Position numbers and translations under genes: made by a program. From positions 1 through 32,459 of IMG/VR virus record IMGVR_UViG_3300042923_000049: a stretch of 32,459 nt of DNA, one strand, 5' to 3'. Positions 1-32,459 of the stretch are shown piece by piece. The notes under the pieces are model-generated. The model did no database searches. It was not told the origin of the DNA and saw only the letters and a list, made by a program, of their open reading frames with translations. How positions within the stretch are numbered: the stretch's first letter is position 1; each line of letters opens with the position of its first letter. This DNA is from a virus.

Positions 1-76
1 GCGGGGTCTGGGTCTGGCCGGCTGCATCCCACGGGGACACGGAGCCCCAAGGGTCCGTCGGGTCAAAGTCGTTCAT
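1..76 (-). CDS. Start of an unknown protein, cut by the window edge
   Basis: Only the first 25 codons are in the window (MNDFDPTDPWGSV...), with no stop before the edge. The ATG has a good ribosome site (AGGAGG) eight bases upstream and lies about 20 bases below a promoter carrying the 16-base repeat. It is therefore the first gene of a new leftward transcription unit after the reductase. The visible part is acidic and rich in Asp, Pro and Trp. No function can be given. Confidence 0.6.
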   Translation of the reverse strand, partial: MNDFDPTDPWGSVSPWDAAGQTQTP

Positions 77-95
77 GGGCTTTCCTCCTACTTTC

Positions 96-127
96 AGTAT
101 GGCAAGAGACTGCATCTCTTATCAACC
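96..127 (-). promoter_or_regulatory. Leftward promoter overlapping a perfect 16-base repeat
   Basis: On the minus strand the repeat GGTTGATAAGAGATGC (127 down to 112) contains a -35 box TTGATA (125-120). An 18-base spacer follows, then a -10 box CATACT (101-96). A ribosome site and ATG lie just downstream. The overlap of repeat and -35 box would let a repressor bound to the repeat block RNA polymerase. Confidence 0.65.
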
Positions 128-146
128 ATGAAGCGTGTTACCTGGG

Positions 147-2930
147 TCACACAGGGCATGCGCCAGAGGCGCACTCCTCATCGAAGCCGGTGTCGGTCAC
201 TTCAATTCCGACCTCTTCAGCTCGGGCCTTGTACTCCTCGAACGACACGCGCTCGTAGGGAGACTGAGGCATGGACATCTCCGGGAACACAGTCACTCCC
301 TTGAGATCAGGCAGGTACTCAGCCAGCAGCCCAGCAAGCTCTTCCGCGGAGTACTCCCCCGCCGGCACGTTGGCCGTGTAGCTCACGGCCTGGTCAGCCC
401 AGTACTCCTGATAGAGCCTCTGGACGTTCAGCATGTCCTTGATGGTCAGATCTCCAGCGTGCTGGAAGTACTCCGAGTACTCCAGCTCGTCAAAAAGACT
501 GTCCTTCGTTGGGATCTCTACCACAGACGTGTTGGCAGCGTACTGGCAGGGCTCCACTCGGTAGCCCTTGCGCCGGTACTCCTCGACCTGAGCAACCTCG
601 TTCGGGTCGACGTTGGAGAACCTGATGCGCCGGATGAAGTACGAGGCGAACGGAGCATGGGTTGCCTCGCCCGAGACGCCGGCCAACTTTGATGTGGTGC
701 CCGTCGGGGCAATCACCCTCTTCTTGATCGGTGTGGGAATCCTCAGGATATTCGAGTACTCGGCTGCTGCCTCGTCCACCACGTTGGCAAGCAGTTCCAA
801 ATCAGGGCCAACAAACCTGTGGTGGCTACCAGCCTCCTTGTACGTGATCCCCTGGTGATACAGGAAGTCAGCAAAGCCGAGGTGACCAACACCGATACGG
901 CGGTAACGGGCAATAGCCTCAGCCGACTTGGGGTCAGCCACGTCAGCAAACGTGGCTCGGATCAGATACCGGGTAATGAGCCTGTGAGCCTTCTCCAGGC
1001 CCCGGAAGTCCACATCACCAAAGGAGTTCACGAACGCAGCAAGGTTGACCGAGCCCAGGTTACAAGGCTCCCAGGGAGTCAGAGTTGCCTCACCACAGTT
1101 GTGGGCAACCACGTAGTCGGCAATGACGTTGTGAGTCTCCTCAACCGTGATGTCGTAGACATCCGATACAGGTCCCGGCTCCACGTTGACAACCCTAGCT
1201 CCGTTGGTCCAGTCAGAGTTGAGTTCGGCAGGGAGCGGAACTATCGTCTTCGCCCCGTGCTTACCCGAGGGAACGAACTTCCCTGAGTACTCATCTCGTA
1301 CCTGATGACTGTTCTCATGCTGCGTCGAGGTCAGCCGGCCGTGCTCGGAGTGCGTCAGCACCTCCATATTGCTGACGTCGTTGTGGTAGGTGTTCCGGTC
1401 AATGTGGTTGATGTCGTATCCAGCCGGAATCGGACCGTTCACCCCCTCCCAGATCACTCGGTGCTCCATCCGATATTCGGTCTGATCCTGAGAAGAGAGT
1501 CGGACACCCGCATACGCGGAGCCACGACGAGAACGGCAGAGGGCTTCCAGCCGATCCCCCTTCTTCAGATCCCGCGCCTCAATCCACTTACCGTTGACCA
1601 GCATCACTCGATGGACCGGAGTCACGACCAGAGAGCGACCGTTGTTCATCCGAATACGAACCGTCTCAGCGTCTCGCTTCGTAACGAAGGCTGCGGATGC
1701 CTGTCGAACCGTCAGCTTCCCGTCCAGGCCCCGAGTCAGAACCTTGGTCGGCTCCGTGATGTCAGCGATCCGCTTACGCCCGTGGATCGTCTCAATCATC
1801 GTGTCCGGATGGAAACAAGGGTTCGTGACGTATGTTCCATCCACCTCCCCTACCGCGGTCAGAGCCGAGTTCCAAACGCCGGGCTCCCCGTTGTGGAGCA
1901 TGCCTTCAGCGATTGCCTTGAGAACCTCGTCTGCGTAGACGCTGTACTCGTAAGCCTCTTCTCCCATCCTCTGTGCATCCTGAAGATACTTGAAGAACTC
2001 CTGGTCCACCTCAACACTGATGTTGGTGGTCCAGTGCCCTCCCTCCTTCTTGATGTCGATGAACTCGAAGACGAGTGGATCATCCCATCGCATGATGGAC
2101 ATGCGAGCGGAGCGGCGGACACCACCAGCAACGATGGCCTTGGCAATGGCATGGTCAATCCTCATGGCGTCAATGCCATTGAGCCCATCAAACACGTCCA
2201 GAACATCCCCACGACGGAAGACTCCGGACAGGATCTCTCCGACCTCCCACATCATCTCTGCAAAGGGCTCAGGGCCCGAAGCAGTGCCCCCAAAGGTCCT
2301 CAGCGGAGAGCCCTTGCACCGAACACGGCTCACGTCGTAGACCCGCTGCTGATGCCGGGTCTTCGGGTCATGAGCAGTACGGATCAGATCCCCGAGGGCT
2401 TCAGCCCAGCCCTCTCGACTGTCCTCCACGGCGTAGGCGCCGGCCCAATCATGGCTGTACTCAGTCGAGATGAGACCAGCCTCAACCATGTCCAGGTAAT
2501 CCGGGTGCTCCGGATCACAGACGATGTGGACCTGGACAGGAACCTGCACCGCGGGGAAGTCTTCGAGGTATCGAGCCGAGTAGTTCGAGCCCACCCCACC
2601 CCCCTCCGCCAGGCGGAGGAGAGTGAAGGTGAAGTGCTCTTCCGGCTTCGCCGGGTCCCAGCCGGCCGCCCAACAGTTGTTGAGGGCAAAGTCGTTGACA
2701 CCACTGGACTTCAGATGCCGACCAGCCGGCAGCACCTTGAAGGACTCAATGAGATCGATCAGGGCCTCTCGCTCACCCTCTTCGATGTACCGCGGTTCGA
2801 CAAGCTTCAGGTTGCCATCGACAACACGACGAACCGTCTCGGGCCACTCTTCCTGCTGGCCATTGGGCTTGGTCCGGGAGTAGGTTCGGTAATAGACCTG
2901 CTTCGCAGTCTCAGTCTTGAACTCAGTCAT
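147..2930 (-). CDS. nrdJ: Adenosylcobalamin-dependent (class II) ribonucleotide reductase with intein
   Basis: Makes deoxyribonucleotides for phage DNA synthesis using a B12-derived radical. The 927-residue precursor contains a 240-residue intein (residues 372-611), leaving an extein of about 687 residues. After splicing the active-site motif reads N370-P371-C612-G-E614. C623, 11 residues after C612, and C86 in NNCWA match the redox pair of the Lactobacillus monomeric enzyme, in which the radical Cys is followed 11 residues later by a redox Cys. The C-terminal C920xxxxC925 matches the re-reducing thiol pair. No small-subunit gene is in the window, as expected for class II. The ATG overlaps the upstream stop (ATGA), so it is last in the leftward run that began upstream. 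The assignment to class II rather than class I rests on the Cys spacing and the monomeric-type C-terminus; it is likely but not proven. Confidence 0.88.
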   Translation of the reverse strand: MTEFKTETAKQVYYRTYSRTKPNGQQEEWPETVRRVVDGNLKLVEPRYIEEGEREALIDLIESFKVLPAGRHLKSSGVNDFALNNCWAAGWDPAKPEEHFTFTLLRLAEGGGVGSNYSARYLEDFPAVQVPVQVHIVCDPEHPDYLDMVEAGLISTEYSHDWAGAYAVEDSREGWAEALGDLIRTAHDPKTRHQQRVYDVSRVRCKGSPLRTFGGTASGPEPFAEMMWEVGEILSGVFRRGDVLDVFDGLNGIDAMRIDHAIAKAIVAGGVRRSARMSIMRWDDPLVFEFIDIKKEGGHWTTNISVEVDQEFFKYLQDAQRMGEEAYEYSVYADEVLKAIAEGMLHNGEPGVWNSALTAVGEVDGTYVTNPCFHPDTMIETIHGRKRIADITEPTKVLTRGLDGKLTVRQASAAFVTKRDAETVRIRMNNGRSLVVTPVHRVMLVNGKWIEARDLKKGDRLEALCRSRRGSAYAGVRLSSQDQTEYRMEHRVIWEGVNGPIPAGYDINHIDRNTYHNDVSNMEVLTHSEHGRLTSTQHENSHQVRDEYSGKFVPSGKHGAKTIVPLPAELNSDWTNGARVVNVEPGPVSDVYDITVEETHNVIADYVVAHNCGEATLTPWEPCNLGSVNLAAFVNSFGDVDFRGLEKAHRLITRYLIRATFADVADPKSAEAIARYRRIGVGHLGFADFLYHQGITYKEAGSHHRFVGPDLELLANVVDEAAAEYSNILRIPTPIKKRVIAPTGTTSKLAGVSGEATHAPFASYFIRRIRFSNVDPNEVAQVEEYRRKGYRVEPCQYAANTSVVEIPTKDSLFDELEYSEYFQHAGDLTIKDMLNVQRLYQEYWADQAVSYTANVPAGEYSAEELAGLLAEYLPDLKGVTVFPEMSMPQSPYERVSFEEYKARAEEVGIEVTDTGFDEECASGACPV
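1098..1817 (-). other. Intein with HNH homing endonuclease, inside the reductase active site
   Basis: Starts at Cys372 (CFHPDTMIE, block A with nucleophile Cys1), has block B with TPVH at residues 437-440, and ends with block F/G (VYDITVEETHNVIADYVVAHN, ending His610-Asn611) before extein Cys612. These are all the residues needed for protein splicing. Between the splicing blocks, residues about 487-535 form an HNH-type nuclease core (EHRVIWEG ... INHIDRNTYHN ... NMEVLTHSEH) rather than the more common LAGLIDADG. The insertion directly precedes the catalytic Cys, so the enzyme cannot work until splicing occurs. Confidence 0.92.
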
Positions 2931-3151
2931 TCAGTCTCCTTGTTGGTTGGCTGTCGGCTCTCCAGCTCATCCCGAGCAACAAAGAGCATGTGAATCAGCG
3001 TGTTGAGGTCATCAAGCTCCAGGTCGTTATCAGAGTCCGGGCAGGTATCACTACCGAACCAAACATTGACCACATCAGAGTCACCACCAAAGGTGACCCG
3101 AGCAAAGTAGCTGCTCCCAAAGAGCAGATGGGAAAGTCTCGTTTCCATCAT
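2927..3151 (-). CDS. Unknown 74-residue protein
   Basis: Small acidic protein (MMETRLSHLLFGSSYF...) with a mixed beta-type N-terminal half and an Asp/Glu-rich stretch near residues 37-48. It overlaps its upstream neighbour and the reductase start by four bases each, so it is translated as part of the same run. No known family is recognised. The position, directly before a ribonucleotide reductase, does not by itself give a role. Confidence 0.65.
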   Translation of the reverse strand: MMETRLSHLLFGSSYFARVTFGGDSDVVNVWFGSDTCPDSDNDLELDDLNTLIHMLFVARDELESRQPTNKETE

Positions 3152-3705
3152 CGTCCCGTTCGAATGGATCGGTTCATGATCTGAGTCAGGCTGTCTACGG
3201 CCCTGTATGCCGCCCTACGCTCGTTCTCGTCCTTCGGAGACAGCCCGAATACGAAGACCTTGTTCACGGCCTCCTGATAGCCCGTAGAGAGCTTCTCAAG
3301 TGCCTTAGAGGCATCAGCCCGAGCAGTGACAATGTTGTCCGAGATCCGAGCCCGGACAAGGTCATCCTTCTTACCAATGACCTTGCCGATGTCCTCATCC
3401 GAGTGGACGAAAGACCGGAGGGCGATCCGGACTTCGTCCGGGGTGTATGTGTACTGATCGTCCATCAGGTCATAGTGGGCCCGCTCCTTAGCGGCATACC
3501 GCTTGCCGGCGGTCCAGCAGACCTTACGGATGAAGTCCTCATCCCGAGCATAAGGAGCGATGTTCTTCCGCTCCCGAAGCAGGTGTTCAAGAATCTCCTG
3601 CTTCACATCATCGGGTTCAACGACACTCCACTTCTCGGAGATCTCCCAGGCGACCTTGGTAGAAATCTCGATGATGGGTTCCCAGTCAAACTCAGTCTCG
3701 GTCAC
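3148..3705 (-). CDS. Sigma-like or HTH DNA-binding protein
   Basis: A 185-residue protein. The N-terminal half (about 18-95) resembles sigma region 2: PDDVKQEILEHLLRER followed by an aromatic and basic helix with KVCWTAGKRYAAKERAHYDLMDD. The C-terminal half has a helical segment (SKALEKLSTGYQEAVNKVFV) like the start of sigma region 4, where 'L..L...YQEAV' normally precedes the HTH. It could steer host RNA polymerase to phage promoters, or act as an unrelated regulator. It lies in the leftward early operon with four-base overlaps on both sides. The match is from pattern recognition only, and the region 4 HTH is not clear. Confidence 0.5.
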   Translation of the reverse strand: MTETEFDWEPIIEISTKVAWEISEKWSVVEPDDVKQEILEHLLRERKNIAPYARDEDFIRKVCWTAGKRYAAKERAHYDLMDDQYTYTPDEVRIALRSFVHSDEDIGKVIGKKDDLVRARISDNIVTARADASKALEKLSTGYQEAVNKVFVFGLSPKDENERRAAYRAVDSLTQIMNRSIRTGR

Positions 3706-3929
3706 TCGTCCTCCGTGTAAATCTCGGGCTCACCATCGACCAGCACAACTTCAAGCTCCCCGGAGTCATCCCGAGACCAAGCCTGACCCCAACCCGAGCA
3801 GTTCGCGCAGATACTTCCCGGAGCTTCGTTCCAAGCCTGCTCAATGATCTCTTCAGGATCAGTGGAATCCGTTTCTACAGTCACAGTGACCCCGAGAGTC
3901 GTGGTGAAGAGCACGGTCTTCTTAGCCAT
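3702..3929 (-). CDS. Unknown small protein with a CxxC motif
   Basis: 75 residues (MAKKTVLFTTTLGVTV...). The ATG at 3929 is chosen because it overlaps the upstream stop (TGATG) and has AAGGAGGAGG just before it; the longer open frame (ATG at 3956) would overlap the neighbour by 28 bases. The first half looks like beta strands. The second half has CANCSGWGQAW, a single CxxC that might bind metal as a dimer, and a very acidic tail (YTEDE). No family is recognised. Confidence 0.7.
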   Translation of the reverse strand: MAKKTVLFTTTLGVTVTVETDSTDPEEIIEQAWNEAPGSICANCSGWGQAWSRDDSGELEVVLVDGEPEIYTEDE

Positions 3930-4237
3930 CAGTCCTCCTCCTTCACAGGCTTCCACTCGGTCTTAGTCACCTGAACCTGTTCGACCTCTACAGCCTGAAT
4001 CTCGTCATCCCAGTTCCAGAGATCCTGATCCTGCATCTCCGTGGCACCCCGCCTGTAATAGACGCGGTACGCCTTACCGTCGTCCGGGGCCCGAAAGACG
4101 AACTCATAGACGTGAGACCAACGAGTAGTGTCAAACAGTTCACAGTGAAGCTCCTTCGCGGAGCCCTCAAAGGCTCCGCACTCATAAGGAACCCCGATCT
4201 CATCAAGCTCATCTCGGGTGAAAATGCGAGTCTCCAT
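3929..4237 (-). CDS. Unknown 102-residue protein
   Basis: METRIFTRDELDEIGVPYE..., a soluble mixed alpha/beta protein with several aromatic residues (RVYYRRG, DLWNWDDE) and a Lys/Glu-rich end. It overlaps both neighbours by one base (TGATG junctions), so translation is coupled. No domain is recognised. Such small genes are typical of the leftward early region of actinobacteriophages and are often involved in host take-over, but nothing here shows this directly. Confidence 0.7.
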   Translation of the reverse strand: METRIFTRDELDEIGVPYECGAFEGSAKELHCELFDTTRWSHVYEFVFRAPDDGKAYRVYYRRGATEMQDQDLWNWDDEIQAVEVEQVQVTKTEWKPVKEED

Positions 4238-4425
4238 CAGTCATCAACCCCCAAGTAGTTCAGTCCGTTGAAGTAGTCCCGGAGCTTCACAGTGAAGTCC
4301 CACTCAGCAACCCGCTCATCGAGACGCTTCACGAAATCGACAAGGACATCCCGATCAAGCTCCTCCATGTTGTGGACCAATCCATCCAGGTCCACCTTCA
4401 GCTCAAGCCAAACGGACTCGTTCAT
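4237..4425 (-). CDS. Unknown 62-residue helical protein
   Basis: MNESVWLELKVDLDGLVHN..., strongly acidic in the first half and predicted mostly helical. GAGGGAG lies seven bases before the ATG, inside the end of the preceding Cys-rich gene, whose stop (TAG) directly abuts this ATG. The last base of the stop is shared with the next gene. No family is recognised. Confidence 0.65.
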   Translation of the reverse strand: MNESVWLELKVDLDGLVHNMEELDRDVLVDFVKRLDERVAEWDFTVKLRDYFNGLNYLGVDD

Positions 4426-4536
4426 CTACTTCACTCCCTCATCTTCGGTGTGATCAACAGGACAAGGAATGCTGTCGCAGTCACACAGTTCTGATTCACA
4501 TGCGGTCTCTCCACATGTACATCGCTCCTGAGTCAC
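4426..4536 (-). CDS. Cysteine-rich 36-residue microprotein
   Basis: A short frame starting with GTG at 4536: VTQERCTCGETACESEL... The GTG overlaps the stop of the exonuclease gene by four bases (GTGA) and has GAGGAG six bases upstream. The TAG stop abuts the ATG of the next gene, so the frame fills the gap between two real genes exactly. Six cysteines at residues 6, 8, 13, 18, 20 and 25 give CxC-x4-C-x4-CxC-x4-C, followed by a His at residue 28, which suggests a metal-binding knuckle. It is strongly acidic. Function unknown; possibly a zinc-dependent protein that binds a host factor. Confidence 0.6.
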   Translation of the reverse strand: MTQERCTCGETACESELCDCDSIPCPVDHTEDEGVK

Positions 4537-5273
4537 TTCACTCCTCGAATCTCGATGCCATCGAGCCGCTTTCCCCCGCGGCTCCACTTGCCACATGACT
4601 TGCAACTGAACCTCTGATAGGCAGACACCGCGGTATATGCCTTACCTTCCTTCTTCAGGTCAGTTGACCCGCAGTTCGGGCAGGTGTCCTCATCGCCTTC
4701 CTGGTAAAGGCCATAGGAAGGGTGAGAAGGAATCCAGGGAAGCAACTTGTCGTAGAGCTGCTCAGTGATCACAACGTCCTGGACGTTGTACTCCTTCATC
4801 TGCTCCCAAGCCTGGTAGTCACCAGCCATGCACTTGACCCAGAGCTGATGACCGCCGTTCTGGACCTTGTGGTCCAGGCCCAACCTCTTGGTGACGTAGT
4901 CGAGCTTGTTGCTCGGGAATCGGAACTGCTTCTTGACGACCTTCAGGAGGTCGATCTGAGCGTAAGGAGAAGGCGGGGTCAGGCCGGCTTCAACGAACTC
5001 CCGGTTCAGATGCGGGATGTCAAACCGCTGTCCGTTGAAGTGGATAACGGCATCAGCCTCCTCCAAGAACTGATGAGCAAGGCGAACCATCTCACTCTTG
5101 CCAACATGGAAAGAGCTGAAGAAGTCCACTTCTTCTGAGTCGTACCACTTGGCCGCGAAACAGATGACCTCTCCGCTCTCAAGGAGCTGAGAGATCCCTA
5201 CGTTCTGCTGCCAAAGGCCCCACACATGAGCCAAGTTGGGACTGGTTTCGATGTCCAACGTCAGTAGCTTCAA
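4533..5273 (-). CDS. DnaQ-like 3'-5' exonuclease with C-terminal zinc ribbon
   Basis: 246 residues. The exonuclease motifs of the DEDD superfamily are in order: Exo I D7-I-E9-T, Exo II with HFNGQRFD85IPHLN, and Exo III with Y162NVQD166. The tyrosine four residues before the last Asp points to the DEDDy type found in proofreading domains. Residues 198-227 form a zinc ribbon (CPNC ... CKSC) that could bind DNA or a partner. It could serve as a separate proofreading subunit or a repair/recycling nuclease; no polymerase gene is in the window. Four-base overlap with the gene upstream; the stop overlaps the Cys-rich microprotein start. Confidence 0.85.
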   Translation of the reverse strand: MKLLTLDIETSPNLAHVWGLWQQNVGISQLLESGEVICFAAKWYDSEEVDFFSSFHVGKSEMVRLAHQFLEEADAVIHFNGQRFDIPHLNREFVEAGLTPPSPYAQIDLLKVVKKQFRFPSNKLDYVTKRLGLDHKVQNGGHQLWVKCMAGDYQAWEQMKEYNVQDVVITEQLYDKLLPWIPSHPSYGLYQEGDEDTCPNCGSTDLKKEGKAYTAVSAYQRFSCKSCGKWSRGGKRLDGIEIRGVK

Positions 5274-5506
5274 GAGACGTCCTCCGTGTCAATGAGATCG
5301 AATGTCATACGAAGGATCTGGTTGGGGGGAATGAAGACGTAGCGCTTCTCTTCCATCACCAGGAAGAAGCCGTCCTTGGTGATCTCCTCAGTAGCTCCCA
5401 AGACATCGCCCGCGAAGTCATCTCCGTCAAACTCCGTGCGCACTGTGTGAGTGCGCTTGAGCCCATCGAGGTCCAGGTAGTCAATGGCGACCTCTGCTTC
5501 AGTCAC
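5270..5506 (-). CDS. Unknown 78-residue protein
   Basis: MTEAEVAIDYLDLDGLKRTH..., predicted beta-rich and acidic, with a Phe/Tyr-containing core (GFFLVMEEKRYVFIPPNQILRM). It overlaps the methyltransferase C-terminal gene and the exonuclease gene by four bases each (ATGA). No family is recognised. Confidence 0.7.
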   Translation of the reverse strand: MTEAEVAIDYLDLDGLKRTHTVRTEFDGDDFAGDVLGATEEITKDGFFLVMEEKRYVFIPPNQILRMTFDLIDTEDVS

Positions 5507-6357
5507 TGCTGTGCCTCCTTCATAAAGGCCACCTGTTCAAGGAGGTGGCTGAATGCGGCGTACGCCTGCTGAGGCACAACGCCATTACCTATCTTGTGAA
5601 GTTGTTCCGCCCGCGGGTCCTTCTTCGGAGGGACCAGTTCGGGTACCTCAGTCACCCAGCCATCCGGAAGTCCCATCAACCACTCAGCGAACCGAGCTGT
5701 GAGCCGACGTCCCCCGCGGGGCCCCACCTCAGTGGGGATTGGGGCCTGGCGGCCGGTGAGGGCTTCCTGTCGCCGGATGGCGGGTTCGTACTCAGCCCAG
5801 TCCTGGACCAGGCCGTCATCTTCGGGGAGTTCGTTGACTGCGGTACGAAGGTTCATCCCGCCCTTGCGCCCGGGACTTGTGCCTGCACCACCCTTGCCGT
5901 CAGAAGCCGTGGGTGTGGGGAAGAGAAGCACAACCTCACTCAAAGGCCGGCTGTTCTTCCCATGCAGATTCGAGGCACCTGACTTCCAGTCACGCGCCGT
6001 AGGAGTAGGGAGAAGATGCACGACAGCACTAGGCAACGCGTCATACTCCCCCTTTGAGTTCCGCATGTTCGGCCCCCCATGAGGGCCATCAGACGCCTTC
6101 GGCGTCGGCAGGTACTGCGATTCCAAACCAGCGGTTACGTTGATGTGCAAATCCGGCATCGGAAGCTCGTAGAGTTGTCCAGAGCAGGTCATACCCGACT
6201 TCGGCCAGGTCTTCGGCGACAGTGGAGAGTCCTCGTCCGCGGATTGCTGCCACGTTTTCCAGGAAGACGAGTCGGGGTCGAAGTATCCCAACTGCATCAA
6301 CGACGTTCTTCCAGATTCCTGAGCGCTCACCCTCAATACCCTTTCGCTTGCCAGCAT
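5503..6357 (-). CDS. C-terminal part of a cytosine-5 DNA methyltransferase (second frame)
   Basis: 284 residues in the +1 frame relative to the upstream methyltransferase gene, which it overlaps by 269 bases. Three LPTP/FPTP-x-A-x-D repeats (83, 116, 147) are typical of the variable target-recognition part of phage cytosine methylases. RLTARFAEWLMGLPDGW (218-234) and GNGVVP (257-262) match motifs IX and X, which the upstream frame lacks. The N-terminal 80 residues (YFDPDSSSWKTW, TWPKSGM, LYELP) look like a conserved sequence in their own right although the DNA also encodes motifs VI-VIII. The ATG at 6357 has AGGA eight bases upstream; an in-frame GTG at codon 10 is another option. It may work as a separate subunit or be joined to the first part by frameshifting. 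Confidence 0.75.
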   Translation of the reverse strand: MLASERVLRVSAQESGRTSLMQLGYFDPDSSSWKTWQQSADEDSPLSPKTWPKSGMTCSGQLYELPMPDLHINVTAGLESQYLPTPKASDGPHGGPNMRNSKGEYDALPSAVVHLLPTPTARDWKSGASNLHGKNSRPLSEVVLLFPTPTASDGKGGAGTSPGRKGGMNLRTAVNELPEDDGLVQDWAEYEPAIRRQEALTGRQAPIPTEVGPRGGRRLTARFAEWLMGLPDGWVTEVPELVPPKKDPRAEQLHKIGNGVVPQQAYAAFSHLLEQVAFMKEAQQ

Positions 6358-6589
6358 TTGAGATGTCCTGGCAGGGGAACCCCGCCGTGATGATGTCGAC
6401 TAGGCCCTGAAGTTGGGCCCAGTCGTAGGCAGTGATGTCCCCGATGTTGGGGACATTGGGGAATCGGTAGGCCAGAATCTTGGACGCTGCCTCATCGACT
6501 TCAGCGACGTAAGCCACCTTGTCCCCTGTCAGCTCTTCAACCGCCAGGCCCAAGCCGCCGTAGCCGGCGCACAGCTCAAGAATCGGCAT
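6089..6589 (-). CDS. N-terminal catalytic part of a cytosine-5 DNA methyltransferase
   Basis: 166 residues carrying motif I (ELCAGYGGLG, S-adenosylmethionine binding), motif IV with the catalytic P72-C73 (GFPCQDIS), motif VI E111-N-V and motif VIII QRNR (150-153). It stops after PADAEGV, before the target-recognition region and motifs IX-X, which lie in the next frame. AAGGAG lies seven bases before the ATG, and the start overlaps the DUF3310 gene by 14 bases. Full-length relatives are usually 300-400 residues, so alone it is incomplete. It probably methylates phage DNA to evade host restriction. Confidence 0.85.
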   Translation of the reverse strand: MPILELCAGYGGLGLAVEELTGDKVAYVAEVDEAASKILAYRFPNVPNIGDITAYDWAQLQGLVDIITAGFPCQDISNAGKRKGIEGERSGIWKNVVDAVGILRPRLVFLENVAAIRGRGLSTVAEDLAEVGYDLLWTTLRASDAGFAHQRNRWFGIAVPADAEGV

Positions 6590-7019
6590 TCCCAGACTCC
6601 TTTTCGAGCTGCTGAATCTCGTAGTCGAGATACCAACGGGCCTTCTTGAGGTCTTCGAGCTTTCGTCCCTTGTGATCCGCCCTCATCAGGTACTTCAGGG
6701 CGTTGCCACGGACGAAGGGGAACGCCGCAGTAACGTCAATCACTTCGATGCCGTTGGGGAGCCAGGTGTAATGACTCGGATGAGCCACCGCATCAGGTCG
6801 CTTGTCAACCTTAACGACAGAAGAAGGCAGCCCGTCATAGACGTACTCAAACTCCAGCTCGGCTTCTCGGCAAAGGCCGAGAGCAAGAGACCCTCCATCG
6901 AACTTGACCTCAATAGGCCATTCCGGATGAGCATCCACCCTGGTTACCTCGCCTCGCCTATCGACCTCTTCCAAGTTGTCTACAACCACTACACGGTCAC
7001 CAACGCTGAACTTGCTCAT
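6576..7019 (-). CDS. DUF3310 protein with N-terminal KOW/SH3-like domain
   Basis: 147 residues in two parts. Residues 1-60 (SKFSVGDRVVVVDN ... GEVTRVD) look like a KOW/SH3-type beta barrel. Residues about 80-140 match DUF3310: HPSHYTWLPNGIEVIDV ... NALKYLMRADHKGR ... DLKKARWYLDYEI. Family members include the T7 gp1.7-type phage nucleotide kinase, so a role in dNMP metabolism is possible but not shown. The ATG overlaps the stop of the small KOW-like gene upstream (ATGA). Confidence 0.8.
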   Translation of the reverse strand: MSKFSVGDRVVVVDNLEEVDRRGEVTRVDAHPEWPIEVKFDGGSLALGLCREAELEFEYVYDGLPSSVVKVDKRPDAVAHPSHYTWLPNGIEVIDVTAAFPFVRGNALKYLMRADHKGRKLEDLKKARWYLDYEIQQLEKESGNADS

Positions 7020-7186
7020 GCGTCCACCTTCCGGAGTTCAGAGAAGTCGAACCAGAGCGGAACACTTTCATCGTCCAGGAGGACACGAGCATCCGAGTAC
7101 TCGGCAAGAACCTCCACCACTTCCCCGAACGCGCCATTGAAGTGATCAGCCGTTACCGCTTCAACGCGGTCACCAATCTGGTACAT
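7016..7186 (-). CDS. 56-residue KOW/SH3-like protein
   Basis: A short gene: MYQIGDRVEAVTADHF... ending in LRKVDA. Its start overlaps the primase stop (TGATG) and its stop overlaps the DUF3310 start (ATGA), so it exactly fills the space between two real genes. The sequence (IGDRVEAV ... GEVVEV ... VPLWFDFSELRKV) is like the N-terminal domain of its downstream neighbour (VGDRVVVV ... GEVTRV ... EAELEFE), suggesting a duplicated domain. Function unknown. Confidence 0.75.
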   Translation of the reverse strand: MYQIGDRVEAVTADHFNGAFGEVVEVLAEYSDARVLLDDESVPLWFDFSELRKVDA

Positions 7187-7884
7187 CACGCCTCCAAGCC
7201 AAGCAGTCGTCGAATGAATCCGTCACCGTGATCGTGACGGAGTGAATCAGGATCAGATCCCTCAGGGAGCTGGATAGGAACTCCGTTGGGGAGCTTCTCC
7301 GCTAGCTTCTCGTTCATCTCCTGACCGGCCTTGTCCCCGTCCCCGAGAAGGAACACCTTCTCGTAGCCGGCGAAGGCTCGCTCAAAGTGCGTCTTCCAGG
7401 CGCTCACACCCTGAAGAGCAACCGCAGGGATGCCGTCTAGGTCGACTGCCCAGGACGAGAACTCCCCCTCAGTGATGGCCACATAGGGGCTGGAGGTGAT
7501 CAGGGCCCCGGTGTTGTACAGCCGGGGATGGTCCCCAGGAAGGGACTGGTACTTGCCGTGGCCCTCGTGGTGTTCCTTCTCGCCCAGGAGGAAGAAGTAC
7601 GTCCCATCAGGAGCCCGTACACACTCGTCTCGGATGCACCGGAAACGAACCGTGGCTACCAGGTGAGGCCCGCCGGCAGGACGGAGATACGGGACGACAA
7701 GATGGTTCTTGTACTTCTCATGACCCGTCACCGAATCGCCTACGTAGCCGGGGAGCCACCTCTCTGCGCCCTCGTCCAAACCGCGGGCGATCAGGAACTC
7801 CTCTGCTGGGCTCCCCCTGTACTGGCTCTGGTAGTGCTTCGCTGCTTCCACCGAACCGGGCATCTGCCCATTCGATCGCTTCAC
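7186..7884 (-). CDS. DNA primase, TOPRIM catalytic part (second frame)
   Basis: 232 residues. The TOPRIM signature is present: E139 in YVAITEGEFS and D182-x-D184 in VFLLGDGDKAGQ, the metal-binding residues of DnaG-type primases. The N-terminal portion (VEAAKHYQSQYRGSPAEEFLIARGL) matches the linker found in phage primases. It reads +1 relative to the zinc-finger gene upstream, overlapping it by 167 bases. The GTG start at 7884 has GGAGGGG about 10 bases upstream, so independent initiation is plausible. It would make RNA primers together with the zinc part and the helicase-like ATPase. Confidence 0.82.
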   Translation of the reverse strand: MKRSNGQMPGSVEAAKHYQSQYRGSPAEEFLIARGLDEGAERWLPGYVGDSVTGHEKYKNHLVVPYLRPAGGPHLVATVRFRCIRDECVRAPDGTYFFLLGEKEHHEGHGKYQSLPGDHPRLYNTGALITSSPYVAITEGEFSSWAVDLDGIPAVALQGVSAWKTHFERAFAGYEKVFLLGDGDKAGQEMNEKLAEKLPNGVPIQLPEGSDPDSLRHDHGDGFIRRLLGLEA

Positions 7885-8143
7885 GGAAGCCGATCCCCTC
7901 CTCTCTCATGATGACTGCCCATGAGTCCTCAGATACGTCACAGGCGTGACAGTGCCATCTGTCGGCCTCGGGATTAACCGAGGCACTAGGTCTGTCCTCC
8001 ACATGCAAGGGGCACAGAACCTTCCTCCATGCCCCTCCCCAATCGGGGATCTCGACTTCCGGGTAGAACTCCTCGAAGACTTCGAGGATCGGAGGCTTAG
8101 GCGGAGGCGGGAGCTTCCGTCCTGATGTGAACCCGCGTGCCAT
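7718..8143 (-). CDS. DNA primase, CHC2 zinc-finger part (first frame)
   Basis: 141 residues from the ATG at 8143 (GGAG seven bases upstream; the longer start at 8179 has no ribosome site). The zinc ligands C44, H47, C65 and C68 form the CHC2 motif that recognises template DNA in DnaG primases. After ADARFGGS (about residue 100) the frame becomes Arg/Pro/Gly-rich and no longer looks like a primase, while the +1 frame continues it, so the last 40 residues may be overlap-encoded filler or be replaced by frameshifting. Separate zinc and TOPRIM polypeptides are also possible. Confidence 0.8.
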   Translation of the reverse strand: MARGFTSGRKLPPPPKPPILEVFEEFYPEVEIPDWGGAWRKVLCPLHVEDRPSASVNPEADRWHCHACDVSEDSWAVIMREEGIGFREAIEWADARFGGSSEALPEPVQGEPSRGVPDRPRFGRGRREVAPRLRRRFGDGS

Positions 8144-8258
8144 CCTCGTTCTCCAGGTAGACGTGGACAGGGAACTCATAAGAGCGGTGGAGCTGCTTCA
8201 TGAAGTGGGCATTTCCCATGAACTCGTGGTAGTCGTACTTCAGCCCGGAGTGGTCCAT
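8097..8258 (-). CDS. Unknown 53-residue protein
   Basis: MDHSGLKYDYHEFMGNAHF... ending in EAPASA. AAGGA lies nine bases before the ATG, which overlaps the endonuclease VII stop (TGATG). It overlaps the primase start by 47 bases in another frame. It is rich in His and Tyr and has a short beta-like segment (FPVHVYLENEDGTRVHI). No family is recognised. Support comes from translational coupling and from filling an otherwise empty gap. Confidence 0.55.
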   Translation of the reverse strand: MDHSGLKYDYHEFMGNAHFMKQLHRSYEFPVHVYLENEDGTRVHIRTEAPASA

Positions 8259-8683
8259 CAGTCTGTGTCCTTACGGTTGTCACGGTGTATTCGGATGCCG
8301 AGGATCTGAACAGCCGGCGGAGTCACCAGGTACTCCGCGGCCTTGAGAAGGACTTCGGGCTTGTCCCGAGCTGCTGTCAGGAGCCGGCCATTGCACATCC
8401 GGCAGAGAAGACCTCGGACTTGCCCCGTCTTGTGGTCGTGGTCCACGGAGAGCCTCTGTCTCCGAGTCCCTCCACAGATGGCGCACTTCCCGCCCTGCGC
8501 CTCAAACAGCCGGTCGTACTCGCCGGCTTCGAGTCCGTATGTGTCCTGGACTCTGGCCTCATGGGACGCCTTGGAGCGTCCCTTCTTCCGACAGTCGGCA
8601 CAGAGCCGACCCCGCGGTGTGAAGAACCTGAGAGCCCTGTTCCTCGAACACCTAGTGCACTTGCGGGTCTTAGAACCTGGCAT
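8258..8683 (-). CDS. Endonuclease VII family HNH nuclease
   Basis: 141 residues. The core YGLEAGEYDRLFEAQGGKCAICGG ... SVDHDH ... VRGLLCRMCNG is the recombination endonuclease VII pattern: zinc Cys67, 70, 94 and 97, and catalytic D81-H-D-H84. A second Cys pair set (C9, C12, C28, C31) forms an N-terminal zinc finger, common in actinophage members. T4 endonuclease VII resolves branched DNA before packaging; many relatives are nicking or homing enzymes, so the exact role is open. The ATG lies inside a copy of the 16-base repeat. Confidence 0.88.
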   Translation of the reverse strand: MPGSKTRKCTRCSRNRALRFFTPRGRLCADCRKKGRSKASHEARVQDTYGLEAGEYDRLFEAQGGKCAICGGTRRQRLSVDHDHKTGQVRGLLCRMCNGRLLTAARDKPEVLLKAAEYLVTPPAVQILGIRIHRDNRKDTD

Positions 8684-8969
8684 CTCTTGTCAACCTTCGC
8701 TCCAAAAAAATAAGCTGGGATTCTTCCATGGCGTTCTTCAAGGAGGTGAGGAAGTCATGGAAGTTGACCTTCTTCTGACGGCCCCTACCCTGATCGACTA
8801 TCAGGACGTTGTACCCACCCATGAAGTGACGCTTCAGGATGCCGAACAGAAGCTCCGAGTTGAGCCGGCGGGGGTTGGTGATCCGGAGATAGAGGACGGC
8901 TCCCTCACTGGTGATGTCCCGCTGGAGTCCGAACCCGTTGCTTGCACCGTTGCTTCGCATCTTCTTCAT
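8670..8969 (-). CDS. Unknown 99-residue protein, first gene after a promoter
   Basis: MKKMRSNGASNGFGLQ..., basic and mixed alpha/beta, with a central segment (LNSELLFGILKRHFMGGYNVLIVDQGRGRQKK) that may contact nucleic acid. The ATG at 8969 falls where transcription from the promoter at 8976-9006 should begin, so the mRNA may be leaderless; an in-frame ATG three codons later is possible. It overlaps the endonuclease VII start by 14 bases. No family is recognised. Confidence 0.65.
   Translation of the reverse strand: MKKMRSNGASNGFGLQRDITSEGAVLYLRITNPRRLNSELLFGILKRHFMGGYNVLIVDQGRGRQKKVNFHDFLTSLKNAMEESQLIFLERRLTRDARF
8680..8695 (-). promoter_or_regulatory. 16-base repeat without a -10 box (stoperator-like)
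   Basis: On the minus strand reads GGTTGACAAGAGATGC, one base off the consensus. No good -10 box follows at 17-18 bases. It overlaps the end of one gene and contains the ATG of the endonuclease VII gene. An operator inside transcribed DNA fits a transcription-blocking role better than a promoter role. Confidence 0.5.
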
Positions 8970-8975
8970 ATCTCC

Positions 8976-9006
8976 AGTATGCGCGTTCGAGCATCTCTTA
9001 TCAACC
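8976..9006 (-). promoter_or_regulatory. Leftward promoter overlapping a perfect 16-base repeat
   Basis: Repeat 9006-8991 (minus strand) supplies the -35 box TTGATA (9004-8999). The -10 box CATACT is at 8981-8976 after 17 bases. The predicted RNA start is at or within a few bases of the ATG at 8969. Confidence 0.7.
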
Positions 9007-9022
9007 GTGAGGGAGTTGTGAA

Positions 9023-9042
9023 GGAGTGATCTACATCACTCC
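9023..9042 (-). terminator. Hairpin at the end of the 110-residue gene
   Basis: Perfect 8-base stem GGAGTGAT with a four-base loop and ATCACTCC, overlapping the stop codon of the gene at 9036. No T-run follows, so termination would be weak or Rho-dependent. It lies just upstream of the next promoter. Confidence 0.35.
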
Positions 9043-9368
9043 ACAACCGGAACCATGTACTTCTCAAACGAGGTTTCGTGGCCCCCCTCCTGGTCCTTGA
9101 GGACGTAGAAGGACTCATCCCCATCAGGGAAGGGGCCGGCAACCAGCTCGAAGGACGTGCCCGCGGGGCTGAACTTAAACGTCACTCTGTCCCCCACCTC
9201 GAACTTGGGGGCAGCAGACAGAAGGGTCTCCGAGCCGATGAGGTGGTGTCCTTCGGAGTTCTCCACCAGGTAGCAAGGGGTAGTGATTTCCGGGACACGG
9301 AACGGCCCGAAGGCCACGATCCCGACACCCCACATCTTGTGAATGATCTTGTCTCCGACGTTGAACAT
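9036..9368 (-). CDS. Unknown protein with tandem SH3/KOW-like repeats
   Basis: 110 residues from the ATG at 9368, preceded by AGGGAGA; the longer GTG frame (9392) lacks a ribosome site. Two similar halves begin MFNVGDKIIHKMWGVGIV and FEVGDRVTFKFSPAG, typical of SH3-like beta barrels. Similar small barrel domains occur in the DUF3310 protein and its 56-residue neighbour, so the phage has a set of these. Function unknown; they usually bind nucleic acid or protein. Confidence 0.7.
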   Translation of the reverse strand: MFNVGDKIIHKMWGVGIVAFGPFRVPEITTPCYLVENSEGHHLIGSETLLSAAPKFEVGDRVTFKFSPAGTSFELVAGPFPDGDESFYVLKDQEGGHETSFEKYMVPVVE

Positions 9369-9405
9369 GCCTGTCTCCCTAACGGTCCGCACCGCGGACT
9401 AGTAA

Positions 9406-10245
9406 TTAGAAGTTGATCCCCATAGCATCCTGCGCATCCTTGAGACGCAGGGTCGTGCTGTCCAGCTCCAGGCGGGCGAAGGTGTTACCTGAGGCATCCG
9501 CAAAGCCTTCACGATTCTTCACAGGAGAGATGTTGAGAACCCTGTTCATGCCTTGCTCGTCCGGCTCCCGATGGATGGTCAGGATCAGAGACGGCACACG
9601 ACCGATCTTCCCCTTCACCCCAGACAACGGGATGGGCTTCAGCCCATCCGAGTACTCACCAGTGACATGGTGAAGAGCCATCACATGAGACTCGGTTTCC
9701 CGAGCCATGTCGTTCAGGTACTCACACATGCCCTCCAGACCGAATGTGAAGGACTCAGCATCAGACGCTCCTCCGGTGTCGACGTTGGTGATGTTGTCCA
9801 CGACACACAAATGAGGGTGACATCCGAAGACCTCGTAATAGGTCTCAAGGTCTGCCTCCATATCAGACGGAGTCGGCATGGCCTCATAGGACATCCGGAC
9901 CCACCACTTGTCTCCGAGGATTCGTTCATACTCCCCGAACTTGTTCTCCAGGAGGGCCTTCTTGACGTCTCGGACGTCATCACCAGTCAACATGGCCGTG
10001 GCCCGACTGAGCTGAGTAGCAGCGTTCGAGTCCGCGGACCAGTACATGACGGGCATTGAGCCGTACAGGGCAAGGTTCAGCGCCAGGAGCGACTTGCCGG
10101 TGCCAGGGCCGGCCGCAGCAAGGGACAGCTCCCCCCGCCTGAACTCGACGTCAAGCTTCTGAAGTGCCTTGCTTGGATTGGGGATTGGCTCCCCCGCGGA
10201 GCCCTTGATCCTTGCAGACTGGACCAAGCTATAGATGATGCCCAC
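9406..10245 (-). CDS. RecA/DnaB-type ATPase, likely replicative helicase
   Basis: 279 residues. Walker A GPGTGKS (46-52), Walker B ending in D150 (LCVVDN), a sensor-like HHVTGEYSDG and a late RecA-fold strand (SLILTIHREP). It lacks the N-terminal domain of full-length DnaB (about 450 residues), so it is a core-only helicase or a RadA/RepA-like ATPase. With primase and endonuclease VII nearby, a replication role fits well. The GTG start at 10245 has GGAAGAAG just upstream. It lies downstream of a terminator (10263-10292), so part of the transcription from above must read through. Confidence 0.8.
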   Translation of the reverse strand: MGIIYSLVQSARIKGSAGEPIPNPSKALQKLDVEFRRGELSLAAAGPGTGKSLLALNLALYGSMPVMYWSADSNAATQLSRATAMLTGDDVRDVKKALLENKFGEYERILGDKWWVRMSYEAMPTPSDMEADLETYYEVFGCHPHLCVVDNITNVDTGGASDAESFTFGLEGMCEYLNDMARETESHVMALHHVTGEYSDGLKPIPLSGVKGKIGRVPSLILTIHREPDEQGMNRVLNISPVKNREGFADASGNTFARLELDSTTLRLKDAQDAMGINF

Positions 10246-10262
10246 CTTCTTCCAGACATACG

Positions 10263-10292
10263 AAAGGGCCCCGAGGTGTTGTCTCGGGGCCC
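10263..10292 (-). terminator. Rho-independent terminator, leftward
   Basis: Ten-base perfect stem GGGCCCCGAG with a seven-base loop and CTCGGGGCCC, followed on the minus strand by TTT. It lies between the 45-residue gene and the helicase-like gene. The short T-run suggests partial termination. Confidence 0.7.
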
Positions 10293-10308
10293 TCAGCGAA
10301 GGGTGTTG

Positions 10309-10446
10309 CTACTCAGTCACGGCGTTTCGTTCCACAGCCGTAAGAACCTCAGCCAGACCGCGGAACGTGACTGTTTCTGTGTACTCCACCTCGTCACCTT
10401 GATCGTTGACGTAAGTCAATGTGAGATCCACAGTCTCATCAGCCAT
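10309..10446 (-). CDS. Unknown 45-residue protein
   Basis: MADETVDLTLTYVNDQGDEV..., start chosen at 10446 because GGGGGAG lies nine bases upstream and the longer frame would overlap the 59-residue gene. Acidic, beta-type N-terminus then a short helix. No family is recognised. A terminator follows. Confidence 0.65.
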   Translation of the reverse strand: MADETVDLTLTYVNDQGDEVEYTETVTFRGLAEVLTAVERNAVTE

Positions 10447-10451
10447 GTCCA

Positions 10452-10631
10452 CTACTCCCCCTTGTACGGATCGATCATGTTTGCTGCTTCGTTGATGATG
10501 GATCGAAGTGCCTGCTGTGCTGGACTGTCTCCGTACGTCGAAGCCCACGCCCTTTGCTTCTCAGCCGCCTCATGGCGTACGGCCTTCTCGAAATCATCAA
10601 GCCAGTGCTGAATCTCTTCTCCAACACTCAT
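10452..10631 (-). CDS. Unknown 59-residue helical protein
   Basis: MSVGEEIQHWLDDFEKAVRH... ending in DPYKGE. GAGGAG lies five bases before the ATG. It sits between two genes with gaps of only 5-10 bases and is predicted nearly all helical. The long helix 'EEIQHWLDDFEKAVRHEAAE' suggests a coiled-coil or partner-binding role. No family is recognised. Confidence 0.7.
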   Translation of the reverse strand: MSVGEEIQHWLDDFEKAVRHEAAEKQRAWASTYGDSPAQQALRSIINEAANMIDPYKGE

Positions 10632-10640
10632 TTCTACTCC

Positions 10641-10841
10641 TCAGTCCCGAACCCACTCGTACTCACACCCATACCCGAACCGCTCAGCAACGCCGCCATC
10701 GAAGTCCTCAGGCGTCAGCTCGAACCCATAGTGCTCCGCAACCTGCTTCAGCGTCCGGAATTCCATGAGCCGGGAATCGCACATCGGGTGGTTTGCGAGA
10801 GGTGGGTACTGGTTGATTACCCACTGGACTTTGCTTGGCAC
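10641..10841 (-). CDS. Unknown 66-residue protein
   Basis: GTG start at 10841 with GAGGAG five bases upstream. The segment FRTLKQVAEHYGFELTPEDFDGGVAERFG contains a short helix-turn-helix-like stretch (LKQVAEHYGFELTPEDF), which might bind DNA, but it is too short to be sure. It directly follows the lipoprotein gene (two bases apart) and is probably co-transcribed with it. Confidence 0.65.
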   Translation of the reverse strand: MPSKVQWVINQYPPLANHPMCDSRLMEFRTLKQVAEHYGFELTPEDFDGGVAERFGYGCEYEWVRD

Positions 10842-10843
10842 TT

Positions 10844-11383
10844 CTACTCCTCAATCTCCTCAACAGGAGGAAGCCCCAGATGGGCCCTGACGAGGCCGGC
10901 GGCCTCTCCGTCTTCAGTCAGCGGATACTTGGGGTCGAACAGATCGTCTTCAGTCTCGACCTCGGACAACTCCTGCCAGGCCAACTGATCTGCCCTGGTC
11001 TCATCGATCAACAGACTGATGGACTCCTGAGCCTCAGCCGGCCAAGGAACCTTGCCTACCTCATCAGCGAACTGCCTGTTGACTGAAGGCATGTCCTTGC
11101 AAGCCTTACGGATCTTGGAGAAGTCACCTGACTTGACGATTCCCTCATCAAGAATCGGGTTCACGACGGGGAGGCACTTGTCCAAGCCTTCGTTGTAGGG
11201 CTCCACCAGTTCCAAGTACTTCTCAGCTCCCTGCTCTCTGGTGAGAGCAGTCGGTGAAGCCTGTGTGGTTGGCGACGAGACAGACTTACTGCTGTTGGTA
11301 GGCGCCGGCTGCTCCTCTGAAGAGCAGCCGACACCCAGCACAACCAGACCAATGACCAGGGCAGATACACGAGTTGACTTCAT
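10844..11383 (-). CDS. Phage-encoded lipoprotein, possibly superinfection exclusion
   Basis: 179 residues. N-terminus MKSTR, a hydrophobic stretch and a lipobox LGVGC with the lipid-bearing Cys20, then a Ser/Thr/Pro linker (about 22-47) and a mostly helical acidic domain. This predicts a protein anchored on the outer face of the host membrane. It has its own promoter (11417-11447) under the 16-base repeat. Lipoproteins expressed from phage control regions often block a second infection, but the sequence alone does not prove this. Confidence 0.8.
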   Translation of the reverse strand: MKSTRVSALVIGLVVLGVGCSSEEQPAPTNSSKSVSSPTTQASPTALTREQGAEKYLELVEPYNEGLDKCLPVVNPILDEGIVKSGDFSKIRKACKDMPSVNRQFADEVGKVPWPAEAQESISLLIDETRADQLAWQELSEVETEDDLFDPKYPLTEDGEAAGLVRAHLGLPPVEEIEE

Positions 11384-11416
11384 GCTCTGGACACTAGCAC
11401 CCTGTCCACAAGGAAG

Positions 11417-11447
11417 ACTCTACACAACCAAGCCTCTCTTATCAACC
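11417..11447 (-). promoter_or_regulatory. Leftward promoter for the lipoprotein gene, with 16-base repeat
   Basis: Repeat copy 11447-11432 (one mismatch: GGTTGATAAGAGAGGC). The -35 TTGATA is at 11445-11440, followed by 17 bases and the -10 TAGAGT at 11422-11417. The lipoprotein ATG is about 30 bases downstream of the -10 box. Confidence 0.65.
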
Positions 11448-11459
11448 CTGGAACCAAGA

Positions 11460-11969
11460 TCAATCGTGGGAGTAGAACTCAACTTCAATCCCGGTCTTCC
11501 GGACAGTCACCATGGCGTGATCCCCGAAGTGCTCCAGGAGGACATTGTCATAGGCGCCAGACTGGAGAGCAACGTCAAGAGCCTGGCAACGGTTATACCG
11601 GTCCTCGTCCGGGCCTTCATAGACCCATCCTAGGATCTTACGCTCAGACTCATCCCAGATCGCCTTCGTCTTTCCCAAGCTCCGGTGGTAATCCACGCTC
11701 AGATCGTCCGCGTAGAACTCCTCGCTGTCCTCAGCGTCAACATCGGCTGTGGTCTTGACCCACAGACCGTGAACCGAGAACTCACAGAGGTCCCCATCGT
11801 TGAAGTAGGGGGTGTACTGGCGCCACCCAAACTCGACAATGGTCGGGTCATCAAGAAGGGCCTGGAAGAGAGGAGCAAGCTCCTCAATCGGCTTCTGCTC
11901 AGTTCGAGCAGAACCCTGAGTGATGTCACCAGAGACAGGCATACCAAGGAAGTTCGAAGTAGTCGTCAT
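11460..11969 (-). CDS. Unknown 169-residue protein
   Basis: Start chosen at 11969 (MTTTSNFLGMPVSGDITQ...), with GGAGG seven bases upstream and an ATGA overlap with the gene before; the longer frame would run 75 bases into that gene. Acidic, with many aromatic residues (EFGWRQYTPYFNDGD, ILGWVYEGPDEDRYNR) and likely alpha/beta. No domain is recognised. Confidence 0.75.
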   Translation of the reverse strand: MTTTSNFLGMPVSGDITQGSARTEQKPIEELAPLFQALLDDPTIVEFGWRQYTPYFNDGDLCEFSVHGLWVKTTADVDAEDSEEFYADDLSVDYHRSLGKTKAIWDESERKILGWVYEGPDEDRYNRCQALDVALQSGAYDNVLLEHFGDHAMVTVRKTGIEVEFYSHD

Positions 11970-12358
11970 GCTGAAGCCTCCGAAGGCTGGCTGAGGAGAA
12001 GGGTAGAAAGAGGCACTTCCTTGCGCTGAGAGCCAGACATCCACTTCTCAACAGGAGTGTTCCTGTGGTAGTCCGCCGGCGTGGGAAGCCAGCCGAGGTC
12101 TTCTTGGATGTGCCTTTCCGCGATAAGCCTCACGGGCACTTCCACAGTCCCGTGCCCGTTCTTCTTGGGTACGGTGATGGTGCGGCCGAAGATGCGCTGA
12201 CACAACCACACACCTTCGGTGTGGTGGTACAGAGCACGGTGCCTTACATCACCAATGCTGACCTTTGACGAGTCGATGAACTCCTCAATTTCGATGTAAT
12301 CCTCAGGAGTTCCGCCCCACTTCCGAGCCGCGGACTTGGCGTGATTCCAGCTATTGAT
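11966..12358 (-). CDS. DUF6915-like protein with an apparent ATC start
   Basis: 130 residues if read from 12358. The frame is open and protein-like from there (INSWNHAKSAARKWGG ... PEDYIEIEEFID), matching the N-terminus of a small phage family I recall as DUF6915 (NHA ... SARK.GG.PEDY ... RHRALYHHTEGV). No ATG, GTG or TTG lies in the right place; ATC at 12358 sits five bases after GAGGAG, exactly where a start is expected. The first standard start (GTG at 12211) would remove 49 conserved residues and has no clear ribosome site. Either ATC is used, or the start has been mutated and the gene is weak or dead. Confidence 0.6.
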   Translation of the reverse strand: MNSWNHAKSAARKWGGTPEDYIEIEEFIDSSKVSIGDVRHRALYHHTEGVWLCQRIFGRTITVPKKNGHGTVEVPVRLIAERHIQEDLGWLPTPADYHRNTPVEKWMSGSQRKEVPLSTLLLSQPSEASA

Positions 12359-12367
12359 GACGACTCC

Positions 12368-12559
12368 TCAGAAGGTGGGCTTGGAATCATGGATCAGGTC
12401 GATTACGACCTGAAGGTTCTCCTTGGTCAGAGGGTCCGTGGTCTGGTCCTTGATGGTGTTGAGACAGCGGACCACTGACAGAGCTGTAATCATGCGGTAC
12501 TGCGTTCGGCCCTTCCGAAGAACTGCCGTAGTGATCTCGAAAACCTTTGTCCTCTTCAC
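12368..12559 (-). CDS. Unknown 63-residue protein
   Basis: GTG start at 12559 with GGGAGG seven bases upstream; it overlaps the stop of the 45-52 residue gene before it. MKRTKVFEITTAVLRKGRTQYR..., a basic and helical protein. The long helix with MITALSVVRCLNTIKDQT may form a bundle. No family is recognised. Confidence 0.65.
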   Translation of the reverse strand: MKRTKVFEITTAVLRKGRTQYRMITALSVVRCLNTIKDQTTDPLTKENLQVVIDLIHDSKPTF

Positions 12560-12714
12560 GCCACGGCCTCCCACTTGCCGGCATCGTTGTGGTCCAGCGT
12601 CACCTTGAAAACGCTGCGAGTCTGCGTGTGGTAGATGCAAATCCCTTCAGGGTTCATGAATCCAGGAGCCGCGGCAAAACCAAACGTCGCCATCTCGATC
12701 CCGGTAGTCAGCAC
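12556..12714 (-). CDS. Unknown 52-residue protein
   Basis: Frame VLTTGIEMATFGFAAAPG... ending in KWEAVA. GTG at 12714 directly follows the upstream stop and has AGGAG ten bases before it; an ATG seven codons later (12693) would give 45 residues but has a weaker site. The stop overlaps the next start (GTGA). Mostly beta-type, with PEGICIYHTQTRSVFKVTLDHND. No family is recognised. Confidence 0.5.
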   Translation of the reverse strand: MLTTGIEMATFGFAAAPGFMNPEGICIYHTQTRSVFKVTLDHNDAGKWEAVA

Positions 12715-12948
12715 TCACTTCGGGCTCCTGGTGTAAGGGGGATCAACCTTGGTGATCTGAGTGGTAGTCACGAACTGGAAGACCTCGTACTTGTCAGCCA
12801 GTTCCTCACGGTCGTAGTAGTCCAGAGAATTCCAAGCCTCCTGCGGAGTCTCCTGTCCTCCGTACTGCCTAAGTCGTTGCTGCGCGTGCTCAACACCCAA
12901 GCCGGCCTGGTAAACCGTCTCCGTCTCGGAGTAGCTGACCTGCTTCAC
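12715..12948 (-). CDS. Unknown 77-residue protein next to a repeat element
   Basis: GTG start at 12948. The best ribosome site (AGAGG) is the tail of the 16-base repeat at 12955-12970. MKQVSYSETETVYQAGLGVEH... is Tyr/Gln/Glu-rich with a helical middle. No family is recognised. It is the first gene after a terminator-like hairpin, so its expression may depend on read-through from the promoter at 13019-13049. Confidence 0.65.
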   Translation of the reverse strand: MKQVSYSETETVYQAGLGVEHAQQRLRQYGGQETPQEAWNSLDYYDREELADKYEVFQFVTTTQITKVDPPYTRSPK

Positions 12949-12954
12949 AACCCA

Positions 12955-12970
12955 ACCTCTCTTATCAACC
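12955..12970 (-). promoter_or_regulatory. 16-base repeat without a clear -10 box
   Basis: Minus strand GGTTGATAAGAGAGGT, two mismatches from the consensus. At 17-18 bases downstream there is AAGCAG, not a usable -10 box. It lies between a hairpin and the start codon of the 77-residue gene, as expected for an operator inside a transcript. Confidence 0.5.
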
Positions 12971-12980
12971 TAGGAGCCTT

Positions 12981-13012
12981 AGAAGAGGGGCCTCACCGGG
13001 CCCCTTCCCTCT
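12981..13012 (-). terminator. Terminator-like hairpin just after a promoter
   Basis: Minus strand stem AGGGGCC, six-base loop, GGCCCCT, extended by GA/TC pairs with one bulge, then TCTTCT. It begins within about ten bases of the predicted RNA start from the promoter at 13019-13049, so most transcripts would be only about 35-40 bases long. Confidence 0.55.
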
Positions 13013-13018
13013 AACTCC

Positions 13019-13049
13019 AGTATGACATACCAAGCATCTCTTATCAACC
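13019..13049 (-). promoter_or_regulatory. Leftward promoter overlapping a perfect 16-base repeat
   Basis: Repeat 13049-13034 on the minus strand gives the -35 TTGATA (13047-13042). A 17-base spacer leads to CATACT (13024-13019), the same -10 box as two other promoters here. The repeat also overlaps the tandem stops (TGA TAA) of the Cas4-like gene. Confidence 0.7.
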
Positions 13050-13886
13050 ACGAGACCGATAAAAAGAGCAAGCGTGGCTCACGTCACAGAACCTACAGTG
13101 GAACCCAGGCTTGGCTTCGAACCGGCCAGCCTTCACGCCCTGGTCCATCTCCACGAACCGGGCTGCAACCTGATCCTCGGTCACCTCGGAGAGGTCCACG
13201 GGCCGGGACAGCCGGCCCTCCTTGCCGAAGTACCAGTCGCCAGTGTTGACCTCAAGCCCGAACTGCTTCTCCACGGCAACCTTGTAGGTTTCAAGTTGGA
13301 AGTGGCTCTTGGTCGATCCCGTCTTGAGGTCCCGTACTCGGTATGCCCCGATGTCCTTCGGGTCCCTGACGACCTGATCGATGTACCCGCGGACGATCAC
13401 ACCCCCCAGCTCGACCTTGAAGTACAGCTCCAGGCCCATCGTGGTGTCGTGCAGCGGAGCATCCGCGATGCCGAAGCCGTTCCAGCCCTCGTTGTCATGC
13501 CAGATCTCAGGCTCGTTCTCCTTGGACCACCGGACGTAGTCCCGTACCTGACTCTGCCCCAGGGCGTACCGCTCTTCGATGTCCTGTCCGGCCGGCTTCC
13601 CGCCGACAGTCATCCAACGGTTCAGGTCCGGCTCCTTGTACATGGCTCCGTTGACCATGGCTGAGTACTGGTCAGAGAAGAGCTGAACCATCTCCTCCTC
13701 CGAGGGCTCCCGGAACTCCTTCTCGAACTTCTCCGCAGCCGAGTGGAAGGCGGTTCCCTGGAAGGACCAGGCCGCCGGCCTGGGAGTCACCCGCTCTACC
13801 CGCTGAAGATAGAACTGCCAACCGCACTTCTCGTACTGATCAACCTGACTGACGCTCCGCGGCTGCGTCTCGATGCTCTTGCTCAT
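13044..13886 (-). CDS. Cas4-like PD-(D/E)XK exonuclease with iron-sulfur cluster
   Basis: 280 residues from the ATG at 13886 (AGGAGG four bases upstream). RecB/Cas4 nuclease motifs are present: H48 (GTAFHSAA), D170 (VRGYID), D186-x-K188 (RVRDLKTG) and Y201 (ETYKVAV). Cysteines C21, C264, C267 and C273 are placed as in the [4Fe-4S] clusters of Cas4 and AddB. It likely cuts single-strand ends in recombination or host DNA breakdown. A strong terminator (13909-13938) separates it from the gene upstream, so it depends on read-through or its own promoter, which I could not find. Confidence 0.87.
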   Translation of the reverse strand: MSKSIETQPRSVSQVDQYEKCGWQFYLQRVERVTPRPAAWSFQGTAFHSAAEKFEKEFREPSEEEMVQLFSDQYSAMVNGAMYKEPDLNRWMTVGGKPAGQDIEERYALGQSQVRDYVRWSKENEPEIWHDNEGWNGFGIADAPLHDTTMGLELYFKVELGGVIVRGYIDQVVRDPKDIGAYRVRDLKTGSTKSHFQLETYKVAVEKQFGLEVNTGDWYFGKEGRLSRPVDLSEVTEDQVAARFVEMDQGVKAGRFEAKPGFHCRFCDVSHACSFYRSRG

Positions 13887-13908
13887 CCGTCCTCCTAATC
13901 TGGGCATG

Positions 13909-13938
13909 AAAAAGGGCCATGCTCCCGAGGCATGGCCC
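13909..13938 (-). terminator. Strong Rho-independent terminator, leftward
   Basis: Minus strand GGGCCATGC, seven-base loop, GCATGGCCC, then TTTTT. Perfect nine-base stem with a T-run, placed after the 111-residue gene and before the Cas4-like gene. Confidence 0.88.
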
Positions 13939-13956
13939 CGCTGATGGGGGTTCTCG

Positions 13957-14292
13957 TCATCCTCCGTATACCGTCACAAGATCGAAGTGCTTGCTTCCGG
14001 GGAAGAACCGGTGCGGCATCTCGTATCTCTCTCGTTCAACCACACAGTCCGGCAGGTTCTTCCCCAACTCGGCTGCCAGTCTGTTCAGTTCGAGGACATC
14101 GTCCTCAGTGACGTCGTTCGTGATCACGATCATGAAGTACCGGTGGAACGGTTCTCCGGTGACTTCCGTGATCAGGAGGGCATCCGTCTCCACCCAAGTG
14201 GAGGTCTTATGGACCTTGCCCCCGTAGATCGTCTCCAGGACGTCTTCTCTTCCGCCGGCCTGAGCCTCTTCAGACGTGATCATGCGGAGCAT
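13957..14292 (-). CDS. Unknown 111-residue protein
   Basis: Start chosen at 14292 (MLRMITSEEAQAGG...), with GGGGAGGG just upstream; the longer frame would translate the hairpin at 14314-14339. The protein has a two-layer look, with a beta stretch FHRYFMIVITNDVTEDDV and an Arg/Glu helix. It ends close to a strong terminator, so it is probably a single-gene unit placed next to the repressor. No family is recognised. Confidence 0.7.
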   Translation of the reverse strand: MLRMITSEEAQAGGREDVLETIYGGKVHKTSTWVETDALLITEVTGEPFHRYFMIVITNDVTEDDVLELNRLAAELGKNLPDCVVERERYEMPHRFFPGSKHFDLVTVYGG

Positions 14293-14313
14293 AGGCCCTC
14301 CCCTGTGAGACCC

Positions 14314-14339
14314 GAGTGACCGAATACGCTCGGTCACTC
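14314..14339 (-). other. Leader hairpin upstream of the 111-residue gene
   Basis: Perfect ten-base stem GAGTGACCGA, six-base loop, TCGGTCACTC, about 20 bases before the ATG and without a T-run. It could stabilise the mRNA leader or act as a protein-binding site. Confidence 0.4.
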
Positions 14340-14373
14340 TCAGTTGAAACATACATACGTTCTTCACAGAACT

Positions 14374-14389
14374 ACATCTCTCATCAACG
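14374..14389 (-). promoter_or_regulatory. Diverged 16-base repeat between repressor and early genes
   Basis: Minus strand CGTTGATGAGAGATGT, three differences from the consensus. No good -10 box is seen 17-18 bases downstream. It lies just below the repressor terminator and upstream of the 111-residue gene. Confidence 0.4.
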
Positions 14390-14443
14390 TGACGATCATC
14401 ACACGGTAATCAGTACAACCCTTAGGGTGACCTAACCAGATAC

Positions 14444-14471
14444 AAAAAGACCCCCTGGTCACAGGGGGTCT
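14444..14471 (-). terminator. Strong Rho-independent terminator after the repressor gene
   Basis: Minus strand AGACCCCCTG, four-base loop, CAGGGGGTCT, then a run of T. Perfect ten-base stem, directly after the stop codon of the repressor-like gene. Confidence 0.9.
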
Positions 14472-14476
14472 AAGAG

Positions 14477-14986
14477 TCACACTGACTCCTTCTCGGACTC
14501 TGGAGGCAACTCCAGGGCCCTCCTGAACTGTTCATCCGGGAACGGTAGATCCGCGGGCCAGTCGATGACTCGCTGACCATCTGCCGGCGTTCGTGGTCGG
14601 TAGAACCAGCCATCCTTGGTGCTTGGGTCGTAGCAGAGGACTGCGTTCCGTCTGCGAAGGTTCCTCTCCCACTGATCAGCCAACTTGATCTGTGCGGGGC
14701 TGAGCTTGTCATCTCCGAGTCGACGCCGGAGCCACACCTTCAGTGCCCTGGCTGAGTGACGAGAGTGGTGGCTTTCTGCGGTAGGCACCGTAAAGACTGT
14801 CCAGCGGGCTGCCAATCCCTCTGCCACCTTATCTACAACCTCTTGCCGGCGGAGGGTCAGCTTGACCCGGCGCTTGCTCACGGCCTGAGGTGTAATGCCA
14901 TAGTCCTTCGCGATCTCCTTGTCCGTTCGGCCTAGATGGAAAAGCTTCACCAAAGTTGCGTCGGTAAGTTCAGATTCCCAGGGCAT
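14477..14986 (-). CDS. L5-type immunity repressor (HTH DNA-binding protein)
   Basis: 169 residues. An HTH lies at about 20-42 (GRTDKEIAKDYGITPQAVSK). The C-terminal segment 117-137, with YDPSTKDGWFYRPRTPADG, resembles the end of the mycobacteriophage L5 gp71 repressor as I recall it (FDPS ... GGFRYVPRTPEDD), and the HTH phrase is also similar (EIAELYGVTRQAVS). L5 gp71 binds many asymmetric 'stoperators'; this window has such a repeat set. AAGGA lies seven bases before the ATG. The gene has its own terminator and lies at the boundary between leftward and rightward genes, the usual place for a repressor. Its own promoter is not clear. It could instead be a different HTH regulator. Confidence 0.7.
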   Translation of the reverse strand: MPWESELTDATLVKLFHLGRTDKEIAKDYGITPQAVSKRRVKLTLRRQEVVDKVAEGLAARWTVFTVPTAESHHSRHSARALKVWLRRRLGDDKLSPAQIKLADQWERNLRRRNAVLCYDPSTKDGWFYRPRTPADGQRVIDWPADLPFPDEQFRRALELPPESEKESV

Positions 14987-15362
14987 GCCATGTCCTTAAA
15001 GGGTGGGGTACACACAGTGGCCCTTTACTCTGAGGATGCCGTTGGCCCTCAGTGCCACCACCTTAGTCAGCAACGAGGCTTGAGTCTCTCTTCTCAACCT
15101 GTGACCTGCCTCACACTTCATAGTGGAGTCTTGCGTTCCCCTTCAGTAACCTCCTCGGGGACACAGGAGCCCTTGCGAGGCTCTCGTGTCAACCTAGTGG
15201 ATCAAGAGTCCGCTGATCAACTCCTAGGCCCTCAGGGGGCCTTACAGGGGCCTTCCTGAGCCCCCTAAGCCCAGCCGCTAACCTTTGGCCAACGGAGATG
15301 CTCCAGTCTAGACGCACAAGGGTGTGATCTGCATCTCACTTCAACCAAGGCTGTCACAAACC

Positions 15363-15390
15363 TTGGTCAAGTGACACCGACGTCTATAGT
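15363..15390 (+). promoter_or_regulatory. Possible rightward promoter
   Basis: TTGGTC (15363-15368), 16 bases, TATAGT (15385-15390), followed by an AT-rich stretch. The -10 box is good and the -35 box is fair. No copy of the 16-base repeat overlaps it. Confidence 0.45.
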
Positions 15391-15418
15391 AGAAGATAAA
15401 AGAAAAGTACTTACTAAA

Positions 15419-15444
15419 AACCAAGCTCTTCAAGGAGCTTGGTT
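15419..15444. terminator. Hairpin with T-run on the minus strand, beside the rightward promoter
   Basis: CCAAGCTC, loop TTCAAG, GAGCTTGG, extended by two A-T pairs. Read on the minus strand it is followed by a run of T, so it would stop leftward transcription from reaching the repressor side. Its right arm overlaps the repeat and -35 box of the promoter at 15441-15472. Confidence 0.6.
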
Positions 15445-15472
15445 GACAAGAGTTGCAAGGGCATGCTAGACT
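15441..15472 (+). promoter_or_regulatory. Rightward promoter with a 16-base repeat
   Basis: GGTTGACAAGAGTTGC (15441-15456, two mismatches) contains the -35 TTGACA (15443-15448). An 18-base spacer leads to TAGACT (15467-15472). This is the best rightward promoter in the control region and the first repeat copy in plus orientation. It probably drives the HNH, tRNA and right-arm early genes. Confidence 0.7.
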
Positions 15473-15495
15473 GATATTAGAAGGTAAACAACAGA

Positions 15496-15621
15496 GGGAC
15501 TCCTTAAAGAGTCCCGAAAAGTTAAATACCTAGTAAGTGAGTCTCCTTAAAGAGACTCACCTAAGTTTCCTTCTTGTTGATCTCCCTGTTGAGTAGGTGT
15601 CAGAGCCCTGGAGGCTCTGAC
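15496..15621 (+). repeat. Three tandem hairpins, two with the same core
   Basis: Hairpin A at 15496-15515 (GGGACTC, loop CTTAAA, GAGTCCC). Hairpin B at 15537-15560 (GTGAGTCTC, loop CTTAAA, GAGACTCAC). Hairpin C at 15599-15621 (GTCAGAGCC, five-base loop, GGCTCTGAC). A and B share the 12-base core CTCCTTAAAGAG while their outer stems differ but still pair. None has a T-run. They lie in the leader of the rightward transcript. Confidence 0.75.
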
Positions 15622-15637
15622 TACCTTTATCCAGGTT

Positions 15638-15653
15638 GGTTGATAAGAGATCC
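15638..15653 (+). promoter_or_regulatory. 16-base repeat without a -10 box, plus orientation
   Basis: GGTTGATAAGAGATCC, one or two bases off the consensus. No TANNNT-like box lies 17-18 bases downstream. It lies in the leader about 165 bases after the rightward promoter, as expected for a stoperator. Confidence 0.55.
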
Positions 15654-15665
15654 AAGAAGGCGAAG

Positions 15666-15700
15666 GGCCCCGGCTGCCAGACCAGAACCCAGCCGGGGCC
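15666..15700 (+). other. Long GC-rich hairpin in the rightward leader
   Basis: Perfect 11-base stem GGCCCCGGCTG and CAGCCGGGGCC around a 13-base loop. No T-run follows, so it is more likely a leader structure than a terminator. Further CCGGCTG/CAGCCGG copies lie at 15710-15745 and could pair in other ways. Confidence 0.5.
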
Positions 15701-15766
15701 AGAGACTTGACCGGCTGCCCTGGGCTCGCCCCACACCAGCCGGCCAACCACTTTGGAGGTGCACAG

Positions 15767-16084
15767 GTGCCCAGAGCCGCATCCATATGCCTGCGAGCCG
15801 GCTGCACCTCCAAAACCTTCCGGGATGGTCGGTGCCGAGAGCACCAGACCCGGAGACCCTGGCAGAACACCTCAGCCAGGAACCAGAGCCGGCCCGGCAA
15901 CTGGCCCTCCATCAGGGCCCAGGTGCTAGCTCGGGACAGGTTCGCTTGTCAGATGTGCGGAAAGAGATCCGAGCTGGAAGTGGACCACATCGTCCCGGTG
16001 GCCAAGGGAGGTTCTTGGGAGTTGGATAACCTCTGGACCCTTTGCGGTCCAGACCATAAGGCTAAGACCAGAAGACTCGGATGA
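15767..16084 (+). CDS. HNH endonuclease
   Basis: 105 residues from the GTG at 15767, with GGAGG seven bases upstream. The zinc/HNH core is C61xxC64, then D73-H74 (EVDHIVPVAKGG), N88 (LDNLW) and C93/H97 (CGPDHK). An N-terminal CxxxxC ... C.EH cluster (C8, C13, C23) is usual in phage HNH proteins of this type. In many phages such a gene near the terminase helps cut DNA during packaging; it could also be a homing enzyme. It is the first protein gene after the rightward promoter. Confidence 0.85.
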   Translation: MPRAASICLRAGCTSKTFRDGRCREHQTRRPWQNTSARNQSRPGNWPSIRAQVLARDRFACQMCGKRSELEVDHIVPVAKGGSWELDNLWTLCGPDHKAKTRRLG

Positions 16085-16093
16085 GAGGGAATC

Positions 16094-16240
16094 ATGAGCC
16101 AGGAGCACAGCAAGGAAGACTGCACACACCCCGAGACCCAAAGGGTCGTGTGGAGTGGGTACCACTTCAGTTGTCGAGCCTGCGACGCAACTCCTTCTGA
16201 GATCCTCTTGGAGAAGACCCTCCAGGGAACCCCAAGTTGA
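16094..16240 (+). CDS. 48-residue protein with a zinc-type Cys/His set
   Basis: MSQEHSKEDCTHPETQRVVW... ending in QGTPS. Ligands C10-x-H12 and C27xxC30 (HFSCRACDA) form a plausible treble-clef or ribbon. GAGGG lies four bases before the ATG, and the gene starts nine bases after the HNH stop. No family is recognised. Confidence 0.6.
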   Translation: MSQEHSKEDCTHPETQRVVWSGYHFSCRACDATPSEILLEKTLQGTPS

Positions 16241-16261
16241 AGTCCAGGAAGTTCGGTTGAC

Positions 16262-16281
16262 CTACAGGCTAGATCCTGTAG
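16262..16281 (+). other. Inverted repeat after a possible -35 box
   Basis: CTACAGG, six-base spacer, CCTGTAG. A TTGACC box (16257-16262) and TAGTCT (16279-16284) suggest a weak promoter for the tRNA genes, but the spacer is only 16 bases and the match is poor. Confidence 0.3.
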
Positions 16282-16364
16282 TCTATGTTTTGCACGGATG
16301 GTTGTCTGGCGTTGGAAACCTCGTCACCCGCCCTTGGGGCGGCATAAGCCAACTGACGTGCAGT

Positions 16365-16392
16365 GAGGGCCCCCACTCAGGTGGGGGCCCTC
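16365..16392 (+). terminator. Strong hairpin terminator before the tRNA genes
   Basis: Perfect 12-base stem GAGGGCCCCCAC, loop TCAG, GTGGGGGCCCTC, followed by TTGTTGT on the plus strand. It would end the HNH transcript and limit read-through into the tRNA genes. Confidence 0.75.
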
Positions 16393-16399
16393 TTGTTGT

Positions 16400-16440
16400 C
16401 CGACAAGGAAGCGGTGGGGCCGTGCTCCTGTCCTTGTCGG
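16400..16440 (+). other. Hairpin just upstream of the first tRNA
   Basis: Perfect ten-base stem CCGACAAGGA and TCCTTGTCGG with a 21-base loop, ending seven bases before the tRNA. It could be an RNA processing signal. Confidence 0.4.
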
Positions 16441-16446
16441 GCCATT

Positions 16447-16526
16447 TCCTTGGTAGCTCAACGGTAGAGCGCCCCTACCCGGGTCCTGTAACGGGGAGGT
16501 TGCGGGTTCGAATCCCGCCCAAGGAA
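16447..16526 (+). tRNA. tRNA-like gene with an enlarged anticodon arm (identity unsure, perhaps Thr-TGT)
   Basis: Acceptor TCCTTGG pairs with CCAAGGA; TA; D arm GCTC/GAGC; T arm GCGGG, TTCGAAT, CCCGC; discriminator A. All normal except the anticodon part, which is 25 bases (16472-16496) instead of 17. Removing ACCCGGGT (16477-16484) would leave CCCCT, CCTGTAA, CGGGG with anticodon TGT (Thr), but base 33 would then be C rather than the near-universal T and the last stem pair would not match. The gene may be disrupted, unusually folded, or not a translation tRNA. Confidence 0.65.
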
Positions 16527-16601
16527 CAATGCGGGATAGCCCACAGCGCTGAGGGCGAAAAACGAAGCGGAGTACTACGCCTAGCTTCCCGCAGGAACAT
16601 G

Positions 16602-16673
16602 GTGACGGTAGCTCAATGGCTAGAGCACTCGGTTGTGGTCCGAGTGATGGGAGTTCGACTCTCCCTCGTCACA
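16602..16673 (+). tRNA. tRNA-His (GTG)
   Basis: Acceptor GTGACGG with TCGTCAC (last pair G-U), D arm GCTC/GAGC, anticodon arm CTCGG, TTGTGGT, CCGAG with anticodon GTG, T arm GGGAG, TTCGACT, CTCCC. CCA is not encoded. A G lies just before position 1 as tRNA-His needs, but the discriminator is A rather than the usual C. Confidence 0.9.
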
Positions 16674-16674
16674 C

Positions 16675-16737
16675 TTGGCAGGCCAACGATCCTGAGGAAC
16701 CTCCTCAGACACATGGCTGTGACGGCCGGCCTGCCAA
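16675..16737 (+). other. Large hairpin after tRNA-His
   Basis: Outer ten-base stem TTGGCAGGCC and GGCCTGCCAA, enclosing an inner hairpin CTGAGG/CCTCAG. It starts one base after the tRNA and has no long T-run. It may trim the tRNA 3' end or shape the leader of the next gene. Confidence 0.5.
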
Positions 16738-16763
16738 CTTCATTCATCAACTGGGAGGTTGAC

Positions 16764-16841
16764 GTGGCCACTGAAGAGGAGATGCGAGATCCTGAGTGGT
16801 GTTGGACCTGCATGAGGAAGTGTGGGTCAAAGCCGCACTAG
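16764..16841 (+). CDS. Possible 25-residue Cys-rich microprotein
   Basis: GTG at 16764 with GGGAGG five bases upstream: VATEEEMRDPEWCWTCMRKC..., stop TAG at 16839. Cys at 13, 16 and 20. The next gene's ribosome site overlaps its stop. Very short; the good ribosome site is the main support. Confidence 0.4.
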   Translation: MATEEEMRDPEWCWTCMRKCGSKPH

Positions 16842-16849
16842 GAGTTGAG

Positions 16850-17035
16850 ATGCCTCGGAAGAGCCGTTATGACGTCCCCGCCAAGCTTCACCTTCAGATC
16901 GGTGACGAGGAGCCTGACGTCCTGGCCTCCTTCGGCATCCCCTATCCGTATGACGTCCGCAAGGCACTCCCCAGGCTGCTGCGGGAGCTAGCAGCACAAC
17001 TTGAGGAGCAAGCCAATGAGTCCAGAAGACATTGA
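16850..17035 (+). CDS. Unknown 61-residue protein
   Basis: Start at 16850 with AGGAG five bases upstream (an earlier ATG at 16796 has no such site). MPRKSRYDVPAKLHLQIGDE..., a short beta part followed by an amphipathic helix (VRKALPRLLRELAAQLEEQ). Overlaps the Acb2-like gene by 20 bases. No family is recognised, but being paired with an anti-defence gene makes it worth testing for a similar role. Confidence 0.7.
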   Translation: MPRKSRYDVPAKLHLQIGDEEPDVLASFGIPYPYDVRKALPRLLRELAAQLEEQANESRRH

Positions 17036-17234
17036 GCACCGGTTCGCCTTTCACGCGGCTAGTCGGCAGGAGAAGCGGGATGAGCACACGTCAGCCCGAC
17101 AGAACTGCCGTCAGCTTGCCGACCTCCTGAACAAGCTGCTTCCCGAGGGCCGTGAGAAGGCCCTTGCAGTCACCAAGCTCGAAGAGGTTATGTTCTGGGC
17201 CAACGCTGCCATTGCAAGGGCCACTGATGACTGA
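17016..17234 (+). CDS. acb2: Acb2/Tad1-hairpin family protein (anti-CBASS cyclic nucleotide sponge)
   Basis: 72 residues from the ATG at 17016 (GAGGAG seven bases upstream). The C-terminal phrase REKALAVTKLEEVMFWANAAIAR (about 46-68) and the N-terminal MSPEDIEHRFAFH match the Acb2 family, two helices forming a hairpin. Known Acb2 proteins assemble as hexamers in the host cytoplasm and bind cyclic di- and trinucleotides, which stops CBASS effectors from being activated. It is short but complete. It lies in the first rightward genes, consistent with early action. Binding residues were not checked individually. Confidence 0.8.
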   Translation: MSPEDIEHRFAFHAASRQEKRDEHTSARQNCRQLADLLNKLLPEGREKALAVTKLEEVMFWANAAIARATDD

Positions 17235-17736
17235 GCCCCTTCCTGGTGACTTCGGCCTGACCAGGATAGGCGGCCTCGCCGGCTCCTTCGTCAACTGTGG
17301 TCAGTGGTTCGTGGGAGACTTCGCCCCTGTCCAACACGCCCTGGTCTACGTCGGAGACGGCAGGGTCGTCCAGGCCATGCCTGATGGTGCCGAGTGCATC
17401 CCACTTGAGGCTGCTTCTCCAGTCGTGAAGTGGTCTACGGGTCTGATTGACCTGACGCCCGAACAACGTGAGGGCATCTCCCTTCTGAGTCTTCAGCTCG
17501 TTGGTACTCCGTACTCCTTCCTGGACTACGTCTCCATCGCCCTGGAGCGCCTTGGTGTGCGCCCAAAGTTTATAAGAGATTTCGTGGCCTCCTCGGGCCA
17601 CCTGATTTGTTCGCAGTTGGTCTGCCTCGCTTATGAGCGAGCCGGCATCAACCTCTTCCCCGGAACCTTCCCCGGCGACGTCACCCCTGGCGACCTCTGG
17701 AAGCTGCTTAAGGACAAGGAAGCAAGCAATGACTGA
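17227..17736 (+). CDS. Permuted NlpC/P60 (YiiX-type) papain-like hydrolase
   Basis: 169 residues from the ATG at 17227, eight bases inside the end of the Acb2-like gene (AAGGG six bases upstream). H37 (PVQHALVYVGDG) comes before the Cys C128 (GHLICSQLV), the order seen in circularly permuted NlpC/P60 enzymes. Such proteins cleave amide or ester bonds in cell-wall peptides or lipids. In actinophages similar genes are found just before the terminase, with unknown role; it could aid release or act on a host target. Confidence 0.75.
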   Translation: MTEPLPGDFGLTRIGGLAGSFVNCGQWFVGDFAPVQHALVYVGDGRVVQAMPDGAECIPLEAASPVVKWSTGLIDLTPEQREGISLLSLQLVGTPYSFLDYVSIALERLGVRPKFIRDFVASSGHLICSQLVCLAYERAGINLFPGTFPGDVTPGDLWKLLKDKEASND

Positions 17737-17908
17737 GTTTGACGAAGAGCTTGACTACGCCTGGTGGTCTGAGACCAAGCGGCCATCCAAGGCCGCGGAT
17801 CGCAAGGGTTGGCGTTCCTCTGTCCAGGAGGAGCTTGACGACCTTGCAGACCTCTACGAGCTTCCTGAGGGCATTCGTCACCGGGATATTCCGGGGGTGA
17901 GGCTCTGA
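17729..17908 (+). CDS. Unknown 59-residue acidic protein
   Basis: Start at 17729 (AGGA eight bases upstream), overlapping the previous gene by eight bases and the terminase small subunit by one (TGATG). MTEFDEELDYAWWSETKRPS... is acidic and helical. It lies between the hydrolase and terminase and might aid packaging, but no family is recognised. Confidence 0.75.
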   Translation: MTEFDEELDYAWWSETKRPSKAADRKGWRSSVQEELDDLADLYELPEGIRHRDIPGVRL

Positions 17909-18336
17909 TGGGTAGTCGGGGGCCTGCACCCAAGGCCAATGCCACCAGGCGCAATAAGCACGAATACGCGACTGAGATTCCGAAGGAGGCCCAGAAGGGC
18001 CGACCTCTCCCCAGGACCCTTCCCGTGGACACTGCGAAGGCCAAGGAGTTCTGGAAGACCTGGTCTCAGTCCCCGCAGGCCACCACTTGGCTTGAGACGG
18101 ATTGGGTTGAGCTTGAGATCGTCACCAAGCTGGTTGACGAGTTCTATAAGGGCGATTCGAAGCTAGCCGGCGAGATTCGCCAGAGGACAGCCAAGCTCGG
18201 GGCGACGGTGGAGGACCGGGCCCGGCTCCGCATGTCCTTCGAGAAGAAGGACGAGGAAAGCCCTGAGAGCCCTTCTGAAGGCTCCCCAGTGCCCGATATG
18301 GACGACAACTTGTATAAGAAGCTCAGAGCCGTGTAG
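17908..18336 (+). CDS. terS: Terminase small subunit
   Basis: 142 residues. It starts MGSRGPAPKANATRRNK, the basic N-terminus typical of actinophage small terminases, has a helical middle (TDWVELEIVTKLVDEFYKG) that would form the oligomer, and an acidic C-terminal tail. It recognises the packaging site and brings DNA to the large subunit, which follows 13 bases later. The usual P27-type features fit. Confidence 0.85.
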   Translation: MGSRGPAPKANATRRNKHEYATEIPKEAQKGRPLPRTLPVDTAKAKEFWKTWSQSPQATTWLETDWVELEIVTKLVDEFYKGDSKLAGEIRQRTAKLGATVEDRARLRMSFEKKDEESPESPSEGSPVPDMDDNLYKKLRAV

Positions 18337-18349
18337 GGGGTGGTATGGG

Positions 18350-19936
18350 ATGCCTCAGACGGGAAATCTCCCCTACAGCGTCCCCTCCCCCAAGGAGTCC
18401 CTTGGCTACCAGATCATCCGCTGGGCTACCAAGTACGTTGTCACTCCTGATGGTGAACGAGCCGGTGAACCCTGGCAGTTCACTGACGAGCAACTTCGGT
18501 TCGTCCTCTGGTTCTACGCCATCAACCCTGATGGTACGTGGAAGTACTCCGCGGGCACGCTGAGGCGTGCGAAGGGTTGGGGAAAGACTCCGCTTCTCGC
18601 AGCACTCGCAATTGTGGAGTTCCTAGGCCCTTGCAGGTTCAGTCACTTCGACGCATTCGGGCTCCCGGTTGGGAAGCCCGTTCCTCTGCCTATTGTGCAG
18701 ATCGGTGCCACGGCACTGGACCAGACCGAACAGACCTTGGACATGATCCGAGGAATGCTCTCCGAGTCCCCTGCGGAAGCGGAGTACGGACTTGAGATCT
18801 CGAAGTCCATTGTCCAGTTCAAGTCTGGCAAGCCGGGCTCTATCAAGCCCAAGGCAACTGCCGGCCGGACCAACGAGGGTAACCGTCCCACATTCGTTGT
18901 GATGGACGAGGTGCATCACTGGGTTGGTACCAACGGAGGCCCTGACTTCTATCAGGTACTCAAGCGCAACGTTGAGAAGACGACGAAGGCCGGCTCCCGG
19001 TGGGTCACCACCACCAACGCTTATAACCCCAACGAGGACAGCGTTGCTCAGCGGATTCATGAGTCTGAGATGGTGGCTCAAGGATTCTGGCTGTATGACT
19101 GCCTCGAAGGCGACATAGCCGTAGAGGACATCCGGGATGAGGCGAAGGTACGGCAAGCCCTCACAGAGGCATACGGGGACGCGGACTGGGCTGACATCGA
19201 TGGTCTCACCAAGACGATTCTCTACGACCGGACAACTCCTGATTCGACTTACTGCCGGTTCTACTTCAACCAGATTGCGGAGTCCTCGGACGGTTGGATG
19301 TCCAAGGCCGAATGGGATCTCATCCAATCCGATGAGGACCCCATCAAGCCAGGCGACCAGATCGCAATTGGCTTTGACGGAAGTATCCGCGGAGACAGCA
19401 CAGGTTTGGTAGGAGCCCGCCTGAGGGATGGGAAGCTCTTCGTCCTGGACGTCTGGGAGCGTCCCAAAGACGCTCGGGACGATTGGGAAGTAGATACCCT
19501 CGCGGTTGAAGCCGCGGTCTACAAAGCTTTCAAGGAATACCAGGTTGAGTGGTTCTACGGGGATCCTCCCTACTTCCAGGAAGCCCTTGGTAGGTGGGCG
19601 ATTCAGTTTGCCACCAGGGACACCGAATATGTCTTTGAGTTCTGGACCAACAAGCCTACTCGCATGGTCCAGGCAACGGAGCGTTTCCGCTCCGCGGTGA
19701 TGACCAAGGAAATCTGCCACAACGGAGACGCGCGTCTTACCAAGCACGTCCTCAATGCCGTTACCCGTGAAGTCATGGTGGGCGGCGAAGTCGGAATTCT
19801 CATTCAGAAGGACAGCCCACGATCGAAGAGGAAGATTGACCTTGCGGTGTGCGCAATCCTCGCCCTGGAGGCGAGGGCGGATGCAATAGCCGACGGACGC
19901 ATGAAGCGCCGTAGGAGCCGTGTCGTGGGGTTCTAG
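18350..19936 (+). CDS. terL: Terminase large subunit
   Basis: 528 residues. ATPase: Walker A-like RRAKGWGKT (72-80) and Walker B FVVMDE (182-187). Nuclease of the RNase H fold: D343 (IAIGFDGS), D405 (WFYGDPPY) and D497 (KRKIDLAVC) as the metal-binding acids. It pumps DNA into the empty head and cuts it. Length and order are normal. The start ATG at 18350 follows GGGGGTGG. Confidence 0.95.
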   Translation: MPQTGNLPYSVPSPKESLGYQIIRWATKYVVTPDGERAGEPWQFTDEQLRFVLWFYAINPDGTWKYSAGTLRRAKGWGKTPLLAALAIVEFLGPCRFSHFDAFGLPVGKPVPLPIVQIGATALDQTEQTLDMIRGMLSESPAEAEYGLEISKSIVQFKSGKPGSIKPKATAGRTNEGNRPTFVVMDEVHHWVGTNGGPDFYQVLKRNVEKTTKAGSRWVTTTNAYNPNEDSVAQRIHESEMVAQGFWLYDCLEGDIAVEDIRDEAKVRQALTEAYGDADWADIDGLTKTILYDRTTPDSTYCRFYFNQIAESSDGWMSKAEWDLIQSDEDPIKPGDQIAIGFDGSIRGDSTGLVGARLRDGKLFVLDVWERPKDARDDWEVDTLAVEAAVYKAFKEYQVEWFYGDPPYFQEALGRWAIQFATRDTEYVFEFWTNKPTRMVQATERFRSAVMTKEICHNGDARLTKHVLNAVTREVMVGGEVGILIQKDSPRSKRKIDLAVCAILALEARADAIADGRMKRRRSRVVGF

Positions 19937-19949
19937 AGCAGGAGGCCCC

Positions 19950-21404
19950 ATGATTATCCCTCCCAGTGGCTATACGTCTGTTGGCCCTCCTCAGACAGAG
20001 GTGGACTGGCTTGCGTTCCTACAGGGCAAGCTCACCAATGGTAGAGCTGATCTCCTCAAGTACGCCTCGTACTACGAAGGCGACCAGCAGAAGCTAGCCT
20101 TCTCTCAGGCCAAGTACAGAAGCGCCTTCAAGGATCTGTTCAACGACTGGCGAGACAACTTCTGTGGACTCATCATCGACTCCGCAACAGAACGCATGCG
20201 GGTCGACGGCTTCCGAATCCCCTCCGAGGGAGGGATGAATAAGGAGGCCCAACAGTTCTGGCAGCGCAACAGCCTGGATTCTCTTGCCAACGCCGTGCAC
20301 CTGGATGCCATGGTGCAGGGCAAGGCTTACGTCATTGTCTGGGCTGACAAAAAGGGTGAGCCCGTTATCACCCCTGTCTCCGCAGAGGAGATGGCTGTCC
20401 AGTACAAGCCCGGCTCTATGACGGAACTGGAAGCCGCGGCTCGGTTCTTCCAGGACGCTTGGGGGCGTACCTGGGTGACGTTGTGGACTGAGACCTACGT
20501 ATACGAAGTCCCTCTTGGGAAGACTCAATGGGAGCAGGGCACGAGGAAGCCGAACCCCTTGAAGAGGGTTCCGGTGGTCCCCTTCCACAACAGGTCTCGT
20601 ATCAATGGTGACCCTTACTCAGACCTTGCCAACGTCATTCCCATTCAGGATGCCATCAACAAGATTACGTCTGATGCTCTCCTGGCTTCTGAGTTTGCTG
20701 CATGGCCTCAAAGGTGGGTCACTGGCCTGGAGATTCAGACAGATGAGAACGACGTCCCCAAGGCCCCATACAACGTCGGATTGGACAAGCTTCTCCAGGC
20801 TGAGGCACCCGATGTGAAGTTCGGGCAGTTTGAGGCCGCGGATCTCAAGAACTATGTGAATCTCATCAATCTCCTGGTACAGCACCTTAGTTCTGTATCC
20901 AGGACCCCCAGTCATTACTTCCTGGTCAACCAGGGTAATGCACCGTCCGGTGAGGCGATTATCAGCGCCGAGGCCGGCCTTGTCTCCAAGGTCAAAGAGA
21001 GAATGCTCTACTTTGGGGAGGCTTGGGAACAGGTCATTCGACTCTGTTTCCAGATAAAGAAGGACAAGAGGGCTGACGAGGTCGCCCTTGAAACTGTGTG
21101 GGCTGATCCCGAATACAGAACCGAAGCCCAGCACATTGACGCTCTGCTCAAGCTGAAGCAGCTCAACGTTCCCGAGGAAATCTTGTGGATGCGAGCTGGC
21201 TTCACGGCTTCCGAGATTGAAGCCTTCCGCGAAATGCGAAAGGACGATGCCAAGGCAGCCAAGGAAGTGGCAGAGCTTGGCCCCCAGGCCCCTGAGCCTG
21301 GAGCCCCCGGTGTTCCCGGTGAAAAGAAGGCAGCCTCCATGGCTGCCAAGAGCCCCCAGGGCAATAGTGGGAACGTCAATCGCAAGTTGAACGAGAAGAA
21401 GTAA
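19950..21404 (+). CDS. Portal protein (SPP1 gp6 type)
   Basis: 484 residues from the ATG at 19950 (GGAGG four bases upstream; the frame opens earlier but inside terL). Features of the SPP1-type portal: an N-terminal helical region with YYEGDQ, the conserved NFCGLIIDSATERMRVDGFRI-like segment (split here into short motifs NFCGLIIDS and RMRVDGF), and a C-terminal tail rich in Pro, Gly and Lys (PGAPGVPGEKK). Twelve copies form the ring at one vertex through which DNA passes. Confidence 0.93.
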   Translation: MIIPPSGYTSVGPPQTEVDWLAFLQGKLTNGRADLLKYASYYEGDQQKLAFSQAKYRSAFKDLFNDWRDNFCGLIIDSATERMRVDGFRIPSEGGMNKEAQQFWQRNSLDSLANAVHLDAMVQGKAYVIVWADKKGEPVITPVSAEEMAVQYKPGSMTELEAAARFFQDAWGRTWVTLWTETYVYEVPLGKTQWEQGTRKPNPLKRVPVVPFHNRSRINGDPYSDLANVIPIQDAINKITSDALLASEFAAWPQRWVTGLEIQTDENDVPKAPYNVGLDKLLQAEAPDVKFGQFEAADLKNYVNLINLLVQHLSSVSRTPSHYFLVNQGNAPSGEAIISAEAGLVSKVKERMLYFGEAWEQVIRLCFQIKKDKRADEVALETVWADPEYRTEAQHIDALLKLKQLNVPEEILWMRAGFTASEIEAFREMRKDDAKAAKEVAELGPQAPEPGAPGVPGEKKAASMAAKSPQGNSGNVNRKLNEKK

Positions 21405-21464
21405 CCGAAGCGCATGCCGACTGACCGAAATGGGAGGCCGGCCTAACCGAAATGGGATGAGCGC

Positions 21465-22007
21465 ATGAGCACACCTGTTGAGCCCACCACTGAACCGACT
21501 ACGGAGACTACGACTGAGCCCACTACGGAGCCTCAGAAGACTCCGGAGGAGCTTATTGCTGAGCTGACCGCGGATCGGGACAAGTGGCGAGCCCTGAGCA
21601 AGAAGAATGAGGACAACTTCAAGTCCGCTTCCAAGGAGCGGGACGAACTGAAGTCTGCCCAGATGACGGATGCAGAGAAGGCAATCGAGCAGGCACGAGC
21701 TGAGGGCCGGAATTCCGCACTCAGCGAGGTTGGCACTGACCTGGTGAACGCCGAAATGGCTGTCCAGGCTGCTGCGGCTGGTGTCACTCTGCCCCCGGCT
21801 GAATACCTGAATGTCTCCAAGTTCCTGGGAGAGGACGGACGTCCGAACAAGGATGCCGTCAAGTCCTTTGTCGAGTCTCTTCCTAAGGCCAAGGGAGAGT
21901 TCCCGGATCTTCAGGGAGCTGGTAAGCAGACCGGCGGTACTCCTGAGATTACCACGATGGACCCGAATGAGCTTGCAGACCTTATTACGGGTGGGTCCAT
22001 CTTCTAA
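21465..22007 (+). CDS. Scaffolding protein
   Basis: 180 residues. A Thr/Glu/Pro repeat N-terminus (EPTTEPTTETTTEPTTEP), then a long charged coiled coil (about 25-90) and a helical C-terminus that would bind the coat. Position between portal and coat is typical. Two copies of ACCGAAATGGGA lie just before the start. It would be removed after head assembly. Confidence 0.85.
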   Translation: MSTPVEPTTEPTTETTTEPTTEPQKTPEELIAELTADRDKWRALSKKNEDNFKSASKERDELKSAQMTDAEKAIEQARAEGRNSALSEVGTDLVNAEMAVQAAAAGVTLPPAEYLNVSKFLGEDGRPNKDAVKSFVESLPKAKGEFPDLQGAGKQTGGTPEITTMDPNELADLITGGSIF

Positions 22008-22025
22008 ACCCACACCCTATCTGTG

Positions 22026-22051
22026 AGCCCTCCCCTCCGGAGGGCTTTTTT
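22026..22051 (+). terminator. Rho-independent terminator between scaffold and coat genes
   Basis: AGCCCTCC, five-base loop, GGAGGGCT, then T-run. A partial terminator here would set different levels for scaffold and coat. Confidence 0.88.
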
Positions 22052-22073
22052 CATGCCCTTTTGGAGGCCGTAC

Positions 22074-23165
22074 ATGGCTACTACGCATCACTTTAATCTT
22101 GACCCGAAGCAGGTCACCATTGCTGCTCTGGGTCTGCTCGATCGACAGCTCACCCTCGGCTCTATCCCGGCTCGGTATTCGGAGCTGAACTTCACTGGTG
22201 GCCTGGGCGACGTGATTAACGTCAACCGCCCGAGCCGTTCCATTCCGGTGCAGGAGACGAACGTCTCCAACATCATCAAGAACACCATCACTGGTGACAA
22301 GAACGTCTTTGCTGCGGCTGCTGAGCGACCGGACCCGACCGCTCGTCGGGCTACGAACGGCTTCATCAATGAGACCCGATTCCCGGTTCAGCTCACCACT
22401 CTGGCCCAGAACGCCTCGGCTCTGTCGATGGAGCAGGTTGCCTTCGACCTGAAGCAGTTCGGTGGTCAGATCCTCGCCCCGCTTACCCGCGGTATGGCTG
22501 AGTACTTTGACGACACCATTGCGGCTTGGATCAAGGCCAACATCACTCGTTCCGCCCTGACCGCCGGCCAGAAGACGGCTATTGGTGGAGACGTTGAGGT
22601 CTCCATTCCGGTGTATGACGGTTCCCGAGAGAACATGATGGAGCGGGCTCTTCGCCTGCGTACCGCGTTCGTTGACGCTCGTCTGCACCTGAACCGTGCG
22701 AACGTCCCGTCCTCGGAGCGCTATGTCATCGCCGGCCCCGAGGTCGAGGCGATCCTTCTGAAGGACCCCGAGTTCGTGGCAGTCGATTACTCCGGTGACA
22801 CCAACGCTCTGCGTCGGGCCATCATCGGTTCCTACTACGGCTTCGATGTCGTGGTTCACAACTCGTTCGACCTGGAGATGTACTTCTTCCACAAGAGTGC
22901 CTTCCTCCTGGCCACGGCTTGCCCTGCCATTCCAATGGGTGCAGTTACCGGTTCCACTCAGAGCATCAACGGCATTGCTACCCGGATGCTGGTGGACTAC
23001 GACTACGACAAGAAGGCCGACACCATCGGCCTTGACACCATGTACGGCTTCACCACCATCAAGGAAGACCCGGATTACAACGTCCGTGGCACCCTGATCG
23101 GTGAGAAGTTCGTCCGTGGCCTGAAGGTCGTCATCACCGAGGTCACCCCTCCGGTGGAGCCGTAA
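22074..23165 (+). CDS. Major capsid protein, P22 coat type
   Basis: 363 residues from the ATG at 22074 (GGAGG six bases upstream). Its layout fits the P22 gp5-like coat family: N-terminal ATTHHFNLDPKQV, a GLGDVINVNRP beta part, and a C-terminal DTIGLDTMYGFTTIK. Codons are strongly biased to preferred C/G-ending forms, as expected for the most abundant protein. Length is normal for this group in actinophages. Confidence 0.92.
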   Translation: MATTHHFNLDPKQVTIAALGLLDRQLTLGSIPARYSELNFTGGLGDVINVNRPSRSIPVQETNVSNIIKNTITGDKNVFAAAAERPDPTARRATNGFINETRFPVQLTTLAQNASALSMEQVAFDLKQFGGQILAPLTRGMAEYFDDTIAAWIKANITRSALTAGQKTAIGGDVEVSIPVYDGSRENMMERALRLRTAFVDARLHLNRANVPSSERYVIAGPEVEAILLKDPEFVAVDYSGDTNALRRAIIGSYYGFDVVVHNSFDLEMYFFHKSAFLLATACPAIPMGAVTGSTQSINGIATRMLVDYDYDKKADTIGLDTMYGFTTIKEDPDYNVRGTLIGEKFVRGLKVVITEVTPPVEP

Positions 23166-23199
23166 GGAGCCCCTTTCCCTTTGAAGGGAGGGACAGCTA

Positions 23200-23760
23200 A
23201 TGCCCTTTGCGGCTGTTGAGGATGTCCAGGCTCGTCTTGGCTGGCCCCTCACCACTGAAGAGGAAACCAGGGTTCAGGCTTTCATCGATGACTGCACAGT
23301 CCTGATTGAGGACTACTGCGGTAAGGACTTTCAGCGTCACGTCAATGAGTCTTTCCAACTCCCCTCTAAGGGAGGCTGGTTTCTGGAAATCCCTCGAAGG
23401 TACACCTCGTTCCTCACTGTGGATTCCGTCGCCTTGAGCGACGGAACCGTAGTGGAGGACTGGACGATGAACGGTAACTGCCTCGTCCTGGAGGCCTGTT
23501 GGCCTGATTCCGGATACGTCACCATCACAGGTTCCTGGGGCTACACCACTCCGCCGGCAGTCCTCAAGACTGCTACCGCGGCTGAGGTCATCCGGTGGAT
23601 GGCTCAGACTCCAGGACTTGCCATGGAACGGACTGGTGAACGAGAGGTGGAGTACGCAACTGCCTCGTCTCCTCAGTCTCTTTCCGAGGCTGCCTGTCGG
23701 GCCCTGCGTCGGTACCGGCCTTCTGTCGGCACCCTCACCCTGGAAAGGGAGGGCTACTGA
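23200..23760 (+). CDS. Head-tail adaptor (connector)
   Basis: 186 residues. The N-terminal helical segment with DVQARLGWPLTTEEETRVQAFIDDC ending in IEDYCGK is the HK97 gp6/SPP1 gp15 adaptor pattern, found in all tailed actinophages directly after the coat. It sits under the portal and starts the neck. GGAGGG eight bases upstream; its stop overlaps the next ATG (TGATG). Confidence 0.85.
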   Translation: MPFAAVEDVQARLGWPLTTEEETRVQAFIDDCTVLIEDYCGKDFQRHVNESFQLPSKGGWFLEIPRRYTSFLTVDSVALSDGTVVEDWTMNGNCLVLEACWPDSGYVTITGSWGYTTPPAVLKTATAAEVIRWMAQTPGLAMERTGEREVEYATASSPQSLSEAACRALRRYRPSVGTLTLEREGY

Positions 23761-24089
23761 TGTCTCAGTACGGCGAGACGATTGAGGTCTACTCGGCTGC
23801 TGACGTGGAGGGCACCTACACCACGAAGAAGGACTGGACCAACCCTGTGTTGGTCCTGGCCTCCCGTGCCAGTGTCCAGCCTGACAGGAACTTCGAATTC
23901 AGAACCCCTGAGAGGGACCTAGCTCAGGAGCGTCTCCATGTCTACCTGCCTTACACCGAGGTCATAGACGACCAGCACCGCGTCAAGTGGCGCGGTCTCT
24001 GGTACGAGATTGACGGCCCTCCGGACCTCTGGCCTTACGGCTCCACCCGTCATACCCACCTGATGATTTGGAGGGCGAAGAACGGATGA
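23760..24089 (+). CDS. Head-tail stopper
   Basis: 109 residues, beta-rich, with ERLHVYLPYTEVIDDQHRVKWRG and the Trp-rich WYEIDGPPDLW end seen in SPP1 gp16-type stoppers. It would close the head after packaging until the tail is added. Second of four overlapping neck genes. Confidence 0.8.
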   Translation: MSQYGETIEVYSAADVEGTYTTKKDWTNPVLVLASRASVQPDRNFEFRTPERDLAQERLHVYLPYTEVIDDQHRVKWRGLWYEIDGPPDLWPYGSTRHTHLMIWRAKNG

Positions 24090-24439
24090 GAGAAGGCGAG
24101 TTCAAGCTAGTCATGCACCGCGGTTGGGAGAACGACGTTCTCTCCACCCTGGAGGCCGGCGCCCTCGTCGCCGAGGTTACCGGGGAAATCCGGAATAACG
24201 CTGTGAAGATGGCTCCGAGAGCCAATAACACGAAGACCAACTGGAACCAGATCAAGAAGAACATCTCCGCCTTCGTCGAGAAGGACGTCAAGGGCTACTA
24301 CGGCAACGTCACGATCGAACTCAACGATCGTGTTCGTCACACCCTTCTTCAGGACCGAGGTTGGACCGACAAGGGAGGCCGCAGGCATCCCGGCAAGCGG
24401 TTCCTCAGGGCTGCTCTTCTGAATGCGAGGGTCGAATGA
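24086..24439 (+). CDS. Tail completion / neck protein (HK97 gp10 type)
   Basis: 117 residues from the ATG at 24086, which overlaps the stopper stop (ATGA); GGAGGG lies 11 bases upstream. LVAEVTGEIRNNAVKMAPRANNTKTNW and a basic end (GGRRHPGKRFLRAALLNA) fit the HK97 gp10-like family that joins head and tail. Overlaps the next gene by four bases. Confidence 0.78.
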   Translation: MREGEFKLVMHRGWENDVLSTLEAGALVAEVTGEIRNNAVKMAPRANNTKTNWNQIKKNISAFVEKDVKGYYGNVTIELNDRVRHTLLQDRGWTDKGGRRHPGKRFLRAALLNARVE

Positions 24440-24822
24440 GTCTTGACCCTATGAAGTCTGTGGTCTCTTTCCTTCGGAGTCTCCCCGATCTCCCTCCGGG
24501 GAGTGTGGTGGGTGACATGAACAGTCGTGAAGTCGGAGACACCACGATCTATGTCTATCTAGACGCTGGTTACCGGTTCCTTCGGGACGTCGGAGACCGT
24601 ATCTATGTGGCTTACGAGGTGTACAACCTTGACAGGGAAGAGGCTGCAGAACTGTCTCTGGTGGTCCGAGATCACATGCTGAAGGGTCTCCGAGCTGTGA
24701 CAGTCGGAGACCACTACTTCCTTGATGCCTTGGACGAAGAAATCCCGAACTACGAACCTGACGACAGTTCAAGAGAGCACGTCTACTGCGGTGTGGTCTC
24801 CCTGTACGTCGTAGCAGCCTGA
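24436..24822 (+). CDS. Tail terminator protein
   Basis: 128 residues from the ATG at 24436 (ATGA overlap, GAGGG upstream). An N-terminal helix MKSVVSFLRSL followed by alternating beta strands (TTIYVYLDAGYRFL, DRIYVAYEVYNL) fits the tail terminator fold (lambda gpU/SPP1 gp17). Position directly before the major tail protein agrees. A terminator follows. Confidence 0.8.
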   Translation: MSLDPMKSVVSFLRSLPDLPPGSVVGDMNSREVGDTTIYVYLDAGYRFLRDVGDRIYVAYEVYNLDREEAAELSLVVRDHMLKGLRAVTVGDHYFLDALDEEIPNYEPDDSSREHVYCGVVSLYVVAA

Positions 24823-24839
24823 TTTAAGGCTCCAGCTCA

Positions 24840-24867
24840 ACGGCTCCTTTGGGGGCCGTTTTTGTTT
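24840..24867 (+). terminator. Rho-independent terminator before the major tail gene
   Basis: ACGGCTCC, loop TTTG, GGGGCCGT (one G-U pair), then a T-rich tract. It ends the neck operon, at least in part. Confidence 0.82.
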
Positions 24868-24890
24868 GCCCCCATCCCAAAGGAGAGCAC

Positions 24891-25484
24891 ATGCCTTCTG
24901 GAAATGCTGAAAAGATCCGGTTCGCACCGGATGGAATGCTTTACATCGCCCCTACTGGTGGTGGCCTGGTCCTTCCGACTGACGTCGGTGATGGTGTCAC
25001 GGCGCCGGCCGGTTACAAGGCCCTCGGTTATGTCTCCGAGAACGGTGTCACCCTGACGCCCTCTATCACCACGACCCCGCTCCCTGCCTGGCAGTCCGCG
25101 GCTCCGGTTCTGTACAACGTCGATGCTGCGGCCTTCCAGCTCCAGGCCACGCTTCTGGAAGCCTCGAAGCTCGTCACTGAGACCTTCTTCGGGACGACTT
25201 GGTCTGAGGTTGTGGAGGACGTTGCCGGTACTCCGACCCCGACGGGTGAGTACCGTCTCGACCTGTCCAGCCTTCCGGACCTTGCTGAGTTCAGCCTCGT
25301 CTGTGACTGGAACTACAAGGGTCACCTGTGGCGTGCGGTTATCAGCCGCGCCATGGTCGCTGAGCGGGGAGCTATCACCCTCCAGCGGACCCAGTCCCAG
25401 CAGTTTGAGCTGACGATCGACGCCATGGACGCCTCTGGTTCCCTTGGTTACATCCTCACCACTGAGGACATGGTTGACGCCTGA
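24891..25484 (+). CDS. Major tail protein
   Basis: 197 residues from the ATG at 24891 (AAGGAGAG upstream). Beta-rich with ITTTPLPAWQSAAPV and YRLDLSSLPDLAEFSLVCDW, typical of tube proteins of actinobacteriophages with this gene order. Codon use is highly biased as for the coat protein. The stop is directly followed by a copy of the 16-base repeat. Confidence 0.88.
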   Translation: MPSGNAEKIRFAPDGMLYIAPTGGGLVLPTDVGDGVTAPAGYKALGYVSENGVTLTPSITTTPLPAWQSAAPVLYNVDAAAFQLQATLLEASKLVTETFFGTTWSEVVEDVAGTPTPTGEYRLDLSSLPDLAEFSLVCDWNYKGHLWRAVISRAMVAERGAITLQRTQSQQFELTIDAMDASGSLGYILTTEDMVDA

Positions 25485-25485
25485 T

Positions 25486-25501
25486 AGTTGATAAGAGATC
25501 T
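25486..25501 (+). promoter_or_regulatory. 16-base repeat in the tail operon (stoperator-like)
   Basis: AGTTGATAAGAGATCT, three mismatches to the consensus (first G, final GC). It lies just after the major tail stop. An AT-rich ATCTAA at 18 bases could be a weak -10 box. Nearby hairpins GCCGGG/CCCGGC and ACAGCC/GGCTGT lie at 25503-25550. It is 10 kb from the control region, like the distant stoperators of L5. Confidence 0.5.
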
Positions 25502-25579
25502 TGCCGGGAGATCTAAAACCCCGGCTCTCTCACTCAACAGCCTTGTGGCTGTACTCACTCACTTTTCTGGAGACTCACT

Positions 25580-25876
25580 ATGACCACTGCACGTAAGACC
25601 GCGGTTCCGAAGGCAAGCGCCTCTAAGGCGACCGAGGAAGAGGCCCCGAAGGTCAACACCTTCGAGTACAAGGGCCACACCTACTCTGTGCCGGCTGACC
25701 CGCTGGACCTCCCTATGGAGGTCGCTCTTGCTGAGACTGAGTTCGATATCGTTCAGGAAGTCGTGGGGCCTGATCAGTGGGTTGAGTTCCGTAAGACCCG
25801 TCCTTCTATCCGAGCTTTTCAGGACTTCACTGAGCAGGTCTTCAAGGCTTGTGGGTACGGAGACTCGGGAAACTGA
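25580..25876 (+). CDS. Tail assembly chaperone, short form
   Basis: 98 residues (MTTARKTAVPKAS...), acidic, ending GDSGN with TGA directly after a GGGAAAC slip site. It corresponds to lambda gpG and helps fold or load the tape measure protein. It is not found in the finished virion in relatives. The upstream 60 bases have a Pro/Ala/Lys linker (AVPKASASKATEEEAPK). Position between tube and tape measure is standard. Confidence 0.88.
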   Translation: MTTARKTAVPKASASKATEEEAPKVNTFEYKGHTYSVPADPLDLPMEVALAETEFDIVQEVVGPDQWVEFRKTRPSIRAFQDFTEQVFKACGYGDSGN

Positions 25877-26286
25877 TACTAACCGTCCGCGCATACCAGG
25901 AATACAAGGATGAACTGGAGGCAGACCTTCAGGAGTTCTTTCATTTGGACCTGGAAGATTTCAAGCGCGGGCGGTTGTCCCTTCACAAGATCTATGTCTG
26001 TGTCAAGTCGCTCTTGAGGAAGCCTGGGCGGTCCACTCTCCTCATGGCGATTGATGAGGCTACCGAGTGGGGCCCTGAACTTTATGTGGCTGCTCGGATG
26101 TCCGATGCTCTCGAACTCTCCAACTACCTCTTTATCCAAGCCAACTCGGCTGAAGGATCTGAGGTGCCTCTGCCTGAGCCGATTGAACGGCCCGGCAAGC
26201 CTATGGAGGTCGAGAAGCCCAAACCCGAGGACTTTGCTACCGGCCAAGAAGTGGCCGCCTTTTTTGGCAGGATGAATAGCATGTAG
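25580..26286 (+). CDS. Tail assembly chaperone, -1 frameshift fusion (gpGT type)
   Basis: Ribosomes that slip back one base at 25867-25873 bypass the TGA and continue CTG ATA CTA to the TAG at 26284-26286, adding about 137 residues (LILTVRAYQEYKDELEAD...) to make a 235-residue fusion. The second frame has no ribosome site of its own and its first ATG (an in-frame GTG-type start at 25849) lies inside the first gene, so expression by frameshifting is expected. The added part is acidic and helical, as in lambda T. Confidence 0.88.
25867..25873 (+). other. Programmed -1 frameshift site
   Basis: GGGAAAC in the frame TCG GGA AAC TGA, a perfect X-XXY-YYZ heptamer next to the stop. The lambda G/GT site is GGGAAAG. 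The stop codon immediately downstream may add to the pausing. Confidence 0.9.
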
Positions 26287-26294
26287 GAGGCCGT

Positions 26295-29200
26295 ATGGCT
26301 AGCACTGGCAGCGGCCGAGGGCCAATAAAGGTCGGAAGCGGCTACATCGATGTCTTCCCTAAGATCAATCAGAAGCAGCTCAAGGAGACTCGTGCCCAGC
26401 TTGAGAAGCAGATGGGTCTTTCAGGCAAGAAGGCAGGTAAGTCCTTCACTGATGGGGTGGTCTCCCAGGTCTCTCAGATCCCCAAGAAGGCCAAGGATGC
26501 TGCCGACAAGGCTCAGCGCGCTATACAGAAGGGCGCTCAGGACTCGAAGAAGGTCCTGAAGCGCATTGAGCAGGAGATCTCCAAGGAATATGGCAAGGAA
26601 GCCGGCAAGCGCTTCCGGGACTTTGCTGAGCAAGAGAAGAAGAAGCAGAAGCTTCTTGATCAGACCTCTGTGGCTACTCGTCGGGCTCTTCGTGAGACGG
26701 AGCGCCAGGAGGAGCGGGCCAGACGTGACCAGGCTCAGCGATGGCAGCGTGCTCAGCGTGAGTTCATGCGATACCTCCAGGAGAAGCAGCGTGCCGAGGA
26801 ACGAGCTGCCCGCGATGCGGCTCGTCGAGAAGAGACGGCTCTTCGTTCCTACCAGAACTTCCTTCGGGATCGTCAGAAGGCTGCCGAGAGAACGGCACGT
26901 GATGAGGCTGCTGCCTTCCGTCGAGCCCAGCAGCAGAACAGGGAAGAGCTTCGACGCACCATCACAGAGATGAGGCAGGCTCGCCTAGCTGACCTCCGCT
27001 CCCAGTTGGATGCTCACCGGGACCAGGCCGCGGCCCTCCGGGCTCAGCTCCAGGGATACCGCAGGCAGATGCAGGACCACACCCGCTCTGTAAGCCGAAG
27101 CCTGACCAACCTTCAGACTGGTTGGCGCCGGCAGGGCGAGGCTATCGATCGTCTCGGAACCAACATCACCGAGGCCGGCCGCCTGGTGAGCACTCAGCTC
27201 CTCGCCCCTCTTGGTGCCGTCTCCGCCATGCTGACCACTATCGGTGTGCAGTCCGCGGACATGCGCATCCTCGGTCAGATGGGTCTTTCTGCGGCTGGTG
27301 TATCTAAGAAGTCGTCGGCACAAGAGATGCAGCGTATCCAGGAATACGCCATCAATACCCCCTTCAGCATCGAAACGATGCACGAGTATCAGATGAAGAT
27401 CATTCGCTCTATCGCTGCGAATGACAACACTTGGTATAAGGGTGGATCTCAGAGGACTGGAGCGGCCAACAGGGCTGCTTCCAAGACTTCTGACATCATC
27501 ATGGCCGTGGGCGACTCCATGGCCCGTGCGGGTAACCTGGACCCCGAACAGTTCAAGAGGGCCATGTACGCGGTTGACCGCATCATGGACATGGACAAGG
27601 CTCCGACTCGGAACATCAATCAGCTTGTCCGGGCCACGGGTATTCCTGCGGCTGAACTTGCCAGGATGTTCGGTTTCGAAGACGCCAATGCCTTCTGGAA
27701 GCAGGTCGGAACTCCCGTCGCCAAGGGTGGCGGTATCGGCGGACAGGACATGATTGACAACCTGCTCCGTGCCTGGGACCCGAATTACTTTGTCATGGGC
27801 AAGAACGGCAAGCCCAAGGTTGACCCCAAGACGGGTCAGGCAATTGTCAACCGGAACAGTGACCGTACCGGCGGATCAGCCGGCTACGGTGAGCGGATGA
27901 CCTCTGCGACCATTTCAGGTCGTGTTTCTCAGATCAAGGAACGGGCTACCTACGAACTTGGTTCCCTCTTTGCCGATGATGACGAGGACACCGGAGAGTA
28001 CCGGTACACCAAGCTTGGTGAAGCCATCATGGGTAAGCGAACTCCCGTCATGGAAAGGGGTCCTGACGGCTCAATGGTGGATTCTGGGAAGTACACCTAC
28101 GAGGGTGGGCTTCTCCAGCAGATTCAGGAACTTGGAAAGGATCAGAAGGGTAACATCATCACCCTTCTTCAGACCTCCTTCGAGGCTCTTGGGTCCTTCG
28201 TCGAACACATACAGTGGTTCTCTGACTGGCTGGACGCACACCCGCAGGTCAAGGAGGTCTTTGCAAACCTCCTGAAGATGGCCGCGGTTGCTCTCCCGTT
28301 CATTCTTGCTCTCGGTCTTCTGACGAAGACCTTCGGCTTGCTGAACAAGCTCCTGTCATCCTCTCTGACTCCTTTCAAGGCAGTCGGCAGAGGTGTACGG
28401 GGGGCTACTCGTACCGTCCGTCAGACTGGTTCCAGTGTTCGTGAAGGTGCTCGTTCGGCTAGCTCCGGGGATGACATCGGCCGTACTCGGGACCGGATGT
28501 CTCAGAGGTACCGGGATCGGCGAACCACCCTCCGGGACGGAGATGTTCGAGGGCCCATTGCCCGTCTCCGGGATCGCTTCACCGGCCGTGACTCCGGACG
28601 CAATCAGCTTCAGCAACAAATGCGGGATGCTGAGGATGCCATCAGGCAGACCGAAGACAGTATGAGGGATCTGCAACGGCAGATTCGGAATGTCAACGCA
28701 ACCAGCGTTCGGCAGATCGTGGACAGCCTTGCCGGCACTGCTAGCGGTTCAGGTAGTGGAAGCCTTCAAGGGGCGGCGCAGAACGCCGGTAACCAGGTCA
28801 GCAACATCACGACTCAGGTTAACCAGCTCAACGGCCAGAGCCTCAGGACGGTTGCCCAAGAGATTCAGGATCTCCACGACAAGGCTCGGGACCTGGTCCA
28901 GAAGGTCAAGGACGTCGTCCAGGCCGTGAAGGATCTGGACGGACAGAAGTTGACCAACCTCAAGGTCACTGCTGACGGAGCCGAGGGAGCCGTTCAGGAT
29001 CTCAGGAACACCGTGGACAACACGGGGGTTTCGGTCGGCAACCTGAACCGTCGGAAGCTGGAAAACGTCCGAGAGGAGTTCCGTACAGCAACCAACTCCG
29101 CGGACACCTTCAAGAACAAGGTTCAGGAAGCCATCGGCTCCGTGAACAATTTGAACGGTGAGAAACTCGGAGACATCCGTAAGGAGTTCAGGTCTCTTCA

Positions 29201-30998
29201 CACCGGAGTCAATGACGTTCACAAGCTCGTGGGCACCACCAAGTCCGGCCTTGCCGGTCGAGTGACCAACCTGAATGAACGGAAGCTGGATAAGGTCACC
29301 AAGCAGGTCAAGGATCTCAAGAGTGCCTTGGATGGCGCCGGCAGCGAGGCCGACACCTTGGAGAACCGCTTGGACGACATCTCCAAGCATGCTCCTGGTG
29401 GTGGGAGCTCTTCCTCTTCGGGAGGGAAGAAGAACAACAGCAGAGCTTCCGGCGGTGTTCTCCCTGGGCATTCTCCAGGCGTTGACATTCACACTTTCTC
29501 GTCTCCTACAGCGGGCACTCTTCATCTCTCCGGTGGAGAAGCTGTCATGCGTCCTGAGTGGACGAATGTGGTAGGCGAGGGGACCGTCAATCGATGGAAT
29601 GCCATTGCCCGTACTCAGGGCGCTGAGGGCCTCCGCAAGGAAATGAAGTTTGCCGACGGAGGCATTCTGGACACCTTGGGGCTCAAGCCCCTGGTGGACA
29701 GAGTCAATAACTTCCAGGTTGGTTGGGACGTCCGCGGCGCGGCTCAGAACATGGTGATGAATGAGTCTTCCGACGCCATCGGAGGGCCTGCCCAGAGGGG
29801 CGTCATCGGAGCCGGCGCCAAGGGTTCCCACTTCATCGGTGGAGATCTCTCCAGCAGGTTCCGCGGCATGTACGACTTCGTGACCAAGGATTCCTGGGAG
29901 TTCCTGAAGAAGTTGCCGATTCCGAATGGCATGACACAGATCCTCGGCGCCGTTGCCGGTGCTGTTGCTCCTCAAGCCAGCGAACATTTTTGGAATGACG
30001 TCTGGAAGGGCCAAGGAAACATCCTCGAACGAGGACAGACTTTCATGGGCCATATGTTCTCGACAGACACCCTGAGTGACGTGGTGTCAGGGGTCTTCGA
30101 AGGCGCCTGGGACTCAGTGACAAGCATTTGGGACACAGTCTCTTCTCTGGCGTCTGACCCCATGGGAACTATTGAGGACACCATCAATGGTGTCTTCGAA
30201 ATGGTCCGCTCCCAGTACGACGGCATGATTTCCATGACCAAGGGAGTCCGGGAGATCTGGCAGAACCCAAGTGCTTATGCCGGTCAGGTTGTCGGAGACA
30301 TCTATTCCACTGCCAAGGAGAACCTCCCTAATCTGGACGGGCTCTTTGATTTCAGTGGAGACAGGCTTGAAGCCAAGAAGCCTGATCTCAACTACATCAT
30401 GGGAGAGACCTTCAGTCCTTCTGAGCTGGGTGACAACGTCACCAGGTGGACTCCTGTGGTTCGAGCCGTACTTAATATGCTCAAACTTCCTCAGTCTGAC
30501 CTGGGTCTAGTCCTCCACCGCATCAGGGTGGAATCGGGCGGTAATCCGAACGCAATTAACCTGTGGGACTCGAACGCGAAAGCTGGCTACCCCAGCCAGG
30601 GTCTTATGCAGACGATCCCACAGACCTTCGCTGCCTACGCCGGCCCGTTCAGGAGCCGGGGAATCACAGACCCCCTAGCATCCGTCTACGCCGGCTTGAA
30701 CTATGCAACCCATCGTTACGGATCGGGTTGGCGTAAGGCTCTCTCTGGAATCAAGGGCTACTACTCAGGGACGCTCTCTGCGTCTCCTGGCCTGGCTCTC
30801 GTCGGAGAGAAGGGCCCCGAGCTGATTGATTTCGGCAATGGAGGCCAGCGGGTCTATGACAACCGGGATACGGAATCGATCCTGTCCGGTAGCCGGCCTA
30901 TCTCCGTAACCGTTCAGGAGGCCAGGCACGAGACCACGCCTCAGGCGATTCTCCGGGGCTTCCAGTGGATCGACTCCATGTATGGGAGCCGTATATAG
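26295..30998 (+). CDS. Tape measure protein with lytic transglycosylase domain
   Basis: 1567 residues; sets tail length and is ejected into the cell during infection. Residues about 60-270 form a highly charged coiled coil (ERQEERARRDQAQRW...). Around 675-700 there is a hydrophobic segment (KMAAVALPFILALGLL). Residues 845-1032 contain five repeats of about 36 residues that begin LN/LD-x-x-KL. Then a Ser/Gly linker, and near 1400-1490 a soluble lytic transglycosylase domain with the likely catalytic Glu1413 (RIRVESGGNPNAIN) and the QGLMQTIP motif. The C-terminus has the GEKGPELIDFG motif common in tape measures. AGGAGG five bases before the ATG. Confidence 0.95.
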   Translation: MASTGSGRGPIKVGSGYIDVFPKINQKQLKETRAQLEKQMGLSGKKAGKSFTDGVVSQVSQIPKKAKDAADKAQRAIQKGAQDSKKVLKRIEQEISKEYGKEAGKRFRDFAEQEKKKQKLLDQTSVATRRALRETERQEERARRDQAQRWQRAQREFMRYLQEKQRAEERAARDAARREETALRSYQNFLRDRQKAAERTARDEAAAFRRAQQQNREELRRTITEMRQARLADLRSQLDAHRDQAAALRAQLQGYRRQMQDHTRSVSRSLTNLQTGWRRQGEAIDRLGTNITEAGRLVSTQLLAPLGAVSAMLTTIGVQSADMRILGQMGLSAAGVSKKSSAQEMQRIQEYAINTPFSIETMHEYQMKIIRSIAANDNTWYKGGSQRTGAANRAASKTSDIIMAVGDSMARAGNLDPEQFKRAMYAVDRIMDMDKAPTRNINQLVRATGIPAAELARMFGFEDANAFWKQVGTPVAKGGGIGGQDMIDNLLRAWDPNYFVMGKNGKPKVDPKTGQAIVNRNSDRTGGSAGYGERMTSATISGRVSQIKERATYELGSLFADDDEDTGEYRYTKLGEAIMGKRTPVMERGPDGSMVDSGKYTYEGGLLQQIQELGKDQKGNIITLLQTSFEALGSFVEHIQWFSDWLDAHPQVKEVFANLLKMAAVALPFILALGLLTKTFGLLNKLLSSSLTPFKAVGRGVRGATRTVRQTGSSVREGARSASSGDDIGRTRDRMSQRYRDRRTTLRDGDVRGPIARLRDRFTGRDSGRNQLQQQMRDAEDAIRQTEDSMRDLQRQIRNVNATSVRQIVDSLAGTASGSGSGSLQGAAQNAGNQVSNITTQVNQLNGQSLRTVAQEIQDLHDKARDLVQKVKDVVQAVKDLDGQKLTNLKVTADGAEGAVQDLRNTVDNTGVSVGNLNRRKLENVREEFRTATNSADTFKNKVQEAIGSVNNLNGEKLGDIRKEFRSLHTGVNDVHKLVGTTKSGLAGRVTNLNERKLDKVTKQVKDLKSALDGAGSEADTLENRLDDISKHAPGGGSSSSSGGKKNNSRASGGVLPGHSPGVDIHTFSSPTAGTLHLSGGEAVMRPEWTNVVGEGTVNRWNAIARTQGAEGLRKEMKFADGGILDTLGLKPLVDRVNNFQVGWDVRGAAQNMVMNESSDAIGGPAQRGVIGAGAKGSHFIGGDLSSRFRGMYDFVTKDSWEFLKKLPIPNGMTQILGAVAGAVAPQASEHFWNDVWKGQGNILERGQTFMGHMFSTDTLSDVVSGVFEGAWDSVTSIWDTVSSLASDPMGTIEDTINGVFEMVRSQYDGMISMTKGVREIWQNPSAYAGQVVGDIYSTAKENLPNLDGLFDFSGDRLEAKKPDLNYIMGETFSPSELGDNVTRWTPVVRAVLNMLKLPQSDLGLVLHRIRVESGGNPNAINLWDSNAKAGYPSQGLMQTIPQTFAAYAGPFRSRGITDPLASVYAGLNYATHRYGSGWRKALSGIKGYYSGTLSASPGLALVGEKGPELIDFGNGGQRVYDNRDTESILSGSRPISVTVQEARHETTPQAILRGFQWIDSMYGSRI

Positions 30999-31013
30999 AA
31001 AAGAGGTGGATGT

Positions 31014-32033
31014 ATGCCTATTCCGGTGCTACGGGCGGCCCCTCCGGTACCCACTCCGACAGGGCCGATACCTCCGCAACCGGTGCACTGGGGGAGGACA
31101 TACGTGTCCATCACGGGAAAGAATGGTGGGGGGGAGGAAATCCTCCTCACCGACTTCTCTGATTCTCGTTGGCCAGGCGTCTTTATGATGCCCGGCGCTA
31201 CGGGTCTGGACGCGCCTCCTTTCGAACTGCACGCGGACGATAGCCCAAACCTGGACGGAGGAATCTTCCGGGATGCAAGGGCCGTGGCCCGAGAAATTAT
31301 GTTGCCCATCTACCTGCATGGCATTGACCGCAGGACTGTGAAGCAGATCAAGAGCCGGCTTGTCTCGGCCCTTAACCCCAAGAAGGGCTATTGCGTTCTC
31401 AAGTTCGTTGAAGGGGACGCTACCCCTCGCTACCTCAAGTGCTACTACAAGAGCGGTATGGAGGGCAGTGAGGCTCAGGATCAGTCAGGGTTCACCTGGA
31501 AGAAGTTCGGTATCCAGCTCACTGCCTATGACCCCTACTTCTATTCCGATGACGTTCAGGTTGCCCAGTGGACTTTTGGGGGAGGACAGCCGTTCCTCTC
31601 CACCACTGAAGCCTTTTATCCCCTGCGGCTGAACGCAGGCATCCTGTCTGGCTCCGAGGTGAGTGTTTCCAACCCTGGAGACGTGGAGGCATGGCCGAGG
31701 TGGGAGCTTACAGGCCCCATCAAGGGCTTCCAGTTCACCAGTCCTGAGATAGCAAACCCTGACGGCACCAAGACAAATCTATCCTTCGGTGTCACTGCGC
31801 CTGGAGACGGCTCAGATGTGGTGGCCGGCGGACGAACTCTGATTGTCGACACGAGGCCCAGCTTCAAGTCCCTCAAGGACGACCTAGGTACGAACTACTG
31901 GCCCGACCTGGACGCCAGTCCTCAGCTCTGGTCAATCCCTGAAGGAGAGTCCACGTGCACAGTGGACATTGTCCCTGGCTCCACAAATGCGAAGGTGCGA
32001 CTGGTCTTTCAGCCGAGATATGAGGGCTACTGA
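31014..32033 (+). CDS. Distal tail protein (Dit-like minor tail protein)
   Basis: 339 residues. A Pro-rich start (MPIPVLRAAPPVPTPTGPIP), then a beta-rich N-terminal domain with REIMLPIYLHGIDRRTVKQIKSRL and QLTAYDPYFYSDD, typical of siphovirus distal tail proteins, and a second jelly-roll-like domain after about residue 180. It forms the ring below the last tube disc. The gene starts 15 bases after the tape measure. Confidence 0.85.
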   Translation: MPIPVLRAAPPVPTPTGPIPPQPVHWGRTYVSITGKNGGGEEILLTDFSDSRWPGVFMMPGATGLDAPPFELHADDSPNLDGGIFRDARAVAREIMLPIYLHGIDRRTVKQIKSRLVSALNPKKGYCVLKFVEGDATPRYLKCYYKSGMEGSEAQDQSGFTWKKFGIQLTAYDPYFYSDDVQVAQWTFGGGQPFLSTTEAFYPLRLNAGILSGSEVSVSNPGDVEAWPRWELTGPIKGFQFTSPEIANPDGTKTNLSFGVTAPGDGSDVVAGGRTLIVDTRPSFKSLKDDLGTNYWPDLDASPQLWSIPEGESTCTVDIVPGSTNAKVRLVFQPRYEGY

Positions 32034-32034
32034 T

Positions 32035-32459
32035 ATGGGATACCGGATTGAGGTACGGGACAAGGAGCTGAACCGAATAGGTGAGATTGACACTTGGATT
32101 CAACTGGACATGATCGTCCAGTTCTGTGATCAGGGTTCCTGGAAACTCCTGGTGAAGAACGGTACGGAGCAATCCAAGCTCCTTGAGCGAGGGGGCGGAG
32201 TCGCCATCTATCAGGATGGCGTCGAGAAGCCCATCCTCACCGGACAGATTGAAGACTTCCAAACGTACTGGACGACTCAGCAGCACTCCTCCAAAGGGTC
32301 TGTGTTCGTCGGAGGAAAGACCGATAACAAACTGGCTTACAGCCGGCTGGCATTCCCTGACCCGGCTGTGCCCATTGCGCAGCAGTACAAGTCAAAGAAC
32401 GACTCCAGGATCGTTGCTCAGAAGCCGAGTTTCCTCATCTGGAGGGAGCTGGAGGCGTC
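32035..32459 (+). CDS. Gp37-like minor tail protein, cut by the window edge
   Basis: An open frame from the ATG at 32035 to the edge (141 codons): MGYRIEVRDKELNRIGEID ... MIVQFCDQGSWKLLV ... GGGVAIYQDGVEKPILTG. This agrees with the siphovirus ReqiPepy6 Gp37-like family, tail-tip proteins (Tal-like). It begins one base after the distal tail stop (TGATATG). The rest lies beyond the window. Confidence 0.8.
   Translation, partial: MGYRIEVRDKELNRIGEIDTWIQLDMIVQFCDQGSWKLLVKNGTEQSKLLERGGGVAIYQDGVEKPILTGQIEDFQTYWTTQQHSSKGSVFVGGKTDNKLAYSRLAFPDPAVPIAQQYKSKNDSRIVAQKPSFLIWRELEA

Follow-up and report, generated by a model that had tools for sequence, protein, structure and literature searches.

To our knowledge, long overlapping genes on the same strand with both products conserved have rarely been documented in bacteria and phages. 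In the EcoHK31I methyltransferase, the beta polypeptide is located in an alternative frame inside alpha. M.EcoHK31I consists of two polypeptides that divide the conserved motifs as I-VIII,X and IX, with motif IX on the smaller one (PMC3404938). In M.AquI, motifs I-VIII are carried by one polypeptide and motifs IX-X by the other (PMC3404938). The fragments of artificially split M.SssI complement each other, most effectively if the C-terminal one begins after motif VIII and before the target-recognition region (TRD) (PMC3404938).

Here, we analyze a methylase locus from a virus record of 32,459 bases, the whole of which is referred to below as the window. As in M.AquI, motifs I-VIII and motifs IX-X of the window lie in separate open reading frames (ORFs), alpha and beta. 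An earlier note on this DNA had claimed a methylase encoded in two overlapping frames, and this is what we find: the ORFs at 6089-6589(-) and 5503-6357(-) stand in a +1 relation and have 269 nt in common (6089-6357). We consider it likely, with a rough probability of 0.8, that these are two overlapping genes on one mRNA that encode the two subunits of a single C5-cytosine DNA methyltransferase (C5-MTase). What we observe are conserved frames, initiation signals of beta's own and a motif set that is complete when the ORFs are taken together; the association of the subunits, their activity and their role are inferred, in the absence of protein or methylation data.

The two frames and their parts

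The features of the locus are listed below, with the frame of alpha called frame 1 and the +1 frame called frame 2.

6597..6602 (-): Shine-Dalgarno sequence of alpha, AAGGAG, 7 nt 5' of the ATG at 6589
6089..6589 (-): alpha ORF, 166 aa, with C5-MTase motifs I-VIII (PCQ catalytic motif, ENV, QRNR)
5503..6357 (-): beta ORF, 284 aa, in the +1 frame relative to alpha, with N-domain, TRD and motifs IX and X
6089..6357 (-): stretch read in both frames, 269 nt; frame 2 stays open to 6399
6328..6330 (-): alternative beta start GTG, with AAGG 9 nt 5' of it
6160..6300 (-): beta N-domain (GYFDPDSSSWKTWQ...KTWPKSGMTCSGQLYELP), wholly within alpha, opposite the region around motifs VI-VIII
6190..6213 (-): frame-2 core KTWPKSGM, which is EDLAEVGY in alpha and imposes the rare codons GGG TAT on it
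5812..6111 (-): TRD with LPTPxASD repeats, in frame 2 (alignment A1; AF2 confidence low)
5650..5706 (-): motif IX region RLTARFAEWLMGLPDGWVT, near-invariant in alignments A1/A4
5551..5607 (-): motif X region EQLHKIGNGVVPQQAYAAF, with GNGV (nearly) invariant in alignments A1/A4

Window alpha is matched by PF00145 at 3.4e-36 (profile positions 2-163) and, in the PDB by sequence, by M.HhaI at 5.6e-16; it fulfils the motif I-VIII criterion for a C5-MTase (PF00145). PCQ and ENV are invariant among the alpha sequences of alignment A3, and the TGA stop of alpha comes shortly after motif VIII. Motifs IX-X, which a complete C5-MTase needs, are present only in trans, in beta (EWLMGLPDGW and GNGVVPQQ). 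Beta is matched over nearly its whole length by phrog_1008 ('DNA methyltransferase', 2.6e-64), and its match to PF00145 is weak and below threshold (profile positions 269-320). These matches bear out the proposed placement of motifs I-VIII in one frame and IX-X in the +1 frame. The possible starts of beta are ATG 6357 (AGGA, 8 nt spacer), GTG 6330 and ATG 6297; because there are three of them, the exact length that is doubly read is uncertain.

The N-domain was delimited by per-position frame-2 conservation in excess of shuffled sequences. Pfam holds no model for beta apart from the sub-threshold match of window beta, NCBIfam holds no fitting model, and neither database has a fit for the betas of the 'deep' relatives defined below; the N-domain, absent from both, is new here. 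Searching the PDB by sequence with beta gave nothing meaningful, the one match of window beta (E=0.002) being to a chain labelled CCDC180. For the N-domain, AF2 predicts four strands (22-27, 32-35, 55-58 and 61-64) with modest confidence, and the fold is unsettled. Confidence was low for both betas that were modelled alone (mean pLDDT 59 for window beta), with one AF2 input alignment lacking rows from annotated phage records, and Foldseek with the model of window beta found no significant PDB match. Such an outcome would be unsurprising if beta folded only in the presence of its partner, but it is not positive evidence for this.

Two neighbouring regions may be mentioned. A primase is apparently split alike, into CHC2 zinc-finger (PF01807) and Toprim (PF13155) ORFs at 7186-7884 (-) and 7718-8179 (-), which overlap by 167 nt in a +1 relation. 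An Endonuclease VII-type gene (PF02945, 4.9e-23) lies near the methylase at 8258-8683 (-).

Conservation of the second frame among homologues

Megablast against phages gave no match; a tblastn search with beta hit 573 phage records, the majority from actinophages. Loci were collected with beta and beta profiles, with an alpha profile (a sampling independent of frame 2) and from bacterial genomes; 175 distinct virus/phage loci with intact motifs I-VIII entered the analysis. Whichever query had found them, nearly all fetched loci have the N-part of beta in the +1 frame of alpha. Alpha is also encoded in 80/80 bacterial-genome loci found by beta, where its +1 frame is open in 99% of cases versus 29% expected. 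In plasmids, tblastn with deep-type betas turned up weak matches, four records in one search and three in another. Around 20 bacterial loci, 10 of them searched by Pfam and the other 10 by PADLOC alone, we recognised no restriction endonuclease; the Pfam hits near such loci include an integrase and a primase-like protein. In Mycobacterium phage GigiOuiOui (L018, 1636-2191), alpha matches fall in two frames (residues 1-91 and 92-162), and the gene looks frameshifted.

The earlier note had further judged that both readings of the shared stretch look like real protein, and had proposed a synonymous-site test on homologues as a check; the judgement is supported. Synonymous codons were shuffled 100 times per ORF, preserving the alpha protein and its codon counts. 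Frame 2 of the window scores 107 bits against the N-domain profile, versus a shuffle mean of 30 and maximum of 56 (z 7.8), well outside what chance would give. The window is one of the profile's 14 sequences, and more weight therefore belongs to loci that did not enter the profile. Of 68 loci sampled by alpha alone, ~90% score above every one of their 100 shuffles, and 82% have an open frame 2 (14% expected). In the window itself, the openness of frame 2 is unremarkable (P(open) 0.35), and the evidence for selection, as we infer it from these comparisons, comes from the homologues and not from openness in the window.

Stops, silent sites and codon choice point to the same region. Across the 175 phage loci, frame +1 has 0.02 stops per 100 codons over alpha residues 118-143, versus 2.6 expected; frame +2 is not depleted (5.8 observed versus 5.2 expected). 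The frame +1 depletion is absent 5' of alpha residue 96, and frame-2 constraint climbs from residue ~97 onward. Over 76 disjoint pairs, the difference at four-fold sites of frame 1 drops from 0.42 upstream to 0.28 within the overlap (p 1e-23) and is smallest, 0.12, at the KTWPKSGM core; this silent-site constraint is confined to the overlap. In the [LVIM]GY[DE] motif, Gly is encoded by GGG in 122/122 loci (background 0.12-0.16) and Tyr by TAT in 111/122 (background 0.13-0.34), because frame 2 needs S-G-M there. Where frame 1 has changed silently within the core, the resulting frame-2 replacements are conservative (BLOSUM -1.08 versus -1.59 expected); in the upstream control they are not (-1.68 versus -1.76 expected). 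The silent-site and BLOSUM tests weigh most, since shuffles ignore shared ancestry and both of these tests have an internal upstream control. Loci and pairs are not fully independent, and disjoint pairs were used in the cited tests. By these statistics, the second frame is under selection as a protein, and both frames are conserved.

We considered whether the similarity in frame 2 could be a by-product of the conservation of alpha, and rejected this on the synonymous shuffles and on a control with classical enzymes. In classical C5-MTases of the same genomes and E. coli Dcm, frame-2 stops are mostly near the expected level and frame-2 profile scores are no better than those of their own shuffles; GGG was not seen at the motif in the classical enzymes examined. 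In those genomes, all dual-type enzymes except L342 (z 0.8) test positive. L342, from a Merdimmobilis hominis genome, has an open frame 2 with motif IX placed there, but the N-domain profile is unmatched; its N-domain is perhaps divergent.

Constraint could also act on the nucleotides, as an internal ribosome-binding site or RNA element, with frame 2 translated only for the TRD and motifs IX-X. The peak of constraint over a short core (residues 121-143) would suit this, as would the frame-2 stop at alpha residue ~113 in some relatives (Andrew, DarthPhader, L028), by which the most upstream part of the N-domain must be dispensable in them. However, a nucleotide element would not account for stop depletion specific to frame +1, for frame-1 silent changes that are conservative in frame 2, or for the recurrence of the same frame-2 amino acids from 32% to 73% GC, and we regard it as very unlikely.

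Layouts, frame changes and translation

The homologous loci distribute the later motifs between the frames in four ways. In the 'split' layout of the window, motifs IX and X are in frame 2; in the 'deep' layout (70/80 bacterial loci), frame 2 has IX and frame 1 has X; in the 'fused IX-X' layout (e.g., L183, L177), IX and X are in frame 1 and the TRD is in frame 2; and in the 'fully fused' layout (e.g., L003, L004, L164), TRD, IX and X are all in frame 1. The regular expressions used left 51 loci unassignable. The doubly read part in the window is 269 nt, covering the N-part of beta only, and in deep relatives the overlap is near-complete. In every assigned layout, alpha and beta jointly hold the full motif set. 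On a quick alpha tree, the four layouts cost 16 changes, where the minimum is 3, and we infer that the TRD, IX and X modules swap frames by indel.

Two sets of loci illustrate the variety. L183, L177, L176 and L178-L181 have motifs I-VIII, IX and X in the alpha frame and the TRD repeats in frame 2; several share a conserved C-terminus (about RWIDKKFRLHWIKVN), and their beta may be limited to N-domain and TRD. L109 and L077 have identical alpha regions followed by a fully fused and a split arrangement, respectively, a difference that we read from the sequences as a very recent frame switch.

The locus could also be a single-frame gene disrupted by a sequencing error or a recent frameshift mutation, its enzyme broken, a suspicion that the annotation of the relative in phiBT1 as possibly inactive and the existence of single-frame homologues could raise. 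However, the identical split is present in 35-36 distinct loci that cluster on the tree, and both halves are conserved. The number of independent loci rules out recent error as a general account, as the earlier note had anticipated, and we give it almost no credence. That note had also named, as grounds for refutation, homologues in one continuous frame that do not conserve the second reading; the fully fused loci do have a single frame, but as a group they conserve that reading.

In these loci, the N-domain in frame 2 is still constrained (silent-site differences 0.23 versus 0.43, p 3e-4, 16 loci, 7 pairs), though little else of beta is left, and it either helps the enzyme in trans or has a function of its own. 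This raises the alternative that the N-domain generally serves a separate function, e.g., as a regulator or anti-defence peptide, and merely travels with the methylase, since it is conserved where alpha contains the TRD and both IX and X. Against this, alpha is present in every locus found by beta profiles, so that the N-domain was met only together with alpha, and in most loci it is continuous with the TRD and motif IX, which fits a methylase role. We think a separate function unlikely. A broader reading, which we hold only tentatively, is that a C5-MTase clade in phages and prophages of many bacterial phyla has an ancient overprinted second gene whose N-domain, found only opposite motifs VI-VIII, remains selected when alpha has absorbed the other parts of beta, whether as an independent part of the enzyme or as a separate protein, and that TRD, IX and X repeatedly move between frames.

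How frame 2 is translated bears on the earlier suggestion of a conserved two-subunit or frameshift design. Programmed +1 ribosomal frameshifting in the overlap could fuse alpha and beta, the upstream reading of frame 2 then being incidental; the +1 relation, the long overlap and the natural single-chain fused relatives would all fit. However, frame 2 is strongly constrained 5' of any junction near the alpha stop, and frame-2 starts that bear a Shine-Dalgarno (SD) match of 4 nt or more are enriched twofold over chance: 94% of the split loci have one, against 42% of their shuffles, and so do 88-100% of the loci in the other assigned layouts (33-38% in shuffles), the deep type among them with 88% (36% expected), with a family median at alpha residue 85-89 in most layouts. 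The 3' ends of alpha have no common slippery site beyond what frame 2 dictates, and the TGA of alpha that the window's closest relatives have in common follows from the frame-2 Ser-Asp codons. Nor can a single frameshift read the deep layout: to take in IX in frame 2 and X in frame 1, a ribosome would have to pass from frame 1 to frame 2 and return. We find frameshifting highly improbable. The SD enrichment, the lack of a slippery site and the deep layout therefore make two assembling polypeptides the best account; of the earlier suggestion, conservation stands and the two-subunit form is favoured over the frameshift.

In the two-subunit reading, ribosomes initiating at the strong alpha site would produce the AdoMet-binding and catalytic half (motifs I-VIII), and others, initiating inside alpha in the +1 frame, would produce beta, comprising the overprinted N-domain, the TRD and motifs IX-X. 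The halves would then associate as a heterodimer into an active enzyme that may methylate phage DNA, most plausibly to evade host restriction; such protection is the likely role, inferred from the family only. The weak AF2 result for beta alone, the frame-2 stop at ~113 in some relatives and the annotation of phiBT1 gp9.1 as 'may be inactive' count against this reading.

Comparison with known systems

That the double reading is conserved in many phages and prophages points to a two-part enzyme that is widespread and poorly annotated. By implication, phage methylases now labelled single, duplicated, truncated or inactive may in many cases be half-enzymes whose partner is unannotated or mislabelled. 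The overlap can be tested by sequence statistics, given hundreds of loci over 32 to 73% GC, for which the single-frame methylases in these genomes provide a control. The layouts also form a natural series in which domains of one enzyme change frame by indel while the motif set stays complete, and the cost and benefit of overprinting are therefore testable.

We found no description of an overlap of this type in phages in the open-licence literature; the phage- and prophage-wide overprinted family and its frame swapping are new here. A known actinophage methylase with an overlapping frame inside it owes this to a mobile insertion, the hidden frame being a homing endonuclease, and is unrelated to the present overlap. 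Relative to a programmed frameshift fusion, the criterion of a conserved slippery site is unfulfilled at the alpha ends. phrog_1008 is also matched, at least in part, by all 40 deep-type betas, and its label does not mention overprinting. The layout of the window recurs in homologues found by tblastn, gp9.1 of Streptomyces phage phiBT1 and other loci labelled 'DNA methylase (x2)', whose annotations speak of two methylases or of a truncated or possibly inactive one. In phiBT1 (L008, 1914-2801), the beta ORF that overlaps and follows gp9.1 is intact and unannotated.

The larger subunit of M.AquI has part of the variable region and the smaller its distal half (PMC3404938), whereas in the window the recognisable TRD repeats are in beta; the published description (PMC3404938) mentions no 269-nt double reading that includes an overprinted N-domain, and the M.AquI sequence was not compared. 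In M.EcoHK31I, whose sequence was likewise not compared, motif X and the predicted TRD are on the large subunit, whereas TRD, IX and X of the window are on beta. By the criteria of the M.EcoHK31I type, the window has motif IX on beta and lacks motif X on alpha, which its deep-type relatives do have; these phage and prophage loci show the same motif split as M.EcoHK31I and M.EaeI.
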